This document shows, in pieces, positions 1-64,000 of a DNA stretch of 64,000 nt. Source of the stretch: Laspinema sp. D2d (lineage in GTDB: Bacteria > Cyanobacteriota > Cyanobacteriia > Cyanobacteriales > Laspinemataceae). A model generated the notes under the pieces. That model was given only the letters and a program-made list of their open reading frames with translations, was not told the origin of the DNA and searched no databases. A program made the translations under genes and the position numbers. Numbering within the stretch: position 1 is the first letter of the stretch; each line of letters begins with the position of its first letter. The stretch spans positions 57,472 to 121,471 of the forward strand of contig NZ_JAMXFC010000007.1 in NCBI RefSeq assembly GCF_025370755.1, read 5' to 3'.

Positions 1-59
1 TATGTTTGTACTAAGTGTTTAAGCCGCCAATGTGCGTAACTCACCGCAACCACACAAAG

Positions 60-138
60 AAATCCTTCTCCTCCTCCCCATCCTCCCCATCCTCCCCATC
101 TCCCCCATCTCCCCCATCCCCCATCCCCCATCCCCTTA
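60..138. repeat. C/T-rich low-complexity tract
   Basis: Degenerate tandem repeats of a 7-9 base unit of the type tcccc(c)at lie about 80 bases before the start of the peptidoglycan-binding protein gene. It can be read as an open frame rich in Ser and Pro, but that has no protein-like features. It is most likely simple-sequence DNA in a leader or intergenic region. Nothing else is visible in the first 220 bases apart from the ribosome binding site GAGGAG at 207-212. Confidence 0.7.
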
Positions 139-220
139 AGAAAAATTTTCAACCTACGGGATCCCAAAAGGGGGCGATCGCGATTAAAATCTTGGTAGAT
201 CTACCCGAGGAGTTAACGCA

Positions 221-829
221 ATGGAGTCTCTTGCATACATCCATCTTGCTGAAGCCTATAATGAACCTTTAGAAATCCCCTCAGTCCAGGTAAACTGGCC
301 TAAAAAAGGCTGGGGAAACCGGATCGGAGCACTTGCGCTGAGTGCTGTCACCTCTTTCCTGGCGATGGGTTCTCCCGCAGTTGCATTGATTCGTCCTGGA
401 GATGCCGGTTCAGAAATTACCCAACTGCAATATCGTTTGCAGGAACTGGGCTATTTTACCCCTGAAAAATCGGGTTACTATGGCGACTTGACTAAACACG
501 CCGTCATGGAGTTTCAAGCAAAAAACGGTTTAACTCCTGATGGAATTGTTGGTCCTGAAACGAAAGCTGCCCTTGAAAAAGACTATCCTCAAACTCCAGA
601 ACCAACCAGTCAGCCAACAGTCCGACTTGGAAGCAGTGGCGGAACGGTTTTAAGAGTCCAACGGCAGTTAAGCTCATTAAAATACTTCGATTATCAGAAA
701 ATGGATGGTGTTTTTAATGAAGCAACTGAAGCGGCTATCAAACAGTTCCAACAAGATTACGGTTTAGAAGCTGATGGTGTTGTGGGGTTAAAAACTCACA
801 CGGCCCTGCGCAACTATACTGGGTTATAA
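221..829 (+). CDS. Peptidoglycan-binding protein with two PGB_1 domains
   Basis: This is a 202-aa exported or membrane-associated protein. A polar N-terminus is followed by a hydrophobic segment (about residues 35-56, ending in a small-residue AVAL stretch) that could be a late signal peptide or an anchor. Two peptidoglycan-binding type 1 repeats follow, at about 58-115 and 135-200. Each has the hallmark pattern of a helix, then G-Y/F, then a 'FQ...NGL..DG(I/V)VG..T..AL' ending. No catalytic domain is attached, so it probably only binds cell-wall glycan. The ATG is supported by GAGGAG eight bases upstream. The N-terminus MESLAYIHLA resembles a conserved start seen in many cyanobacterial proteins of this class, from memory. 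Confidence 0.9.
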   Translation: MESLAYIHLAEAYNEPLEIPSVQVNWPKKGWGNRIGALALSAVTSFLAMGSPAVALIRPGDAGSEITQLQYRLQELGYFTPEKSGYYGDLTKHAVMEFQAKNGLTPDGIVGPETKAALEKDYPQTPEPTSQPTVRLGSSGGTVLRVQRQLSSLKYFDYQKMDGVFNEATEAAIKQFQQDYGLEADGVVGLKTHTALRNYTGL

Positions 830-964
830 GTCTGTTTCCAATCCCTGACTAGAGTTACGCAAATTTTGTCCTGTAACTCCACAGAGGGTAAAAGCCAGTC
901 CTGTTCTGATCCTAATGCCTATGGAGGCAAGGCGTAAGTCCAGGCTGAGTTTCTTTTCCGCTAT

Positions 965-984
965 GGCGCACGCCCTTGTGCGCC
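965..984. terminator. Possible hairpin terminator between convergent genes
   Basis: GGCGCAC at 965-971 pairs with GTGCGCC at 978-984 around a six-base loop, followed by a short T run (CCCCTTTT). It lies between the convergent peptidoglycan-binding and HEAT-repeat genes. The stem is short and the T run weak, so the call is tentative. Confidence 0.35.
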
Positions 985-1030
985 CCTTTTGTCCCGGATG
1001 AAAGTCGGCCTGATTTTAAGTGGAATCGTC

Positions 1031-2524
1031 TTAAAAACCCAAGGGACTGTAATACCCACAGCGGCATTGAATAGAGGCGATCGCCTCCAGTAAATATAAA
1101 TCTCCATTCGTAAATAAATCCTCCCATAGTAGAGGCAAAATTTCTACATCACCCACCTGGGCTAACACTTCCGCTACCTGTTGTCGCACTAAACTATTTC
1201 CTTCTTTTAAGGTATAAAGTAAAGCATCAACGGCGATAGAAGTCCCGAGATTTCCTAATGCTTCGATGGCGGTTTTGCGCACGGAATAAGTATTATCAAT
1301 TAAAGCGACATTCAGCAAAGATTCTACGGCGCGATCGGAGCCAATTTGACCGAGAATTTTAGCCGCTTTTTCCCGAACAAAGCTTGAATTATCGGACAGA
1401 TTTTCGAGGATTTCATTTAAGGGTTTAGATAGCTCGATCGCTGAGTTTTGGTCATTCCCACAGGCGGGAGCAATCATGGCCGCTCGGATTCGATCTAACC
1501 CTTGTTGGGCGCGGAGTTTTACCCATTCATTGGGGTCGGTTAAGGCGGTAGTGAGGGCATTTTCTGCCGCAGTTGTACCAATTTCTCCCAGGGCGATCGC
1601 CGCACTTTCTCGGACTAAATATCGGGGATTATGTAACGCCAAAATCACTTGTTCAATGACTGAATCCTGAGCAATTTTAGCTAAACCATAGGCGGCGCGA
1701 GTGCGAACAAATTCATGGGAGTCGCCTAATGTATTGAGCAATGCCGTAATGGTTTCTTCATTGCCAATTTCTCCTAAAGCATCCGCTGCCGCAATCCGAG
1801 TATTCGTAACCGAATGATTTAAAGCCGCCAAAATGGTATCAATGGCGGGCCGATCGCCTAGTTTCCCCAAGGCGATCGCCACACTCCACCAAGTGGGCGA
1901 ATAATCTTGATTAGAAAATACTCGTTTAAGTGCAGTAATCGCCACCGGCGTGGCAATTTTTCCCAGTGCTTCTGCCGCACTTAAGGGCACCGTGCGATCC
2001 GAGTCTTCTAAGGCTAAAATCAGCGCATCAATTCCGGTACTATACCCCAAATTCCCTAGGATTTCTGCGGATTTTTGACGAATGCTGGGCATTTTATCAT
2101 TCATCCCTTGAATCAGGGGAAATACCACTGCTAAGGAGGCGATCGCCCCTAATGCTTCCACCGCATTTTCTCTGATCCGATAATCGGGATCATTTAAAGC
2201 TTGTTCTAAATAAGGGATAGCATAATTAGACCCACTGATTCCAAACAGTCGAATCTTGAGCTTAGGTGGTAAAACCTGGCGATCGAGTAATTCTAATCCT
2301 TCATCCTGAAATGGGGTTTTAACCGAACCCGCTAGTTTTGTCCCCAGTTTTAAATCAATTTCAAACCCTAATTTCACCATCCGAATGGCTTCCGTGCGAT
2401 CGGTAACCTTTGCCAGCATATTCGCAATAGAATCCGTCCATTGCAAATGGTTGAGATAGTCGCGTTTTAGAGTCTCATCACTCAAATACGGGAGCTGGCT
2501 GAGGAGAGTTTGAGCAGATGGCAT
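1031..2524 (-). CDS. HEAT-repeat / PBS-lyase-like repeat protein
   Basis: This is a long all-helical solenoid of about 497 aa. From roughly residue 85 to the end it is a run of ~30-residue HEAT units with the signature 'D...VR..AA.ALG.IG...A...L...L.D' (for example VRENAVEALGAI, VRTRAAYGLAKI, VRKTAIEALGNLG). Such PBS-lyase HEAT repeats occur in the CpcE/IaiH families of phycobiliprotein chromophore lyases, but also in general scaffold proteins. Nothing here shows lyase activity, and there is no phycobiliprotein gene nearby. The frame can be extended to a TTG at 2584. The ATG at 2524 was preferred, although neither has a strong ribosome binding site. The last residues (CGYYSPLGF) are not repeat-like, so the end may be slightly altered. 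Confidence 0.85.
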   Translation of the reverse strand: MPSAQTLLSQLPYLSDETLKRDYLNHLQWTDSIANMLAKVTDRTEAIRMVKLGFEIDLKLGTKLAGSVKTPFQDEGLELLDRQVLPPKLKIRLFGISGSNYAIPYLEQALNDPDYRIRENAVEALGAIASLAVVFPLIQGMNDKMPSIRQKSAEILGNLGYSTGIDALILALEDSDRTVPLSAAEALGKIATPVAITALKRVFSNQDYSPTWWSVAIALGKLGDRPAIDTILAALNHSVTNTRIAAADALGEIGNEETITALLNTLGDSHEFVRTRAAYGLAKIAQDSVIEQVILALHNPRYLVRESAAIALGEIGTTAAENALTTALTDPNEWVKLRAQQGLDRIRAAMIAPACGNDQNSAIELSKPLNEILENLSDNSSFVREKAAKILGQIGSDRAVESLLNVALIDNTYSVRKTAIEALGNLGTSIAVDALLYTLKEGNSLVRQQVAEVLAQVGDVEILPLLWEDLFTNGDLYLLEAIASIQCRCGYYSPLGF

Positions 2525-2933
2525 ATTTGTCAACACTGATGGTGGGGCCTGGAATGAATGGAAAAGAATATTAGAAGACTTCAAAAAAAGTGATTAAAGT
2601 TAGCTTATTAAGTTTATCCCTTTTTTGCATCTAATCGCCGCTAAATAGAACACAAAATGGGTTAATTGGACCGAAACTTTTCAGCCTAGGGCATCCGAGT
2701 ATCTATTAAGTAATTGGACCAGCAAGGGGATTTTTACAGCAAAAGGGTTACTCATGGGGGTATCCCTTTGGAAAGAAACCTGGGTTCTAGCCTGGAGGGT
2801 ACTGATTTTCATGGGATAAACCCATAAGACTGGCACCTTAAACTTGAGCATAAACACCGTTGGCTGCAATTGCAGGTATCCTGGAAAGTTGATGGCGATC
2901 GCCGCGAAGGAAACGAACCCGAGGACAAAATTA
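2525..2933. promoter_or_regulatory. Divergent intergenic region HEAT protein / surE
   Basis: About 400 bases separate the divergent HEAT-repeat gene and surE and must hold both promoters. No unambiguous -35/-10 pair or operator could be read. The only clear signal is GAGGA at 2921-2925, eight bases before the chosen surE start. Confidence 0.4.
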
Positions 2934-3614
2934 ATGACCCTGATTTTAACCAACGACGATGGAATAGACGCCCCTGGTATTCAAGCCCTTCTGAATGCCG
3001 TGGGTGATCATAAAACCGTGATGGTGGCACCCCGAGAGGGATTATCGGGATGTGGTCATCAGGTGATTACCGATCGCCCCATTCACGTTGATCGCCGGTC
3101 CCCAACCGAATATGCGATCGGCGGAACCCCTGCCGATTGCACTCGCATCGCCCTCTCTTGTCTCTGTCCCGATGCCGCTTGGGTCCTTTCGGGTATCAAC
3201 AACGGCGGGAATCTCGGCATTGATGTTTACCTCTCTGGAACCGTTGCTGCCGTCCGCGAAGCTGCCATCCACGGCATTCCCGCCGTCGCTATTTCTCAAT
3301 ATCGCAAAGGCGGACGTTTGGTAGAGTGGGAACGGACGACCCAATTAGCGATCGCTGTCTTGCAGGAATTATTTGATCGCCCTCTTGAACCGGGTACTTT
3401 TTGGAACGTGAATCTACCCTTTCTCGAACCTGACGAACCGGACCCGAAAATTGTATTTTGTCAACCCTCAACGCAACCCTTGCCGGTTAAATATCGCATC
3501 GAAGACGAGTATTACTATTATGAGGGGGTTTATGGGTTGCGCGATCGCACCCCCGGTACCGATGTCGATGTCTGCTTTTCTGGGAATATTGCCGTTACCC
3601 TTTTGGGATTGTAG
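2934..3614 (+). CDS. surE: 5'/3'-nucleotidase SurE
   Basis: SurE is a metal-dependent phosphatase acting on nucleoside 5'- and 3'-monophosphates. The protein is 226 aa, matching the family length. The N-terminus MTLILTNDDGIDAPG carries the Asn-Asp-Asp metal-binding triplet at 7-9. A conserved Ser follows in 'REGLSGCGHQVT' (about 38), and the later metal-site Asn lies in 'SGINNGGNLG'. The open frame extends 30 codons further upstream, but the extension is not SurE-like. The ATG at 2934 has a GAGGA ribosome site at the right distance. The gene is followed 75 bases later by an SDR gene on the same strand, which may be co-transcribed. Confidence 0.95.
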   Translation: MTLILTNDDGIDAPGIQALLNAVGDHKTVMVAPREGLSGCGHQVITDRPIHVDRRSPTEYAIGGTPADCTRIALSCLCPDAAWVLSGINNGGNLGIDVYLSGTVAAVREAAIHGIPAVAISQYRKGGRLVEWERTTQLAIAVLQELFDRPLEPGTFWNVNLPFLEPDEPDPKIVFCQPSTQPLPVKYRIEDEYYYYEGVYGLRDRTPGTDVDVCFSGNIAVTLLGL

Positions 3615-3689
3615 AACGATCTGCCTAACAAAAAGGTCAGTCGCCTTCTACGGTACAATAAGCCTTGACAACAAAAAAGAGTAACAATC

Positions 3690-4622
3690 ATGCGGATATT
3701 AATGATGGGCGGGACCCGGTTTATCGGGGTTTATCTCACTAAAATTTTAGTTGAACAAGGGCATTCCGTCGTTCTTTTCAATCGGGGTAATAAACCCGCC
3801 CCCGTGGAGGGAGTTGAACAAATTCACGGCGATCGCACCGATGAATCTCAACTCAAAGAGAAACTCGCCTCCGAACAATTTGATGCCATTTTCGACAATA
3901 ACGGACGAGAACTCAGCGATACCAAACCCCTGGCTGATTTGTTTAACGGCAAAGTTAAACATTTTGTATATATGAGTTCCGCCGGGGTCTATCTCAAGTC
4001 TGACCAAATGCCTCATCGAGAAGGAGATGCCGTTGACCCGAAGAGTCGGCATAAAGGTAAAAACGATACGGAAACCTATCTAGCCCAGCAGGGATTACCG
4101 TTTACCTCAATTCGTCCCACCTATATTTATGGACCCCAGAATTATAATCCGTTAGAAGGGTGGTTTTTTGATCGGATTGTGCGCGATCGCCCCATCCCGA
4201 TTCCGGGAAATGGATTTCATATCACCCAACTCGGACACTGTTATGATTTAGCCAACGCAATGGCAGCAGTCCTCGGTAATGAAACTGCGATCGGGCAGAT
4301 TTATAATATTTCCGGCGATCGATATGTCACCTTTGATGGATTAGCCCGCGCCTGTGCAGAAGCCGCCGGAAAATCCGAGGTCAAACTCATCCATTATGAC
4401 CCTAAACAATTTGATTTTGGCAAACGTAAAGCGTTTCCCATGCGAGTCCAACACTTCTTCGCCGACGTCAATAAAGCCATGAAAGACCTGAACTGGCAAC
4501 CCAAATTTGACCTAGTATCTGGGTTAAAAGATTCTTTTCAAAATGACTATTTGGCAACCCATTCAGACCAAGCAGAAATCGATTTTTCTGTAGATGATGA
4601 AATTATCAAAACCCTCAGTTAA
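3690..4622 (+). CDS. NAD-dependent epimerase/dehydratase-like protein, CSP41-like atypical SDR
   Basis: This is a 310-aa Rossmann-fold protein. Its nucleotide-binding loop GGTRFIG is at residues 7-13, and a beta-strand with the 'YMSSAGVY' motif lies near 95-102. The usual SDR Tyr-x-x-x-Lys is not obvious: the corresponding region reads 'SRHKGKNDTETYL'. This fits atypical SDRs such as the chloroplast RNA-binding CSP41 proteins and their cyanobacterial homologues. The overall sequence, including 'SIRPTYIYGPQNYNPLEGWFF' in shortened form and the C-terminal 'DLNWQPKFDL', resembles that family. A role in RNA binding or RNA stability is inferred from family knowledge only. Catalysis on a sugar nucleotide is less likely. 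Confidence 0.8.
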   Translation: MRILMMGGTRFIGVYLTKILVEQGHSVVLFNRGNKPAPVEGVEQIHGDRTDESQLKEKLASEQFDAIFDNNGRELSDTKPLADLFNGKVKHFVYMSSAGVYLKSDQMPHREGDAVDPKSRHKGKNDTETYLAQQGLPFTSIRPTYIYGPQNYNPLEGWFFDRIVRDRPIPIPGNGFHITQLGHCYDLANAMAAVLGNETAIGQIYNISGDRYVTFDGLARACAEAAGKSEVKLIHYDPKQFDFGKRKAFPMRVQHFFADVNKAMKDLNWQPKFDLVSGLKDSFQNDYLATHSDQAEIDFSVDDEIIKTLS

Positions 4623-4648
4623 TTAGGAGTTTCTTAAGCAACTCCTAA
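4623..4648 (+). terminator. Perfect 9-bp hairpin just after the CSP41-like gene
   Basis: TTAGGAGTT at 4623-4631 pairs with AACTCCTAA at 4640-4648 around an eight-base loop, starting directly after the stop codon. There is no T run after it, so it may be an mRNA 3'-end stabiliser rather than a strict intrinsic terminator. Confidence 0.45.
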
Positions 4649-4839
4649 CAACGTTAGGCGGTTAGCTGAGTAACGTTCGTAGAACTGATACCAAATCCGG
4701 TTATTAAAAGTCGGTTTTCTCTCTGACGCCGCGCCCGCTGGCTTCGTCTGATGAGCTGCCACCCTTGAAGGTGCGGGGTTTTATAGGCGTTTCAAAATCG
4801 GATTTTCTATGAAGTTCTGGGAACAGGAACAGTCATAAA

Positions 4840-4868
4840 AATAGAGGTGTAAGAAATACACCTCTATT
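4840..4868 (-). terminator. Intrinsic terminator of the DUF4168 gene
   Basis: AATAGAGGTGT (4840-4850) and ACACCTCTATT (4858-4868) form a perfect 11-bp stem with a 7-base loop. Read on the minus strand it is followed by a short T-rich stretch (TTTTTAT). It sits about 40 bases after the stop of the minus-strand DUF4168 gene. Confidence 0.75.
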
Positions 4869-4910
4869 CCTGAATTCTTAATCGAATCTCAGTCATATCC
4901 GCCGAGCATT

Positions 4911-5432
4911 TTATTCACCCATGAGTTCTTCCAATCGGGTTCTGACTTGTTGTTGAAGTTGTGGATTTTGTTCAATAACAGCCCCAATTTCATTCAAGCG
5001 ATTGAGATCGAGTCCGAGACTAGCGATCGCTTGCTCTTGTTTCTCCTGAGACTCTTCTTGAATTTGCTTTCCTTCTTCCATGACTTGAACAAATTTTTCT
5101 TGTTCTTCTGGAGAAATATTTAGATTAGCTTGAGCATCAGGATTTCCTTGTCCTTGAACGTTCGCTTGATAAATCTCTGCAAACCGTTCTTGACTAAACC
5201 CTTGCCGTTCGATGATTTGCAATATGTTTTCTTGAAACTGTTGTTCAATGGTCAACATTTGAAAGATAGCCCGAGAAAAGTTATCGAGTTCCTCATCACT
5301 AATTTGAACTCGATCCATAACTTCTATGGGACTCTGTTGCGAGCTTTCCTGGGTTTGTGCGTAAGCAGCAGGTATCATTCCGATCAGCAGCAATACCAGT
5401 ACGGAACTCGCGGTTAAAAGTCGTTTTAACAT
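4911..5432 (-). CDS. Secreted DUF4168 domain protein
   Basis: This is a 173-aa protein with a clear Sec signal peptide (KR, a hydrophobic core VLVLLLIGMIPA, then AYAQ as a likely cleavage site near residue 26). The mature part is Gln/Glu-rich and helical. It has the two-helix arrangement of DUF4168: 'ISDEELDNFSRAIFQM' and 'LNRLNEIGAVIEQNPQLQQQVRTR'. The DUF4168 family is widespread in cyanobacteria and its function is unknown. The protein is expected in the periplasm. It has its own terminator downstream and a long gene-free region upstream, so it is probably monocistronic. Confidence 0.85.
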   Translation of the reverse strand: MLKRLLTASSVLVLLLIGMIPAAYAQTQESSQQSPIEVMDRVQISDEELDNFSRAIFQMLTIEQQFQENILQIIERQGFSQERFAEIYQANVQGQGNPDAQANLNISPEEQEKFVQVMEEGKQIQEESQEKQEQAIASLGLDLNRLNEIGAVIEQNPQLQQQVRTRLEELMGE

Positions 5433-6202
5433 TTAAAAGGTCTCCATTATCACTCTTGCTTGTACTGTGTCAGGGGGGTTCAGGCTTGACAAAGCTAGAC
5501 CCGTCACAGGTTGCGGTGTTGAGTTCGGTCTCAACTCTGGGGTGCGGCAAACTTAGGACAGCCCTAAAAAACAGGATTACTAACAGATGAAAACTATCTG
5601 CTGCTGTAGTACAAGTGGAAATCGGCGCTTGTAGGGCATAGTGAGCTTAATGGGGTCAACTTCCCAGACGTGGGGAATCACGCAAACGAGCCTACCCTCA
5701 AAGAAGCGAATGGAATACCCAAACAACACAAGATACCAGCTTATATAGGTTGCCTTTTTAACGCGCTCAACCAGTACAGGTTAAACTTTATTTTGGGAAA
5801 CTGTCAAGTCTATGTTCAGAGGTTTAGAAATCGATGACACAGCACACCTCCAAAAGCACAGTCCCCTGCCTATCCTCAATAGCATCCCCTGTGGGGGAGC
5901 AACGTTGAAGGGTTGTTGTGATATGCCATTGCCCGAAATGTGGGTCATTCGATGGGAATAAAATATCGAACTCCCCTTTGTGGGTCTGAATTTATTCCCT
6001 AGTTTAGCGATGATCAAAATAAAGCTAATCCCTCTATCGATAGATCGTTTCTCTATTCAATGACTCAGGTCTTGAGTACCCTGCACTCATTGGAATAGAG
6101 TTGAACAGAGTGATGGAATTAGGGCAGGTCTTGTTCCATTTTGGCTCACTGGATCTATATCTATAGGAAGAAAATTCAGCAGAATTAAACCTTGATTAAG
6201 GA
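5433..6202. other. 770-base gene-free region with hairpins
   Basis: No convincing protein gene is seen; the longest frame (5781-6017, minus) has no family features. Several short inverted repeats are present. GTTGAG and CTCAAC pair around a six-base loop near 5519-5536, and CAGAT/ATCTG pair near 5585-5601. A longer stem lies at 6051-6100. The first part must contain the promoter of the DUF4168 gene. The rest may be a decayed mobile element or an unrecognised structured RNA. Confidence 0.4.
6051..6100. repeat. Imperfect 13-bp inverted repeat
   Basis: CTCTATTCAATGA (6051-6063) pairs with TCATTGGAATAGAG (6087-6100) with one bulged base. Inside the loop a second small stem, CTCA/TGAG, can form. 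It lies in the gene-free stretch about 100 bases downstream of the pgsA stop codon, so it could act in 3'-end formation on the minus strand. No T run is seen. Confidence 0.5.
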
Positions 6203-6730
6203 TTAAGAGTCACTCCGTTGAGGCCAGAGGTAAATCACACCAGAAATCCAGGTTAGGGCCACAGAAATCCAGAAGGCAACGAGGGCGATCGCCGACCATT
6301 CCCCAGGCAGAGGCGCAATCAACAGCGCGATCGCCAGGATTTGACTGACGGTTTTTAACTTTCCCCACAGATTGGCACCGGCGATCGCCGCATTACCCGT
6401 TAAAGCGGGATTGATGCGCCATCCGGCGATCGCCAATTCCCTAAACAAAATCAAAAAGACCCCCCAAGCAGGCAACTGTCCCAGTTCTACCAGGGACATC
6501 AAGGGAGCCAAAACCAATAACTTATCCACTAACGGATCGAGAAACTTCCCCAACTCCGTCACTTGATCCAGTTTTCGAGCTAAATAGCCATCCAACCAAT
6601 CCGTTCCTGCCGCCACCAAAAAAATCACCACGGAGATCCATCGCAACCTCGGCGTAGGGTCTGACAGGAAATACAGTAGAAAAGGCACCCCCAATAAACG
6701 GGAGAAAGTAATCCAAGTTGAGAGCGTCAT
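6203..6730 (-). CDS. pgsA: CDP-diacylglycerol--glycerol-3-phosphate 3-phosphatidyltransferase
   Basis: PgsA makes phosphatidylglycerol phosphate from CDP-diacylglycerol and glycerol-3-phosphate in the cytoplasmic membrane. That is the first committed step to phosphatidylglycerol, an essential thylakoid lipid in cyanobacteria. The 175-aa protein has the complete CDP-alcohol phosphotransferase motif D-G-x2-A-R-x8-G-x3-D-x3-D at about residues 47-69 (DGYLAR...GKFLDPLVD). Four to five hydrophobic segments fit the family. The ATG has no close competitor. The gene is preceded on the same strand by a sugar transferase gene with its own terminator, so it is probably transcribed separately. Confidence 0.93.
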   Translation of the reverse strand: MTLSTWITFSRLLGVPFLLYFLSDPTPRLRWISVVIFLVAAGTDWLDGYLARKLDQVTELGKFLDPLVDKLLVLAPLMSLVELGQLPAWGVFLILFRELAIAGWRINPALTGNAAIAGANLWGKLKTVSQILAIALLIAPLPGEWSAIALVAFWISVALTWISGVIYLWPQRSDS

Positions 6731-6750
6731 AAATGGCTCACGAGAACAGA

Positions 6751-6792
6751 ATAAAAAAAACCTAGGGCCGACCGAAGGATTGGCCCTAGGTT
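6751..6792 (-). terminator. Strong intrinsic terminator after the sugar transferase gene
   Basis: On the minus strand the stem is formed by AACCTAGGGCC (reverse complement of 6782-6792) and GGCCCTAGGTT (reverse complement of 6759-6769), around a 12-base loop. An uninterrupted T run follows (the A run at 6753-6760 on the plus strand). It lies about 50 bases downstream of the sugar transferase stop codon. Confidence 0.9.
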
Positions 6793-6839
6793 AACATAAT
6801 TTGACTCAGAATGTTTTGTCCTGTCCTCGGAAACTGCGT

Positions 6840-7559
6840 TTAGCAGGCTCCTTTTTGGTTAAAAATGACCTGGAAGGTTTTCAAAATTAGGAGGAGGTCA
6901 TAAAGAATCGACCACTTGCGCTGATACTCCAAATCCAGGTGAATCACTTGTTCAAAATCTTTAATGCTAGAGCGTCCATGAGTTTGCCATTCTCCCGTTA
7001 GACCCGGTTTAACGTTCAAACGGTCTAAATGGTGGGGTTGGTAGTCCTCCACTTCTTTTGGAGTCGGTGGACGAGTGCCAACTAAACTCATTTCCCCGCG
7101 CAGAACGTTCCAAAATTGAGGCAGTTCATCCAGACTTGTACGACGGAGAAACCGGCCAACTCGGGTGATGCGAGGGTCATTTTCGTTTTTAAATAGATGT
7201 CCTTTAACTTCGTTTTTAACCAAATGCTGGAGATGTTCAGCATTAACGACCATTGAGCGGAATTTCCACATCCGAAAATGACGGCCCTTGTAGCCACAGC
7301 GGATTTGGCTATAAAGTAGGGGTCCTGGATTGTCTAACTGCATAGCGATCACCAGGGGAATAGCAATTACTGCCGTAATTGCTAACCCGACTAATGCTCC
7401 AACTATATCAATGAGACGCTTGGTTTTACTGTCCAGGGAAGGATGACCTTCTTGCCGAATCGTTGGATCAGAATAAGTCGCTTCAATAGTGGAGCTAGTG
7501 GCGGGATTAAGTGTAAAGGGAATAGATATATCAATTTTATGAGTATGAGCAGTTAACAC
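6840..7559 (-). CDS. Undecaprenyl-phosphate sugar phosphotransferase (bacterial sugar transferase)
   Basis: This is a 239-aa protein of the PssE/WcaJ C-terminal type. It transfers a sugar-1-phosphate from a nucleotide sugar to undecaprenyl phosphate, starting an exopolysaccharide or capsule repeat unit. After about 45 polar residues there is one hydrophobic re-entrant/TM segment (IVGALVGLAITAVIAIP). The cytoplasmic catalytic core follows with the conserved blocks 'GPLLYSQ.R.G..G..F...KFRSM', 'DPRITRVGRFLRRTSLDELPQ' (shortened), 'GEMSLVGTRPP', and 'KPGLTGEWQ'. Start is GTG at 7559. A second member of the family is encoded at 50.6 kb, but the two are clearly different paralogues. The short form lacks the N-terminal four-TM domain of WbaP. 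Confidence 0.9.
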   Translation of the reverse strand: MLTAHTHKIDISIPFTLNPATSSTIEATYSDPTIRQEGHPSLDSKTKRLIDIVGALVGLAITAVIAIPLVIAMQLDNPGPLLYSQIRCGYKGRHFRMWKFRSMVVNAEHLQHLVKNEVKGHLFKNENDPRITRVGRFLRRTSLDELPQFWNVLRGEMSLVGTRPPTPKEVEDYQPHHLDRLNVKPGLTGEWQTHGRSSIKDFEQVIHLDLEYQRKWSILYDLLLILKTFQVIFNQKGAC

Positions 7560-7922
7560 GAGAGTCTCCCGTTGGGTTTGGGGTGGTTATCCTGATTCTT
7601 TAACCGACTCTACTCAATTTTTTGGGAATTCGGTACAGCTATCCCCTAGTATTTACTTAAACTTTGAAATGTTAGTCTGTTTTGTAAAGTTTTCATGTTG
7701 TTTAAAATGAAGTCCGAGTCTTGAGCAACACATGGAGCCTGCTTTTTGACGGTCTGAAGTGCTTCCTAGACATCCTAGACCTTTAAAGTCAACTGGCGCA
7801 ACCCCACTCTTTAGCGATCGCTCCCTTGAACTTGGACAACGCTGCTATGTCTGAGTCCTAGGTTAGGCCACATATCCGATAAAATCACTTTTTTCTGTAT
7901 TTTTTAATACATTTCTCACTCA
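7560..7922. other. Gene-free stretch, no feature recognised
   Basis: About 360 bases between two minus-strand genes. It must contain the promoter of the sugar transferase gene. No coding frame, strong hairpin or repeat is evident. Confidence 0.4.
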
Positions 7923-9908
7923 TTATCGAGAAAAATTTTCTGAATGATGGCGTGGAGGAGTTAAAAACTCACTTAAATAAAGGAGTAGGGGGTCTTCAAA
8001 CTGTTGATGAGTGGTTGTGGCGATCGCCTCCAAATATTGTAACAACCGCCGAGACTGTTCAAGATTCACCCGATAAGTACCCTCAACCGGCTCAAACAGC
8101 GGGATATCCGATGTGAGAGGATATTCCGTCGTCGTTGCCAGTTCAGGCATGGGGACTACACTGTTCCCCGTTGCACTCAACCCCGGAGGTAAAACCCCCT
8201 CCAGGAACCCTTGAATCCGACTACCCAGCGATCGCCCATGAATCCCGCGACGTTCCACCAATGCCACAATTTCCCGCAAGGAACGGGGACAGTCGTCCTC
8301 AATGGCGCGTAATAACTCCGCCAGTAAAAAATAATCCCCATACTGCTGCCGATTCAAGTCCAGAACCCGAGGATATAAAGGCAACGCCGCCAACCCGAAG
8401 GCAATTCGACTCGAACCCGACCCCCGATTTCCCCGGGGTGGATCGGCAATTAACGTCGCATTCGGGAGTTTTTGCCGCATCCAACCTTTTAACGAGGGGG
8501 ATTGCGCCGTCCCCCCGGTACAGACTGCGCGTTCAATGGCGATCGCCGATAAACCTGTTTCAATCAACAACCCATTCAGTGCTTGATTCAAAAAATTGAG
8601 AAACGGCTCAACCACTAAGCTTTGTAACTCCCGGTGCGCGATCGTCCAGCGAAACTCACCCACCGTCACTGGATATACATCTCGCTCTTGCAGCGCCAAC
8701 TTCACCTCTTCCGCTGCCGCTAACAATTCTCGTCCGGCGGGATGTTCAAGTAATCGCTGCTGGAACTGCATTCGCCGCACCCCATCCGGTTCTCCTGGAC
8801 GGGGTAATTCCAAATCGCACCCCAGATACCAATATCCCCAATTTTCCCGACGGGCTACCTCAGTCCAAAATAACTGACAAATTATATCTTGATCTAACCC
8901 TTGACCCGCATAAGGAAAATGGCGAGTTTTGAAGTGAGACTCACTGAGTTCTTCCAAATTTTCGGGTACAGCAACCAACGCCAACTCCGTCATCGTCGCA
9001 CCGGAATCGATCGCCAATCCATAGCGCGTACCCACCGCCCGAGAGCGGTGCCAACTGGCTCCCGGTCCTTCTTGGGGGTGAAAATGTCGAGATAAAACCG
9101 AAGGAATCGTCACCCGTTCCCCACCGACTCCCGGAAGCACCGAGAGCCATGCGGCGATCGCATTTTCCACAAATAGCACTTGGGACGGGTCTTTGATTAG
9201 TTTCGCACTTAAGATAGATTCCCGAATATTAAAACAATAACTATCCGGCCAACTACCGGGAAAACTCACAATGACCCCGCGCAACTGAGCGATCGCCTGG
9301 GGAAACCGATCCGGTTCTAACCCGGCAGCACCCCCAATCGACGCAGAAGGTGTCGCCATCGTTAGGGCTGATGACACCGTAGCAACGGCGTGACTGCGAG
9401 GAGAAGAAGCAGAGGGCAACCGGAGCGATCGCCCCGAACCTGATGCCACTTCCACCACCGGCAACCCATCCCCCTGGGCTACTGGAGCCACCCCAGCAGC
9501 GGCGATCGTTGCCAACAGCCCACTCAACGCATCCAGCAAGTCGCTTAATCCGAGGGACCGTCCATGCGATCGTAACACCACCTCGCGTTTTGCCCGCTTA
9601 CGATTCAGCAACTCCAGGGGGACAACCGTCGGGTGCATTCCTCGGTCCCAAGGATTGTCCTTCACTTTCGTTCCCGCAATCCCCGGCAACAACAGCGGTT
9701 TAAACGGATGCAACCACCATCCCTGGGACCGGAGATAAACTTGAGAAGGCAACCGAAACGTTGGGTCAGAACCCGGAGAACCCAGAGGATACCAATAGAG
9801 CGGATATAGCTGACAGGTGAGGCGATCGAACAAAGCTGCCGAAAGGTGAGTCGTCCCCAGATCAATTCCCAAATACCAGAACCCTGCTGATCCGTTTGGC
9901 ACTGCCAT
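7923..9908 (-). CDS. Hsp70/actin-fold ATPase-like protein, function unknown
   Basis: This is a 661-aa protein. The actin/Hsp70/sugar-kinase ATPase superfamily is recognised from three motifs: phosphate-1 'GIDLGTTH' at residues 14-21, phosphate-2 'AIDSGATMTELAL' near 300, and the adenosine motif 'CTGGTAQSPSL' near 463-473. Unlike DnaK it has low-complexity Ala/Ser-rich insertions (for example around residues 140-200) and no recognisable substrate-binding domain. The last ~190 residues are unfamiliar. No nucleotide exchange factor or DnaJ gene is adjacent. Its neighbours on the same strand are the three-gene ATPase cassette and the 1007-aa acidic protein. It could be a chaperone-like or cytoskeletal-like protein; no specific function is claimed. 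Confidence 0.75.
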   Translation of the reverse strand: MAVPNGSAGFWYLGIDLGTTHLSAALFDRLTCQLYPLYWYPLGSPGSDPTFRLPSQVYLRSQGWWLHPFKPLLLPGIAGTKVKDNPWDRGMHPTVVPLELLNRKRAKREVVLRSHGRSLGLSDLLDALSGLLATIAAAGVAPVAQGDGLPVVEVASGSGRSLRLPSASSPRSHAVATVSSALTMATPSASIGGAAGLEPDRFPQAIAQLRGVIVSFPGSWPDSYCFNIRESILSAKLIKDPSQVLFVENAIAAWLSVLPGVGGERVTIPSVLSRHFHPQEGPGASWHRSRAVGTRYGLAIDSGATMTELALVAVPENLEELSESHFKTRHFPYAGQGLDQDIICQLFWTEVARRENWGYWYLGCDLELPRPGEPDGVRRMQFQQRLLEHPAGRELLAAAEEVKLALQERDVYPVTVGEFRWTIAHRELQSLVVEPFLNFLNQALNGLLIETGLSAIAIERAVCTGGTAQSPSLKGWMRQKLPNATLIADPPRGNRGSGSSRIAFGLAALPLYPRVLDLNRQQYGDYFLLAELLRAIEDDCPRSLREIVALVERRGIHGRSLGSRIQGFLEGVLPPGLSATGNSVVPMPELATTTEYPLTSDIPLFEPVEGTYRVNLEQSRRLLQYLEAIATTTHQQFEDPLLLYLSEFLTPPRHHSENFSR

Positions 9909-10191
9909 TCTTCTGTTCCCCCCTTAGCTGGTTGCCGTACCAAAATGAGTTTAACCGTTTACTATCCTAAACGCGCAGGTCTTCCCCGGAAAAACTCAGG
10001 TGGGGCATTTTTGAGCCTGCTGACGGATCTGCAATTCCGAGACTAGGTTTTGAGACTTAGCCTTTACCCCGTCTGGGTTTCGGGTTCGGTTCGGATGGCT
10101 CGATCCTCTCGAACCTCTGAATTATTCTACAGCACCCCGATGATGATGATAAGGGGCCTATGCTGGCGTCAGACTGTTCCTTGATTTTTCG

Positions 10192-10761
10192 CTAGATAGA
10201 ACGAGGGCGATCGGGAATGGATAACCCATACAAAAACAGATGCAAAATTTCTAAGGGACACAGGGGAGGGCTAGGAATCCTCAAATTCTCATGTCCGGGA
10301 TGAAGATGAAATCTGATTCCTCCCTTATCATTATCATGACCGGGTGGATTGAGGTCAAAACGGAGAAATTTAACAGTAAAATCTTCAGGAAAGCGAATTT
10401 CAAAGTTAAATCCCAGAACTTGGGCTTGGTTGGGATTTTCGTCGATGAGAATGGCAAAATCAAACCAACAGCGATCGGCTCTTTCAAAATGAGGAAGGTC
10501 TTGACGGCGCTTTAAGTTTTTAGGCCCGCCCATAATCGAAAAGACTTCCTTACCATGCTTCCCGGATTTTTCCATTTTTAGTAACTTGTGAATTTCATGA
10601 GGTTTTGTTTTTAAAATCTGTTCATCTGAGGCGGTATTCAGGGTTTTAAATATTTTCCTCTTAAAGATTATAGCACTTTCAATATCAGTTTTTGGGGTAG
10701 CCTCCCAGAGTCTATCCTGAATCACCGGCCCCATTTTTTCCCATCCACTGTTACCGTTCAA
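10192..10761 (-). CDS. Small HxH-motif protein, third gene of the ATPase cassette
   Basis: This is a 189-aa protein of unrecognised family. The first 60 residues are charged and helical. The core has alternating strands: 'CWFDFAILIDENP' at 98-110, 'VLGFNFEIRFP' at 115-125 and 'KFLRFDLNPPGHDNDKGG' at 131-148. It then has the striking FHLHPGHENLRIPSPPLCPLE at about 151-171 in pieces: H152-x-H154, H157, then a Pro-rich turn before a final helix. The closely spaced His and Asp residues could be a metal or active site; this is inference. A TTG start at 10761 is preferred: GGGAGGA lies six bases before it, and it overlaps the end of the upstream gene by 11 bases, indicating translational coupling. 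Confidence 0.7.
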   Translation of the reverse strand: MNGNSGWEKMGPVIQDRLWEATPKTDIESAIIFKRKIFKTLNTASDEQILKTKPHEIHKLLKMEKSGKHGKEVFSIMGGPKNLKRRQDLPHFERADRCWFDFAILIDENPNQAQVLGFNFEIRFPEDFTVKFLRFDLNPPGHDNDKGGIRFHLHPGHENLRIPSPPLCPLEILHLFLYGLSIPDRPRSI

Positions 10762-11365
10762 TGAGATCCTCCCGATCTAGAAGAACAAGCCATTCGCCAT
10801 ATTCAGGTTCTGTGGGTAATTCTTTAGCTTCTGCAAGGGCAATCACTTCGGCATCCGACTGTCCGGACCATTCTCGCAGTGCAGATAATCTCGCTTCTCT
10901 TTCGTCATCGGTGAGCCAGTCTGCACCTTGATTTAATGCATAAACTCTAGGACTCAACCAACTAAAAAAATTGGGAGCATTGGTCCCGATCGCCCGAAGA
11001 GATTGCGAAGATAAAATGACCACTCCTCCTCGCCCTTGGCGGTTTAACCGACTTCTAAGACTGTCCAGATGACGCCAATCGTTAGGGTTCCAAGTTTCCA
11101 AATTCCACAGCAGTAGATAATCAGCCCCTGAGTTATGAATGCGCTCAAAGACTGCGCTCACTCCACCCTCCCCAGAAATGCTCTCGACTTCGCACTCCGC
11201 CAAAATTTCAATACCCGATTGTAGATCTTCCAGAACTTCATCAACGTTTGAAGGCGTCACAACAAGAATCGACCAAATATTACTTTCAGGCTGGGATCTA
11301 ACTCTCTGCAAAAACTCATCCAGAGAAACTGACGCAATTTCATTACCCGATACTGATTTTGCCAT
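10751..11365 (-). CDS. P-loop-less ATPase-like middle protein of the cassette
   Basis: This is a 204-aa soluble protein. Its predicted strand order looks like an NTPase core without a working nucleotide site. A first strand 'WSILVVTPSN' stands where a Walker A would be, but there is no GK[ST]. A strand 'ADYLLLWNLETW' resembles Walker B with Asn in place of the acidic residue. 'GRGGVVILSSQSLRAI' resembles a sensor-1 strand. An acidic C-terminus follows. Inactive STAND-like domains of this kind are known from bacterial conflict systems; placing this protein there is inference. It starts 11 bases after the stop of the active ATPase and overlaps the next gene, so the three form an operon. Confidence 0.7.
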   Translation of the reverse strand: MAKSVSGNEIASVSLDEFLQRVRSQPESNIWSILVVTPSNVDEVLEDLQSGIEILAECEVESISGEGGVSAVFERIHNSGADYLLLWNLETWNPNDWRHLDSLRSRLNRQGRGGVVILSSQSLRAIGTNAPNFFSWLSPRVYALNQGADWLTDDEREARLSALREWSGQSDAEVIALAEAKELPTEPEYGEWLVLLDREDLIER

Positions 11366-11376
11366 CAAAACTAATT

Positions 11377-12573
11377 CTATACTTTACTTTTGGTGATTAA
11401 AGGTGAAAGAGCGGGATGAACGGCGTGGCGCAGTTCTGGATATCTGTACTCTAAAATCTTTCCTTCGACCAATAATCTAATATCTTCCTCGGTTCTTGGA
11501 ATAAATTTGCCTTCTTTTGAAACTCGCTCCAGGGTATCCAGCGATTCATCAGAGATTCCAAAGACTTTAGCTCGGCCAAATGACTGAGCAGCCGCCTCAA
11601 CATGAGCTTCGTTCAAATTATCGGTACCGGATAAATAGGCTTCCTCAATCGCAGATTGAGTGAGGTTCATCAAATCCCGCAACATTCCCCCGGAATAAAG
11701 AATCAAGCGATCTACTGAGGATTGATCCAGAAACCCTTTAGATGCACGAACGGCCAGAATATTGGCAAAGAAATCTCGAGCATCTAGGTCCTTGGCAACA
11801 TCAAAACAGGGTTGATAAGAAAAGGAGTTAACTGAACTCTCAAAACGGTTTTTATATTGGCTGTAAGCCGCCTGTATTGGGCCAATTAAAACTACTCCTA
11901 TTCCCAGTTCTGATAAGATTTTTACATCTTGAATAAGTTCCAAAAAAAGTTTATCTTCATAAAGGCGATCTAATCCATCCAATAATAGCACGATTGTACC
12001 ATACTTTTTGGATAAAGCTTGTTTTATCGAATTTATGGCTGCTAGTAATTTTTGAATTTCTTTAGGTACTTTTGGTCCGATTGGAATAATTCCTTTATGT
12101 TCTACAAACTTAAACATAGGATCAGAGTCATAATCATCCTCACCATACCTAAAAACTCTCTGGTTATAACCGTATGCTAATTGGCCAATGGTTTCTATAA
12201 ATTCACCCATATTTTCGTGGTCCTGATCGGAGACAAGTTCAGATATAGCCACCGCAGCCATTGCCAGTAGCACTCCGGGCTTCATCTGAGAAATATCGGC
12301 TTCTAAGCTGACATCCAAATAATGAGCGTAGGTATCTTCTAATTCGTTAATGCGATCGCGAGCAATTAATAGTTCCGTTGTTTTCCCTGAACCAATCCCA
12401 CCAATTAACAAATGGGTAGAAGAAGGGCGAATCGCGATTCGTCCGGCGATCGTGTCTGCTAGGGATTTTTTCGGATGGGGTACATAGTGACCCCGTTCGA
12501 CCGATCGCGCTGGATCTGCCGACCCCTCAAAAGCAGCCATTTCTTTTCTAAAACGCTCAAGTCTATTAGACAT
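11377..12573 (-). CDS. P-loop ATPase, first gene of a three-gene cassette
   Basis: This is a 398-aa P-loop NTPase. Walker A GGIGSGKT is at residues 58-65 and Walker B 'IVLLLDGLDRL' at 194-204, followed by a long helical region resembling the AAA/STAND lid ('YSGGMLRDLMNLTQSAIEEA'). A winged-helix-like tail ('ILEYRYPELRHAVHPAL') comes last. There are no WD40 or TPR sensor repeats. The architecture is close to STAND-type or KAP-type ATPases in anti-phage and conflict systems, but the exact family was not recognised. It is the first gene of a tight minus-strand operon with the P-loop-less protein and the HxH protein. Its own function (switch, loader or motor) is not known. Confidence 0.8.
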   Translation of the reverse strand: MSNRLERFRKEMAAFEGSADPARSVERGHYVPHPKKSLADTIAGRIAIRPSSTHLLIGGIGSGKTTELLIARDRINELEDTYAHYLDVSLEADISQMKPGVLLAMAAVAISELVSDQDHENMGEFIETIGQLAYGYNQRVFRYGEDDYDSDPMFKFVEHKGIIPIGPKVPKEIQKLLAAINSIKQALSKKYGTIVLLLDGLDRLYEDKLFLELIQDVKILSELGIGVVLIGPIQAAYSQYKNRFESSVNSFSYQPCFDVAKDLDARDFFANILAVRASKGFLDQSSVDRLILYSGGMLRDLMNLTQSAIEEAYLSGTDNLNEAHVEAAAQSFGRAKVFGISDESLDTLERVSKEGKFIPRTEEDIRLLVEGKILEYRYPELRHAVHPALSPLITKSKV

Positions 12574-12811
12574 ATATAATGAGGCAATTGCTTGACGTTG
12601 GATTAAATCTTATTCTAGCTTAACCGTGCGATGAATAGATCTGTTGTGAAGAGACCCTCTCTATCTCCCTCTTGCCAAGAGGAAGCATTAGATTTGGACC
12701 AAAAGTCTAATAAAAAATAACAATTCGGGGCCGTTATGAACTATTGGAGTAGCCGCATTAAGTGCCTACTCCAACAGTTTTGCTGAGGTTAATGTTCCGC
12801 ATCCAAGGGGT

Positions 12812-15800
12812 CTATTTAGAGACATTTGGAGCATCGGACCAACTTTCAAAGAAATTATCCAGGGTGGGATTGGCGAGGTCATCATCCGGGGAAATGGGGA
12901 CCTGTGGGGCATCTGGCTCAGGTTCGGGATCGGGTGGTGCCGTGACCCCCTCCTCATCATCCATGAAGTTAGCGAAAAAGTCTTCTACTGTCTCATGGTT
13001 GACATCTTCCTCCGCTGTGACTTTGACCACGGGAGGCGGATTCGTTGCCATCAGTTCGGCAAAAATATCATCTAAGGTGGGCAAAACATTATTTGATCGC
13101 CCCGTTGCCTCGGGTTTACGTTCCCCATTAGGACTAGAAGAACCAGCGGTCGGTTTAGAGCCAGTTTTTTGGGAGTTGAGGGAGTTTGACTGAGGTTTAG
13201 AAGGTTGAGCTGCTTTTCCGGGCGGTTTTCCCGGCGGTTTCCGACCGGTTTCGGGCGGGGAAGGGCGTTTTATCCCTGGGGTCAAGTCTGCTTCAAGTCC
13301 GATCGCCTTCTGGTCCCGGTCCCCTGCCTCTAGGAGGAACTCTCCTCCATCGGCATCTAAAGATAAGGGGTCTGTTGACGAATCCGGGAAAGAAACCTCT
13401 CCCCAAACCCCTACCCTATCAGGGGAGGGGTTTTGAGGCTCCCCGGGTTGGGAGGTTGGGTCCAATTCACCCATAAAATCATCTAAAGAAGCCTCTCCGC
13501 TTTCTTCCCAAGGCAGGGTTCCATCCAACTCCTCTAAGCTGACTGCCTCGGATAACGGGGGTTCAGCGGCGAGGTCCTCCAGCCATTGTTCGGCGCTTAA
13601 CTCGGTCCCTTGCCAGTTCGAGGGGTCCTGACTTGCGCCCTTGGTTTTTGCTTCCTCTAATTTGGAAAGGTCTTCATCTAAGCGTTTGATGCCAGTATTA
13701 CTCAGCCAGAGATTGTCGAGGTCCTCTTCTAAGTCCTCATCTGGGAGTAAATCTTCTTGGGGAGAAGCCGGAATATAGCTGCTTTCTTCCCAGTCTCCCG
13801 CTAAATCGAGGTCCGAGGCGATCGCCACCTCTTCAAATTCCGGAAGCCAATCCTCCATCAAGGAATCGGCGGTATCCTCCACCATTTCCGGTTCTTGATC
13901 GGGCAACGCTGCGGGTTCTGGGGAGACTGCGGTTGCCTTGGAAACCGTCTCAAAATCAGCAAATAAATCGTCTGTGGGTTCCTCAGTTGGGGTTGCTGGG
14001 GGTTTCGGTTCTTTGGGGGGTGCGCTCTTCTGGGGTGGGGGTGGGGCGTTGGGTTCTGAAGCCGATCGCGCTTTGGTGATTTCTTCTGGAATTGAAGCGG
14101 AATCGTCTGACTCCGTAAGTAGGGACTCTAGGCGATCGCCAAAGAGAAACTCATCCATATATTCTTCTGAATACTCACCCCCCATTCCTGGGGCATCCGT
14201 GCGACTCTCCAAGTCCCCAAATAAGTCATCCTCGCCATAGGGGGAAGTCTCCTGAGTCTCACTACTGTTGGGTTCTGCACTCAGGGCGAATAAATCCTCA
14301 TCCCCGGTTGACTCCGGGACAAATGGGGAAGGGGGAGGGAGATTTTCTTCCCGATCTAAACCCTCGGATAACTCCCAATTTTCCGGCAAGTCATCCTCCG
14401 TTGTTACCCACCCCTCCAAACCTAATTCAGGTAAGTCCTCGAAGTCTAGTTCTGAGGGAGAAATCAGGCTATTTTCCGGGGCGATCGCCTCGGACAACTC
14501 CTCCCCTTCAGCAATCTGAGCCCATTGTGCAGCCAGTTCAAAGTTGTCTTGCGACAGTTGCGCCCGCGTTTTGGGGAGGGTTTGAGGCGCTGTCTCCATT
14601 GCCTTATCCAAATTCGGAGATGCCTCGGTTATTTCATCCTCCGCTGCCTCCATTTGCGGGGTTAATTCGGCTCCAGCAAAGGGAAAAGTAAGCGGTTCAG
14701 GGTGTTCTTCCAAAGAGAGTTGAGACCCTGATACCGGCGCAGAAACTTGGGGCATTTTGGGGCGCTTTTGGGGGAGAGATTCAGCCTCGGGTTCCGGTTG
14801 GAGAGAGGGACCCGGAGCAGTTTTTGGAGGGTTCGGGGGAGTGGGTGGAGATTCGAGGCGATCGCCCGCAGAGTCTAGGGTAGAGGGTTCGGGGTCGGAT
14901 TTGGGGGGGGAATCCAGCTCTTTGGCGATCGCCGCTTGAGTGGTAGAAAGTAGTCGCAGGGATGATTTTAAATAGGAAGAAGTCTCTTGACCTAAAAGCT
15001 GGGCCAAGTGATTGACCAAGGCGCTAAACATCAGTTCCCCTTGTTGTCCGAGGCGATGCATCTTATCTAAGCCTTGAACCAGGGAGTCATTGTAACTGTT
15101 GACATTGCGTTCCAGGGCTTCAAAGACAACCCGTAGAGTAGAGTCGAGAGACATCAAGAGGCGATCGGATTCCCCCTGTAAGCGCTGCAACTGTTCTAAT
15201 CGGGCTTCCGGGGATAACAGACCCGAATTCTGGGCTGTAGTAAAGGCGTTGAGATCTTCGCGGAACTTAGATTCGAGAGCGCTTTGTTCCAGGCGATCGC
15301 TCGTACCCTCCGTTAAGAGTTGGGTTTCTATCTGTCCGATCGCCTGAGAAACCTGCTGGGTGAGGCGGTCTTGCAGAGGTCCGAGTAAAGCTTGGAGAAA
15401 GTCGGCGATCGCTTGCTGTTGATGAGCCTGTTGTCCTGCTAGAGTCTGGTAATGCTGTTGTCTTTGCTCCAACTGCCGGACTTCTTCCATCAAAGAATAC
15501 CGCTCTTGCCGTAACGTAGCGATTTCTTCCTGTAAGGGCTGCATCAGGTTAGTCCGTAACCCGCTCAAATCTTGCATCAGCGCTTGTAAAACCGCTTGAG
15601 CTTCAGCCGCTTCGCTCATGGATCCTGGGGCGATCGCATAAGGCGGCAGGGTACTCACCGCCACCCCTAGGCTGCCCTCGGAGGCCAACTGGGAATCCAG
15701 ATAAAGACGAACTCGCTCCAAAACCCGGCGAGTCTCTCCTGAACTCCACCACGCGAGGCGGGAGTTCATTTTTCGCAGAATTCCATCAATATCTGCAATC

Positions 15801-15835
15801 AGTGCTTGTAGTTGATCCCGATTAGAACTCACCAT
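12812..15835 (-). CDS. Large acidic coiled-coil protein, function unknown
   Basis: This is a 1007-aa protein. Residues 1-300 are helical with coiled-coil character ('LQEEIATLRQERYSLMEEVRQLEQRQQHY' in part). From about 300 to the end the protein is low-complexity, very rich in Asp/Glu/Pro/Ser, and probably disordered. Short repeated acidic-aromatic clusters (such as 'EDLFADFE', 'DDLFGDLE', 'EDFFANFMDDEE', 'LDNFFESW') recur through the tail and may be short linear interaction motifs. No enzyme domain is visible. It might be a scaffold or cytoskeletal-type protein. It shares orientation with the Hsp70-like gene, and the two flank the three-gene ATPase cassette. Confidence 0.75.
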   Translation of the reverse strand: MVSSNRDQLQALIADIDGILRKMNSRLAWWSSGETRRVLERVRLYLDSQLASEGSLGVAVSTLPPYAIAPGSMSEAAEAQAVLQALMQDLSGLRTNLMQPLQEEIATLRQERYSLMEEVRQLEQRQQHYQTLAGQQAHQQQAIADFLQALLGPLQDRLTQQVSQAIGQIETQLLTEGTSDRLEQSALESKFREDLNAFTTAQNSGLLSPEARLEQLQRLQGESDRLLMSLDSTLRVVFEALERNVNSYNDSLVQGLDKMHRLGQQGELMFSALVNHLAQLLGQETSSYLKSSLRLLSTTQAAIAKELDSPPKSDPEPSTLDSAGDRLESPPTPPNPPKTAPGPSLQPEPEAESLPQKRPKMPQVSAPVSGSQLSLEEHPEPLTFPFAGAELTPQMEAAEDEITEASPNLDKAMETAPQTLPKTRAQLSQDNFELAAQWAQIAEGEELSEAIAPENSLISPSELDFEDLPELGLEGWVTTEDDLPENWELSEGLDREENLPPPSPFVPESTGDEDLFALSAEPNSSETQETSPYGEDDLFGDLESRTDAPGMGGEYSEEYMDEFLFGDRLESLLTESDDSASIPEEITKARSASEPNAPPPPQKSAPPKEPKPPATPTEEPTDDLFADFETVSKATAVSPEPAALPDQEPEMVEDTADSLMEDWLPEFEEVAIASDLDLAGDWEESSYIPASPQEDLLPDEDLEEDLDNLWLSNTGIKRLDEDLSKLEEAKTKGASQDPSNWQGTELSAEQWLEDLAAEPPLSEAVSLEELDGTLPWEESGEASLDDFMGELDPTSQPGEPQNPSPDRVGVWGEVSFPDSSTDPLSLDADGGEFLLEAGDRDQKAIGLEADLTPGIKRPSPPETGRKPPGKPPGKAAQPSKPQSNSLNSQKTGSKPTAGSSSPNGERKPEATGRSNNVLPTLDDIFAELMATNPPPVVKVTAEEDVNHETVEDFFANFMDDEEGVTAPPDPEPEPDAPQVPISPDDDLANPTLDNFFESWSDAPNVSK

Positions 15836-17317
15836 AGAACCTCTGGCGATAAGAACAGCACAGACTTCCCCTCTGCCCCAAAAATACTGGTACTTTTAAC
15901 GTATCGTAGCTTGGACCGAGGCAATTTTTTGATTCATTTTCCGACGATTCCAATGGATATACCTCGAATCTGGGCTAGGGCGATTGATTAGGGTTATTGC
16001 TACTACAGCCCGCCGGGGTACAGTTTGAGATCCCCGGGACAAAAAACCAGGTTTTTGGCCCAGATTTAGGTGCTTTCAAAAGCCAATAGTTTGTCACCAA
16101 CCGGGTGGGGTTTCCTCAGATTGTACGGACATCCTCAAACAAGAAAACGATTAGGCTTGATTGCCAACGGTTGCCGTTGAATGGATTGGTTTGTGGAGGC
16201 TTTACGGACAACTGCCCTAGGGTAGGAGTTAGCCGATGGCAGATTCGGGATGGGAGGATAACTTAATTCTGGATAGAAGCCCGAAGAAACAGTCAAAAAC
16301 ACTGTTCCAGATTCCTGCCACCTTTTATCAGAATGCCCTAACCTCATTTTATTATAAATACCTGACTAAACCGGACCTAGGGAAGGGCTAACCTTAGCAG
16401 GATTCACGGTTAAAACCACTTTTCTCAGAAAAGGGTCAGGGCTTGAGCAAAAATAGGGATAGAGAAACCCGGTTTTTGGGTTGGGGTGGGTCAGTCCTGA
16501 AAGCGAGGGAGGGTAAAACGCAGACCCCCCAGGGATATTGTCAAGGGTCTGTGGGGTCAGCCTCGCGAATAGGTTATTATGGCTAAGTGTTTTCTGGGAT
16601 TTTATTAAAAAACGATGTTTCTAGTCGAGTCTGGCTCAATGGGTATCTGGGGACCTTAAAACCAGGGTTCTTAAATTTGGGATGCCTACCTTCGTCATTT
16701 CTGAGTCAGGGAGGCGGGTGGGAGATAAAACTGTGCCGAATCACCCTAGGAAAGGGCTTAAAATTCCTGTGGTGCAGGCCCCCAATCCAGATATAGTTAA
16801 AGTAGTGAGTACACTAATCGGAAGAGACCCGGCGATCGCCCTCTTAATTTTCCAGTTCTGAACCCCGATGGTCCTTTGAGGACCCAACCTGACCCGGTAC
16901 AAGGACTTCAGGAATCAGACCCTTGTCCAAGCCAGTGAGCCAGAGGCGATAAATTAGGGGAAGAAAACATCTGGTCTACTCTCTGTGCAACATCGGTGCA
17001 ATATCGGTGGCGGTTTCTCCCAGGGTGCCGCATGATTTCAGCAGGAAAAGGCACGGGTTCTCCTCCCTTGTCCATTGACAACAACAGCCAACCCCTAAAC
17101 TTCTAAACTCCTAAAAGTACAAATTGGTTTATGTTTTTATGTTGTCTCTAAATATTGTTTCGGACAGTATCCAGTCGATGCCAACTGTCTGGGCTATCTG
17201 TAGCAAGTCCCTAAAAGAGTCCCTAAAAGAATGTAATCGGTCATCTCTTGGTTCAATACAACCCGATTTATGAAAAACATCGATTTACCCCTGGCGCGTT
17301 TATAAGAGGATGGCCTA
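15836..17317. other. 1.48-kb gene-free region with degenerate repeats
   Basis: No supported gene. Short frames at 16135-16347 and 16587-16796 lack protein-like composition. Degenerate palindromes of the type aaacccgg-ttttt (near 16464) and aaaaacc-aggttttt (near 16043) resemble interspersed repeats common in such genomes. The last part holds the promoter region of the Crp-family gene, with a 12-base tandem repeat at 17206-17229. Confidence 0.45.
17206..17229 (+). repeat. 12-bp tandem duplication upstream of the Crp-family gene
   Basis: AGTCCCTAAAAG occurs twice head to tail, ending about 90 bases before the Crp-family start codon. It could be an operator or a chance duplication. Confidence 0.6.
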
Positions 17318-18025
17318 ATGGATGAAAGATTTACCTCTCGCGATTCTGTACCCAACGTTGAAGAATTAATTCGCGCAACGCCGTTTTTTAATGGATTACC
17401 GGAGTCAGTTGTAGAACGGGCAACGGCGCATATTGTGAGCCGAACCCATCCCCCCAATCAAGTCATTTTGTTGGAAAATGACTGGGGAAGTTCTGTTTAT
17501 TTTTTATTAGAGGGATGGGTTAAAATTCGCACCTATAACCTTGATGGCAAGGAAGTCACTCTCAATATTTTAGGATCCGGTGAAATCTTTGGCGAAATGG
17601 CTGCCTTGGATGAAGTGCCGAGATCGACTGATGTGATTACCCTCGCCCCTACGACGATTGGCAATCTCCCCGCCCAGGATTTTGTGCAGTTAATTCATAC
17701 TGAACCTTTAGCTGGAATTCGGTTAGCCCAGCTCATGGCACGACGCCTACGCCAAGTCAACCGTCGATTACGGTTGCGAGAATCCGATAGTACCTCTCGG
17801 GTGGCAGATATTATCTTATTTTTAGCTGAGGGACAAGGAAAAGAATCTCCTGAAGGGATCGAAATTCCTAATTTACCCCATCGGGAATTAAGTAGTCTGA
17901 GTGGATTGGCTCGTGAAACGGTCACTCGCGTATTAAGTAAACTAGAGAAGAAGGGTTTGATTAAGCGCGATCGCGAGATCCTCTGTATCCCAGATGTCAA
18001 TGCTCTGGAACGGCTCATGGTTTAG
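17318..18025 (+). CDS. Crp/Fnr-family transcriptional regulator
   Basis: This is a 235-aa regulator with an N-terminal cyclic-nucleotide-binding beta-barrel (about 20-140), a long dimerisation helix (about 140-165) and a C-terminal winged HTH (about 170-230). The recognition helix reads 'LSGLARETVTRVLSKLEKKGLI'. The phosphate-binding cassette 'IFGEMAALDEVPRSTDV' keeps the Gly-Glu and Arg-Ser residues that bind cAMP in E. coli CRP, so cyclic nucleotide sensing is plausible. Class III cyclases encoded at 55-60 kb show that the organism makes such signals. It is not NtcA: both the effector region and recognition helix differ from what I recall of that regulator. The ATG at 17318 is supported by AAGAGGA about eight bases before it. 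Confidence 0.9.
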   Translation: MDERFTSRDSVPNVEELIRATPFFNGLPESVVERATAHIVSRTHPPNQVILLENDWGSSVYFLLEGWVKIRTYNLDGKEVTLNILGSGEIFGEMAALDEVPRSTDVITLAPTTIGNLPAQDFVQLIHTEPLAGIRLAQLMARRLRQVNRRLRLRESDSTSRVADIILFLAEGQGKESPEGIEIPNLPHRELSSLSGLARETVTRVLSKLEKKGLIKRDREILCIPDVNALERLMV

Positions 18026-18156
18026 GACCCTGAAGCGCGATCGCCTTGGACTTTCCAAAGGGGCGATCGCCCTCTTGACCCCATGCCCCAGACCCAAATA
18101 CAACCGTTAACGCTTCACCCTAAATCGTTAACGGTTAACTGATTGGACACAATTTG

Positions 18157-18954
18157 ATGGTTGATTTTTCAGACAGTAACCCGAATTCCTCTTCCCAGTC
18201 TCCGAATGCCGATCGCAATTCAGAACCCCTCGTTCCTCCCGATTCCTCTGCGGTCCCAGACTCCCTAAATGGGGATCTTCGAGAACCTTCCGCCCCTCCC
18301 AGCATTTCTGCTCCCTCCGTTGCCCTAGGCAGGCTCCCCAATAATGCCTTAATCCTGGTCGAAACCGCCTTTTTTGCCAGTACCGCCAGCTTGATTTGGC
18401 TGATCAATTATTACTTTCCCCTCGGTCCCGTGTTGCGGATTTTTTTTCCGGTCCCCATCGCCCTCGTTTACCTCCGGTGGGGGAATCGCGCTGCTTGGAT
18501 GGGTGCGGTTGTCTCCGGTTTGTTACTCTCGGTACTCATGGGACCCACGCGCAGCATTCTCTTCGTGGTCCCGTTTGGTCTTCTGGGGGTTTTGCTTGGT
18601 TGTCTCTGGAAGCGTCGCGCCAGTTGGGAAGTTGCGATCTTTTTGGGTTCTCTCCTCGGGGCTTTTGGCTTCTTCTTTCGCCTGTGGCTGTTAGGAATTC
18701 TCGTCGGAGAAGACCTTTGGGTGTATTTAACGATTCAAATGACCGAGATTGCGGACTGGCTCTTTCTGCGGATGGGATTGCTCGTTCAACCCAGTCTCTA
18801 TGTCATTCAAGCCTTAGCCGCAATTTTAGTCTGGGTTCAGAATCTGATCTACCTATTTGCCGTACATTTAGCCGCCTCTCTCCTCCTAGAAAAGATTGGA
18901 AATCCCATTCCACCCCCACCACATTGGGTACAAGTTTTATTGGATGAAGAATAA
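18157..18954 (+). CDS. DUF2232 integral membrane protein
   Basis: This is a 265-aa cyanobacterial membrane protein. A polar Ser/Pro/Asn-rich N-terminus (~50 aa) precedes six to seven hydrophobic segments: 'LVETAFFASTASLIWLI', 'IFFPVPIALVYLRWG', 'MGAVVSGLLLSVLMGP', 'ILFVVPFGLLGVLLG', 'AIFLGSLLGAFGFFFRLW', and a long C-terminal pair. It fits the DUF2232/YybS-like family; transport or energy-coupling roles have been suggested for relatives, and nothing here proves it. The frame opens with a TTG directly before this ATG. It lies between the Crp-type regulator and the CobT-like gene, all on the plus strand. Confidence 0.8.
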   Translation: MVDFSDSNPNSSSQSPNADRNSEPLVPPDSSAVPDSLNGDLREPSAPPSISAPSVALGRLPNNALILVETAFFASTASLIWLINYYFPLGPVLRIFFPVPIALVYLRWGNRAAWMGAVVSGLLLSVLMGPTRSILFVVPFGLLGVLLGCLWKRRASWEVAIFLGSLLGAFGFFFRLWLLGILVGEDLWVYLTIQMTEIADWLFLRMGLLVQPSLYVIQALAAILVWVQNLIYLFAVHLAASLLLEKIGNPIPPPPHWVQVLLDEE

Positions 18955-19059
18955 GTCCACCCAACCCCACAGAGTCCCTCAAGGGTGGGGCTATCTTGAA
19001 CCCCTACATTCCCAGTCCACCCCACCCCCATCCCTGAAGTCTTCCCCACTCAGCCTCTC

Positions 19060-20199
19060 GTGATCCGAATTTACACTCAGCTTGAACAGGGACAACAGTG
19101 GCTCGATCGCTATCGCGGACAGCAACCCCACTTTGCCTGCATTCTCGGCTTTACTGAAACCGGGTTAATTCCGGGGATTTCCGCTGCCGGTGCGACGCCG
19201 CGCGATCGCCAATATACTGCGATCGCCGATGCGGAATTTCTCTACTCCGGTCCCCGTCCCCATCCCCAATATCCCCTCCCGCCTCTCCAAGCTGGAGCCT
19301 CGCCGGTCCTGATTTCTCGTGCAGTCTTAGAAGCCCAAAACATCCCCCTGACGGTCTTTAATGCCGGTTTACCCCATCCCCCAGCAATCCCAGCAGTAGA
19401 CCTAGGAGGGACTCCCGCACGCTGTCTGAGTACCGGCGAAGCTTTGGAACTGGCAACGGTTCAACAGTTATTTGAAGCGGGACTCTATTGGGGCCAAAAA
19501 CTCGCTCAGGAGCATCCAGAGGGCTATCTAATTTTGGGGGAATGTGTTGTTGGGGGGACCACAACCGCTCTCTCGGTATTGATGGATTTAGGGATTGATG
19601 CAAACGGCAAGGTCAACAGTTCTCATCCCCTGTGTAATCATCAGCAAAAGTTGGCCTTGGTACAGGCGGGTTTGGCAGAGGCGCACCGAAATCGGAGCCC
19701 TTTTAAATCGGTTGGTACGGAAATTACGGGTTCTGAATTAGACCCTTTGAGGACGATCGCAGCGGTGGGAGACCCTATGCAAGCGGTAGCCGCAGGCATG
19801 GCGATCGCCGCCAGTCGTCTCTGTGGTGTCCTGTTGGCGGGTGGCACGCAAATGCTGGCGGTTTATGCTTTAATTCGGGCGGTGGCCTCTTATCATGCTC
19901 TCCCCTGGAATAACGATCGCATCGTGGTTGGCACTACCCGCTGGGTTACTGAAGACCCAACTGGGGACACAGTAGGACTCGCTCAAGCGGTTGGCCCTAT
20001 CCCTTTATTAGCAACTCAACTCAGTTTTACCGATTCTCGTTATCCTCAACTCTGTGCTTATGAGCGCGGATTCGTCAAAGAAGGGGTGGGTGCTGGAGGT
20101 TGTGCGATCGCTGCACATCTTTACCAAAACTGGAATCAATCTCAACTCTTACAAGCCATTGAAGCGCTCACCATGCGGTATGCTCGCCTGAGTCTTTAA
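19060..20199 (+). CDS. CobT-like nicotinate mononucleotide-dependent phosphoribosyltransferase (TIGR00303 type)
   Basis: This 379-aa protein belongs to the CobT-related family found in cyanobacteria and archaea (TIGR00303/UPF0284). CobT activates the lower-ligand base of cobamides by transferring phosphoribose from nicotinate mononucleotide. Visible family blocks are 'ILGECVVGGTTTALSVLM' and 'AAGMAIAASRLCGVLLAGGTQM', and a C-terminal 'ERGFVKEGVGAGGCAIAA'. The start is GTG at 19060. No cobalamin riboswitch or other cobalamin gene was seen next to it. Whether the cyanobacterial members really act on a lower-ligand base is not shown by the sequence. Confidence 0.85.
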   Translation: MIRIYTQLEQGQQWLDRYRGQQPHFACILGFTETGLIPGISAAGATPRDRQYTAIADAEFLYSGPRPHPQYPLPPLQAGASPVLISRAVLEAQNIPLTVFNAGLPHPPAIPAVDLGGTPARCLSTGEALELATVQQLFEAGLYWGQKLAQEHPEGYLILGECVVGGTTTALSVLMDLGIDANGKVNSSHPLCNHQQKLALVQAGLAEAHRNRSPFKSVGTEITGSELDPLRTIAAVGDPMQAVAAGMAIAASRLCGVLLAGGTQMLAVYALIRAVASYHALPWNNDRIVVGTTRWVTEDPTGDTVGLAQAVGPIPLLATQLSFTDSRYPQLCAYERGFVKEGVGAGGCAIAAHLYQNWNQSQLLQAIEALTMRYARLSL

Positions 20200-20220
20200 C
20201 CGTTCGCCTCTCGTTGCGCT

Positions 20221-20628
20221 CTATGAATGCACTCTTCTAGCCATCAGCTGTTCTTCTAACTCCGCTATCCGTTGGTAGGCAGCCGTTAATTGGGTGGTCA
20301 ATCGCCGGATTTGAATTTCGGGAGTTAATTCTGAGTCAATATTATTTTGAATGGGTTTCTCGGGTTCATGGCAGTCATTTTTCTCCTTGAGTACATCTTT
20401 ATGTTCTAACTCTTCCGACTCTTCTAAGTTGTTTGAGAGCAAATTCCCGATCGCATAAGCATACCGCTTTCTCAGGAGGGCTTCGGGGGACTCGCTGGGT
20501 GGGGGGGGAACGTTCAAACTCTGCGGTCCCAAACACAGGGAGATTTTTCTATTAAGCTGTTCGATGGTTTGATATAAGTCATCAACTTTATGGTTTAAGA
20601 CATACACTTGGTGCTGTAAGGATTCCAT
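20221..20628 (-). CDS. Small coiled-coil protein, function unknown
   Basis: This is a 135-aa charged protein. An N-terminal heptad-like helix ('HQVYVLNHKVDDLYQTIEQLNRKI') and a C-terminal one ('IRRLTTQLTAAYQRIAELEEQL') are separated by a Pro-rich and acidic linker. No enzyme motif or membrane segment is seen. The stop codon lies about 20 bases from the end of the convergent cobT-like gene. It is probably a structural or adaptor protein. The coding call rests on composition and a good ATG. Confidence 0.6.
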   Translation of the reverse strand: MESLQHQVYVLNHKVDDLYQTIEQLNRKISLCLGPQSLNVPPPPSESPEALLRKRYAYAIGNLLSNNLEESEELEHKDVLKEKNDCHEPEKPIQNNIDSELTPEIQIRRLTTQLTAAYQRIAELEEQLMARRVHS

Positions 20629-20884
20629 ATTTAGACCCCTATTTTTAGGGCTGCTTTGTTCTCTTCAATCTTAGATAAGGTTTGACCCAACCTTGGAATT
20701 CTTTTTAGATTATTTAAGGTTTAAAGATATTTCCCTCAAAACCGGATGAAAATTTAGCTTTTGTTACCCCAGTCTCATTTCACCCTGTCCCTTGAAAATG
20801 CCCCATCGAGTTCGGGGGTCACCCTAGGACTAAGGGCAGTTTTATGGTTAATCGCTCTCCCGTTGAGAATCCATCCCGGGTTGA

Positions 20885-21112
20885 ATGGCCCTCCCAAGGA
20901 GTCAAGATATATTAAGAAAAGTAACAAAATTGACAACAACTTTCCAGGTCCGATTGATAAGGTTTGAAGGCATCCCCGGAGGTGGTAAAACCGTGATGAC
21001 TTCGCTCAACCTAGCCCAATTGACAGCCCAATTGACGGAGAAATCCCTGATTGCCGATTTTTTCCAAAAATCCGAGGGCCGGTGGCATTTAGAAAAACGT
21101 ATCGAGGAATAG
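20885..21112 (+). pseudogene. Possible remnant of a ParA/MinD-type P-loop ATPase
   Basis: This 75-codon frame contains 'RFEGIPGGGKTVMTSLNLAQ' followed by 'KSLIADF'. It matches the start of a ParA/MinD-type ATPase: a strand, a Walker A GGGKT, the 'NLA..L' helix and a second strand. It then stops after 25 codons. No full-length ATPase exists in any frame, so it is either a decayed fragment or chance. The surrounding 20629-21211 region otherwise contains no supported gene and holds the promoter of the next gene. Confidence 0.3.
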
Positions 21113-21211
21113 GATTTGACCGCTAAAATAGGAAAGCATCGGGAAACGAGAAGGGTTTAATTTCTAACCCTTAGACCCGATGATAGTCACCCAGTTTTCC
21201 CAGGGACTGCT

Positions 21212-22426
21212 GTGATTAAACAAAATTCTATTATTAAGCGCGTGAATCGAAGATCTTTTTTAATGAGCCTCAGTAGCCTCGCCCTTGCTCAAGTATTAAG
21301 CGGATGTGGGACTGTTGATCGCCAAACTCTCAAAATTCGGCTGTTGAAAAGTTCCATTCCCGCCCAAGCAATGGGGGAATTCCGCAAGCAACTGGACAAC
21401 CGGGCGGTTTTAAACTTTTCCCCGGCGGCGCAGTTAGACGAGTTGTTTGGACTCCTGCAACAGTGGAAAAAACCCCCCTCTAACACCTCGGGTCCCCGAT
21501 GGAATCTGCCGGGGAGGAATCGGGATGCTGAATCCTCAAAGGTGGCGGATTTGGTGACGTTAGGAAATTACTGGTTAGAACGGGCGATCGCCCAAGAACT
21601 GATTCTCCCCCTGGACCCCACCACTCTGGACCAATGGGACAACCTTCCCTCCCAATGGCAAACCTTGGTCCGACGAAATGCTGAAGGAAAACTAGACCCT
21701 AAAGGTCAGGTTTGGGGCGCACCCTATCGCTGGGGAACCACGGTGATCGCCTATCGGGCGGATAAATTTAGAAATTTAGACTGGACCCCCCAAGATTGGG
21801 GTGATTTGTGGCGTCCGGAACTGCGCGATCGCCTCTCGTTACTGGACAGTCCCCGGGAAGTGATTGGGTTAACCCTTAAAACCCTGGGTCATTCCTACAA
21901 TCGCGATCGCCTTGAGGATCTCCCCGAACTCAAAGATAAACTCCTCGCCCTCCATCAGCAAGCTAGACTCTATAGTTCCGATGCCTATCTGCAACCTTTA
22001 GTCCTTGGGGATACTTGGGTTGCGGTAGGATGGTCTACCGATATCCTGGCAACCATGCAGCGCAATCCTAAAATCCGCGCTGTGGTTCCTCCCTCGGGAA
22101 CAGCGTTATGGTCAGAATTGTGGGTGCGTCCGGCAGGACCCAATCCAGTTAACACAGAAACCCCACCCCCTGTCTCATCCTTAGCGAGACAATGGATTAA
22201 TTTTTGCTGGAACCCAGAAATGGCAGTTCAGCTTTCCCAATTGAGTAAAGCTGCTTCTCCCCTGTTGTTGAATCGGGACCGAGGAGAGTTACCCATTGCC
22301 TTACAAACCGATGGAATACTTTTACCCTCTGCCGAGGCGATCGCCAATAGCGAATTCATCGAACCCCTCACCCCAGAAATTGCGGAAACTTATGAGGCCC
22401 TCTGGCGGGAAATTCGGCTGAGTTAA
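21212..22426 (+). CDS. Putative ABC-transporter substrate-binding lipoprotein (PotD-like)
   Basis: This is a 404-aa periplasmic solute-binding protein. The N-terminus has twin Arg ('NRRSFLMSL') and the lipobox 'VLSGC', giving an acylated Cys at about residue 32. Export by Sec or Tat is therefore likely, with membrane anchoring. The rest follows the spermidine/putrescine-binding fold: 'DLVTLGNYWLERAIAQ', 'VWGAPYRWGTTVIAYR', 'LWRPELRDRLSLLDSPREV' and 'VGWSTDILATM'. The ligand is unknown. No permease or ATPase gene is adjacent. Start is GTG at 21212; a later ATG would remove the twin-Arg motif. Confidence 0.82.
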   Translation: MIKQNSIIKRVNRRSFLMSLSSLALAQVLSGCGTVDRQTLKIRLLKSSIPAQAMGEFRKQLDNRAVLNFSPAAQLDELFGLLQQWKKPPSNTSGPRWNLPGRNRDAESSKVADLVTLGNYWLERAIAQELILPLDPTTLDQWDNLPSQWQTLVRRNAEGKLDPKGQVWGAPYRWGTTVIAYRADKFRNLDWTPQDWGDLWRPELRDRLSLLDSPREVIGLTLKTLGHSYNRDRLEDLPELKDKLLALHQQARLYSSDAYLQPLVLGDTWVAVGWSTDILATMQRNPKIRAVVPPSGTALWSELWVRPAGPNPVNTETPPPVSSLARQWINFCWNPEMAVQLSQLSKAASPLLLNRDRGELPIALQTDGILLPSAEAIANSEFIEPLTPEIAETYEALWREIRLS

Positions 22427-22430
22427 GGAT

Positions 22431-22470
22431 TTAGATAGCCCGATTTTTAGGGCGTTGGGCTATCTAATCC
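22431..22470. terminator. Hairpin shared by convergent genes
   Basis: TTAGATAGCCC (22431-22441) and GGGCTATCTAA (22457-22467) form an 11-bp stem around a 15-base loop containing a T run. The 3' arm lies within the last codons of the minus-strand gene ending at 22447. It probably ends transcription in both directions. Confidence 0.65.
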
Positions 22471-23097
22471 TTGGGAATCGAGCCACAAATTGCAGGCGAT
22501 CGGTTCCGAGGTACAGGTATAACTTCCTAACAGTCTTTGTTGTCGGGTAAATACTCGAATGTTGTACCCATAATCCCTCGCGACTTGCCCGAAATGATTC
22601 AATAACTCATAGCGTTGCAGGTAATCCAATAAACTCCAGCTTTGACGATTGACAATCAGATCCACCGTGCCTATCTCTGCTCCATTCTGGGGGTAGGCTA
22701 ACCAGTTTTCTACCAGTCTATAACCAAACTGTTCGTTCACCCACCATAAAGAAGGAACCGTCACTCCAGTTTGAGAAATTGTGTAATTTGTAGTGATATT
22801 AAATTCGGCTGGATCGATTTCTGGGGGGATGGTTAGGAACTGTAATGGGGGTTTTTCCGGAGGCATCTGTTGGAGTTCTAAAACTGGAGGTTTGCGATCG
22901 TCCGGGGGTACCATGTCCTCTACTGCTTCTAATGCCGGGGTAGCTGTTTGAGTTAACCCAACCCTCGCCCAAAATGGAAATAACCCCAGTAGGAGAAAAG
23001 AGAGGTAAAAACCTGCACCCTCCCAGGTTAAGAGAGACAACAGACTAGAGACAACTGGATTTTGTATTAGATGATTTTTAGCGCGTTCTGAAGTCAT
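22447..23097 (-). CDS. Membrane-anchored or secreted protein of unknown function
   Basis: This is a 216-aa protein. One hydrophobic stretch ('GAGFYLSFLLLGLFPFWARVGL') at residues 27-48 acts as signal or anchor and is followed by 'TQTATPA'. A Pro-rich linker (about 60-90) leads to a globular domain of about 120 residues with 'GVTVPSLWWVNEQFGYRLVENW' in pieces and two Cys near the end ('YTCTSEPIACNLW'), which may form a disulfide. The family was not recognised. It resembles hypothetical proteins restricted to cyanobacteria. It shares a hairpin terminator with the convergent lipoprotein gene. Confidence 0.7.
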   Translation of the reverse strand: MTSERAKNHLIQNPVVSSLLSLLTWEGAGFYLSFLLLGLFPFWARVGLTQTATPALEAVEDMVPPDDRKPPVLELQQMPPEKPPLQFLTIPPEIDPAEFNITTNYTISQTGVTVPSLWWVNEQFGYRLVENWLAYPQNGAEIGTVDLIVNRQSWSLLDYLQRYELLNHFGQVARDYGYNIRVFTRQQRLLGSYTCTSEPIACNLWLDSQGLDSPTP

Positions 23098-23143
23098 AAT
23101 TTTAATTTTAAATCGCTGCTATTCTGACGAAACAGTAACAGTT

Positions 23144-23210
23144 AGAAACCGGATTTATTCCTAAAATTTAGGATGTTTTTTAGACAGTTTTAGCGATAAA
23201 TCCGGTTTCT
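23144..23210. repeat. 15-bp inverted repeat (AAACCGG-type interspersed hairpin)
   Basis: AGAAACCGGATTTAT (23144-23158) is the exact reverse complement of ATAAATCCGGTTTCT (23196-23210), with a 37-base loop. Similar aaacc-gg palindromes occur at 16.0 and 16.5 kb. It lies between two minus-strand genes, about 30 bases after the aldo/keto reductase stop codon. It may serve as a 3'-end structure or be a mobile hairpin repeat. Confidence 0.75.
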
Positions 23211-23239
23211 GGTTCTCCGGTTTAACGATTTCCATAGGA

Positions 23240-24403
23240 TTACCCCCATAACCGCCGACCGGATTTACCCTTGAGGCGATCCTGTGTATCTTCTAAAAGT
23301 GCTGGGATATTCAGTTGTTCGGGACATCGGGGTAAACAATCTCCACAGTTAGTACAGCGATTTCCTTTCATACCGGGAAACCAATGTCCGGCATTTTCAA
23401 ACATGGAATATCGGTATTGACCATAGTCGGTCATTTCATAGGCAACGGCGAGATTTCTTAATCGTAAAATTTCGGGAATATTAATGGTTTCTGGACAAGG
23501 TAAACAGGCATAACATTGACTACATTGGTCTGAACCTAAAACCTGGGTGGCATGGGTTTCTAGGCGGTTGATAGTGTCTTGGGGGATGGGGATAGCGGTG
23601 CTGTCGTTTTGGTTTATGGGGTTCTGGAGAAGGGACAGGCGATCGAGGAGGGTAAGTTCTTCGGGGTTGGCTGCACCAAAACTTAAGGTGGTAATGCGCG
23701 GGTCACTTAACAAGAACTGATAGTTAAATTCGAGGGGGGTTAAGGGATGACAAAGTTGGGAGAGTTGTTCCGGTGGGGTATGGAGTTTTCCCCCTTTGTC
23801 TGCGGGGGAAATAATAAAAATGCCTAAATCTTTTTGATGAGCTAAGGCAACTGCCTCCGCATTCCGTTGGAAAAAATAGTAATAATGCAGATTGATAAAT
23901 TCAAATAAATCGGTGTTAATAGTGGCTAAAATTAAGTCTAAGCTGCCATGAGTCGAAAATCCGAGATGTCGAACTCGGCGATCGCGTAAGGCTTGGTTAA
24001 TCCCTTGCATTCCCCCTTGGGCATCTAACACCCATTCTAAATGTTGTCGGGTATTGATTCCATGAAGGGTTAACCCATCCAAATAATCCACCTGGAGGCG
24101 TTCTAATGATTCATCAATGCACCGTTCCACTTCTTCTGCATTCCCTGTAGGTGGAAGTTTAGTGGTGATGTACAATTGTTCTCGCTGAATTGGAGAGTTT
24201 CCCTGCAACAATTCCATCAGGGCGATTCCGAGGTATTCTTCACTGTCGCCATAACCCCGGGCGGTTTCAAGATGATTGATTCCCCGTTTCACTGCTGCTT
24301 GTACCGTGGCGATCGCATTTTCCGGGGACGCTAAATATCGCATTGTTCCCAGGGAAAAAATAGACAGAAATAGATTGGTTTTTCCAAATCGGCGGTAATC
24401 CAC
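23240..24403 (-). CDS. Aldo/keto reductase with C-terminal [4Fe-4S] ferredoxin domain
   Basis: This is a 387-aa fusion. Residues 1-280 form an aldo/keto reductase TIM barrel ('RGINHLETARGYGDSEEYLG', 'LTLHGINTRQHL', 'RHLGFSTHG'). The C-terminal 100 residues carry two 4Fe-4S clusters: CSQCYACLPCP (about 293-303) and CTNCGDCLPRCP (about 352-363). This is a known cyanobacterial and bacterial architecture. The enzyme reduces an unidentified carbonyl substrate, presumably with electrons from ferredoxin-type clusters as well as NADPH. Start is GTG at 24403. The next gene in the same direction is the bifunctional nuclease gene, about 130 bases upstream. Confidence 0.9.
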   Translation of the reverse strand: MDYRRFGKTNLFLSIFSLGTMRYLASPENAIATVQAAVKRGINHLETARGYGDSEEYLGIALMELLQGNSPIQREQLYITTKLPPTGNAEEVERCIDESLERLQVDYLDGLTLHGINTRQHLEWVLDAQGGMQGINQALRDRRVRHLGFSTHGSLDLILATINTDLFEFINLHYYYFFQRNAEAVALAHQKDLGIFIISPADKGGKLHTPPEQLSQLCHPLTPLEFNYQFLLSDPRITTLSFGAANPEELTLLDRLSLLQNPINQNDSTAIPIPQDTINRLETHATQVLGSDQCSQCYACLPCPETINIPEILRLRNLAVAYEMTDYGQYRYSMFENAGHWFPGMKGNRCTNCGDCLPRCPEQLNIPALLEDTQDRLKGKSGRRLWG

Positions 24404-24536
24404 GATTTACCTTTTTTCCTTAGTTTTCGTTTCGGGGAGGAAGGCCGGGAATTGCGAAATTAGAATGCACAGATCCTCGGGTTGCTCTTGATTCTGAATT
24501 CTTGATTCCCCTTGCTTCCGTATCCCCTGAAACGCT

Positions 24537-25055
24537 CTACGATTCTTGAACTTCTCCACTACCCGAACCAAATTCCTTACGCTGAATGAAATCTTCCGGG
24601 CTAATATTAGAAACAAAATCACGGAACGCTTGCCGTTCTGCTTCATCCGCTTCTCGATCCACGGGAATCGAAGCATCCGCTACGACTTCTTCCATTACCC
24701 AAATTGGGCTGTTGGTCCGCAGTGCTAAGGCGATCGCATCCGAAGGACGGGCATCAATCTCCTTGACTACTTCTCCATGACGAAGCTTCAGGACTGCATA
24801 GAAGGTATTGTCTTGTAAAGTATGAATAATAATCCGGTCTAAACTGATCTCATATTCTTCTAGGATATTCACCATGAGATCGTGAGTTAAAGGCCTAGGC
24901 GGTTTTTGGCTTTCCAGGGCGCTAATAATTGACCTAGCTTGGTCTTGGCCTATATAGATCGGCAGAGCTCGTCGATCTCCGGCGTCTCTGAGCAGCACTA
25001 TGGGACTCCTTGTTGCTGCATCCAATGCAATTCCAGCGACTTTCATCTCAATCAT
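24537..25055 (-). CDS. Bifunctional nuclease family protein (DUF151)
   Basis: This is a 172-aa protein of the DUF151/bifunctional nuclease family. The typical blocks are 'VAGIALDAATRSPIVLLRDA', 'LPIYIGQDQARSI', 'DARPSDAIALALRTNSPIWV', and an acidic tail. Plant homologues have RNase and DNase activity; the substrate in bacteria is unclear. The frame continues to 25103, but the ATG at 25055 is preferred: AAAGAGG lies eight bases before it, and the family begins with MIEM(K/R)V. It is likely cytosolic. Confidence 0.9.
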   Translation of the reverse strand: MIEMKVAGIALDAATRSPIVLLRDAGDRRALPIYIGQDQARSIISALESQKPPRPLTHDLMVNILEEYEISLDRIIIHTLQDNTFYAVLKLRHGEVVKEIDARPSDAIALALRTNSPIWVMEEVVADASIPVDREADEAERQAFRDFVSNISPEDFIQRKEFGSGSGEVQES

Positions 25056-25376
25056 GGGCTCGGCCTCTTTAGAACACGCTATGGGGGATAATGAACTCGA
25101 CACCTCTGAAGCAAGTCTCGTTCTCCTGTTTTAGGCAGGTCCATGCTTCACTATAACGTTAAGGCAAAACGGTTAGGTTCAACCAGAAGTGCAACCGGCA
25201 GGGTCCCTACTTCTGTTCGGCCACTATGCTTTTTTTAGCTTGACAAATTCCAGTATGCCTTCTTCTTTGGCCGCTGAGCTCCCTCTTTTGCCAGGAATTT
25301 AATAAAACATTGGACAGGAAATTGGTAAAAATGGTAACAACCTGTCGAGAATTTATGCAATTTCAAGGAAAAAGCT

Positions 25377-26096
25377 ATGTTTACCGGATTAATTCAGGGA
25401 TTAGGTACGATTGAGGCGATCGGGACAGAAAATCTCAAAATTTCCTGTCATTCCGGCGCTGAGTTGGTGCTCACGGATTTAGCATTAGGGGATAGCGTCG
25501 CTGTCGATGGGGTCTGTTTGACCGTCGTCGAGATTTTGCCCCGAGGTTTTGTGGCGATCGCCTCCCCAGAAACCCTCGATCGCACTACCCTCGGGACCGT
25601 TTCTCATACCTACGTCAATCTTGAAACCTCTCTGCGCGTGGGTAGCAAATTAGGCGGTCATTTTGTCACGGGTCATGTGGATGCGATCGGCTGTCTGCAA
25701 CAGTCTATCCAAACCGCCAGTTCCTGGGAAATGACCTTTACTGCACCCCCCTCTTCCCAACTGCTATGGAAGCGCCAAATTGCCCCTTATCTCGTTCCAA
25801 AAGCAAGCATAGCGGTGAATGGCATCAGTCTAACTATTGCTGAGTGTGATGAACAAGGCACTTACTTTACCGCCGCCGTCATCCCCCACAGCTACGCTGA
25901 AACTAACTTACGCTATCTTCAACTCGGTCACTGGGTTAACCTAGAAGCCGATATCTTAGGCAAATATGTCGGTAAATTCATCCGTTCGAGTTTCGGTTCT
26001 TCTCTATCAGATATTCCCTCTGATGCAGTCCCGTCCTCCCTGTCCAGTTTTGACCAGATTTCTCCCTCTTTTTTGGCAGAACATGGCTACCTCTAA
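25377..26096 (+). CDS. ribE: Riboflavin synthase alpha chain
   Basis: Riboflavin synthase dismutates two molecules of 6,7-dimethyl-8-ribityllumazine to riboflavin. The 239-aa protein has the expected N-terminal MFTGLIQGLG and two homologous beta-barrels. The first barrel has 'GDSVAVDGVCLTV' and 'GGHFVTGHVDAIG'. The second has 'KASIAVNGISLTIAEC' and 'VNLEADILGKYV'. The tail after about residue 208 (Ser/Pro/Asp-rich) is longer than in E. coli. The ATG is supported by AAGGAA. No FMN riboswitch was seen upstream, and no other riboflavin gene is close. Confidence 0.95.
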   Translation: MFTGLIQGLGTIEAIGTENLKISCHSGAELVLTDLALGDSVAVDGVCLTVVEILPRGFVAIASPETLDRTTLGTVSHTYVNLETSLRVGSKLGGHFVTGHVDAIGCLQQSIQTASSWEMTFTAPPSSQLLWKRQIAPYLVPKASIAVNGISLTIAECDEQGTYFTAAVIPHSYAETNLRYLQLGHWVNLEADILGKYVGKFIRSSFGSSLSDIPSDAVPSSLSSFDQISPSFLAEHGYL

Positions 26097-26193
26097 ATTA
26101 ATTTTTTAGTTCCCCTTCACCCCGGCGCATTTTTTTTCCTTGCAGGGGTTGCTTTTGGTTCTAAGGTTTGATATATTATGTTATAATAGAAAT

Positions 26194-26288
26194 ATAATCA
26201 AAAATTTTATTTTAGTCAAGCTTCCCATTATTACATAATACGGCATCGGGTGCAATAACACAAGCCCTGATGCCTATTATTTTTTAGC
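26194..26288 (+). ncRNA. Candidate small RNA with own promoter and terminator
   Basis: A -10 hexamer TATAAT (26182-26187) is followed by an AT-rich stretch and then a GC-rich hairpin: GGCATCGGG (26242-26250) with CCCTGATGCC (26264-26273). The loop is about 13 bases, and the sequence ends in a T run (26280-26285). That would give an RNA of about 95 nt. A convincing -35 was not found. Alternatively the hairpin is simply the ribE terminator, about 150 bases downstream of its stop codon. Confidence 0.4.
26242..26288 (+). terminator. ribE: Intrinsic terminator downstream of ribE
   Basis: A G-C-rich stem with one mismatch (GGCATCGGG against CCCTGATGCC) is followed by TATTATTTTTTAG. The U-rich tail after a strong stem is characteristic of rho-independent termination on the plus strand. 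Confidence 0.75.
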
Positions 26289-26332
26289 CGCCGCTATAAA
26301 CAATTGTTAAGCTAAACCGGGCGATTAATTGG

Positions 26333-26432
26333 TAGTAACAACTTCAGTCATTAATAGGAGTTTTAGGAAAAATCAACCCAGGTGCTAATGGGGCGATCGC
26401 CTTTAAATGCCGAACGACTGAAGTTGTTACTA
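26333..26432. repeat. MITE-like 100-bp element with 17-bp terminal inverted repeats
   Basis: TAGTAACAACTTCAGTC (26333-26349) and its exact reverse complement (26416-26432) bracket a 66-base core. The outer sequence 'agtaac-acttcag' resembles a repeat I recall as common in Oscillatoriales genomes. It lies in the convergent region between ribE and the M23 peptidase gene, has no coding capacity, and could form a cruciform or a hairpin in RNA. Confidence 0.75.
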
Positions 26433-26445
26433 GAAAACCAGAAGG

Positions 26446-28122
26446 TTACTCCGTTGCCGGGATACTAACCTCTAAAGTGACGGGAACCGGAGGTAGGGGG
26501 ACTGGGGGTGGTGTGGGAACATCCAATAAGGTGGTAGAAGCTGTTTCCAGATTCACAGGAGAATTCAAGAATGCCAGGGGGGGAGGGGGTGCTGGCATCT
26601 CTAACGAGGGGAGAGTTGTGAGGGTTGATTTATCCGAGGCAAGAGTGGCAAGTTGGGGGGCCGTCTCTAAGGACCGAATGACTTGGGCTAAAGCATACTC
26701 CATTTGAGTCCCAGGATCCATTGCCATCCAGCCTTCCGGAGTTAACTCACGCATTTCAAAATGGAGGTGAGGTCCGGTGGAGTTGCCGGTACTGCCCACT
26801 TCTCCAATAACTTGACCCTGTTCCACCACTTCTCCCGGTTGGACAAAGATACTGGAAAGGTGAGCATAGAGGGTTTCCAGGGTGGAATTCTGGTGTTGGA
26901 GAACCACGGTTTGACCATAGCCTCCCATCCAATCGGCGATGGATACCGTGCCGCTATAGGCAGCCACCACAGGAGTTCCCGTTGGTGCCCCTAAGTCAAT
27001 GCCGGAGTGAAAACGGCTACCCCCAAAAATGGGATGGTTCCGCCAGCCAAATAAGGAGGTAATTTCCGCCGGAATTGCCAGGGGGAAGATCATGCTGGTG
27101 TTGCCGTTCCCCTGACGACCCGAGGACCGTCCGAGGCGTTTCCAGTCAAAGTTTCGCGCAGCGGTTTTGGTGCGATAGTGGATGCCATCAATGTCAGCCT
27201 GAACGGACTCTTCCGGGTAGGCATTGCCGGTCCTAAGTGGAACTTGAGGCAGTGCGGCGTAGGACAGTTCAGGTTCGGCATAGTAACCGGATTCCGGTTG
27301 TGCCGAGGAAGCGCCTACTGGGGCTGCGATCGCCGGGGATTCCAGGGGTTGTAAGGCGGGGCTATAGAGATTTGCTTGCTGGGCTTGCTGAATGGATGCT
27401 GGAACGGGCAGCCGGTCCTCGGCATACCGATGTTGTTCACTCTCCTGAGAGGCTGCCTGGATGGGCTGTTCAACTTGCACCGCTTGTTCTACGACTTCCG
27501 GTGGCGGGGGTGCGGTGGCGGTGAAGGGGTCCGACTCTTCCGATGCCGGTGTAGCTACGGCAGCGGGGGAGTCATTGGGGGTAGGCAGACTATACTCCGT
27601 GGGATCGACATAAAGATTACTTTGGTGGATATTCTCCAGGGTGGGTTCAGCGGTGGCGGTTTCCGGGGTTGGGTAATCTTCCGGGGGGGCGATCGCCTCT
27701 CGTCTGTATCCTTCAATCGGATCCGGTTGCGCCATGAGGGTCTGATCGCCTGCGTCCGATTCAGGATACCACGGGGTCACCCCAGCAGTATCTAAGGGGT
27801 CGGGTGAGGCATCTTCCGCAAACCCAGGGTCAGCGGGGGTTTCCTCAACAACTCCTGCGGTAGGATAATCCGAACTTTTTAAGGGTTGTAAGAGTTCAGC
27901 CCGAGTGGAGACTTCCGGTTCCGACGGAAGCGATTCAACGGGCGGGGGAGCCATTTCAGCTTGACCAAAAGGGTCTGCTGCATCCGATGGAGTCTGCGCG
28001 TTAGCATCTGCGTCTCCACCGAGCAAACTGAGGGAGGGAATCAACGCGAGTCCCTGCAACAGGAGAGAAACCTGACAAATAATACTTAAAGGAGTGCGGG
28101 AAAATTGATATCGCTGGCTCAT
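26446..28122 (-). CDS. Secreted M23-family metallopeptidase (LytM domain)
   Basis: This is a protein of about 558 aa. An N-terminal signal peptide ('LSIICQVSLLLQGLALIPSLSLL', then ANAQ) is followed by roughly 300 residues of Pro/Glu/Ala-rich linker. A LytM/peptidase M23 domain occupies about 345-460. The zinc ligands are visible as 'HSGIDLG' (His and Asp) and 'HLHFE' (His). The domain is a peptidoglycan endopeptidase or a regulator of one. A Pro-rich tail follows. Start: a TTG at 28170 is possible, but the ATG at 28122 is preferred because it places the basic residues and hydrophobic core as a normal signal peptide. GAAGAG lies nearby. Confidence 0.9.
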   Translation of the reverse strand: MSQRYQFSRTPLSIICQVSLLLQGLALIPSLSLLGGDADANAQTPSDAADPFGQAEMAPPPVESLPSEPEVSTRAELLQPLKSSDYPTAGVVEETPADPGFAEDASPDPLDTAGVTPWYPESDAGDQTLMAQPDPIEGYRREAIAPPEDYPTPETATAEPTLENIHQSNLYVDPTEYSLPTPNDSPAAVATPASEESDPFTATAPPPPEVVEQAVQVEQPIQAASQESEQHRYAEDRLPVPASIQQAQQANLYSPALQPLESPAIAAPVGASSAQPESGYYAEPELSYAALPQVPLRTGNAYPEESVQADIDGIHYRTKTAARNFDWKRLGRSSGRQGNGNTSMIFPLAIPAEITSLFGWRNHPIFGGSRFHSGIDLGAPTGTPVVAAYSGTVSIADWMGGYGQTVVLQHQNSTLETLYAHLSSIFVQPGEVVEQGQVIGEVGSTGNSTGPHLHFEMRELTPEGWMAMDPGTQMEYALAQVIRSLETAPQLATLASDKSTLTTLPSLEMPAPPPPLAFLNSPVNLETASTTLLDVPTPPPVPLPPVPVTLEVSIPATE

Positions 28123-28201
28123 TTTAATTCGCTCTTCGCTATAGATTCCTAGAAGGATTAACGGTTTCAAAGCAGGGTTCTACACAGCAAACACCGCGCA
28201 G

Positions 28202-29095
28202 TTAGGCCCTGAGAATGGGATACCCCTGGTTAATTGTACCGGGCATCAACTCAATTTCTGTACTCGACGCACCGGGGAAAGGAGAGTTGGGATGCGATCG
28301 CGCCGATTCGTTGAGACGAATGCGCAATTCTCCGGTATTGCTGACCCCGAGGACAACCCCTGCGGAACCTTCTACCGTAAGGGTTTGACCGATGCCAAGC
28401 ATCAGGTTTTGATAAGAGGGCAGCAAAGTCCCTACTCCTTTCTCATCAAACGTTTGATATCCGGAGGCGACTGCCCAGATAGTTAGGGCCGCCAACATTT
28501 CCAGAGAGGTGATCTCAGGATTAGGGCAGTCGCCTAGGAAGGTTTGGAGGTTAATCCCGGTTTCGGGGACTGGGTTGGACCAATTAATGCCCACTCCGAC
28601 GACAGCTTTAGTAATTTGTCCCTGATGAATTTTGGTTTCGGTGAGGATGCCCCCCAATTTGTAGCCGTCAAGAATCAAATCATTAGGCCATTTTAGGCTG
28701 ACTGGAATATTGTAGGCGCGGAAGGTTGTTGCCAGTCCCCAGGCGCTACAGAGGGTCAGCAGTAGTGCATCCCGAGCATTGAGGTTCGGGGTTAGGGCCA
28801 GGGAGAGATAAAGACCCCCCGGAGATGAGTCCCACTGGCGTCCCCGTTGTCCTTTTCCCGCCGTTTGACGAGTGGCGATAACCACCGTTCCTGGAGGGGC
28901 CCCGTCGGCAAGGAGGGTCCAGAGGGTTTCATTGGTGGAGGGTACTTGATCCAAGATGTGAATAGAAAAGTCAAGGGATGACGGAGACAAGGATGGGTGT
29001 GAGGCGAAACCCCCGTCAGTCATTCCAGAATTAAGGGTGTGCTGCGATCGCAGACACTGGAGCATACTTTCTAAACGATCTTGATTCAGGCCCAC
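28202..29095 (-). CDS. birA: Biotin--[acetyl-CoA-carboxylase] ligase
   Basis: BirA attaches biotin to the biotin carboxyl carrier protein of acetyl-CoA carboxylase. The 297-aa protein has the catalytic-domain hallmarks 'QVPSTNETLW', 'ATRQTAGKGQRGRQWDS' (the biotinyl-AMP glycine loop GKGQRGR), 'SLKWPNDLILDGYKLGGIL' and 'VVGVGINW'. There is no DNA-binding domain at the N-terminus, so it is the monofunctional type. The GTG at 29095 opens the frame; ATG at 29065 is an alternative start. It is divergent from pgeF with about 157 bases between. Confidence 0.92.
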   Translation of the reverse strand: MGLNQDRLESMLQCLRSQHTLNSGMTDGGFASHPSLSPSSLDFSIHILDQVPSTNETLWTLLADGAPPGTVVIATRQTAGKGQRGRQWDSSPGGLYLSLALTPNLNARDALLLTLCSAWGLATTFRAYNIPVSLKWPNDLILDGYKLGGILTETKIHQGQITKAVVGVGINWSNPVPETGINLQTFLGDCPNPEITSLEMLAALTIWAVASGYQTFDEKGVGTLLPSYQNLMLGIGQTLTVEGSAGVVLGVSNTGELRIRLNESARSHPNSPFPGASSTEIELMPGTINQGYPILRA

Positions 29096-29252
29096 AGGAG
29101 CGGTTCGGATAAAGAGTCCGTGGTCTAAGGTAGCATAAAATGCGACTTCAGGCTGAAAATTTTTGGGATTTTTTCCAGTTGGGATTGTAGTCTGAGCCTG
29201 TCGCTCCTCCCCTGAATGATTCCTTGATTAATTATTTATCTTCAAACCAAAG

Positions 29253-30041
29253 ATGCATACTTGGCGCTGGCGGAATTGGAACGGACTGCCCTATCTGACT
29301 TGTAGTTTACTGGAACCTTGGGCTCACGGCTTTTTTACTCAGCAATTTTGGCCGCGATCGCCCGAGGAGTTGGTGGAGGTGTTACAACCCACAGCATCGG
29401 TGTACCGCGTCAAACAGGTGCATGGGAATACGGTGTTGAGCACGGAAACTTTGACCCCCCAGGTTCGGCAAGAAGCGTTAGAAGAGGATGCGCCACCGAA
29501 ACCCGAGGCGGATGGGTTAATGAGTGCAGGGTCCCAGGAAGCAATCTGGGTTTGTAGTGCAGATTGTTCGCCGGTATTGATTGGGGATATCCAAACCGGA
29601 CAGGTGGCGGCGTTGCATTCGGGATGGCGAGGGACTGCGGCTAATATTGTGGCAGTGGCGATCTCTGACATGGTGAAGCAAGGGAGTCAGTTGGAGCAAT
29701 TACGAGTGGCGATCGGGCCCGCCATCTCCGGCCCAGTGTATCAAGTCAACACCGAAGTTGCGCTCAAAACCTGTGCCAGTCTAGTTGATTTAGACAATTC
29801 TGAAGACATTTTAAAAACCCTTCAAGACTTCCCCAATTCTCCCATCTTACCCGATTCCGAACCCGGAAAATCCCGGTTAGATGTCCGACGAACCATTGAG
29901 TTACAGTTAGAGCAATTGGGCATAACTTCCGAGCAAGTTGCCATTTCCCCCCATTGCACCTATCAAGACCCCGAAAACTTCTTTTCCTACCGCCGAGACG
30001 GACTCAAAAAAGTCCAATGGTCAGGAATTGTTGCTCGGTAA
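29253..30041 (+). CDS. pgeF: Peptidoglycan editing factor PgeF (laccase-domain, YfiH family)
   Basis: This is a 262-aa protein of the DUF152/YfiH family. Members are copper/zinc laccase-like proteins acting on mis-incorporated Ser in peptidoglycan precursors in E. coli. The metal ligands are seen in 'KQVHGNTV' (His), 'SADCSPVLI' (Cys) and 'ALHSGWRGTAANI' (His). The C-terminal 'ISPHCTYQDPENFFSYRRD' is the other family block. It is expected in the cytosol. The polyphenol-oxidase name sometimes used for the family reflects in vitro activity only. Confidence 0.9.
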   Translation: MHTWRWRNWNGLPYLTCSLLEPWAHGFFTQQFWPRSPEELVEVLQPTASVYRVKQVHGNTVLSTETLTPQVRQEALEEDAPPKPEADGLMSAGSQEAIWVCSADCSPVLIGDIQTGQVAALHSGWRGTAANIVAVAISDMVKQGSQLEQLRVAIGPAISGPVYQVNTEVALKTCASLVDLDNSEDILKTLQDFPNSPILPDSEPGKSRLDVRRTIELQLEQLGITSEQVAISPHCTYQDPENFFSYRRDGLKKVQWSGIVAR

Positions 30042-30146
30042 TTCAGTCACGGGGGCTGACTCTTTGTCTAAAATTGTTTGTTCTCCACCAAACTTTATAA
30101 AGAAGAGTTTTCTCCTAAATTACGCAGATTTAAAGAGATAAGCTTG

Positions 30147-30173
30147 TAGGGGCGAAACATCAAGTCGCCCCTA
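30147..30173. repeat. TAGGGGCGA hairpin repeat
   Basis: TAGGGGCGA (30147-30155) and TCGCCCCTA (30165-30173) form a perfect 9-bp stem with a nine-base loop. Hairpins of the type gtaggggcga...tcgcccctac are frequent interspersed repeats in cyanobacterial genomes. It lies just downstream of pgeF and could end its transcript, but no T run follows. Confidence 0.7.
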
Positions 30174-30210
30174 TAAAGATAGGGGTCCGGTATCCTTCCT
30201 GTTGGATACT

Positions 30211-30426
30211 TTAATATGTCTTCAAGTCGTCGTCTTGATAACTATCAGGAGAGTTCGATGGTGTCGTTTGGGTGTAACCACAGGTGCGAAATCCCACAAA
30301 AAATGGGTTTATGCAGTTTATAAAATTTAAAACAAAAATTGATGAACCCAATAAAGCTAACGCAATTACTATTGAAATAAAGCTTTTAATAGCTTCTCTT
30401 AAATCGGCGAAAAAGTCTTTTTTCAT
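30211..30426 (-). CDS. Small single-pass membrane protein
   Basis: This is a 71-aa protein with a cationic, helical N-terminus, then one transmembrane helix ('SFISIVIALALLGSSIFVLNF', residues 15-35) and a polar tail with two Cys. No family was recognised. It has a plausible ATG but only a weak ribosome site. It follows a second small gene on the same strand. Confidence 0.45.
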   Translation of the reverse strand: MKKDFFADLREAIKSFISIVIALALLGSSIFVLNFINCINPFFVGFRTCGYTQTTPSNSPDSYQDDDLKTY

Positions 30427-30531
30427 TTTCTTGGCAATCAGTAATAAGTGTTTAAACTTTTCCCGTTATTGAACCCATGAAAATCGTCTTGATGAGGTTT
30501 GATGATATTGAGGACCTCAGTTGGTTATGGA

Positions 30532-30789
30532 TTAGTCATAATCATTATCTGGATCGTACATCCAGCTAGAAGAATCATAATCATCCATTGGTGTATAGTT
30601 AGGGTTGGGTTCCCTGTAATCATCATCTGAAGCGTCATCTATATCTTCATAGTCTATCGAGCTGCTGAAACTGGACCTTTGGCTATAAGAATTTGTATTA
30701 GCAGATTGATTGACGGGTTGAGGCTGGAAGTTATCAGAATTAGACTCTTCTTTTGTCCATCCAAACAAATGACCGAAAAAATTAAACAT
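30532..30789 (-). CDS. Small acidic protein
   Basis: This is an 85-aa, strongly acidic, Ser/Asp/Tyr-rich protein (tail 'DDYDSSSWMYDPDNDYD'), probably disordered. The ATG is preceded by TTTAGGAG at good spacing, which supports translation. No domain is recognised. It lies at the edge of the accessory island and may form an operon with the small membrane protein downstream. Confidence 0.55.
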   Translation of the reverse strand: MFNFFGHLFGWTKEESNSDNFQPQPVNQSANTNSYSQRSSFSSSIDYEDIDDASDDDYREPNPNYTPMDDYDSSSWMYDPDNDYD

Positions 30790-30987
30790 AAGATTTTCTC
30801 CTAAAGGGAATTAGTTGATTTTATTTTTTTGCCCTGACAATCAATTTATGGGAATTCCATGTCTTGGTTCGCGATTTACATTATGGAGTCTCATAAATTA
30901 GATTTGATTAGGAAGCGATCGCCTTTTAGAAGATAGAGGGGCGATCGCTCATATCTTTAAATCAGGGCATACCTCGCCTTAAATCAG

Positions 30988-31890
30988 TTAATCTTCTTTT
31001 GAATTAAAACCTCGAATGCTAGGAACGTTGCGAGGAGTTCCCAGAATCTTCATTGAGGAGAAACCCTTAAAACTACCAGAACCCGGACTAAAGCCAGGAA
31101 TAATTAGTTGACCACCTGATTGTGCTGTATAATGTTTACGGAATTCACTAATTGATCCAGTTGTCTTATTTTCAATTAGACAAAGCAGTGATAAACAAGG
31201 AAACCTATCTGCCCCTTTTGTATTAATGCGAAAGCGTTGAATTTCTTCTGTAAGAGGACGAAAAGTTTTTTCGATTAGCCCATTTAGGCTATTCCTTTCT
31301 TCCCCAGCATAGGTAACAACTTCAAAGGGTTTCCAAGCAGCCAGCGCACAAGCAGCATCGATAATTTCTAAACTGCTGTTAGTTCCCATATAAAGGACAA
31401 CGCCATACTTCCTGAGCGTTCCAACTGCATCCCCATATTTGTTAATCAGGTAAGTGATTGCTATATCAAAGAATCCGGTGTTTATTAAACACATGGCTTC
31501 TCTAGCTAAGTCCTTATTTTTAACTACAGGTAAGTAGCTTTCAAAGTCATCGGTTTCAAAAGGAACTTTTAATGTAAAACCCGCCATTTTAAAGTCCATT
31601 GATGCTAAAGTTTTAGAGTTTTTTGAAGCGAGTTCATATACTGTTTGTGTAATTTTGTTAACACAATTTAGTAAAGTCTGAGCTTTTTCTCCTGCGTGGA
31701 TTTGCCCCGTTTCTCCCAGCCACGCAAAAATTGCTTCTATGAGTGCAGGTGATCCCTGATTAAGAAATATTTCTACCAGCCTAGTATAATCCGGTTTAAT
31801 TTTTAGCTCAATCTCCTGATTATTTTTGGAATCTGACGGACCCTTACCAAAATTCGGATCAAGCTTTTGACGACGTTTAGATTCTCCCAT
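30988..31890 (-). CDS. Uncharacterised protein with MGESKRR leader
   Basis: This is a 300-aa protein. Residues 1-25 ('MGESKRRQKLDPNFGKGPSD...') match closely the leader of the gene directly upstream. The rest is mixed alpha/beta with no membrane segment; the C-terminal 50 residues are Gly/Ser-rich. The central region ('CLINTGFFDIAITYLINKYG', 'AACALAAWKPFEVVTYAGEE') suggests a compact globular domain, not recognised. The leader motif MGEAKRRK occurs at the start of several unrelated cyanobacterial proteins, from memory. The gap to the upstream gene is four bases, so they are co-transcribed. Confidence 0.65.
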   Translation of the reverse strand: MGESKRRQKLDPNFGKGPSDSKNNQEIELKIKPDYTRLVEIFLNQGSPALIEAIFAWLGETGQIHAGEKAQTLLNCVNKITQTVYELASKNSKTLASMDFKMAGFTLKVPFETDDFESYLPVVKNKDLAREAMCLINTGFFDIAITYLINKYGDAVGTLRKYGVVLYMGTNSSLEIIDAACALAAWKPFEVVTYAGEERNSLNGLIEKTFRPLTEEIQRFRINTKGADRFPCLSLLCLIENKTTGSISEFRKHYTAQSGGQLIIPGFSPGSGSFKGFSSMKILGTPRNVPSIRGFNSKED

Positions 31891-31894
31891 GTTT

Positions 31895-32227
31895 TTATCT
31901 CTTCTCTATAGCTCTTTTCATATCATTAATCACTTGTTCTACCGCATCCTCAAAACTTAGGTCTGATCGCCAATAATGACAGGCTAAAGATGCAGTTAGA
32001 AAAACTTCAACAAGCTGCGGATCAGTTGGAATTAAATTGAAAGCCAAGGTTGTTAACACCCTTTCTTTCAAATCGCTAAGTTCAGCAGGGGAAAGAAATA
32101 TATATTCTGGTCGTCCAGAACGACCGATTTCAACTACTTTAATTTTCAGCTTTTGCCTATCATTAGAATCTGACGGACCCTGACCAAAATTCGGGTCAAC
32201 CTGTTTACGCCGTTTAGCTTCTCCCAT
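31895..32227 (-). CDS. Small protein with MGEAKRRK leader
   Basis: This is a 110-aa protein. Its first 25 residues ('MGEAKRRKQVDPNFGQGPSD') repeat the leader of the downstream 300-aa protein with very high identity at both the protein and DNA level. The rest (helical, 'LSPAELSDLKERVLTTLAFNL') shares nothing obvious with that protein. No enzymatic motif is seen. It is divergent from the STAND gene and shares its intergenic region. Confidence 0.65.
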   Translation of the reverse strand: MGEAKRRKQVDPNFGQGPSDSNDRQKLKIKVVEIGRSGRPEYIFLSPAELSDLKERVLTTLAFNLIPTDPQLVEVFLTASLACHYWRSDLSFEDAVEQVINDMKRAIEKR

Positions 32228-32307
32228 ACAATGCAGTTTCTTATTGATTTCCTAGGCTTTAAATGTCATAAGTCTAGGATAGAACGATTAAAATATTCTG
32301 TATAGAC

Positions 32308-32383
32308 GGAAAATATCTGATTTTATCGGAAATTTTTAGTAAATTTTTTGCTTAATATCGGAAAATGTTGGAAAATGTCTGAT
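32308..32383. repeat. Iteron-like GGAAAAT repeats upstream of the STAND gene
   Basis: GGAAAATATCTGAT (32308-32321) and GGAAAATGTCTGAT (32370-32383) differ at one base. A further GGAAAATGTT (32360-32369) abuts the second, and a related GGAAATTT lies near 32328. They sit 40-110 bases before the STAND start codon and are the kind of direct repeats an HTH protein could bind. Confidence 0.6.
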
Positions 32384-32419
32384 ATAGTAATGTAAAAACT
32401 CTGACATTGACCAAGACGG

Positions 32420-33814
32420 ATGAATCTTAAGGAAATGTTAAAACTCGCTGATGAACTGGTGTTCGCAAAGACGGGTCAACACCTCGATGACTTGCAAGAA
32501 GCCGTACTGCGGGGAACAATCCAAGGGGAGACTTATCAAAAAATCGCTGATGAGTCTCATTGTTCTGAAGGTCATGTTAGGGATGTGGGTTCTAAATTGT
32601 GGCAAATCCTATCAGAAATGTTAGGAGAAGATATTCATAAAGGGAATTATAGAGCCACAATGGAAAGGTTAGAAATTTCGATTTTTTCGGATAATTCTCA
32701 TCGAGATTCTGTAAAGATTGGTAGTGTAAATTTTTGTAGGGAAAACAGGCATCCCTCGGATATGCCGCCCAGCAAAAATAATCTAAAAAATCCTGGCACT
32801 ACAGGAACCGAAACCCTGCATGAAGACTTGAGCGAAATGCCAGATTTGCGGATTTGCTATGATCGCACCGATGAACTCAAAACCCTGAAAAAATGGGTGA
32901 TTCAAGACAATTGTCGCCTCATCACCATTGAGGGTATTAGCGGGATTGGCAAAACTACCCTGGCAACAGAACTAATCCGCGAAATTAAAGATGAATTTGA
33001 CTATGTAGTGTGGCGCAGTCTGGAAAAATGCCCCACCTTTGCTCAACTGGAGGAAAATTTGATTGATTTTTTTTCCGAACGGTCAAAAATTACATTAAGT
33101 AAAAAGAGGCATCAGCCTTTATCTTTGAGTAAATATCTACAAAAGCATCGGTGTTTAATCGTATTCGATGATATTCATAATTTATTTAGTTCGAGAAAAT
33201 TTGCGGGAGAATATAAACCTGAAAACCAAGATTATGCTACTTTTTTTAAACAAATTGAGGAATTATCTCATCAAAGTTGCTTGTTACTCCTTGGGTGGGA
33301 ACAACCGAGACAAGTTCCCCAGCACAATAACGAGTACCATCCTATTCATAGTCTCAAACTGCGGGGCTTAAACTATAAAACGTCACTAAAAATATTTAAG
33401 GATAGAGGGGTTGTCAGTTCAGAAATCAGTCAACCCTTGATTTCCCTGTACCAAGGTAATCCTTTATGGTTAAAAATATTGGCTACTTTGATGCAAGATT
33501 TGGATATCAGCCCTCGGGAGTTATTTTTGGAAAATACTATTTTATTACCCGAAGATTTGAAGGATAATTTAAGGCAACAATTTAAGCGGTTATCAAAAAT
33601 TGAAATAGAGGTCATTTCCCGGTTAGCCCAAGAAGAAAACCCAGTCACTTTGGCTAGGTTGCTAGAAGATAATAATATTTCAGCGTCAGAGGTGCTGAAT
33701 GCCCTGCAATCTTTAACCCGGCGGGGTTTAATTGAAAAAAACGAAAAATCTTATCTGTTACCCCCTATATTGCGGTATTACGCGATTTCTTCCATGACTC
33801 TTGACGGTGATTAA
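32420..33814 (+). CDS. STAND ATPase with N-terminal vMAP-type HTH, NB-ARC core
   Basis: This is a 464-aa protein. Residues 1-85 form a helical N-terminal domain that resembles the vWA-MoxR-associated protein HTH domain ('FAKTGQHLDDLQEAVLRGTIQGETYQKIA' in pieces); the 662-aa protein at 58.3 kb has the same domain. After a linker comes an NB-ARC core: the 'RTDELKTLKKWV' lead-in, Walker A GISGIGKT at 172-179, and Walker B 'LIVFDD' at 246-251. A winged-helix region follows. No WD40 or TPR sensor repeats are present, so it is unusually short for a STAND protein. It ends 78 bases before the PtuA-like gene on the same strand and may be a partner or sensor. Confidence 0.8.
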   Translation: MNLKEMLKLADELVFAKTGQHLDDLQEAVLRGTIQGETYQKIADESHCSEGHVRDVGSKLWQILSEMLGEDIHKGNYRATMERLEISIFSDNSHRDSVKIGSVNFCRENRHPSDMPPSKNNLKNPGTTGTETLHEDLSEMPDLRICYDRTDELKTLKKWVIQDNCRLITIEGISGIGKTTLATELIREIKDEFDYVVWRSLEKCPTFAQLEENLIDFFSERSKITLSKKRHQPLSLSKYLQKHRCLIVFDDIHNLFSSRKFAGEYKPENQDYATFFKQIEELSHQSCLLLLGWEQPRQVPQHNNEYHPIHSLKLRGLNYKTSLKIFKDRGVVSSEISQPLISLYQGNPLWLKILATLMQDLDISPRELFLENTILLPEDLKDNLRQQFKRLSKIEIEVISRLAQEENPVTLARLLEDNNISASEVLNALQSLTRRGLIEKNEKSYLLPPILRYYAISSMTLDGD

Positions 33815-33891
33815 ATGCATGATTTGGAGAATAACACTGCTGCCGATACAACGATTAGACCTCTTGGAAACTACTGGATTGCTCTCCCCCA

Positions 33892-35229
33892 ATGAAAATT
33901 GATAATCTAGTCATCCATAACTTTAAAAAATTCTCGGACTATAGCCTCCAACTGCATCCCCAGTTTACTCTACTCATTGGTGACAATGGGACTGGTAAAA
34001 CCAGCCTATTGGATGCATTAGCGATTGCGGCAGGCGTATGGCTAGTTAGTCCACCGGATAGCACTCTATCTAACAGTAAACGGAATATTTTACCCGGGGA
34101 AATTCGACTAGAAGCAGTGGAAACAGCCGGAGTCACGCAATTTATTGAACATAAACCTGTTGAAATTAAAGCCAGGGGCTATATTGATAATTCTCCCTAT
34201 AAATGGTGTAGAAAAATCAACTTCAACGGTTCTCGAACCTCGAATACAGAGGCTAAACAAGTTATTGATTTTATTAGCAATCTCTTTAGAAGAGACCAAT
34301 CAGGAGAAATGATTTGGTTTCCGGTAATTGCTTATTACGGAGCAGGTCGAACTTGGCTGCCTTCTAACACCAGTCGCAAAACCGCTAAATTGGAGCAAGG
34401 GATAAACCGGAGATGGGAGGCTTTTTATGATTGCTTTGAAGAACGAATTAGACTTGCTGACTTGCAAACTTGGTTTCAGAAAGAAGCGATCGCAGCTTTA
34501 CAACGTAATGGAAAAATGCGCCCTAGTTATGATGTGGTGAAATGGGCCATTTTACGCTGTATTCCGGGAGCAGATGACCTGTGGTTTGATGGCGATCGCG
34601 CTGAAATCGTCGTTTCTTTGGAACATCAACCTATCCCTTTCAGCAACCTCAGTGCAGGGCAAAAAATGATGGTTGCTCTCATTGCTGATATTGCCATCAA
34701 AGTCGTCAACCAAAATACTAAATTTTTGACGGAAGTTATTGACCCTAATCCCGAAATTATACCCCCTATTCTGCAAAAAACACCCGGGTTAGTCCTAATT
34801 GATGAGATTGATGTGCATCTCCACCCTAAATGGCAGCGGCGGGTTGTTAATGACCTCAAAACCACGTTTCCTTCTATTCAATTTGTTTGTACCACCCACT
34901 CCCCCCAAGTCATTGGTCAAATTGAACCCGAATGCTTGCGGATTCTCTATGAAGATAATGCAGGAAAAATCTGTACCATTACCCCCAAGCAAGGGTTAGG
35001 GATGGATAGCTCATGGATTTTACAAAATCTGATGGGAGCCTCAGCCAGAGATATTAAAATTGAACAAGATTTAGACCAAATATTTGATACAATTAATGCC
35101 GAAAATTATTCCCAAGCTAGAGAAATGATTCAATCCCTTACCCAAAAAGTCGGGGAATTTCCTGAACTGCAAGAAGCAACTTCATTTTTAGATAGACTTG
35201 AACTCTTAGAAGACTATGAAAAGGATTAG
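33892..35229 (+). CDS. ptuA: Septu-type PtuA-like AAA ATPase
   Basis: This is a 445-aa ABC-type AAA ATPase of the RecF/OLD-like group. Walker A GDNGTGKT is at 30-37, the signature LSAGQK near 253, Walker B with 'LVLIDEIDVHLHP' near 300, and the H-loop 'CTTHSPQ' near 332. The C-terminal ~90 residues are helical. In Septu anti-phage systems PtuA of this kind forms a complex with the HNH nuclease PtuB, and ATP is thought to hold the nuclease in check. Assignment rests on the architecture and on the downstream, overlapping HNH gene. The stop overlaps that gene by 14 bases. Several retron-associated ATPases look the same, but no reverse transcriptase gene is present. Confidence 0.8.
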   Translation: MKIDNLVIHNFKKFSDYSLQLHPQFTLLIGDNGTGKTSLLDALAIAAGVWLVSPPDSTLSNSKRNILPGEIRLEAVETAGVTQFIEHKPVEIKARGYIDNSPYKWCRKINFNGSRTSNTEAKQVIDFISNLFRRDQSGEMIWFPVIAYYGAGRTWLPSNTSRKTAKLEQGINRRWEAFYDCFEERIRLADLQTWFQKEAIAALQRNGKMRPSYDVVKWAILRCIPGADDLWFDGDRAEIVVSLEHQPIPFSNLSAGQKMMVALIADIAIKVVNQNTKFLTEVIDPNPEIIPPILQKTPGLVLIDEIDVHLHPKWQRRVVNDLKTTFPSIQFVCTTHSPQVIGQIEPECLRILYEDNAGKICTITPKQGLGMDSSWILQNLMGASARDIKIEQDLDQIFDTINAENYSQAREMIQSLTQKVGEFPELQEATSFLDRLELLEDYEKD

Positions 35230-35896
35230 AAAAACCCATCCTCCCAAAGAATTTTTAGACTGGCTTAAGGAAAATGAAAAGCTAGACTGTAGTTATGCCG
35301 CACTCCAAGGAAAAGAAGCACATACAGTTTTAAAAAATCATCTGTTAAGAGAGCAGGGATTTCTTTGTGCTTATACCGGGGTAAGCATATCTGAGGAAGA
35401 TTCTCATATAGAACACATTAAGCCTCAATCCGTATGTAGAACAGTCCCCAATCCAGGAAAGACCTATTTAGAGGATGTTGAATATCGCAATATGGTCGCT
35501 TGCTTCCCGAAAGATGGCGGCGATGTCTCTCATGGTTATGGTGCGCCAATCAAAGGAGGATGGTGGAATGAGGAACAATTTATTTCACCCTGTCAAGAAG
35601 ATTGTGAAAGAAGATTTATTTATGGATGGGGTGGGAAAGTTTCTCCCTCTCAGGAGAAGGACCAGGCTGCTAATACAACGATTGATATCCTAGAATTAAA
35701 TGCTAAGTCGTTACAAAAAAGGCGGTACCGAGCCATTGTGGGTTTCTTTGGCTTTAGCAGTAAACGCAAAACGAAGGAACTAAGTCAGCGAGACGCTAAA
35801 ACGCTATTGACAATTATTGGTAAGCCTAATTCAGGGGGGAAACTTCAAGAATTTTGCTTTGTTTTTGAGCAACTTTTGCCCCGATATATCAAGTAA
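35216..35896 (+). CDS. ptuB: Septu-type PtuB-like HNH endonuclease (TIGR02646-type)
   Basis: This is a 226-aa HNH nuclease of the TIGR02646 family (Septu PtuB and retron HNH proteins). The core is CAYTG at 51-55, HIEH at 64-67 and Asn at 92 in 'VEYRNMVACFP', fitting the HNH order. Many relatives have CxxC at the first zinc-binding position (CAYC); here the fourth residue is Thr. The ORF overlaps ptuA by 14 bases, so translation is coupled. It would act as the nuclease of the system, cutting DNA when released from ATP inhibition. The actual target is unknown. Confidence 0.82.
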   Translation: MKRIRKTHPPKEFLDWLKENEKLDCSYAALQGKEAHTVLKNHLLREQGFLCAYTGVSISEEDSHIEHIKPQSVCRTVPNPGKTYLEDVEYRNMVACFPKDGGDVSHGYGAPIKGGWWNEEQFISPCQEDCERRFIYGWGGKVSPSQEKDQAANTTIDILELNAKSLQKRRYRAIVGFFGFSSKRKTKELSQRDAKTLLTIIGKPNSGGKLQEFCFVFEQLLPRYIK

Positions 35897-35936
35897 GGAC
35901 TTACCACTTATGCTGTAAAATTAACAAATTATAACT

Positions 35937-36692
35937 TTACCAGGGTAAGCGAGTTCCGTCCCAGGAGAAAAACTCACCTGTATCGGTTTGTTCTAGGTTT
36001 TCTAAAACCGTCCAGAGTTGAGAGACGGTTTTTTCTATGGGGAATAATTTTTCTGGAGGGACGTTGCGTTGGAAGGGTTTGGATAGGCGGGTGTCGGTGG
36101 TGCCGGGATGGAGGGTGATGACGATCGCGTTTGCACCTTTGCGGGGATATTCGATCGCCACGGTTCGCATGAGCATATTTAAGGCGGCTTTTGAAGCACG
36201 ATACCCATACCAACCGCCGAGTTGATTGTCGCCGATGCTGCCGACTTTGGCGGAAATGGTGGCGAAAATACTGCGCTGAGGATGTTGAAATAGCGGCAGT
36301 AAGTGTTTGGCTAATAAGACGGCACCGATGCTATTAACTTGAAAGTATCGCATTAAGTTTTCTGAGTTAATTTGCCGCAAACTTTTTTCCGGTTGCAGGG
36401 TGGAATCATGTAACAGTCCGACGCAATTAATGACGAAATGGAGGGAGTCGGTATGTTGCTGAATTTGAGCCGTCGCCTCTTGAATTTGTGCTTCGTCAGT
36501 GATGTCCATTGGTAGGCAAATTAGCCGATCGCAATGGTGATGACTCAGGGTTAATAATTCTGCGGCAGTGTCGGGATGGCGATAGCTGGCAAAAATGGTA
36601 GAAATACTTGGGGTTTCTAAGCATTTTTTCACAAACCCCAGTCCGATTCCTTGACTGGCACCAATAATAAAAGCTTTTGGGGATTGATTCAT
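35937..36692 (-). CDS. SDR-family oxidoreductase (C-factor/CsgA-like)
   Basis: This is a 251-aa classical short-chain dehydrogenase with the cofactor loop GASQGIGLGF, the 'NCVG' motif, and the catalytic YRASK. The C-terminus 'FFSWDGTRLPW' resembles C-factor (CsgA)-type SDRs. The substrate is unknown. A GTG four codons upstream is possible; the ATG at 36692 is preferred. It ends 41 bases from the convergent HNH gene, at the edge of the accessory island. Confidence 0.88.
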   Translation of the reverse strand: MNQSPKAFIIGASQGIGLGFVKKCLETPSISTIFASYRHPDTAAELLTLSHHHCDRLICLPMDITDEAQIQEATAQIQQHTDSLHFVINCVGLLHDSTLQPEKSLRQINSENLMRYFQVNSIGAVLLAKHLLPLFQHPQRSIFATISAKVGSIGDNQLGGWYGYRASKAALNMLMRTVAIEYPRKGANAIVITLHPGTTDTRLSKPFQRNVPPEKLFPIEKTVSQLWTVLENLEQTDTGEFFSWDGTRLPW

Positions 36693-37451
36693 AGTAAAGC
36701 TCACTAAATGGGTATTCTTAAATTAAACCGGGACTACTGGGGGAATTTTTTCGGAATAGGGGTCCAAAGGCGGGTTGGACAAGTTTTAAAAATAGGGATT
36801 TTTTACCCAATTTCAGCCCCCAATCTGGGTCTTTATCCCGTGAATCTAATTCGGTAACGACTCTCTAGTAATAGGGGTTTACAGAGTCTTTTATCGAGGA
36901 ATCAGGGTGGCCCTTTGAATACAGAAGGAGGAATTATCAGAGTGTCGTGACAATCAGGGTCTTGACTTGGAACCGGCTTTACCTAGCCATGACCCCTGAT
37001 CCCTGATGAATTCGCGATCGCAGTATGGCAGATCAGCAGTGCAATGGGACGAGAGGAACGGATCTCCGCTAGGAGCGGTCTGCAAGATAAACTAAAGAGG
37101 AATACCCATTATCTGGGGGGTTAGGTTAGAGTTGAGACACCGTTGGGTAAATTGTCTAGGGAATCTCTGCGATCGCCTCGGAACGATGCGAAAGCAGTCA
37201 AGTTATTCTAGTAATTACTCCAAGGGAACATCAATATTTTCTATTGAGGACTCGATTTCACAGTGGGACTCTTGGCAACTCCCCTGTTCATCCCCGATTT
37301 TGCCGCGCAATCTCGGAAAAAATATAATCATGATTGAGTCTACAAGTCTTTATTTTAAGTAGCTTGACCCTGGTCCGGGTAATTAAAGCAGGGGACTTGT
37401 GGACAGGTGACCGTTAATGGTAGTTTAAATAAGAGGTGGAAAAAAAATCAG
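36693..37451. other. 760-base gene-free region
   Basis: Only short, composition-poor frames are seen (the longest, 37132-37362, lacks protein features). The region separates the SDR and the CPP1-like gene, which are divergent, so both promoters must lie here. No convincing promoter or repeat could be identified. Confidence 0.4.
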
Positions 37452-38060
37452 ATGAGCGAATTAAGTTGCTACGAACAGTTAGGAGTCTCGGAAAACGCTT
37501 CGTTTGAGGAAATCCAAGAAGCCCGCACTCGCATGAGCGAACTCCATAGTGGCGATCGCAAACAAGTTGATCTTATTGAAGCGGCTTATGATCAAATTTT
37601 GATGCAGCGTTTGCGGCAGCGTCAAGAAGGCAAAATTAAAGTCCCGGAACGAATTCGCTTTGCTGAACGGGAAGTCCGCACCACCCCTGCTGCACCCCCC
37701 ACTCCCACAAAAGAGGCTCCAGCGTGGTTACAAGGACTATTAGATACCCCCTCTCGGTCTGATATTATCTGGCCTGCGGGAGGGTTTTTTGCCTTGAGTC
37801 TTTTGAGTTTATTGAACCCTGCTTCTGCACCTTTAGCATTAGCCGTGGGTGTGGGTGTGGGTCTTTATTTTCTCAATCGTAAAGAGAAGAAATTCGGTCG
37901 CGCTTTGGTGATTACGGTGATTGCCTTGCTGGGAGGATTGCTAATTGGTGCGCCCCTAGGTACTTGGTTAACCAGTATGGGTGTGCTGTTCCCTGCTGAT
38001 GGTTTAGCCGCTAGTTTTACCTTTTTTGTATTGTGGTTGGTGAGTAGTTTTTTACGTTAA
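37452..38060 (+). CDS. CPP1-like (DUF3353) J-domain-like membrane protein
   Basis: This is a 202-aa protein. A J-like N-terminal domain ('CYEQLGVSENASFEEIQEARTR') of about 60 residues precedes a C-terminal membrane part with three to four hydrophobic helices ('FFALSLLSLL', 'LALAVGVGVGLYFL', 'ALVITVIALLGGLLIGAPL'). The plant CPP1 protein of this family is a chloroplast chaperone for protochlorophyllide oxidoreductase, so a role in chlorophyll synthesis or membrane-protein handling is plausible. The HPD of a genuine DnaJ is absent ('LHSGDRKQ' instead). The frame continues upstream but the ATG at 37452 matches the family start. Confidence 0.85.
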   Translation: MSELSCYEQLGVSENASFEEIQEARTRMSELHSGDRKQVDLIEAAYDQILMQRLRQRQEGKIKVPERIRFAEREVRTTPAAPPTPTKEAPAWLQGLLDTPSRSDIIWPAGGFFALSLLSLLNPASAPLALAVGVGVGLYFLNRKEKKFGRALVITVIALLGGLLIGAPLGTWLTSMGVLFPADGLAASFTFFVLWLVSSFLR

Positions 38061-38084
38061 TCTGCTCCCCCTCAATACTGAAAT

Positions 38085-38122
38085 AAAAAAGGTAGAGAAT
38101 TTGAATTCTCTACCTTTTTTTT
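38085..38122. terminator. Bidirectional terminator between CPP1-like gene and clpC
   Basis: A near-perfect stem of GGTAGAGAATT (38091-38101) and AATTCTCTACC (38104-38114), flanked by six A on one side and eight T on the other, lies between the two convergent genes. It terminates both transcripts by a T run in each direction. Confidence 0.95.
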
Positions 38123-38197
38123 GAGGATTTCAAAGGGATATCAGGAGTAGTCGTTTAACCGACGATGGAGACGACTGACGCCTGATCCAATCTTTAC

Positions 38198-40669
38198 CTA
38201 TTCCGCTGCTTGAGGCAGAAGTTCACGTTGTTCACCGGGTCGGACAATGACTTGACCTTCTTCCCCAATGTCTACGATCGCTGTCTCTCCTTCTTTAACA
38301 CGACCGGAGAGGATTTCCTCAGCTAAAACGTCCTCTAATAGACGCATAATGGCACGGCGCAGAGGACGCGCACCATAAGCCGGGTTATACCCTTCTTCAA
38401 TCAACCGTTCTTTAAAGCGATCGGTGACTTGTAAGGTAATTCCCTTCTCGGTTAAGCGGCTGAAGACTTCTTTCAGCATGATTTCCGAGATGAGTTTCAC
38501 TTCGTCCTTGACCAACTGACGGAAGACGATAATCTCATCTAAACGGTTGAGGAATTCTGGACGGAAGTAGTTTTTGAGTTCTTCGTTGACCAAGCTGCGA
38601 ATGCGGTTGTACTGTGCATCAGCTTGGTTTTCAGAGAATTCAAATCCGAGTCCGCCGCCACCTTTTTCAATGACTTTAGACCCAATGTTTGAGGTCATGA
38701 TCAGCAAGGTATTTTTGAAGTCTACCGTGCGACCTTTGGCATCGGTGAGGCGTCCGTCTTCGAGGATTTGCAGGAGCATATTGAAGACGTCGGGGTGAGC
38801 TTTTTCGATTTCATCGAACAGCACCACAGTGTAGGGACGACGCCGAACCGCTTCGGTAAGTTGTCCGCCTTCGTTATACCCGACATAACCCGGAGGTGAC
38901 CCGATGAGTTTGGACACCGTGTGGCGTTCCATGTACTCGGACATATCCAAGCGAATCATAGCTTCTTCGGACCCGAAGAAGTAAGACGCCAGGGCTTTGG
39001 TCAGTTCGGTTTTACCGACTCCCGTAGGACCGGAGAAGATAAAGCTGGCGATCGGGCGGTTGGGGTTTTTCAGGCCGACGCGAGCACGACGAATGGCGCG
39101 GGAGACGGCTTTGACGGCTTCTTCTTGACCGATTAAACGTTGATGCAGGGTGTCTTCCATGTGCATCAGTTTCTCGGATTCGGATTCGGTGAGTTTGTTC
39201 ACTGGAACGCCGGTCCAACTGGCGACGATTTGGGCGATGTCTTCTTCCGTGACGACGGGGGAGAGTTCGCTGCTGTCGCTGACCCCGGTTTTTTTGTTAT
39301 TGGCGATCGAGCGAATTTCGGCTTTAATCTCCATTTCGCGATCGCGCAGTTCTCCGGCGCGGTCAAAGTCCTGAGAACGAACGGCGTCGTCTTTTTCTTT
39401 GAGCACTTGCCGCAGTTCTTTATCCAGTTCTTTAGCGGCGGGAGGTAGTTGAGAGTTGATCAACCGCACCCGAGAACCGGCTTCGTCTACGAGGTCGATC
39501 GCCTTATCGGGTAGGAAGCGATCGCTGATGTAGCGATCGGACAGCTTGGCGGCAGCTTCAAGGGCTTCATCGGAGATTTTCAGTTTGTGGTGTTGCTCGT
39601 AGCGATCGCGCAAACCAAACAGAATCTCAATGGTTTCATCTACCGTCGGTTCACCCACCATCACCGGCTGGAATCGGCGTTCTAAGGCCGCATCCCGCTC
39701 GATGTGCTTGCGATACTCATCTAAGGTGGTCGCCCCGATACATTGCAACTCACCCCGGGCTAAAGCCGGTTTAAGGATGTTTGCCGCATCGATCGCCCCT
39801 TCGGCTGCACCCGCCCCAATCAGGGTATGGACTTCATCAATCACCAGGATGACGTTCCGCGCCGAGCGGATTTCATCCATAATTTTCTTAAGGCGTTCTT
39901 CAAATTCACCCCGATATTTGGTTCCGGCAACCAGTAACCCAATATCTAAGGTAACGACCCGTTTATCTTCGAGGATATCCGGTACATCGTTATTGGCAAT
40001 CCGTTGGGCCAATCCTTCAGCGATCGCGGTTTTACCCACCCCGGGTTCCCCAATCAGGACCGGGTTATTCTTAGTCCGACGACCCAGAATTTGGATCACC
40101 CGTTCAATTTCTTTCTGACGCCCCACCACCGGATCCAGCTTGCCTTCGGCAGCCATTTGGGTCAGGTTAGCCCCAAATTCATCCAGGGTGGGAGTCTTGG
40201 TGCGAGCATTGCTGGCCCCAGAGGTCACTTCGGCAGTTTCTCCGAGCATCCTAATCACTTGCGTGCGGACTTTCGAGAGGTCAACCCCTAAGTTTTCCAG
40301 AACTCTAGCTGCGACGCCTTCGCCTTCCCGAATCAATCCCAGTAGGAGGTGTTCGGTGCCGATGTAGTTGTGGCCGAGTTGTCGCGCTTCTTCTAAAGAA
40401 AGCTCCAGAACTCTCTTGGCTCTAGGCGTGAACGGAATTTCCACCGCCACAAAGCCCGACCCCCGGCCAATAATTTTTTCAACTTCAATGCGGGCATCTT
40501 TGAGATTAACCCCCATTGACTTGAGCACTTTGGCTGCAACTCCAGTACCTTCTCCAATCAGACCTAGGAGGATCTGTTCGGTACCTACAAAGTTATGTCC
40601 CAGGCGGCGTGCTTCCTCCTGGGCCAGCATAATCACTTTAATAGCTTTTTCTGTGAAGCGTTCAAACAT
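38198..40669 (-). CDS. clpC: ATP-dependent Clp protease ATP-binding subunit ClpC
   Basis: This is an 823-aa ClpC unfoldase, a partner of ClpP/ClpR in the cytosol and essential in cyanobacteria. It contains two N-terminal Clp_N repeats ('[18 protein letters not shown]' and '[18 protein letters not shown]'), an AAA1 module with GEPGVGKT, and a UVR-containing middle domain ('[15 protein letters not shown]'). AAA2 has GPTGVGKT and '[13 protein letters not shown]'; then come the MSNIGS sensor and a D2-small domain. The C-terminus after '[10 protein letters not shown]' is short. The length is standard. It is transcribed alone with a bidirectional terminator downstream. Confidence 0.98.
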
Positions 40670-41265
40670 GGCTTAATCCCTTTACCGACACATTTGGCGC
40701 GTAAGAACCTGCTTTCTACCCCGGCTGAGACAAAAACTACAAGCACCGCACCCTTCAAGACTATTCTTTTCAGTGGCCCAGGCCGCTTCTAATTTCCCCA
40801 CAGCTATGGTTTTCAAGCACCTTCAGAAGCATTCCACCATTTCTGAACCCTCGCTCTCTATATCCTAGGGAATTTGCCCTAGTCACGAGTTTTGAGTTAT
40901 ACTGTGCGTTTGGGTATCGCAAGCGTTAACTCTCGACTCCTGAGATTGAAGGGGATTCGGAAGGGGATCGGAAGGAGGATTTGAAGGCCGAAGCCAGTTG
41001 GCTTTGGGTCAATTCCCGCCATCCCTTTGGTACTTTGACCTTAAGCATAGCAAAACTCTTCCTTTTCGTGCCACCGCTTTCCGATTGGGCAAAAGTTTTG
41101 ATGTTCGGAGATACTGAGGCGATCGCTCCTGTGCCGGGATCAGGGCGATCGCATCCCAAACAGGGGTTCTCCACTTCAGGTCCCCTCCCATACCTTGGCA
41201 AGGGAGAGATATCCGATCCTCACTCCGGATTGTTCCAGTCCTTTTCCCTCCCACAGACAGCAGCC
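40670..41265. promoter_or_regulatory. Divergent region clpC / nucleotidyltransferase
   Basis: About 600 bases carry the clpC promoter on one side. The minus-strand frame 40926-41048 has a possible ribosome site and is listed separately. No heat-shock operator such as CIRCE (TTAGCACTC-N9-GAGTGCTAA) or other recognisable element was found. Confidence 0.35.
40926..41048 (-). CDS. Possible 40-aa small protein
   Basis: A short frame starting at ATG 41048 is preceded by AAGGAAGAG at about the right spacing. It encodes a basic peptide beginning MLKVKVPKGWRELTQSQLAS and ending in a Ser-rich tail. It lies in the gene-free region upstream of clpC. Nothing else supports it and it could be fortuitous. 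Confidence 0.25.
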   Translation of the reverse strand: MLKVKVPKGWRELTQSQLASAFKSSFRSPSESPSISGVES

Positions 41266-42117
41266 ATGACTAAAATTTTGCCTTGGGGTCACTTTTTGCC
41301 TACCGATGAAGCGGGATTTATTCTGAATGATTGTCATTGGGACAAAATTTTACCCCCTTGGACGGCTTTAGTTGAAGAACTTCGCCAAACTTGTTGGGGG
41401 GTTTGGGACTCTCGTTTACAAGCACTCTATTTACGGGGTTCGGTCCCTCGCGGATTGGCAATTTTGAAGGTTTCCGACTTAGATAGCTTTGCAATTTTAG
41501 CCGGGGAAATTACCGATGAAGATATCCATCAGGCTCACAAAATTTCCGAAACTCTGAACCGGCGTTATTTGTTCTGCAAAAAGGTCGAGTTAATCCTATT
41601 TGACGAAAGTTTAACCCAAAAAACTCATTCAATTTGGCCCATTATCATTCAAACCCAAAGTTTACAAATTGCAGGACAACCTCATCCCTTATCTGAAAAT
41701 AAAACGAAACCCGGGCTTGACTTAATTAGCTATAGTTATACTTGGCACACCGATTTAGAGCAAACGTTGGATATTTTGAAACGACTCTCTCCCCAGTCTT
41801 GTCAGTTTTCGACGCAAGTTAAAAAACAATGTGCTTGGATTACTCGCCGGATGATTAGAGTTGGACTGGAATTAGTCATGGAACAAAATTCTGGCTATAC
41901 TCCCGATTTATATCATTGCTATGAACGCTTCTCTACTTATTTCCCTGAACACCGTTCATCTATGAGAAAAGCCTTAGAATTGGCGATAGATCCTTCTCGC
42001 AATCTTCCGGGTTTAATCATTTTTTTACAAGAAGTTGGGGGATGGTTAGCCACACAAGTCAATCAAAAATTTTATTCATCCCCTGTGGGAGAAGTATCTA
42101 CCAATAAAAGACCCTGA
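41266..42117 (+). CDS. Nucleotidyltransferase-domain protein
   Basis: This is a 283-aa protein with a Pol-beta-type nucleotidyltransferase core: 'LRGSVPRGLAILKVSDLDSF' (GS...DxD) at about 61-80, which includes the catalytic DLD. The remainder is helical and lacks a second known domain. The frame is open for 95 codons further upstream, but that extension is not protein-like, and the ATG at 41266 starts the conserved part. Such proteins may be tRNA, antibiotic or toxin nucleotidyltransferases; the target is unknown. It overlaps the convergent JmjC-like gene by 46 bases. Confidence 0.75.
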   Translation: MTKILPWGHFLPTDEAGFILNDCHWDKILPPWTALVEELRQTCWGVWDSRLQALYLRGSVPRGLAILKVSDLDSFAILAGEITDEDIHQAHKISETLNRRYLFCKKVELILFDESLTQKTHSIWPIIIQTQSLQIAGQPHPLSENKTKPGLDLISYSYTWHTDLEQTLDILKRLSPQSCQFSTQVKKQCAWITRRMIRVGLELVMEQNSGYTPDLYHCYERFSTYFPEHRSSMRKALELAIDPSRNLPGLIIFLQEVGGWLATQVNQKFYSSPVGEVSTNKRP

Positions 42118-43274
42118 GTAACTAAGCTGGTTAACAGAGGAACAACTTCATTTTCTACGTCAAGGGACGGACACCAGTCGGCTAAATCCAAAAGGCTAAA
42201 TCCTCCAGAATTAAAGAGTTTTTCGACTAAATGAGTATCCAGTCCTTTAATAGTGGCTTGTTTATCCGCAATAATGACTTGAGTCTGATTTTCCCCGAGG
42301 GAGACAATTTTCACCGGATGTAAGGGAGACAAGATAAAGCGGGTGTCTAATCCAGAGTCAAAAATTTGGCTACCGAGTTGATAGGGGAAAGAAAAGGGGA
42401 GTGAGGTGCGATCGCTATAGCTCAAATACTCTAAATACCCTGTGATTGCATCGGGATGTTGCAGCAATTCAACGAGGCGATCGCGAAGCTGTTCCAAATG
42501 TGGTTTTACCGCCGATGTATCTCCTTCCGGAATCACTGGCAAACTTGCTCGCCATTCGGGATTATCTTGCAATTGTTTCCCTAACCAATTTATCCAATCG
42601 AGTCCCGTTTGACAATCAATTCCTAATGTCAAATGCAGGGATGGAGAATAATCATCCAAAGAGGGATTACCACAGGCGATCGCATAATGCCAATGTCCCC
42701 GAGGAATGTACAACACATCTCCCGGTTTGAGGGTACATTCCAAATAAGGCGGTACATCCGGAGGGATTTGATTTGCCGATCGCATGGTGGAAATTGGAGA
42801 GGCGATCGTTTCAGGAAAAATTAACCAATCTTTCTCCCCTTCAATTTGTAGAATCAGCACCTCATGGCTATCGTAATGACAGCTAAACCCTTTTTCTTCC
42901 CTTGGTGAACAATAGAGATTAATTTGGCTGCGATATCCCGTCTCTTGCCGAATATCCGAGACTAACCTTTTGAGTTCAGGAACCCGTTCATGGACACTAT
43001 CAATAATTAAGGTAGCTCCTTCCTGAACTCTCTCTAACCAGTGTTGCGATCGGGTCGCTGGTAGTGATTGTCCATCTAATGAAAACCGTAAAGAGGGATA
43101 TTCAAGTTGATGGTAGTTTAGCAAGTCATTGAAATTATTCCATCCAAAAACATGATTAAATTTAGCACAATTATTACTCGGCAAAAACACGGCTTTCTTT
43201 AACCAATTTTCCTCAAAAAATTTTTCAATAGAATAAGGAAAAATGAGAGAATTTAAAGTTTTCATAAAGTTCAT
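42072..43274 (-). CDS. JmjC/cupin-4-type 2-oxoglutarate oxygenase
   Basis: This is a 400-aa protein of the cupin-like JmjC family (relatives are ribosomal oxygenases and protein hydroxylases). The Fe(II) triad is visible: H133-Y-D135 in 'SCHYDSHEVLIL', and a second His in 'YIPRGHWHYAIA' (H194/H196). The C-terminal ~170 residues form a mostly helical domain with a winged-helix-like end ('SGGFSLLDLADWCPSL'). It might hydroxylate protein side chains. Its 3' end overlaps the convergent nucleotidyltransferase gene. The gene upstream in the same direction encodes a small secreted repeat protein about 270 bases away. Confidence 0.82.
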   Translation of the reverse strand: MNFMKTLNSLIFPYSIEKFFEENWLKKAVFLPSNNCAKFNHVFGWNNFNDLLNYHQLEYPSLRFSLDGQSLPATRSQHWLERVQEGATLIIDSVHERVPELKRLVSDIRQETGYRSQINLYCSPREEKGFSCHYDSHEVLILQIEGEKDWLIFPETIASPISTMRSANQIPPDVPPYLECTLKPGDVLYIPRGHWHYAIACGNPSLDDYSPSLHLTLGIDCQTGLDWINWLGKQLQDNPEWRASLPVIPEGDTSAVKPHLEQLRDRLVELLQHPDAITGYLEYLSYSDRTSLPFSFPYQLGSQIFDSGLDTRFILSPLHPVKIVSLGENQTQVIIADKQATIKGLDTHLVEKLFNSGGFSLLDLADWCPSLDVENEVVPLLTSLVTQGLLLVDTSPTGDE

Positions 43275-43543
43275 AAATAATTCAAAAAAGAGTTGTTTTT
43301 AAAATAAAAAATCCCAGCAAATTATATAGACAGACAGGCTTTTAAAAGGAAGACTAGAAAAATTGTGCATCCAATGAAATCCAGGAGTCTATGATAAATA
43401 ATGGGTTGATTAAACTTATATAGAAAGTCTAACTCAAAATAAGAATCACATCAAGAAGAGGCAGAATCTGAGTCTATTGCTGTACTCGCCAGATGCAGAT
43501 ATTCCCTCTTCTGATGAGAAATTCTCTCCCTTATCGAGAGATA

Positions 43544-43840
43544 CTATACCTCACGGAAGAATCGGGCTTGAGTGGGAGCAACATCTTGGTTCAGGTCTTG
43601 GTTCAGGTCTTGGTTCAGGTCTTGGTTTTGATCTACACTCTCTTGAGCTACTAACCTTGGGTCTTCCGAGGATTCATTCGCCTTGATGAGATTAACTACT
43701 TCTACCTCTACGAAAGAATGAACAGAAGTTTCACCCGAGGAATTACTAACCGCTGATTGAACAGGTGCAACTAAAAAAAAGCTGGCTTTAGCTCCCAGAA
43801 GGCAGGCCATTAGTAGATTAGAAGATTTCAAATAAGCCAT
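43544..43840 (-). CDS. Small secreted protein with NQDL tandem repeats
   Basis: This is a 98-aa protein. Residues 1-33 are a signal peptide ('NLLMACLLGAKASFFLVAPVQS' in shortened form). A mature acidic part follows, with a tandem repeat of the tetrapeptide NQDL three to four times near the C-terminus. The repeat reflects a 12-base DNA repeat. The ATG at 43840 has AAGGA about ten bases upstream and is preferred over the ATG at 43861. No domain is recognised. It lies on the same strand as the JmjC-like gene, about 270 bases before it, and could be its substrate. Confidence 0.55.
   Translation of the reverse strand: MAYLKSSNLLMACLLGAKASFFLVAPVQSAVSNSSGETSVHSFVEVEVVNLIKANESSEDPRLVAQESVDQNQDLNQDLNQDLNQDVAPTQARFFREV
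43585..43632. repeat. 12-bp tandem repeat within the secreted protein gene
   Basis: The unit cttggttcaggt occurs three times consecutively (43585-43620) and a fourth degenerate copy follows (43621-43632). It encodes NQDL repeats on the minus strand. Repeat number is likely variable between strains. Confidence 0.85.
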
Positions 43841-44528
43841 AAAACAAGATTCCTTAGTCAATGAATAGGTTTTTACTCAACTTACAGTAAGTGTATCATA
43901 ACACGATGATTACCTAATAACAACAAGATATCTTTATCTGTCTCAACTTAAGCTGGTTTTGGAGTATAGGGGTTGAAAAACTGGAGGCCGATTTTAGAAA
44001 AAAGGAATTAAACAATTTCAGCCTATCTCACTTCGCTGATTGTAATCTTCTTCATAGACACCCAATTTGAGAAATTTAATATTATACTTCTTACTCAATC
44101 ATTTTATGCTAAAGTTAGAAAACTACGCCCTTCTAATTTACCGATTCATTTAGACCTCTTCCAAAAATTTGCATTGATTGCCCTTTTCCTTCCCCTTGAG
44201 TTCCCTCCCTGGGTCTCCCTTAAATTCCCCTTAGATCCCCCTTAAAAAGGGGAAAGCCAGAGGAATCAATCTTTAATTCCTCGGGGAGGCTAGAGGAATT
44301 CGTGTTGAGTTCACAGGGGAAGCGAGAGTAATAAATACTGAAAAATTAAGCGGAGAAGGCCGATTTTTTTTGTAGACAGAGAAAGGAGTTAAGACTGATA
44401 ATCTTCTTGTAACTTTACGAGTTGATCGGGAGTATCCATGAATTAAACTCACTGGATAAGGTTCTGACTTCTGTTTTCAGCAAACTTCTATCTTCCACTC
44501 TTGCTCTTTTACCTGGGTAATATTAACC
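43841..44528. other. 690-base gene-free region
   Basis: This AT-rich stretch contains one recognisable element: a short hairpin CCCCTTAAAAAGGGG (44238-44252), of the type common as a dispersed repeat in cyanobacteria. No coding frame and no clear promoter were identified. It must hold the promoters of the two flanking divergent genes. Confidence 0.45.
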
Positions 44529-45113
44529 ATGCAATCCCTAAAAAAAGCTTTCTGTATCAGCTTCTTAGTTTTATCGGCTTGTACTTCTAGTCCCGTGAAT
44601 GATGTCAGTTCTCCCCCAAAGGAGACTACTCCTTCTGTTCCCTCTGTCCCGCAGAATGTTCCGGTTTCACTAGGGCCTATTCCTAATCCCATTTTCGAGG
44701 CAATTCTACCCCAAATTAAAGAAGGTACTCAAATTCCTATTCTCCTGCCTGATTATATTTTTGGATCCGATGGCGCCACTCCAGTTTATGCCATCATTGA
44801 GACCGTAACGGCCTCAGAATATCAACTCCTCTTAGGTTTTGCACCGGACTGTAATGGCGGTACTGCTTGTCGGCTTGGCACTGTTTCAGGACAAGAACTT
44901 TCCCCCGATAGCCCCGATTTAGAAGGTAAAGCTGTCCCCTTAGATGAGGGAATTACGGGCTATTTTATAGAGAGTGTTTGTGGTGCAAATTGCTCCGATT
45001 CTACGATGAGTTGGGACCAAAATGGCGCGCGCTATCAGATGGGAATCAAAGCTGGAAAACCGGAAGATTTGGTAAAAATGGCTAATTCTGCGATCGCCAG
45101 TGGGACCTATTAA
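44529..45113 (+). CDS. Lipoprotein of unknown function
   Basis: This is a 194-aa protein with a lipoprotein signal ('KKAFCISFLVLSAC', lipobox LSAC at about residues 15-18), then a Ser/Pro/Thr-rich linker up to about 48. The globular part has two pairs of Cys ('CNGGTAC' and 'CGANC') that may form disulfides. 'GTQIPILLPDYIFG' and 'AIASGTY' were noticed but no family was recognised. Its start ATG is well placed, and the protein is expected on the periplasmic side. Confidence 0.75.
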   Translation: MQSLKKAFCISFLVLSACTSSPVNDVSSPPKETTPSVPSVPQNVPVSLGPIPNPIFEAILPQIKEGTQIPILLPDYIFGSDGATPVYAIIETVTASEYQLLLGFAPDCNGGTACRLGTVSGQELSPDSPDLEGKAVPLDEGITGYFIESVCGANCSDSTMSWDQNGARYQMGIKAGKPEDLVKMANSAIASGTY

Positions 45114-45302
45114 GCTCAAGAGTGAGTGAGGCCGATCGCTCTTCAATTAAATACTTTTTTAGAGGATTTTGGCAACGGTCACAATCCTCTATTTTTTGGG
45201 GGCGATCGCTGAGATATCCTCTTTTGATTATCCCGTTCTAAAAATACTGAGTTAATAATCTGTTATTAATAATCTGATAAAAACCAGGCAAATTGTTTAA
45301 AT

Positions 45303-45408
45303 GTAAAGATTTGTAAATCTACTTGCGGGGTATCACCCCTCGCTGCTATATTAAATGGAGTAGATGCACCCTGATGGCAACGCCCACTCACCCAGTGGGC
45401 GTTTTTTT
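45303..45408 (+). repeat. First copy of a ~106-bp duplicated unit
   Basis: This unit is repeated 168 bases downstream (45471-45577) with one substitution in the aligned core. It begins with GTAAAGATTTGTAAATCTAC and ends with a hairpin plus T run. It includes a promoter-like pair: TTGCGG (45323-45328) and TATATT (45347-45352), spacer 18. Confidence 0.9.
45359..45408 (+). ncRNA. Candidate small RNA, copy 1
   Basis: A start near 45359 follows the -10 TATATT by about seven bases. The transcript would be about 50 nt and ends in a strong intrinsic terminator: ACGCCCACT (45380-45388) and AGTGGGCGT (45394-45402), with five loop bases and seven T. No ribosome site or useful reading frame is present. 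It is not recognisable as Yfr1 or another RNA I know. Confidence 0.65.
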
Positions 45409-45470
45409 ATCTACAATTTTGCAAATTGCAGTAGTGTAATTCGCTACAAATTCCCTAATCTCCAAGATTT

Positions 45471-45577
45471 GTAAAGATTTGTAAATCTACTTGCGGGGTA
45501 TTACCCCTCGCTGCTATATTAAATGGAGTAGATGCACCCTGATGGCAACGCCCACTCACCCAGTGGGCGTTTTTTTT
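45471..45577 (+). repeat. Second copy of the ~106-bp duplicated unit
   Basis: It is nearly identical to 45303-45408 (C to T at one position, one extra T in the run). The separating 62 bases show no similarity. Preservation of the promoter-like and terminator parts suggests a recent duplication, or selection on both. Confidence 0.9.
45527..45577 (+). ncRNA. Candidate small RNA, copy 2
   Basis: The -35 TTGCGG (45491-45496) and -10 TATATT (45515-45520) precede a predicted start near 45527. The terminator stem is ACGCCCACT (45548-45556) and AGTGGGCGT (45562-45570), ending in eight T. The predicted RNA is identical to copy 1 except for the T run. Confidence 0.65.
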
Positions 45578-45729
45578 GGATTTTTAGCAACAAACTGACC
45601 CGAGGCAGCAAGTTCCGCCCGGATCAATAAAACCCACACTCTCAAGGGTTGGGAGGAAGGCAAACAAAGCCTGCCTAAGCCCACTAATGGCTAAAAACGA
45701 CTTGTAATGCCCTCATGAGAAAGGGACCC

Positions 45730-47244
45730 TTACCACGATCGCAATGCCCGCAGTTGAGGGGTCTTCTTGGACTGATGCGCCTGCATCCGGATCAATACAT
45801 CATCTAAAATCTGCACAGCCTCCAAAATAAAAGGCCCTTTATTCAGCATCACGCATTCCGCCCGTTCCGCCATTGCTGCATCGGTAATTTCTGCCCGAGA
45901 GGGAATCCCCGTTTTAGCAAGGCTTTCGAGCACTTGGGTTGCCCAAATCACTGGAACTTGTGCGGCTTCACATAACCAGAGAATTTCCTCCTGAATTTCT
46001 GCTAACCGTTGAAAACCGAGCTCTACGGCTAAATCCCCACGGGCAATCATTACGCCAAAGGGTTGTTTACTCGCACCTTGCACAATTAATTCGGGGAGAT
46101 TTCGGACGGCTTCTTGGGTTTCGATTTTGGCAACGATCGCTAAAGTACGGGCTTTTTCCGGCGATCTCCGACTTAACTCCTGTTGCAATTGCCGCATATC
46201 TTCGGGAGTTTGGACGAAAGAATAGCCGACAATATCTGCGTGTTTGGCGACAAAATCCAAATCCTGTAAATCTTTATCCGTGAGGGAATTCAAGGGTAAA
46301 ACTGTCTCAGGAAAATTAATGCCTTTATCGGTTTTGAGTTTTTCCCCTTGGGGACGGGTGTGCGTCACGCGGAGGATTACTCCATTAGGCAGAATTGAGT
46401 CAACCATTGCCCCAAGTTTGCCATCATCAATCCAGACTGGATCACCGACTTTTAATACAGCGATCGCCTGGGGTAAGGTACAGCTTATACTAGATATTCC
46501 CTTTTGAGATTTGAGTTGAGTTGCCGATAAGACAAAGCGATCGCCAGGAAATAAGCGCTTCTTTTTATCCGAAGCGATTAACTTGCCGGTGCGAATTTTG
46601 GGACCGCTTAAATCAAAATAAACTTTGCAAGGATAGCCGGTTTCTACTTCTGCCCGTCGAATGGAATTCAGCATTTTTTCCCATTCCGATAGCGTATCAT
46701 GAGCACAATTAATCCGCAGACAATTTGCACCTTGAGTCAGTAAATTTCGGACTAATTCATAATTGTCAGCCGCTTCCGTGGGGAGAGTGACCATAATTCG
46801 GACACGGCGACTGGGGGAGGGAGAACCAAAGACGGCGCGGGCGCGGTAATTCAGAAGGCGATCGCCTCGGAAGAATGCCCGTAACGGAGGGCGTTTCGGC
46901 AAGGTTGCGGGGTCACGATGACAAACAGCCCCTAACGTGGCGATCGCTGCATCTAAATTCGGCAAAACCCGCGCCTCACTGCGTCCCAGAGAAGATAATC
47001 CCCAGGGAGTTAATGCCATTTGTAAATCGCGTAAATCCTGCCTTCGCAATGCTAAATAATAGGCAAAATTTAACCCACTAATTAAAAATGACCGCCTTTG
47101 AATTTCGGGTCGCCATTGTTCAAACAGTTCCCGACCCTCATTCTCAACGGTTTCACGCAGTTTAAGTAAAGCATTCAGAAGGTCTTCTGGGCTGCATAAT
47201 TCAGGAATAGGGAGTTGTAGCGGTTCAGAAATTAAGGTTGGCAT
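45730..47244 (-). CDS. Pyruvate kinase-like protein, no C-terminal domain, extended N-terminus
   Basis: This is a 504-aa protein. Residues 1-140 are an extension without a known domain. Residues 145-490 form the pyruvate kinase TIM barrel (A and B domains), with 'NCAHDTLSEWEKML', 'DLSGPKIRTG' (ADP/PEP site), 'AIVAKIETQEAVRNL', 'GVMIARGDLAVELG' and 'ATQVLESLAKTGIPSRAEITDAA'. The usual regulatory C-terminal domain (~130 aa) is missing, since the protein stops soon after the barrel. It may be unregulated by the usual effectors, or a paralogue with another role. No other pyruvate kinase is present in this window for comparison. Confidence 0.88.
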   Translation of the reverse strand: MPTLISEPLQLPIPELCSPEDLLNALLKLRETVENEGRELFEQWRPEIQRRSFLISGLNFAYYLALRRQDLRDLQMALTPWGLSSLGRSEARVLPNLDAAIATLGAVCHRDPATLPKRPPLRAFFRGDRLLNYRARAVFGSPSPSRRVRIMVTLPTEAADNYELVRNLLTQGANCLRINCAHDTLSEWEKMLNSIRRAEVETGYPCKVYFDLSGPKIRTGKLIASDKKKRLFPGDRFVLSATQLKSQKGISSISCTLPQAIAVLKVGDPVWIDDGKLGAMVDSILPNGVILRVTHTRPQGEKLKTDKGINFPETVLPLNSLTDKDLQDLDFVAKHADIVGYSFVQTPEDMRQLQQELSRRSPEKARTLAIVAKIETQEAVRNLPELIVQGASKQPFGVMIARGDLAVELGFQRLAEIQEEILWLCEAAQVPVIWATQVLESLAKTGIPSRAEITDAAMAERAECVMLNKGPFILEAVQILDDVLIRMQAHQSKKTPQLRALRSW

Positions 47245-47578
47245 GATACGTCACTGAATAAAATACTGAGTCAAATTTTTAGAAGATTTTTCACACAGCC
47301 GAGTCCGGAGTTTTCTCAGGTTGGTCTTGATGAAGATACTTCTATTCTATAAGACTCAAGGAATTTGACGACTGGGGGAGCAATAAATCTTAATGTGTAA
47401 GGCTGAAACCGATGGTAATTCAGGAAAATAGGGCGCTAACTGTTCAGGGATTTGACGTTAAGATTTGGGTAAACAATGTAACTTAGGTTCTATTCTTTTG
47501 GGTCCAGATATGCAGAATGGCAGGAGTTGCTTAAAAGTAACAATACAACGGCGATCGCTCCCTAAGAATCAGCCCAGC
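47245..47578. other. 330-base gene-free region
   Basis: Located between two minus-strand genes. It must include the promoter of the pyruvate kinase-like gene. I see no hairpin, repeat or convincing promoter in it. Confidence 0.35.
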
Positions 47579-48607
47579 CTAAACCCAATGAGTTCTTCTC
47601 CACAACACAATGCTCGTGAGCACCACAAATAACAAGCCAAACCACAAAAAATAAGCGACATTCGTAGCTTTTTCAGCTTTAGAAGCCAGTCCCCATTCCC
47701 CGGGACGAATCTTTTGCACCGAAAAGGTCAAAACCCCAGCTAAATTCAAGCAAACTAAATTCGTCAAAAACAGTAATATTGCCCCAACAGCCGCTTCCCA
47801 CCGTCCCGAACCTAGCAACATCCCAAACGTCACTAAAGGGGGCAATAATGCTACAGAAACCATTACCCCCACCAGTCCACTAATCGTTCCGGAAGTAAAC
47901 GACAATGCGCCAGCAATTCCCGACGCTAATGCCAACAAAACATCGGACCAGCGAACCCGAGTTCTTAAAGCAATTTCGGAAATATCCAAATTAATGGGAA
48001 TAAAAAATCCAATCACTAGGGATACAATTAGGGCTAGAGAAATTCCAAATATCCCAATTTGTAATGCTTTTTTGGCTAGGGTCATATCGCCCAAAGTCGT
48101 TGCCAGAGATAAGCCCATATTCGGACCTAATAAAGGGGCAATTACCATCGCTCCAATAATGATAGTCGAATCATCTCGCAACAAGCCGATCGCAGCAATA
48201 GTTACTGAAATCAACACCATGACAATATGCTGAAAATTCAATTCTAAATCTCGGTTAATTTGTTGTTGAAGTTCTTGTCGATTCCGCCTTGTACCCTGGG
48301 GGTATAATTCCACCTCGGGCAAAGGGCTATTATCCTTTTTCTCTGATGATTCACAAGGCAAAGGATGAGGCAAATAGGCACTAATCGGCATGAGAACAAT
48401 CCGAAAATCCTCCAGGGAGGAGAAATGACAAGAGAGGGTATCGATCGCCTCTTCGGCTTGTTGAGAAGACAGGATAATTTTAACTAACGTCTTCTCTTCA
48501 GAAATCGGGCTCTGCCAAATTGCCGTAACGGAGTGTTGTGGTAGCAACAACTCTACTTTTTCAGCACTTTCTTTGGGTAAAAATAATTCAAGTTGTCTTA
48601 GACTCAT
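47579..48607 (-). CDS. DUF389 integral membrane protein (TIGR00341-type)
   Basis: This is a 342-aa protein. The first ~110 residues are soluble and form an alpha/beta domain ('LRQLELFLPKESAEKVELLL'). About 7 transmembrane helices then carry the DUF389 core: 'STIIIGAMVIAPLLGPNMGLSLA', 'DVLLALASGIAGALSF' and 'LVGVMVSVALLPPLVTFGMLL'. The family is widespread and its function is not known; transport has been suggested. It has an ATG at 48607 and stands alone. Confidence 0.85.
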   Translation of the reverse strand: MSLRQLELFLPKESAEKVELLLPQHSVTAIWQSPISEEKTLVKIILSSQQAEEAIDTLSCHFSSLEDFRIVLMPISAYLPHPLPCESSEKKDNSPLPEVELYPQGTRRNRQELQQQINRDLELNFQHIVMVLISVTIAAIGLLRDDSTIIIGAMVIAPLLGPNMGLSLATTLGDMTLAKKALQIGIFGISLALIVSLVIGFFIPINLDISEIALRTRVRWSDVLLALASGIAGALSFTSGTISGLVGVMVSVALLPPLVTFGMLLGSGRWEAAVGAILLFLTNLVCLNLAGVLTFSVQKIRPGEWGLASKAEKATNVAYFLWFGLLFVVLTSIVLWRRTHWV

Positions 48608-49091
48608 TTAAAAAGTAATTGAATAAAGATAAGGACAACCGCATCGGGTTACCTTTTAATTTATCATAAATAGATAGCCACTGACCTGATCCGATCGGTA
48701 GAGATAAGCGAAGATCATGATAAAATCGGGGCGAGTCGAGATTAACTGCCACTCATTTGAGGTATGAAATTTTGTGAATTTTGCTCCTAAGCTCTGCCCA
48801 TTCGGGACCACTTCAGCTTAGGGATTTCCATAAAAAAACTTCTGCATTAGAAGTAATGCCGAATTATTCAAGCCGATTGGCGTTCTCTTTTGGGGGGTTG
48901 GGGGGATCTCTGATAGAAGATTTTATTTTGTGGAGTTCCCTTAGAGTATAATTGTCCAGCTAGTTTCAGGCGACATCTTCTTAAGTTGTTACAAATCGGT
49001 TCCCGTCTGGAAACGAGAGGAAGTTCCTGGAGTGAGGAGTCCCAGGTTATACCTGGGAACGAAAACAGATTTTATAGGTACGACGTATTTG
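48608..49091. promoter_or_regulatory. Leader region of the exopolysaccharide cluster
   Basis: About 480 bases before the first glycosyltransferase gene. It likely contains the promoter of the plus-strand cluster. Poly-G tracts and short repeats are seen near 48893-48905, but no clear promoter hexamers. Confidence 0.35.
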
Positions 49092-50234
49092 ATGGTAAAA
49101 AATTATGCTTTGGTGCATGAATGGCTGACGCCTTATGCAACTGGGGGTTCAGAATTGGTGGTTCAAGAAATTCTCAAGGCAGTGGATGCGGATCTGTATG
49201 CCCTGATTGATTTTGAATCAAAAAATCCCGAGAGTTATTTATTTAAACGGCAGATTGGCTCTACTTTTTTGCAACAGTTTCCCGGAGCGAAAAGAGGGGT
49301 ACAAAAATATTTACCGTTGTTACCCCTAGCGATTGAACAATTGGATTTGCGGGAATATCCGGTGATTTTATCCTCGTCTCATGCAGTGGCGAAGGGTGTC
49401 CTGGCGGCACCGCATCAGATGCACGTTTGTTACTGCCATACCCCGATGCGCTATGCCTGGGATTTAACCTTTGATTATCTTCAGAACAGTTCTGCGGGAC
49501 GAGGATTACCGGGAGTATTGACGCGGTATTTGCTGCATCAATTGAGACAGTGGGATGTGATTTCGGCGAATCGGGTGGATTATTTTATTGCGAATTCCCA
49601 GCATACCGCGCGGCGGATTTGGCGCTGTTATCGGCGGGAATCGGAGGTGATTTATCCCCCGGTGAATGTGGAACGGTTTCGGTTTGAACCCCAGAAGGAT
49701 GATTTTTATTTAACCGTGGCGCGGTTGGTGCCTTATAAGAAGGTGGGGACCATTGTGCGGGGATTTAATCAGTTGGGGAAACGGTTGGTGGTGATTGGGA
49801 CGGGTCCAGAGTTGGCAGAAATGCGGGCGATCGCCGGGCCCAATGTAGAGGTTCTGGGGGAACAACCGGATGCCGTAGTAGAGGATTATATGGCACGAGC
49901 GAAGGCGTTTGTGTATGCTGCCTGCGAGGATTTTGGGATTGCCTTAGTGGAGGCGCAAGCTTGTGGGACTCCTGTGATTGCTTATGGTGCCGGTGGAGCG
50001 TTAGAGACGGTCCTAGATATCCGAAATCATCCCTCTAAGGGGACTGGATTATTTTTTACTCAGCAAACGGAAGAGTCATTAATGGAGGCGGTGGAGCGCT
50101 TTGAAGGGTTGCGATCGCAGTTTAATCCCCAAGCGGGGCGGGACCAAGCGGCCCTGTTCACCCCCCAGGTGTTTCAGGAGCGTTACCGCCATTTTATCGA
50201 GGAGTGTTATCAGGAATTTCAGGCAAGAGATTGA
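49092..50234 (+). CDS. GT4-family glycosyltransferase
   Basis: This is a 380-aa family 4 glycosyltransferase (GT-B fold). The N-terminus 'ALVHEWLTPYATGGSELVVQEI' matches the acceptor domain. The donor domain has 'LTVARLVPYKKVGTIVRGFN', 'VVIGTGPELAEM' and the E-x7-E motif 'EDFGIALVEAQACGTPVIAYGAGGALE' in pieces, residues about 280-310. It transfers a sugar from a nucleotide donor, possibly GDP-fucose or GDP-mannose, to a lipid-linked exopolysaccharide precursor. The ATG at 49092 is where the family alignment starts; an upstream in-frame extension exists but does not look like protein. Confidence 0.9.
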   Translation: MVKNYALVHEWLTPYATGGSELVVQEILKAVDADLYALIDFESKNPESYLFKRQIGSTFLQQFPGAKRGVQKYLPLLPLAIEQLDLREYPVILSSSHAVAKGVLAAPHQMHVCYCHTPMRYAWDLTFDYLQNSSAGRGLPGVLTRYLLHQLRQWDVISANRVDYFIANSQHTARRIWRCYRRESEVIYPPVNVERFRFEPQKDDFYLTVARLVPYKKVGTIVRGFNQLGKRLVVIGTGPELAEMRAIAGPNVEVLGEQPDAVVEDYMARAKAFVYAACEDFGIALVEAQACGTPVIAYGAGGALETVLDIRNHPSKGTGLFFTQQTEESLMEAVERFEGLRSQFNPQAGRDQAALFTPQVFQERYRHFIEECYQEFQARD

Positions 50235-50569
50235 TAAAAATTCGGTTTTATGGTATATGGGTAAACAAGACTTGCTGGGACCCTTTAAGTTGGGCGATCG
50301 CACCACCAAATCAGCCAAACAATCTGGAATGCTGGGTTCCATCCCCTGTATCAATAATCTGCGATTTGAAAAGATTGAGGCGATGAGGGTGTAATCAACT
50401 CCTCCTGACGGGAAGTAAATCGGCATGAATCGCTCAGACTCAGAAAGACAGGCACTTTGAAAGAGTCGGTTTTGTCTGGGTGTCTGTGACCTGAACTCTC
50501 CAGACGCGGTGCAAAACGTCTGAAGGCTTTACAATCAGGACTGTGTGTGGTGTGAATTAAAGGAGTAAG
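50235..50569. other. 335-base intergenic region in the EPS cluster
   Basis: No gene or repeat was recognised. AAGGAG about five bases before the ATG at 50570 supports the start of the next gene. Confidence 0.4.
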
Positions 50570-51274
50570 ATGACTGCCGATAGCCAACTCATCTCCGGCA
50601 AAGTGATTCGGGCGGTTGCCAGACGGACCTTTTGGCCTTTCGTCCTGAGTGGGATCAACGGAGAATTTTCCAAGCGGCTGTTCGACGTTGTGTTTTCCCT
50701 GTGCGTTCTAATCGTGTTTTCCCCGGTTTACGCGATTTTGGGTCTGCTGATTTACATTAGCTCCCCCGGCCCAATTTTTTATGTGCAGGAGCGCGTTGGC
50801 AAGAACCGCCAAAAATTCGGATGTATTAAATTCAGGACAATGGTACTCAATGCCGATGAAGTTTTGCTGGATATCATGGAAACTTCCCCTCATCTGCGTC
50901 AAGAATTTGAGGATAATTTCAAACTCAAGCAAGACCCCAGAATTACTTGGATCGGGCATTTTCTAAGAATCACTAGCCTGGACGAATTTCCCCAATTTTG
51001 GAATGTTTTGAAAGGTGAAATGAGTGTGGTTGGGCCTCGACCTTTAGTGGTTGAAGAATTGCCCAAATATGGTCGATATATCGATAAAGTCCTGACTATT
51101 AAACCGGGCATTACCGGATTGTGGCAGGTCTCCGGTCGAAATGACATTCCCTATCCCAAACGCATCCAAATTGACGTTTATTATGTCAATTTTAAAAACT
51201 TGTGGATGGACCTGTGGATTGTCTTGAAAACCCTTAAAGTGGTGCTGTTCCCTAAAAATAATGGGGCGTATTAA
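50570..51274 (+). CDS. Exopolysaccharide sugar transferase (undecaprenyl-phosphate glycosylphosphotransferase)
   Basis: This is a 234-aa bacterial sugar transferase. One hydrophobic segment ('VFSLCVLIVFSPVYAILGLLIY', about 40-61) precedes the cytosolic domain with the conserved 'SPGPIFYVQERVGKNRQKF..KFRTM', 'DPRITWIGHFLRITSLDEFPQ' (shortened), 'GEMSVVGPRPL' and 'KPGITGLWQVSGRN'. It starts the polysaccharide unit by moving a sugar-1-phosphate to undecaprenyl phosphate. The SD AAGGAG supports the start. Together with the GDP-fucose pathway genes next to it, it suggests a fucose-containing polymer. Confidence 0.92.
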   Translation: MTADSQLISGKVIRAVARRTFWPFVLSGINGEFSKRLFDVVFSLCVLIVFSPVYAILGLLIYISSPGPIFYVQERVGKNRQKFGCIKFRTMVLNADEVLLDIMETSPHLRQEFEDNFKLKQDPRITWIGHFLRITSLDEFPQFWNVLKGEMSVVGPRPLVVEELPKYGRYIDKVLTIKPGITGLWQVSGRNDIPYPKRIQIDVYYVNFKNLWMDLWIVLKTLKVVLFPKNNGAY

Positions 51275-51723
51275 CGGGCGTTGTTGCTCTGAACTGCATC
51301 GGCGCTGGGCTGGTGCAGTTCATCCCCTTTAACAAACCGACTGCGATCGGGAATTATGCTGAGGACGTAAGGCTTCAGCAAATTTTTTGCATTTCCACCC
51401 CAAACCCCGGGAAAAAATTCAAGAAAACGGTGACAGTTGATACCCAGAGGAAGTACAATCCAGTAACATCCGGCAACGAAAACCGGATGACTCGATTGAC
51501 CAAAAATTCGCAAACACTACGCCAAAACTATAGGGTTCCTTCACAGTAACTGCCAAAATTCACGATAAAGTGAAAGACTGATTTGATAAATCCCCACCTG
51601 AGCGAAAAATTCCCAGGATCGGGGTCAAGACAAAAAATCATTAGGGTGCGGTTCAGTACAGACTCTGGCGATCGCCACTTAGAGTCCAAAGACTTAATTT
51701 GAGGTTGAGAGGAAAAATCAAAA
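51275..51723. promoter_or_regulatory. gmd: 450-base leader upstream of the intein-bearing gmd
   Basis: No gene is evident. The purine-rich GAGGTTGAGAGGAAAAATC right before the gmd ATG serves as ribosome site. No strong promoter could be identified. Confidence 0.4.
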
Positions 51724-53784
51724 ATGACGCAGCAACGTAAGCGGGCATTAATTACCGGCATCACCGGCCAAGACGGTTCTTACTTAAGCGAATTATTACT
51801 AGAAAAAGGCTATGAAGTCCACGGGATTATCCGCCGGACTTCCACCTTTAATACCGACCGGATCGATCATCTTTATGTGGATCCCCATAGCGAAGCAGCC
51901 CGGTTATTTCTACATTACGGGGACTTAACCGATGGGGTCACTCTCCGCCGGATTCTTGAAGAAGTCAAACCCGTGGAAATTTACAACCTGGGGGCTCAAT
52001 CTCATGTCCGAGTCAGCTTTGACTCCCCAGAATACACCGTGGATACCGTGGCAATGGGAACCCTGCGCCTGTTAGAAGCAATCCGCGACTACCAACAGCG
52101 CACCGGGATCCAAGTCCGGTTTTATCAAGCGGGTTCCTCGGAGATGTTTGGGAAGGTCCTAGAAGTCCCCCAAAAGGAAACGACCCCGTTTTATCCCCGC
52201 AGTCCCTATTCCTGCGCCAAAGTTTACGCCCATTGGCAAACGGTCAATTATCGGGAATCCTATGATTTATTTGCCTGTAATGGTATTTTGTTCAACCATG
52301 AATGCGTGATTGATCAAACGCCGGTGTTCATCCGTCAGGATGGATTAATTGACCTGGTGTCCATTGCGGAAATTGTCCCCCATCATACCGATGCAGGTCA
52401 CAAAAATCGCTACACGACAGATATTAAAGATGGGAATGGGTTTGAAGTCTGGGATGCCACCGGATGGGCGCAAGTGACTTGCATGACTGCTACCTGGAAT
52501 GGGGCCACAGAACAAGCCAATAAAACCGTACATCGGATTGCCGCAGAGGGCGCGGTTTATCATGCCACAAGCGATCATGTGGTGTTTGTGGAACAAGGAG
52601 AATTGGCCGTCGAAAAACCTGCCGGTGAGGTCAAAGTTGGGGATTCCTTGGCTTTGATTGACTTGCCGCGATCGCCTGAACAAATTGACATCACCGAAAC
52701 TGAGGCATGGTTACTCGGGGTATTCGTTGCTGCCGCAGAAATTGACAGTCAAAGTCAAGTAACTTTGACAATTCCCGACGCAACTTTAACCAGTCGCCTC
52801 GCCGCCTCTTGGCGAAAAATCTCCGGCGGAAATTGCGATCGCCTTGCGGCATCCCGTCTCCAGTTATCCGGCAACGCCGCCTACAGTGACTACTTACGAT
52901 CCGAACTGTACAGCAAATCCCAAGATAAACGCATTCCCAAACGGATTCTGAATGCAGGCGATCGCGAACGGTTAGCCTTTTTAGACGGATTTAAAGCAGT
53001 TTCTCCCCTTGCTGGAGAATCCTTCACCGTCCAAACTCCCTCTGCCGTCCTCGCCGCCGGACTCTACTGGATGTCCGTCACCACCCTGCAACAACCCGCC
53101 TGGATTGCCACCGAATCCCAAGGCGACTGCCTCCAGTATCAAATTCACATCAACGCCACCCGACCCCAAGACAACACCCCGGCCCAAGTTGTCACCGCTG
53201 AACCCATCCACTATCAAGGATGGTTGTTTGACTTGGCAACTACTAGCGGGACCTTTCATGCCGGAGTCGGCCAGGGCTGGATCCATAACTCCCCCCGCCG
53301 AGGCGAAACCTTCGTCACCCGGAAAATTACTCGGGCCGTCGCCCGCATTGTTGCTGGAAAGCAGAAAAAACTCTTCCTCGGTAACCTAGATTCTAAACGG
53401 GACTGGGGCTATGCCAAAGACTATGTTCGCGCCATGTGGTTGATGCTGCAACAAGACGAACCGGATGATTATGTGATTGCCACCAATGAAACTTATACCA
53501 TCCGCCAATTTTTGGATTTAGCCTTTAATTTCGTTAATCTGAATTGGGAGGATTATGTGGAATTCGACTCCCGGTATCTGCGTCCTGCGGAAGTTGACTT
53601 ATTAATTGGTGACCCCAGTAAAGCAAAGGAAAAATTAGGGTGGGAACCCTCGATTACCTTTGAACAATTGGTCGCCTTAATGGTGGATTCTGACCTTAAG
53701 GCGATCGGGGTAGAGTCTCCCACGGGACAATCCATTATCGATCGCGCCTTCATCCGCCAAGACAGTGGTCACATGGTGGACTAA
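51724..53784 (+). CDS. gmd: GDP-mannose 4,6-dehydratase containing an in-frame intein
   Basis: Gmd converts GDP-mannose to GDP-4-keto-6-deoxymannose, first step to GDP-fucose. The 686-aa ORF has NADP loop 'ITGITGQDGSYL' (about 11-22), 'QAGSSEMFG' and the catalytic YSCAK. Where the family has continuous 'LFNHESPRRGETFVTRK', a 329-aa segment interrupts between Glu193 and Ser523: residues 194-522. Removing this gives 357 aa, the normal length. The frame is intact with no stop, so splicing would yield an active enzyme. The gene precedes GDP-fucose synthase. No frameshift, so it is not a pseudogene. Confidence 0.93.
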   Translation: MTQQRKRALITGITGQDGSYLSELLLEKGYEVHGIIRRTSTFNTDRIDHLYVDPHSEAARLFLHYGDLTDGVTLRRILEEVKPVEIYNLGAQSHVRVSFDSPEYTVDTVAMGTLRLLEAIRDYQQRTGIQVRFYQAGSSEMFGKVLEVPQKETTPFYPRSPYSCAKVYAHWQTVNYRESYDLFACNGILFNHECVIDQTPVFIRQDGLIDLVSIAEIVPHHTDAGHKNRYTTDIKDGNGFEVWDATGWAQVTCMTATWNGATEQANKTVHRIAAEGAVYHATSDHVVFVEQGELAVEKPAGEVKVGDSLALIDLPRSPEQIDITETEAWLLGVFVAAAEIDSQSQVTLTIPDATLTSRLAASWRKISGGNCDRLAASRLQLSGNAAYSDYLRSELYSKSQDKRIPKRILNAGDRERLAFLDGFKAVSPLAGESFTVQTPSAVLAAGLYWMSVTTLQQPAWIATESQGDCLQYQIHINATRPQDNTPAQVVTAEPIHYQGWLFDLATTSGTFHAGVGQGWIHNSPRRGETFVTRKITRAVARIVAGKQKKLFLGNLDSKRDWGYAKDYVRAMWLMLQQDEPDDYVIATNETYTIRQFLDLAFNFVNLNWEDYVEFDSRYLRPAEVDLLIGDPSKAKEKLGWEPSITFEQLVALMVDSDLKAIGVESPTGQSIIDRAFIRQDSGHMVD
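52303..53289 (+). mobile_element. Intein inside Gmd (329 aa, Cys1...His-Asn/Ser+1)
   Basis: The insert begins with Cys ('CVIDQTPVFIRQDG') and ends with His-Asn, followed by Ser as first C-extein residue. The Block B-type motif TSDH (intein residues 89-92) and the block F-G end 'GWLFDLATTSGTFHAG' plus 'GWIHN' fit a class 1 intein. Residues 130-240 resemble a DOD (LAGLIDADG) homing endonuclease: 'WLLGVFVAAAEI' and 'RIPKRILNAGDRERLAFLDG'. Both catalytic acidic residues are lost, so homing is probably dead while splicing may persist. The insertion is between conserved NHE and SPRRGE. Confidence 0.92.
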
Positions 53785-53802
53785 TTCATCACCGCATCCA
53801 GT

Positions 53803-53828
53803 CCCCTCCTCAAGACCCTGGGGAGGGG
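53803..53828. terminator. Possible hairpin between gmd and fcl
   Basis: CCCCTCC (53803-53809) and GGAGGGG (53822-53828) form a 7-bp G-C stem with a 12-base loop. No long T run follows, so it may attenuate rather than end transcription into the GDP-fucose synthase gene. Confidence 0.35.
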
Positions 53829-53899
53829 GCCTCTTCTTCAATCAAGGTAAAGTGCGATTGCCGACCCGTTCAAGTATTAAGTATCAGAGGTCAAGATAA

Positions 53900-54844
53900 A
53901 TGGAATCATTAGACTTAAAAGACAAACGCATTCTTGTCACCGGAGGTGCCGGATTTTTAGGGCGGCAAGTTATCGACCAATTAACCGAAAATGGGGCCGA
54001 TCGCGATAAAATCACCGTCCCGCGATCGCGTGATTCTGACCTGCGAATCATGGAAGTGTGTCAGCAGGTTGTCCAACAACAAGATATTATCATTCACCTC
54101 GCTGCCCATGTCGGCGGAATTGGATTAAATCAAGAAAAACCCGCCGAACTCTTCTATGACAACTTGATGATGGGGACACAACTCATTCATGCCGCCTATC
54201 AAGCAGGTGTGCAAAAATTTGTTTGTGTCGGCACCATCTGCGCCTATCCCAAATTTACCCCCGTCCCTTTCAAAGAAGATGACCTCTGGAACGGATATCC
54301 GGAAGAAACCAATGCGCCTTACGGGATTGCCAAAAAAGCCTTATTAGTCCAACTGCAATCCTATCGGCAACAATATAATTTTAACGGGATTTATTTACTG
54401 CCAGTTAACTTATATGGACCGGAAGATAACTTTGACCCCAGTAGTTCTCACGTTATTCCGGCTTTAATTCGCAAAGTTCATGAAGCGCAAGAACGAGGTG
54501 ATCAAGAATTAGTTGTCTGGGGCGATGGTAGCCCTTCTCGGGAATTTCTCTATTCTACCGATGCCGCCCGAGGCATTGTGATGGCTACCCAATCCTATCA
54601 TAAATCCGACCCGGTTAACTTGGGAACAGGGTATGAAATCACCATTCGCAATTTAATTGAACTGATTTGCGAATTAATGGGATTTGAGGGCAAATTAGTC
54701 TGGGATACGGACAAACCCAATGGTCAACCTCGCCGCTGTTTAGATACAGAACTGGCTCAAAAAGAGTTCGGATTTACGGCAGAGGTTGGGTTTAAAGAAG
54801 GCTTACAAAAAACCATCGCCTGGTATCGGGAAAACGCAGCTTAA
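53900..54844 (+). CDS. fcl: GDP-L-fucose synthase
   Basis: This is a 314-aa SDR-type epimerase-reductase that turns GDP-4-keto-6-deoxymannose into GDP-L-fucose. The NADP loop GGAGFLG is at residues 16-22, the active-site Cys and Tyr/Lys in '[14 protein letters not shown]' and '[12 protein letters not shown]', and a '[21 protein letters not shown]' block follows. It lies directly after gmd on the same strand, 115 bases away, and completes the GDP-fucose pathway. The ATG is supported by the family start. Confidence 0.95.
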
Positions 54845-54867
54845 GGGGCAATTTAGGTGAATAGAAA

Positions 54868-54902
54868 CGGCTAAAGACAGGTTATTATCTTGTTTTTAGC
54901 CG
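54868..54902 (+). terminator. Hairpin after fcl
   Basis: CGGCTAAAGACAGG (54868-54881) pairs with CTTGTTTTTAGCCG (54889-54902) with wobble pairs and a seven-base loop. It starts 24 bases after the fcl stop codon and probably ends the exopolysaccharide transcript, though no T run follows the stem. Confidence 0.5.
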
Positions 54903-54940
54903 AATTTGAAACAACAATTTTATAGTTGTATAACTCCCCA

Positions 54941-55528
54941 ATGTCTCTCGACCCTCAACTGGAGAAAGCCGAACTCAGACTCACGTTACTGCAAAAGCGA
55001 AAAGCTCTTTCTTTAGGAGAATGGCAAGAGAAAAGTCATCGCCTTTGTTGCCATTTAAAATCGTCAGATTTATATCAAAAATCCCAAACTATTTTAGCCT
55101 ATATTAGTGTTCACCAAGAACCGGATTTAAGTCCTTTATTCACGGACCAAACCCATCAATGGGGGCTTCCCCGGTGTGTCAAGAAGCAGTTAGTTTGGCA
55201 TCGCTACGGTATAGGAGATCAACTACAACCAGGAAAATATGGAATTTTAGAACCGCTACCGGATGCGCCAATCTTGACAGCGGAGGAAGTGGATTTAATT
55301 CTAGTCCCATCGGTGGGATGCGATCGCCAGGGGTATCGCCTCGGATATGGCGGAGGATTTTACGATCGCCTGCTGTCTCTTCCAGAATGGCAGTCTAAAC
55401 CCACCCTAGGTATTTTATTCAATTTTGGTGATTTACTCCAGTTACCCATCGCCTCCTGGGATAAACCCTTGCAGGGAGTTTGTACCGAAGTCGGGTTGAG
55501 ACAAATCCCCTTGAAATTGACAGGGTAA
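54941..55528 (+). CDS. 5-formyltetrahydrofolate cyclo-ligase
   Basis: This is a 195-aa member of the 5-FTHF cyclo-ligase family, which converts 5-formyl-THF to 5,10-methenyl-THF with ATP. Signature regions are 'RLTLLQKRKALS', 'PDLSPLF', 'WGLPRC', 'LILVPSVGCDRQGYRLGYGGGFYDRLL' in pieces (ATP and substrate loop RLGYGGGFYDR) and 'QLPIASWDKPL'. A TTG five codons upstream is possible; the ATG at 54941 was chosen. It follows the EPS cluster by about 100 bases with a hairpin between. Confidence 0.93.
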   Translation: MSLDPQLEKAELRLTLLQKRKALSLGEWQEKSHRLCCHLKSSDLYQKSQTILAYISVHQEPDLSPLFTDQTHQWGLPRCVKKQLVWHRYGIGDQLQPGKYGILEPLPDAPILTAEEVDLILVPSVGCDRQGYRLGYGGGFYDRLLSLPEWQSKPTLGILFNFGDLLQLPIASWDKPLQGVCTEVGLRQIPLKLTG

Positions 55529-55604
55529 CTTCCCTCTTCTATACAAAATGAAACCAAACCCTGAGAATCCTGCTAAATTCTCAAGGTTGCATGATGAATA
55601 TGGA

Positions 55605-58145
55605 CTACTTCTCCGTTAAGGTTTCAATCCCATCCCAATCTAATGGCAGGGGAGAAGATAACCATTTTTGACAGCGGAGTTTATGCAATTGGGCGGCTTT
55701 GTCTCCTGGAGAAATAGCCAGTAATTTTTCAAAGGTTTCTAAGGCTGTTGAAAACTGGCGGTTGAGATAATGCTGGCGTCCTTGTTGATAAAGTTCGATG
55801 CAGTTTTGTTTGATATCTGCGATCGCATCGGAACGTAATCCCACTAATTCATAGAGGCTCACGGGTTGATTTCTGCCCTTGACTCGCACGATATCGAGTT
55901 CTCTCACCCACAGCCGATCGCTGCAAGGTTGATAGGTACTGCCACTGAGAATAATGTCACAGCCATACATTTTTGTGGTTCCTTCTAAACGGGAAGCTAA
56001 GTTGACATCATCCCCAATTACAGTAAACTCCATTCGTCGGGAATGTCCGACATTTCCGCTAATGGCTTCGCCGGAATGGATGCCAATGCCGATGGTGATG
56101 ATTTTGTTGGTGTCGGATTCGCGTTTGGCGTTGAATTCCCGCAAAGCCGATCGCATTTCTAAGGCAGTTTGAACCGCATTCCAAGCATGGTTTTCTAAGG
56201 GGACTGGGGACCCAAAGACGGCCATAATTGCATCGCCAATGTATTTATCTACCATGCCTTGATGTTTGAAAATAGCATCTCCCATCGGTGCAAAATAATC
56301 GTTGAGCATACTCACAACTTGTTCGGCTTCCATGCTTTCAACTAGATTAGTGTAGCCGCGAATATCTGAAAATAATACGGAGACTTCTTTGCGATCGCCT
56401 CCTAATTTTGCGCCTCCACTTTGCAGGAGTTTTTCGGCTAATTCCTGAGTCATATAGCGATACATGGTATTTTTTAGCCGTTTTTCGTCGCTGATGTCGT
56501 CTAAAACGACCAATGCACCATAAACTTCCGAGGGGTCACTGGCGGCGGCGATCGAGTTAATGGATAAATGAACGCTGCGAAGTTCTACTCCGTCTGAGAT
56601 TAAGGTGCGATCGGGATAATATTGTTGACGTGACTGAGAGTCACATCCCGATAAAGCCGCTTCCACCCAAGGCGCAAAATCCCCTTCTTTGATTTGAATT
56701 AAATCTAAGATAGAACAACCTTCAAGGGAATCGCTTTCCCTCAATCCCAACAAGTTTTTAGCACTGGGATTCGCTGCAATAATTTCCCCGTTTTCATTGG
56801 TAGAAATAACGCCATTGGTGAGGCTACGCAGAATATCCCGTTGCACCTGTTCTTGTTGCTGAATTTTCGCATATTGTTTTTGAATGGTATCATATTGGTG
56901 TTTAACCATTTCAAAGAGTTTGGCATTTTGCAAGGCAATACCAGCTTGGATATTAAAGGCTTCCATAAACTCCATATCGCCCCGATTAAAACTGGCTTTC
57001 CAGCATTCAGGCGCTTGAGGCCAATTTTCAGGATGGTAGGTGGACAATTCCCCCGCTTTCTTTTTATTGACTAATTGAGTTACCCCAATTAAATCGCCAT
57101 CACAGTTGAAAATTGGCATACATAACAGGCTACAAGTCCGATAGCCATTGGCGCGGTCCAGATTTTTAGAAACGATAGAGTCTGGGTCTTTATAGAGGTC
57201 AAAGGGCACATTTAAGGGTTTCCCAGATGCCGCAGATTTTCCGACATATCCTTGTCCGACTTGGACTTGCAATTTCTTGGATGAGCCATCGGGCTGAGTG
57301 ATATTCGCCCAGAGTTGGTTACCTTCTAGCAACCAAAGGGTACTGCGATCGGCATTCATCAGGGTTTTGGCTTCATTCATCACCCGATGCAACGTTTCTT
57401 CTAAATTTAAGCTACTAGAAGCCAATGAGCGTGTAGCAGCCAGTAAGGCTTCGGCTGCGCGATTTTTTTGAGTGGCGGTATAAAAGGATTTAGAGCTTTC
57501 AATCAGCAGCATAATTAAGGGCGACAACTCTTCAAAGAGTCGTTCGTCATCACGGGTAAAGCCACTCAAATCAATGCGGTCTTCTAAAAGGTCACTGGCA
57601 TTACAATCGAGTTTTAATTTGTTGAGAACTTGAACCACAGCAACTAAACCATTTTGGTCATTGAGTAAGGGTAATGCCAGCATGGTATAGGTTCGATAGT
57701 CATTTTGTTTATCAAACTCTTTCGCTGCATCAGAACGAGGGTCTTGATAAAAATCAAAGGCAATATTAACCAGTTTTTTAAAGGTTGCTACTTCACCGAC
57801 AATCCCTCGGTCCGTGGGAATGTGAATTTCTACAGAACCATTTCCGTCATCTTTAGCGACTAAAGACCAGAGTTCATTTTGGTCTTCATCCAGGAGGAAA
57901 ACACTACTGCGGTCTGCACCGAGTAATTCTCCGACTTTCCAAGTAACTGCGGTCAACATTTCACTCAGGAATGCTTCAAAATCCTGATTAGCTAAACTCA
58001 ACATGGAAAGGGTTTTATAGGTGATATTGAGTTGCTTTTCAACTTCAGACAGTTCTCGGCGGAAATTGTCTTTGGTCAGGGGGGCAAGAAGACCTGCAAT
58101 ATCAATTTTCTTTGGGGCTAATGCACCGGATTGAGAATTGCTCAT
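55605..58145 (-). CDS. Adenylate/guanylate cyclase with GAF-GAF-PAS sensor
   Basis: This is an 846-aa class III nucleotide cyclase. Two GAF domains (about 45-215 and 235-420) and a PAS (about 445-565) precede the cyclase homology domain (about 583-770), ending in a TPR-like tail. In the cyclase, the metal-binding Asp are in 'VLFSDIRGY' and 'KYIGDAIMAVFG'. 'DDVNLASRLE' has the Asn/Arg transition-state residues, so it is catalytically complete, and the Lys/Asp pattern suggests cAMP. The GAF units resemble those of the 1172-aa protein nearby. No membrane segment is seen, so it is cytosolic. It is divergent from the HTH-AAA-cyclase gene. Confidence 0.92.
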   Translation of the reverse strand: MSNSQSGALAPKKIDIAGLLAPLTKDNFRRELSEVEKQLNITYKTLSMLSLANQDFEAFLSEMLTAVTWKVGELLGADRSSVFLLDEDQNELWSLVAKDDGNGSVEIHIPTDRGIVGEVATFKKLVNIAFDFYQDPRSDAAKEFDKQNDYRTYTMLALPLLNDQNGLVAVVQVLNKLKLDCNASDLLEDRIDLSGFTRDDERLFEELSPLIMLLIESSKSFYTATQKNRAAEALLAATRSLASSSLNLEETLHRVMNEAKTLMNADRSTLWLLEGNQLWANITQPDGSSKKLQVQVGQGYVGKSAASGKPLNVPFDLYKDPDSIVSKNLDRANGYRTCSLLCMPIFNCDGDLIGVTQLVNKKKAGELSTYHPENWPQAPECWKASFNRGDMEFMEAFNIQAGIALQNAKLFEMVKHQYDTIQKQYAKIQQQEQVQRDILRSLTNGVISTNENGEIIAANPSAKNLLGLRESDSLEGCSILDLIQIKEGDFAPWVEAALSGCDSQSRQQYYPDRTLISDGVELRSVHLSINSIAAASDPSEVYGALVVLDDISDEKRLKNTMYRYMTQELAEKLLQSGGAKLGGDRKEVSVLFSDIRGYTNLVESMEAEQVVSMLNDYFAPMGDAIFKHQGMVDKYIGDAIMAVFGSPVPLENHAWNAVQTALEMRSALREFNAKRESDTNKIITIGIGIHSGEAISGNVGHSRRMEFTVIGDDVNLASRLEGTTKMYGCDIILSGSTYQPCSDRLWVRELDIVRVKGRNQPVSLYELVGLRSDAIADIKQNCIELYQQGRQHYLNRQFSTALETFEKLLAISPGDKAAQLHKLRCQKWLSSPLPLDWDGIETLTEK

Positions 58146-58334
58146 GGCGAATAGTTGGCTAAATGTAAGATAGCGGCATCTCCTGATGTATTTAAAGTAT
58201 AGAAAGCTTGCGGTAAGAATAGGGTCAAAAAATTCAGCCGTTTATTTAGTCTTTTTTCAAGAAAAAATGTAAAAAATTCAGAAAATTCAGAAAATTCATG
58301 TTATCTTAGTTTCAAATTAATTCAGGGATGCCCT
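58146..58334. promoter_or_regulatory. Divergent promoter region with AAAATTCAG triple repeat
   Basis: Within this 189-base region a 9-base unit AAAATTCAG occurs twice and AAAATTCAT once in tandem (58273-58299), 36 bases before the ATG of the HTH-AAA-cyclase gene. This is similar in arrangement to the repeats found upstream of the STAND gene at 32.4 kb. Confidence 0.55.
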
Positions 58335-60323
58335 ATGGTTGAGGGAAAGCTCGTTAAACTGCTCGAACTAGCAGAGAACTGCATTACTGAAAAAACCGGA
58401 AAACCGCTGGCAGACGTCCAGAAAAATATTCTGCGGCAAGCCTTAGAAGGACAGCGCCTCAAGGATATCCAGGTTTCGGGCTATAGCCAGAGTACGATTA
58501 AGTCGGATAAGGCACCGAAACTGTGGAAGCAACTCTCGGATGTGACGGGTCGAAAAGTCACGATTAAGACCCTACGCCTTGTCCTAGAGGAGGTTTTGGA
58601 GGAATTGCCCGATCGCCCATCCTCTTCAGTTTCGATGGGATGCCTCGGTTCAAGCTCGTCGCTACAAATGAATGAGCAACTCCTGGACTCGGGAAACCGG
58701 CGATCGCTTGTTTTGGAACGACCCGGAGGACAGATTCCTTTAAATTCACCGTTTTATATTCAGCGGTCCCAAGCGGAGTCCCTCGCTTATGAAGAAATTG
58801 CAAAACCGGGTAGCTTAATTCGCATCAAAGCGCCCAAACAAATGGGGAAAACTTCCCTGATGGCGAGACTTTTGCACCATGCAGAACGATTGGGATGTCA
58901 GACAGTTTCCTTGAATTTTGAGTTAGCTGATAATGAAGTTTTTGCTAATCTGGATAGCTTGTTACGGCGTTTTTTTTGTGCTTCGGTTGCTAAAGCATTA
59001 CAGTTGCCGATGGAACACATTGATCAATGCTGGAATAAGGGTTATACCAATAAAGTGAGTTGCACAGATTACTTTGAAGAGTATGTACTCCCGGCCATTG
59101 ACAAGCCTTTAGTCTTAGGATTAGACAAGGTGGATTTAATTTTTCCCCATGACAAGGTAGCCGATGACTTTTTTGTGCTACTACGGGCCTGGTATGAAAA
59201 AACCAAAGAAAATTGTATTTGGAGAAATTTTCGGCTGATTATTGTTCATGGAACAGAAGTCTATATTCCTCTGAGTAATGATCAGTCGCCGTTTAATGTG
59301 GGTTTACCTGTAGAACTTCCAGAATTTGACCCGAGTCAAGTACAGGATTTAGCCCAATTGCATGGTCTGAATTTAACTTCTGACCAAGTGAATCGACTGA
59401 TGGCTATGATTGGAGGGCATCCCCATTTAACGCGGATTGCTTTGTATAAAATTGCTAACCAAGAAATTGAGTTAGAAGAATTACTAAAAGCTGCACCAAC
59501 AGATCGAGGAATTTATGCCGATAGCTTGCGGCTGCATTGGTGGCATCTCCAAAACCACCCTGATTTAATGAAGACTTTAGGGCTTATTCTTTCTTCAAAA
59601 AGTCCGGTGGAGTTAGATTCAATCGTTAAATTCAAGTTAAATAGTCTAGGATTGGTTCTGCTTCAAGGCGATTTGGTGACGATTCGCAATGATTTATACC
59701 GTCAATATTTCCGCGATCGCCTGAACTTTTCCCAGACTACTTCCTGGCAGTTCAATACCCCCAATACCCTCAAGCGAGGAGAGTATAACAACCCCTTCAA
59801 TTCCAACTTTTTAGGGGATAATGTTCTGGCTACGATTGTTTTTACCGACGTCAAAGATTCAGCCTTAAAGCAACATGAAAATCAAACCCTTGTCCTAGGG
59901 GCAATTTTCCGAGATTTAAACTTGATGACTCAACTCTGTGAACAGTTTGACGGTCAAGTTCTAAAATCGATGGGGGATGGGTTGCTGATGTACTTTGCCT
60001 CCGCCGTGAAAGCGGTAAAATGCGCCCAAGAAATTCAACAGACTTTAAGATTAGCGGCGAATAAACTGCCGGAATCAGAAATTCTTGAACACCGGATCGG
60101 AATTCATTTAGCTGAAGTGTTTTTTAAGAATCATGATGTCTATGGGGATGGAGTCAATATTGCGTCCCGGATCCAGACTGTAGCTCATCCAGGAGGTATT
60201 TGTATTTCTGGCGCGGTTTATCAAGCTATCAAAACTCACTTACAACTGCAAGTTTCTAGCAGTGATTGGTATCAACTGAAAGGATTTAACGAACCCATGT
60301 TTCTTTATCAGTTAAACGGATGA
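58335..60323 (+). CDS. vMAP-type HTH, AAA-like ATPase and class III cyclase fusion
   Basis: This is a 662-aa protein with three parts. The HTH N-terminal domain (1-95) is like that of the STAND gene at 32.4 kb. An AAA-like ATPase region (about 130-450) has the loop 'KAPKQMGKTSL' and 'LVLGLDKVDLIF' as Walker B. The C-terminal cyclase homology domain (about 490-655) has Asp residues in 'IVFTDVKDSA' and 'KSMGDGLLMYF', and the 'DGVNIASRI' motif; it looks complete. Combining a STAND-like regulatory switch with a nucleotide cyclase suggests a signal-producing effector. The 3' end overlaps the next gene by four bases (ATGA), so the two are translationally coupled. Confidence 0.85.
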   Translation: MVEGKLVKLLELAENCITEKTGKPLADVQKNILRQALEGQRLKDIQVSGYSQSTIKSDKAPKLWKQLSDVTGRKVTIKTLRLVLEEVLEELPDRPSSSVSMGCLGSSSSLQMNEQLLDSGNRRSLVLERPGGQIPLNSPFYIQRSQAESLAYEEIAKPGSLIRIKAPKQMGKTSLMARLLHHAERLGCQTVSLNFELADNEVFANLDSLLRRFFCASVAKALQLPMEHIDQCWNKGYTNKVSCTDYFEEYVLPAIDKPLVLGLDKVDLIFPHDKVADDFFVLLRAWYEKTKENCIWRNFRLIIVHGTEVYIPLSNDQSPFNVGLPVELPEFDPSQVQDLAQLHGLNLTSDQVNRLMAMIGGHPHLTRIALYKIANQEIELEELLKAAPTDRGIYADSLRLHWWHLQNHPDLMKTLGLILSSKSPVELDSIVKFKLNSLGLVLLQGDLVTIRNDLYRQYFRDRLNFSQTTSWQFNTPNTLKRGEYNNPFNSNFLGDNVLATIVFTDVKDSALKQHENQTLVLGAIFRDLNLMTQLCEQFDGQVLKSMGDGLLMYFASAVKAVKCAQEIQQTLRLAANKLPESEILEHRIGIHLAEVFFKNHDVYGDGVNIASRIQTVAHPGGICISGAVYQAIKTHLQLQVSSSDWYQLKGFNEPMFLYQLNG

Positions 60324-63300
60324 ATTCTAGTCACTTAATCCCTTACGAATATAAAATTGGCGGTAGTCTTCCCCTGAATACTCCCACCTATGTGATGAGG
60401 CAAGCTGATGAAGATTTGTTTAATCACTTAAAAGCGGGGATGTTTTGTTATGTGCTGACTTCTCGGCAGATGGGTAAGTCTAGTTTGCGGGTAAAAACCA
60501 TGAACCGGCTTCAGGAGTCCGGAATGGTTTGTATGGCGATGGATTTGACAGAAATTGTCGAACTAGATATTACTCGAAATCAGTTTTATAAAAGTATTAC
60601 TCGCCATTTAGCTAAAAGCTTTAATCTGTTAAACCAGATAGATAACTTCCAGGACTGGTGGCGGGACCATGAACAAAGTCCGATGCAAGGACTTTCTTGT
60701 TTTGTTGAGGAAGTCTTGCTCAAATATGAGCCACTGCAAGATAAAAAATTAGGGGTTTTTATTGATGAGATTGATAGTGTTCTTCGTTTACCTTTTTCAG
60801 TCAATGATTTTTTTGCCTTGATTCGGTGTTGGCATAATAATCGGGCAGATAATCATGAATATGACCGCCTGACGTTTTGTATTTTAGGGGTGGCTTCACC
60901 CTATGATTTAATCAAAGATGCTAATCATAGTCCCCCTTTTAATTTTGGGAAGTCCATTGAATTAACGGGGTTTAAGTTGGAAGAGGCGGAACCCATTGCG
61001 GTGGGGTTGAAAGAAAAATTTAATAATTATAAACCCGTTTTAAAAGCTATTTTAGATTGGACGGGAGGACAGCCTTTTTTAACCCAAAAACTCTGTAAAT
61101 TAATTGTAGAGGCCGAAAGTGTGCCGCCTAGAGGTCGCGAAAAGCAGTGGGTAGAAAAGTTGGTGCGATCGCGAATTATTGAAAACTGGGAATCCCAGGA
61201 TGAACCGGAACACCTGCGGACTATTCGCGATCGCCTCCTCCGTCAGGGACCGCAGAATCGCCAGCTATTAGAATTATATCAACAAATTTTAAAGAATGCT
61301 GAATCAACCCCAGATCTAAACGAGGCTTTAGGTGCAATTCTTGCCGAAGAAACTCCGGAAAAAATGCAACTTAGACTCTCCGGATTAGTCGTCAAACGAA
61401 ATGGAAATCTCAGGGTAACCAATCGAATTTATAAATCCGTGTTTGATGCCCTTTGGACTGAAAAGGCTTTAGCTTCTTTACCCGGAAGTTCCCCCGTTCC
61501 TCAAAGCGAAGATGAGGAATTTTTCCAAACCCTTGTAGAACTAGAAAGAAACCTACTGGTTGCTCAATTAGCACAGGTTCACGATGGAAACTGTTCTGAA
61601 CAAACCCTGTATGAAGTTTTAAGAAATATTACCCTACAAATTGGCAATTTACTCCATGCGGACCGCGCGACTATTTATTTACTCAATGAAGATAAAAATG
61701 AACTATGGTCTGTGGTTGCGGAGAATGAAACCAGTGATTTTTTAGATATTCAAGTGCGGGTCGGCGAAGGAATTGCAGGACAAGTTGCCCAAACCAAAGC
61801 ATTAATTAATATCCCGGACGGGGTTTATCAAGACCCCCGGTCTAAATTCGTTAAAGAATTTGATACTAAATATAATTATTATACTGCTAATATCTTAGCG
61901 GTCCCGGTTTTAAATGAATCGGGAGATTTAGTGGCGGTGATTCAGCTTTTAAATAAATTAACCTCTCAGGTCATTCACGGATTTGAATTAAATCAAACCA
62001 TTGATAGAAAGGGATTTACTGAAGGAGATAGTCAGCGTCTCTATACTTTTTTAAGTTCAATTGCTCGCATTTTAGAAAGCTGTCAATCTTGTTACAAAGC
62101 GACTCAAAAATTGAGAGCAACCGCAGCACTTTCGGAGGCCACTCGGTCTCTGGATCAAGCGAATTTAGATACAAAAGAGATTTTACAGCGCGTGATGAAT
62201 GCGGCTAAAAAATTGCTTAATGCGGACCGGAGTACCCTGTGGTTAATTGACCGAGAACGGGAGGATTTGTGGACCGAACTGCCCGAGACGGGAGAAAAAC
62301 GCTGTCCGATTGGGGTGGGGTTTGTGGGCAAAGTTGCGGAAACCCTGCAACCGATGATTATTCCTTTTGACCTGTATGAACATCCTCATGCAGGGACGGC
62401 TAAAGAGACAGATAAACAAACAGGTTACCGCACCTCTAGTTTGCTTTGTATGCCGGTTTTGAACCCGGATGGTGAACTCTTGGGGGTCACTCAATTACTG
62501 AATAAAAGAAAGCTGGGGGAGTTTCCCGAGTATAACCCCAGCAACTGGCCCGAAGTCCCGGAACAATTTAAGGCGAGTTTTGATGAAAATGACCGACAGT
62601 CGATGCAAGTTTTTAATCAAAGAGTAGGGGTGATTCTTCAGTATGCTCAAACTCATGAAGCGCTGCTGAAAATTGCTGAAGTTAAACCCAAAGAAGTGGT
62701 TCATAATGCTTTGTTTATGCTGTCTAATGTGGGCAATCATCAAAGTGAACCCTTTCTCTATGATGCCCTTTATAATATTCTGAATTTCCTGGGAAGGTCC
62801 CTGAGTAAATTAGTGAATGCAGAAGGTGCAACGATTTGGGTTTTTAATTCTGAACTCAAGGAATTTTGGTCGTTGATGCCTTCAGGGAAAATGGGGGATT
62901 TGGTTGAAGAAATTATTCCCGATTCTCCGGAAATTCAGAAAGAAATCATGGCTTTTCACTCTAGGGGGGAGATGAAGGGCGGAAAAGCTAAACGGAAGTC
63001 TGGGATGGTGGGGATAACTAATGACCAGCTATCTGTTAATCAGGGGATGGTTGTGCCGATCGCTCATCCCCAGGGTCAGGTGATGGCATTGGTGCACCTT
63101 ATTCATCCTAAGGCAATAGAATCGGGCCATTTGATTGAACAGCGCACGGAATCCATTTTGCCGATTGTGGAAGGCTGTCAATCTTTTTATCGGGATATCA
63201 AAATTTTAGAACATAATCGCGAAAATGAAAAGCTTTGGGCGGCGATGATTTCCCTCAGTGAAAAGGACTGCGATTTGCAAGAAATCCGGCAAGAAATGCT

Positions 63301-63838
63301 CCAAAAAGTGTTAAATGCAGCGCAGAAAATGACCAATAGCGATCGCAGTACCCTTTGGTTATTGGATCGGCATCAGGGCAACTTATGGACTACCATTCCC
63401 GGAGAAGGAGAATTACGCTGTCAAATCGGGGTGGGGTTCGTGGGAATAGTCGCTGAAACTTGCCAATCAATGCTGATTCCGTTTGACCTTTATAAACATC
63501 CGAAGGCGGCTAATGCCAAGAAAACCGATAAACAAACGGGTTATCGAACCTTTAGTTTATTATGTACCCCAGTTTTGGGTTCGGATGGCAAGTTGCTAGG
63601 GGTCACTCAGCTTGTAAATAAGCGTAAACCTGGGAATTTTCCGCCCTATCAAACCCGTGATAAGCGCAAGATACCGGATTACTTCAAAACCAGTTTTAAT
63701 GAACGCGATCGCCGGTCGATGGAACTTTTTAATGCTCAAGTTGGAGTGATTTTACAAAATATCCAGCAGAAAGACTTGATCCGCTATGAAATTCAAAATC
63801 GCCTTGCCAGTAAAGAACTACAACCGACTCGTTCCTGA
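60320..63838 (+). CDS. AAA-like ATPase domain followed by several GAF domains
   Basis: This is a 1172-aa protein. The N-terminal AAA-like domain (about 10-320) carries the loop 'LTSRQMGKSSL' and 'LGVFIDEIDSVLRLPF' as Walker B. Four GAF-type domains follow (about 410-590, 610-785, 800-975 and 1000-1160). The second and fourth share motifs ('ADRSTLWLIDRE'/'SDRSTLWLLDRH' and 'GVTQLLNKRKLGEFP' type) and resemble GAF2 of the divergent 846-aa cyclase. The third is degenerate. No output domain is present. It is co-translated with the HTH-AAA-cyclase and probably regulates it. Confidence 0.85.
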   Translation: MNSSHLIPYEYKIGGSLPLNTPTYVMRQADEDLFNHLKAGMFCYVLTSRQMGKSSLRVKTMNRLQESGMVCMAMDLTEIVELDITRNQFYKSITRHLAKSFNLLNQIDNFQDWWRDHEQSPMQGLSCFVEEVLLKYEPLQDKKLGVFIDEIDSVLRLPFSVNDFFALIRCWHNNRADNHEYDRLTFCILGVASPYDLIKDANHSPPFNFGKSIELTGFKLEEAEPIAVGLKEKFNNYKPVLKAILDWTGGQPFLTQKLCKLIVEAESVPPRGREKQWVEKLVRSRIIENWESQDEPEHLRTIRDRLLRQGPQNRQLLELYQQILKNAESTPDLNEALGAILAEETPEKMQLRLSGLVVKRNGNLRVTNRIYKSVFDALWTEKALASLPGSSPVPQSEDEEFFQTLVELERNLLVAQLAQVHDGNCSEQTLYEVLRNITLQIGNLLHADRATIYLLNEDKNELWSVVAENETSDFLDIQVRVGEGIAGQVAQTKALINIPDGVYQDPRSKFVKEFDTKYNYYTANILAVPVLNESGDLVAVIQLLNKLTSQVIHGFELNQTIDRKGFTEGDSQRLYTFLSSIARILESCQSCYKATQKLRATAALSEATRSLDQANLDTKEILQRVMNAAKKLLNADRSTLWLIDREREDLWTELPETGEKRCPIGVGFVGKVAETLQPMIIPFDLYEHPHAGTAKETDKQTGYRTSSLLCMPVLNPDGELLGVTQLLNKRKLGEFPEYNPSNWPEVPEQFKASFDENDRQSMQVFNQRVGVILQYAQTHEALLKIAEVKPKEVVHNALFMLSNVGNHQSEPFLYDALYNILNFLGRSLSKLVNAEGATIWVFNSELKEFWSLMPSGKMGDLVEEIIPDSPEIQKEIMAFHSRGEMKGGKAKRKSGMVGITNDQLSVNQGMVVPIAHPQGQVMALVHLIHPKAIESGHLIEQRTESILPIVEGCQSFYRDIKILEHNRENEKLWAAMISLSEKDCDLQEIRQEMLQKVLNAAQKMTNSDRSTLWLLDRHQGNLWTTIPGEGELRCQIGVGFVGIVAETCQSMLIPFDLYKHPKAANAKKTDKQTGYRTFSLLCTPVLGSDGKLLGVTQLVNKRKPGNFPPYQTRDKRKIPDYFKTSFNERDRRSMELFNAQVGVILQNIQQKDLIRYEIQNRLASKELQPTRS

Positions 63839-63850
63839 GATGGAGTTTGT

Positions 63851-64000
63851 TTAAGGAGAAACCAGTTTAGGAAAGCGATCGTCTAGGGATTGATTAAAAT
63901 AATACTGACACCAAAACTCGGCAATATCTAACAACATAGGTAGGGAATTAAGATTCAATCCATTGCCATAGTTGATGTCATAGTTTTCCGCATATTCTCG
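63851..64000 (-). CDS. Partial gene at window end, unknown product
   Basis: Only the last 49 codons are in the window; the rest lies beyond position 64000. The peptide is acidic and aromatic-rich, ending '...DDRFPKLVSP', and contains 'SLPMLLDIAEFWCQYYF'. The family was not recognised. It runs convergent to the multi-GAF gene, with 12 bases between the stops. Confidence 0.55.
   Translation of the reverse strand, partial: REYAENYDINYGNGLNLNSLPMLLDIAEFWCQYYFNQSLDDRFPKLVSP

Follow-up and report, generated by a model that had tools for sequence, protein, structure and literature searches.

We found that the GDP-mannose 4,6-dehydratase gene (gmd) of Laspinema sp. D2d, which lies in the 64,000-nucleotide stretch of DNA analysed here (the window), is interrupted by what we take, at a probability of about 0.93, to be a class 1 intein of the LAGLIDADG type that no longer homes and is maintained by descent. 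Its insertion site is empty in relatives, its splicing residues are conserved, the gene is under selection and its distribution among genomes is sporadic. Together with a predicted HINT and LAGLIDADG fold, these observations support the suggestion of an earlier note on this DNA that the insert is an intein. The insert is predicted to splice itself out of the dehydratase and, as both of its endonuclease motifs have lost their acidic residue, has probably lost the ability to cleave DNA.

The gmd precursor frame (51724..53784, + strand, stop included) is 686 aa long. It consists of an N-extein of 193 aa ending in GILFNHE (51724..52302), the 329-aa intein running from Cys1 to His328-Asn329 (52303..53289), and a C-extein of 164 aa plus stop that begins with Ser+1-PRRGETF (53290..53784), all on the + strand. 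The intein is bounded by the empty site in relatives and has an AlphaFold2 model; it comprises 329 codons without a stop, with Cys first, His-Asn last and Ser following. The earlier note had placed an in-frame 329-aa insert between NHE and SPRRGETF at exactly these coordinates, and the Cys start, His-Asn end, adjoining Ser and TxxH block that it described are all there, the block reading TSDH. Excision would leave 686-329 = 357 aa, the dehydratase length that it had given. Two family models identify the host as Gmd, TIGR01472 with 541.5 bits (the cut-off being 415) and PF16363 with 474.8 bits. Both match in two stretches around the insert, as does the PDB Gmd structure 1n7g, whose alignment covers residues 3-193 and 521-660 (E 1.7e-141). 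Within the intein, again on the + strand, block B (TSDH) occupies residues 89-92 (52567..52578), and blocks F and G, WLFDLATTSGTFHAGVGQGWIHN, whose columns are mostly invariant in our alignments, lie at 53221..53289. Between them is a degenerate LAGLIDADG endonuclease region, recognised by PF14528 matches in the family, the model and a higher dN/dS, for which we chose the approximate limits of residues 131-291 (52693..53175). It holds the remnants of motif 1, LLGVFVAAAEI (52711..52743), with Ala in the acid column, and of motif 2, DGFKAVSPLA (52984..53013), with Ser in the acid column.

Intein-free gmd loci had no residue at all between NHE and SPRRGE (16 of the 16 fetched). At the nucleotide level, in another genus of the family (g5), comparison of G013, which carries a 1053-bp insert, with the insert-free G011 and G012 showed no base gained or lost, and the flanks were 88-100% identical per 60-bp bin; flank identity in this comparison followed no clear pattern with distance that would mark a co-conversion tract. 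As is usual for class 1 inteins, the insert thus sits in frame at an exact site and is absent from homologues. The site falls within GILFNHESPRRG, the most conserved 12 residues of a 78-row extein alignment, in a stretch of mean identity 0.97-1.0, a figure inflated by the picking of rows with a pattern that requires the motif (L077 yielded no row).

Block B of inteins is Thr-x-x-His. Among 34 distinct cellular copies of the Gmd intein, TxxH was present in 33, with SSDH in L048; position 1 was Cys in 33 and Ser in one, and all 34 ended in HN. T89, D91 and H92 were invariant among 14 aligned inteins, and every one of the eight copies from the genus of D2d had Cys1, a block B of TSDH or TRDH, and HN followed by Ser. 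The D2d intein therefore has the C-terminal Asn, usually within His-Asn, and the Cys, Ser or Thr at +1 that mark the class. The sections consulted of two papers define class 1 by a first residue of Cys, Ser or Thr (PMC5222942) or name Cys and Ser alone (PMC7664689). Class 3 is not supported by the published motif rule, Cys1 being present and block F reading FDL without Cys, and a group I or II intron was set aside because the insert is a single reading frame whose two ends coincide with splicing blocks. At one locus in Oscillatoria princeps (L042:2998-4047), the intein begins with Ser instead of Cys and its endonuclease acids are intact.

An AlphaFold2 model of the D2d intein, built from the alignment of the 34 distinct cellular copies, had a mean pLDDT of 91.0 and a pTM of 0.91. 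Its top PDB matches were archaeal TliVMA inteins (7qsu, E 1.2e-18; second match, E 3.3e-17), with PhoVMA, 2cw7 (PI-PkoII), PI-PfuI and PI-SceI among the further matches, and it also matched I-DmoI and intein endonucleases. TliVMA and PhoVMA (7qsu, 7qss, 7qst), the best structural matches, share the layout of HINT plus LAGLIDADG with the model but reside in another host protein and are only 15-17% identical to the D2d intein. A HINT fold is thus predicted from the model, and a homing endonuclease domain between the splicing blocks from the model and family homology. A profile of the 34 cellular copies matched PI-PkoII (E 2.1e-6) and VMA inteins (E 5.6e-5); PF14528 (LAGLIDADG_3) matched 20 of the 34, the D2d copy not among them, and PF14890 (Intein_splicing) 13 of the 34. 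On the D2d intein itself PF14890 scored 18.4 bits (E 0.002), under a cut-off of 35.8 that is a detection threshold and no mechanistic criterion, and phmmer against the PDB gave a best E of 0.28. These single-sequence scores are weak; it was through its alignment and the model that the family was recognised. A whole-genome PF14890 search listed other inteins of the D2d genome and not that in Gmd. Further intein-bearing genes of this genome encode DnaB (L125), DnaX (L127) and probably ThyX (L126), which, unlike Gmd, are replication or nucleotide enzymes and usual intein hosts; a search of the genome with the D2d Gmd intein did not pick up the inteins in these three.

We found endonuclease decay in every sampled genome of the Laspinema-like genus to which D2d belongs; the earlier note had noticed neither this degeneration nor the spread of the intein family. 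The LAGLIDADG acids are catalytic, and an active endonuclease has an acidic residue in each motif. At the intact locus L012 the motifs read LLGIIAAEGYV (acid Glu) and QGFNAGDGLK (acid Asp), whereas in the genus of D2d motif 1 reads LLGVFVAAAEI or LLGVLVAAAEI and motif 2 DGFKAVSPLA, so that both acids are gone, replaced by Ala and Ser, in 8/8 copies, that of D2d included. Both acids are kept in 21 of the 26 other cellular copies, at least one being missing from L015, L016, L048, L054 and L063. Within the genus, dN/dS was 0.098 (95% 0.060-0.149) for the splicing part of the intein and 0.264 (95% 0.170-0.390) for the endonuclease part, and the endonuclease value exceeded the other in 1997 of 2000 codon bootstraps. 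By comparison, five intact-motif pairs gave pooled values of 0.067 for splicing and 0.059 for endonuclease parts, with dS near or past saturation; these were chosen by us as near pairs from nine computed, with L012 in two. In the same vein, identity between D2d and L038 falls from 77% over the splicing part to 50% over the endonuclease, against 80% and 83% for L038 and L012. The rate excess on the D2d branch affected both parts of the intein, and when the two parts were contrasted on that branch by a Fisher test, the difference was significant with only two of six outgroups. At 0.26, the dN/dS of the endonuclease part lies well below 1, and the domain is still constrained, perhaps because splicing needs its fold.

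In a tree of the splicing part, which omits L062 and L063, the sister of the genus of D2d is L038, whose motifs are intact (93/98, branch not starred), whereas in the whole-intein tree the genus clusters with the degenerate L016 and L015 (89/85, 88/83), a grouping that could reflect shared loss or a long-branch effect. The nearest relative differs between the two trees.

The presence of the intein in 8/8 genomes of the genus, none with a recognisable active endonuclease, and the purifying selection on its splicing part raise the question of whether it is kept as a post-translational switch, with conditional splicing tuning Gmd and hence the output of fucose-containing polysaccharide. There is precedent in the mycobacterial DnaB intein, for which stress-responsive splicing is described in the part consulted of PMC6195587. 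The need to splice, however, accounts for the purifying selection by itself, the tests made here give no sign of regulation, and most Gmd-matching genomes of the order show no such intein, so we consider a switch unlikely. We judge it very improbable that the element is instead an active mobile intein whose diverged yet working endonuclease still homes within the genus. The endonuclease dN/dS, which is not 1, and the continued match of the D2d model to intein endonucleases and I-DmoI would agree with such activity; against it are the replacement of both motif acids in all eight copies, the missing PF14528 match of the D2d copy, the relaxation of the endonuclease relative to the splicing part within the genus, and the lack of a second copy of the Gmd intein in the D2d genome.

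The exteins give a clear signal of function: across 28 pairs within the genus, dN/dS was 0.026 for the N-extein and 0.041 for the C-extein, low values which indicate that Gmd function is under selection. A pseudogene, which the earlier note had named as one outcome that would count against an intein, is rejected by these values and by a frame that is open in 8/8 genomes of the genus. The gene is preceded by an undecaprenyl-phosphate sugar transferase gene and followed by a gene resembling GDP-L-fucose synthase, the next step of the pathway (53900..54844, + strand; NF047922, E 7.8e-88, 294.9 bits where the cut-off is 500), a setting that suggests GDP-fucose and exopolysaccharide synthesis. The D2d genome also encodes, on another contig (C54), an intein-free Gmd-like paralogue of 324 aa (L124:361-1332; TIGR01472, 349.8 bits where 415 is the cut-off), so the interrupted gmd may not be the sole source of activity. 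Least credible of all is a HINT-fold insert that no longer splices and either stays in or only self-cleaves, leaving Gmd inactive or repurposed: splicing of the D2d insert is a prediction from sequence and model and L124 could cover a lost Gmd, but the splicing residues are conserved in all eight genomes of the genus, the extein dN/dS values argue against a dead Gmd, and a retained 329-aa domain that breaks so conserved a stretch should abolish activity.

The intein was present in 14 of the 59 genomes of a first set. It occurred in 8/8 drawn from the genus of D2d, where five of the intein proteins are identical to copies in named strains (Phormidium pseudopriestleyi FRX01, Laspinema olomoucense D3b, Laspinema palackyanum D2a and two Oscillatoria), which suggests that the genus is Laspinema-like. 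Across the order, at least 19 of 388 genomes had a full-length intein match, with a Gmd match (E 1e-60) in 366, a count that misses copies split between contigs or diverged enough to break the match in two. Scanning genome contigs with two intein-internal peptide patterns returned 31 loci, all with the NHE| gmd junction and 30 with the HN|S junction readable as well. These loci span Cyanobacteriota, Chloroflexota, Thermodesulfobacteriota, Myxococcota, Sericytochromatia and one archaeon of the Thermoplasmata (Thermoplasmatota), many of them in metagenome bins, where contigs can be misplaced. Among 201 Chloroflexota genomes, 116 of them with a Gmd match, a full-length intein match was found only in the genome on which the search was centred. 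One Chloroflexota copy, in Anaerolineae (L063:3001-3738), has only 246 aa, much of the endonuclease being deleted, and is a step towards a mini-intein.

A quick tree of the exteins (78 rows, 33 with an intein; 30 of its 74 inner branches are open) required at least 15 changes of presence. The intein of Synechocystis salina (L045) clusters with the L011 and L012 inteins in the whole-intein tree (99/99), while in the extein tree L045 stands beside L019 and the exteins of L011 and L012 are elsewhere. Ten identical inteins were dropped before alignment, L061, cut by a contig end, is in none of the alignments, and L054 was left out of both of these trees. As read from sequence, the sporadic presence and the conflict between intein and extein trees form a pattern of repeated transfer and loss.

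Inteins at the same site in Gmd were also found on 11 distinct IMG/VR contigs (L100-L106, L114-L117), whose viral status rests on the IMG/VR assignment. They differ from the D2d copy in being 381-410 aa long and in keeping the endonuclease acids, both of which were present in 10/10 readable copies. Ten contigs had both junctions, with Thr first in six and Cys in four. The Thr1 inteins (L100:2998-4206, L101:2977-4152, L102:828-2003, L103:2986-4155, L104:2498-3670 and L105:2953-4182) keep TxxH, HN and Ser+1 and would use an uncommon splicing nucleophile. By sequence they would fall within the class 1 definition in the section consulted of PMC5222942; the corresponding section of PMC7664689 names Cys and Ser alone. 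Their homology to the cellular family is clear (hhalign of the six against the 34 copies, probability 100, E 2.5e-65). The Cys1 viral inteins L114-L117 end in GN, AN, AN and SN, missing the penultimate His, and the junction of L116 reads NHS in place of NHE. The Gmd of L101 has a second insert, of 391 aa, at FYQA|STSE (L101:1633-2805), with Cys first and Gly-Asn last followed by Ser, so that this enzyme seems to contain two inteins. In L103 and other viral inteins the endonuclease region has an extra stretch near SQREI..TGISRxFIRKI that looks helix-turn-helix-like by eye. Of ten proteins neighbouring viral gmd genes, three match PHROGs families, one of these being a DNA transfer protein. In tblastn searches for delivery by a known phage or plasmid, the D2d intein matched none of 50,697 phage records and none of 72,556 plasmid records; a Thr1 viral intein likewise matched none of the phage records.

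The earlier note named no published Gmd intein and left precedent in doubt. That doubt is answered by a 2022 paper (PMC9403480) which, in the sections consulted, reports a full-length intein in the gmd of Thermosynechococcus and describes type II inteins as having inserted into this gene. Those sections state no insertion site, which we took from our own Thermosynechococcus loci, L053 and L054: these share the host gene and the NHE|SPRRGE site with D2d and are homologous to its intein, with 50% and 48% identity respectively in the alignment to other Gmd inteins that the earlier note had proposed. Of the two LAGLIDADG acids, L053 retains both, L054 one and the genus of D2d neither. The C-extein of L054 (Thermosynechococcus M46_R2017_013) contains a break in the gmd frame in this assembly, whose contig is labelled with a coverage of 2.5. 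Our literature search, which left most subscription journals outside its reach, turned up no second paper on a gmd intein and nothing of the kind from the genus of D2d, other phyla or viruses. The D2d copy is thus not the first Gmd intein; it belongs to a Gmd intein allele family and has a degenerate endonuclease.

Taken together, these data suggest how the intein may work and how it may have arrived. After translation the insert would fold as a HINT domain, a thioester would form at Cys1, the N-extein would be transferred to Ser+1, and cyclisation of Asn329 would free the intein and yield a 357-aa Gmd that serves GDP-fucose synthesis. The family has probably spread horizontally, presumably by homing. 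With both catalytic acids lost, homing should be dead in the genus of D2d, and the intein would be inherited vertically there, since Gmd works only if the insert is removed exactly. A bolder scenario, which we regard as distinctly improbable, has one lineage carried among viruses, cyanobacteria, Chloroflexota and an archaeon on virus-borne gmd and then immobilised in Laspinema through the loss of its endonuclease, where it would be retained across the genus because conditional splicing controls the synthesis of fucose-type polysaccharide.

These results extend a carbohydrate-pathway host for inteins well beyond the one cyanobacterial genus found in print, and the Thr1 viral copies are candidates for the study of an uncommon splicing nucleophile. 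A single gene holds a series from the empty site through intact and lost motifs to the 246-aa L063 and the viral carriers, and because the whole series lies in one gene, both the homing cycle and the persistence of an endonuclease-dead intein may be testable with one assayable enzyme.
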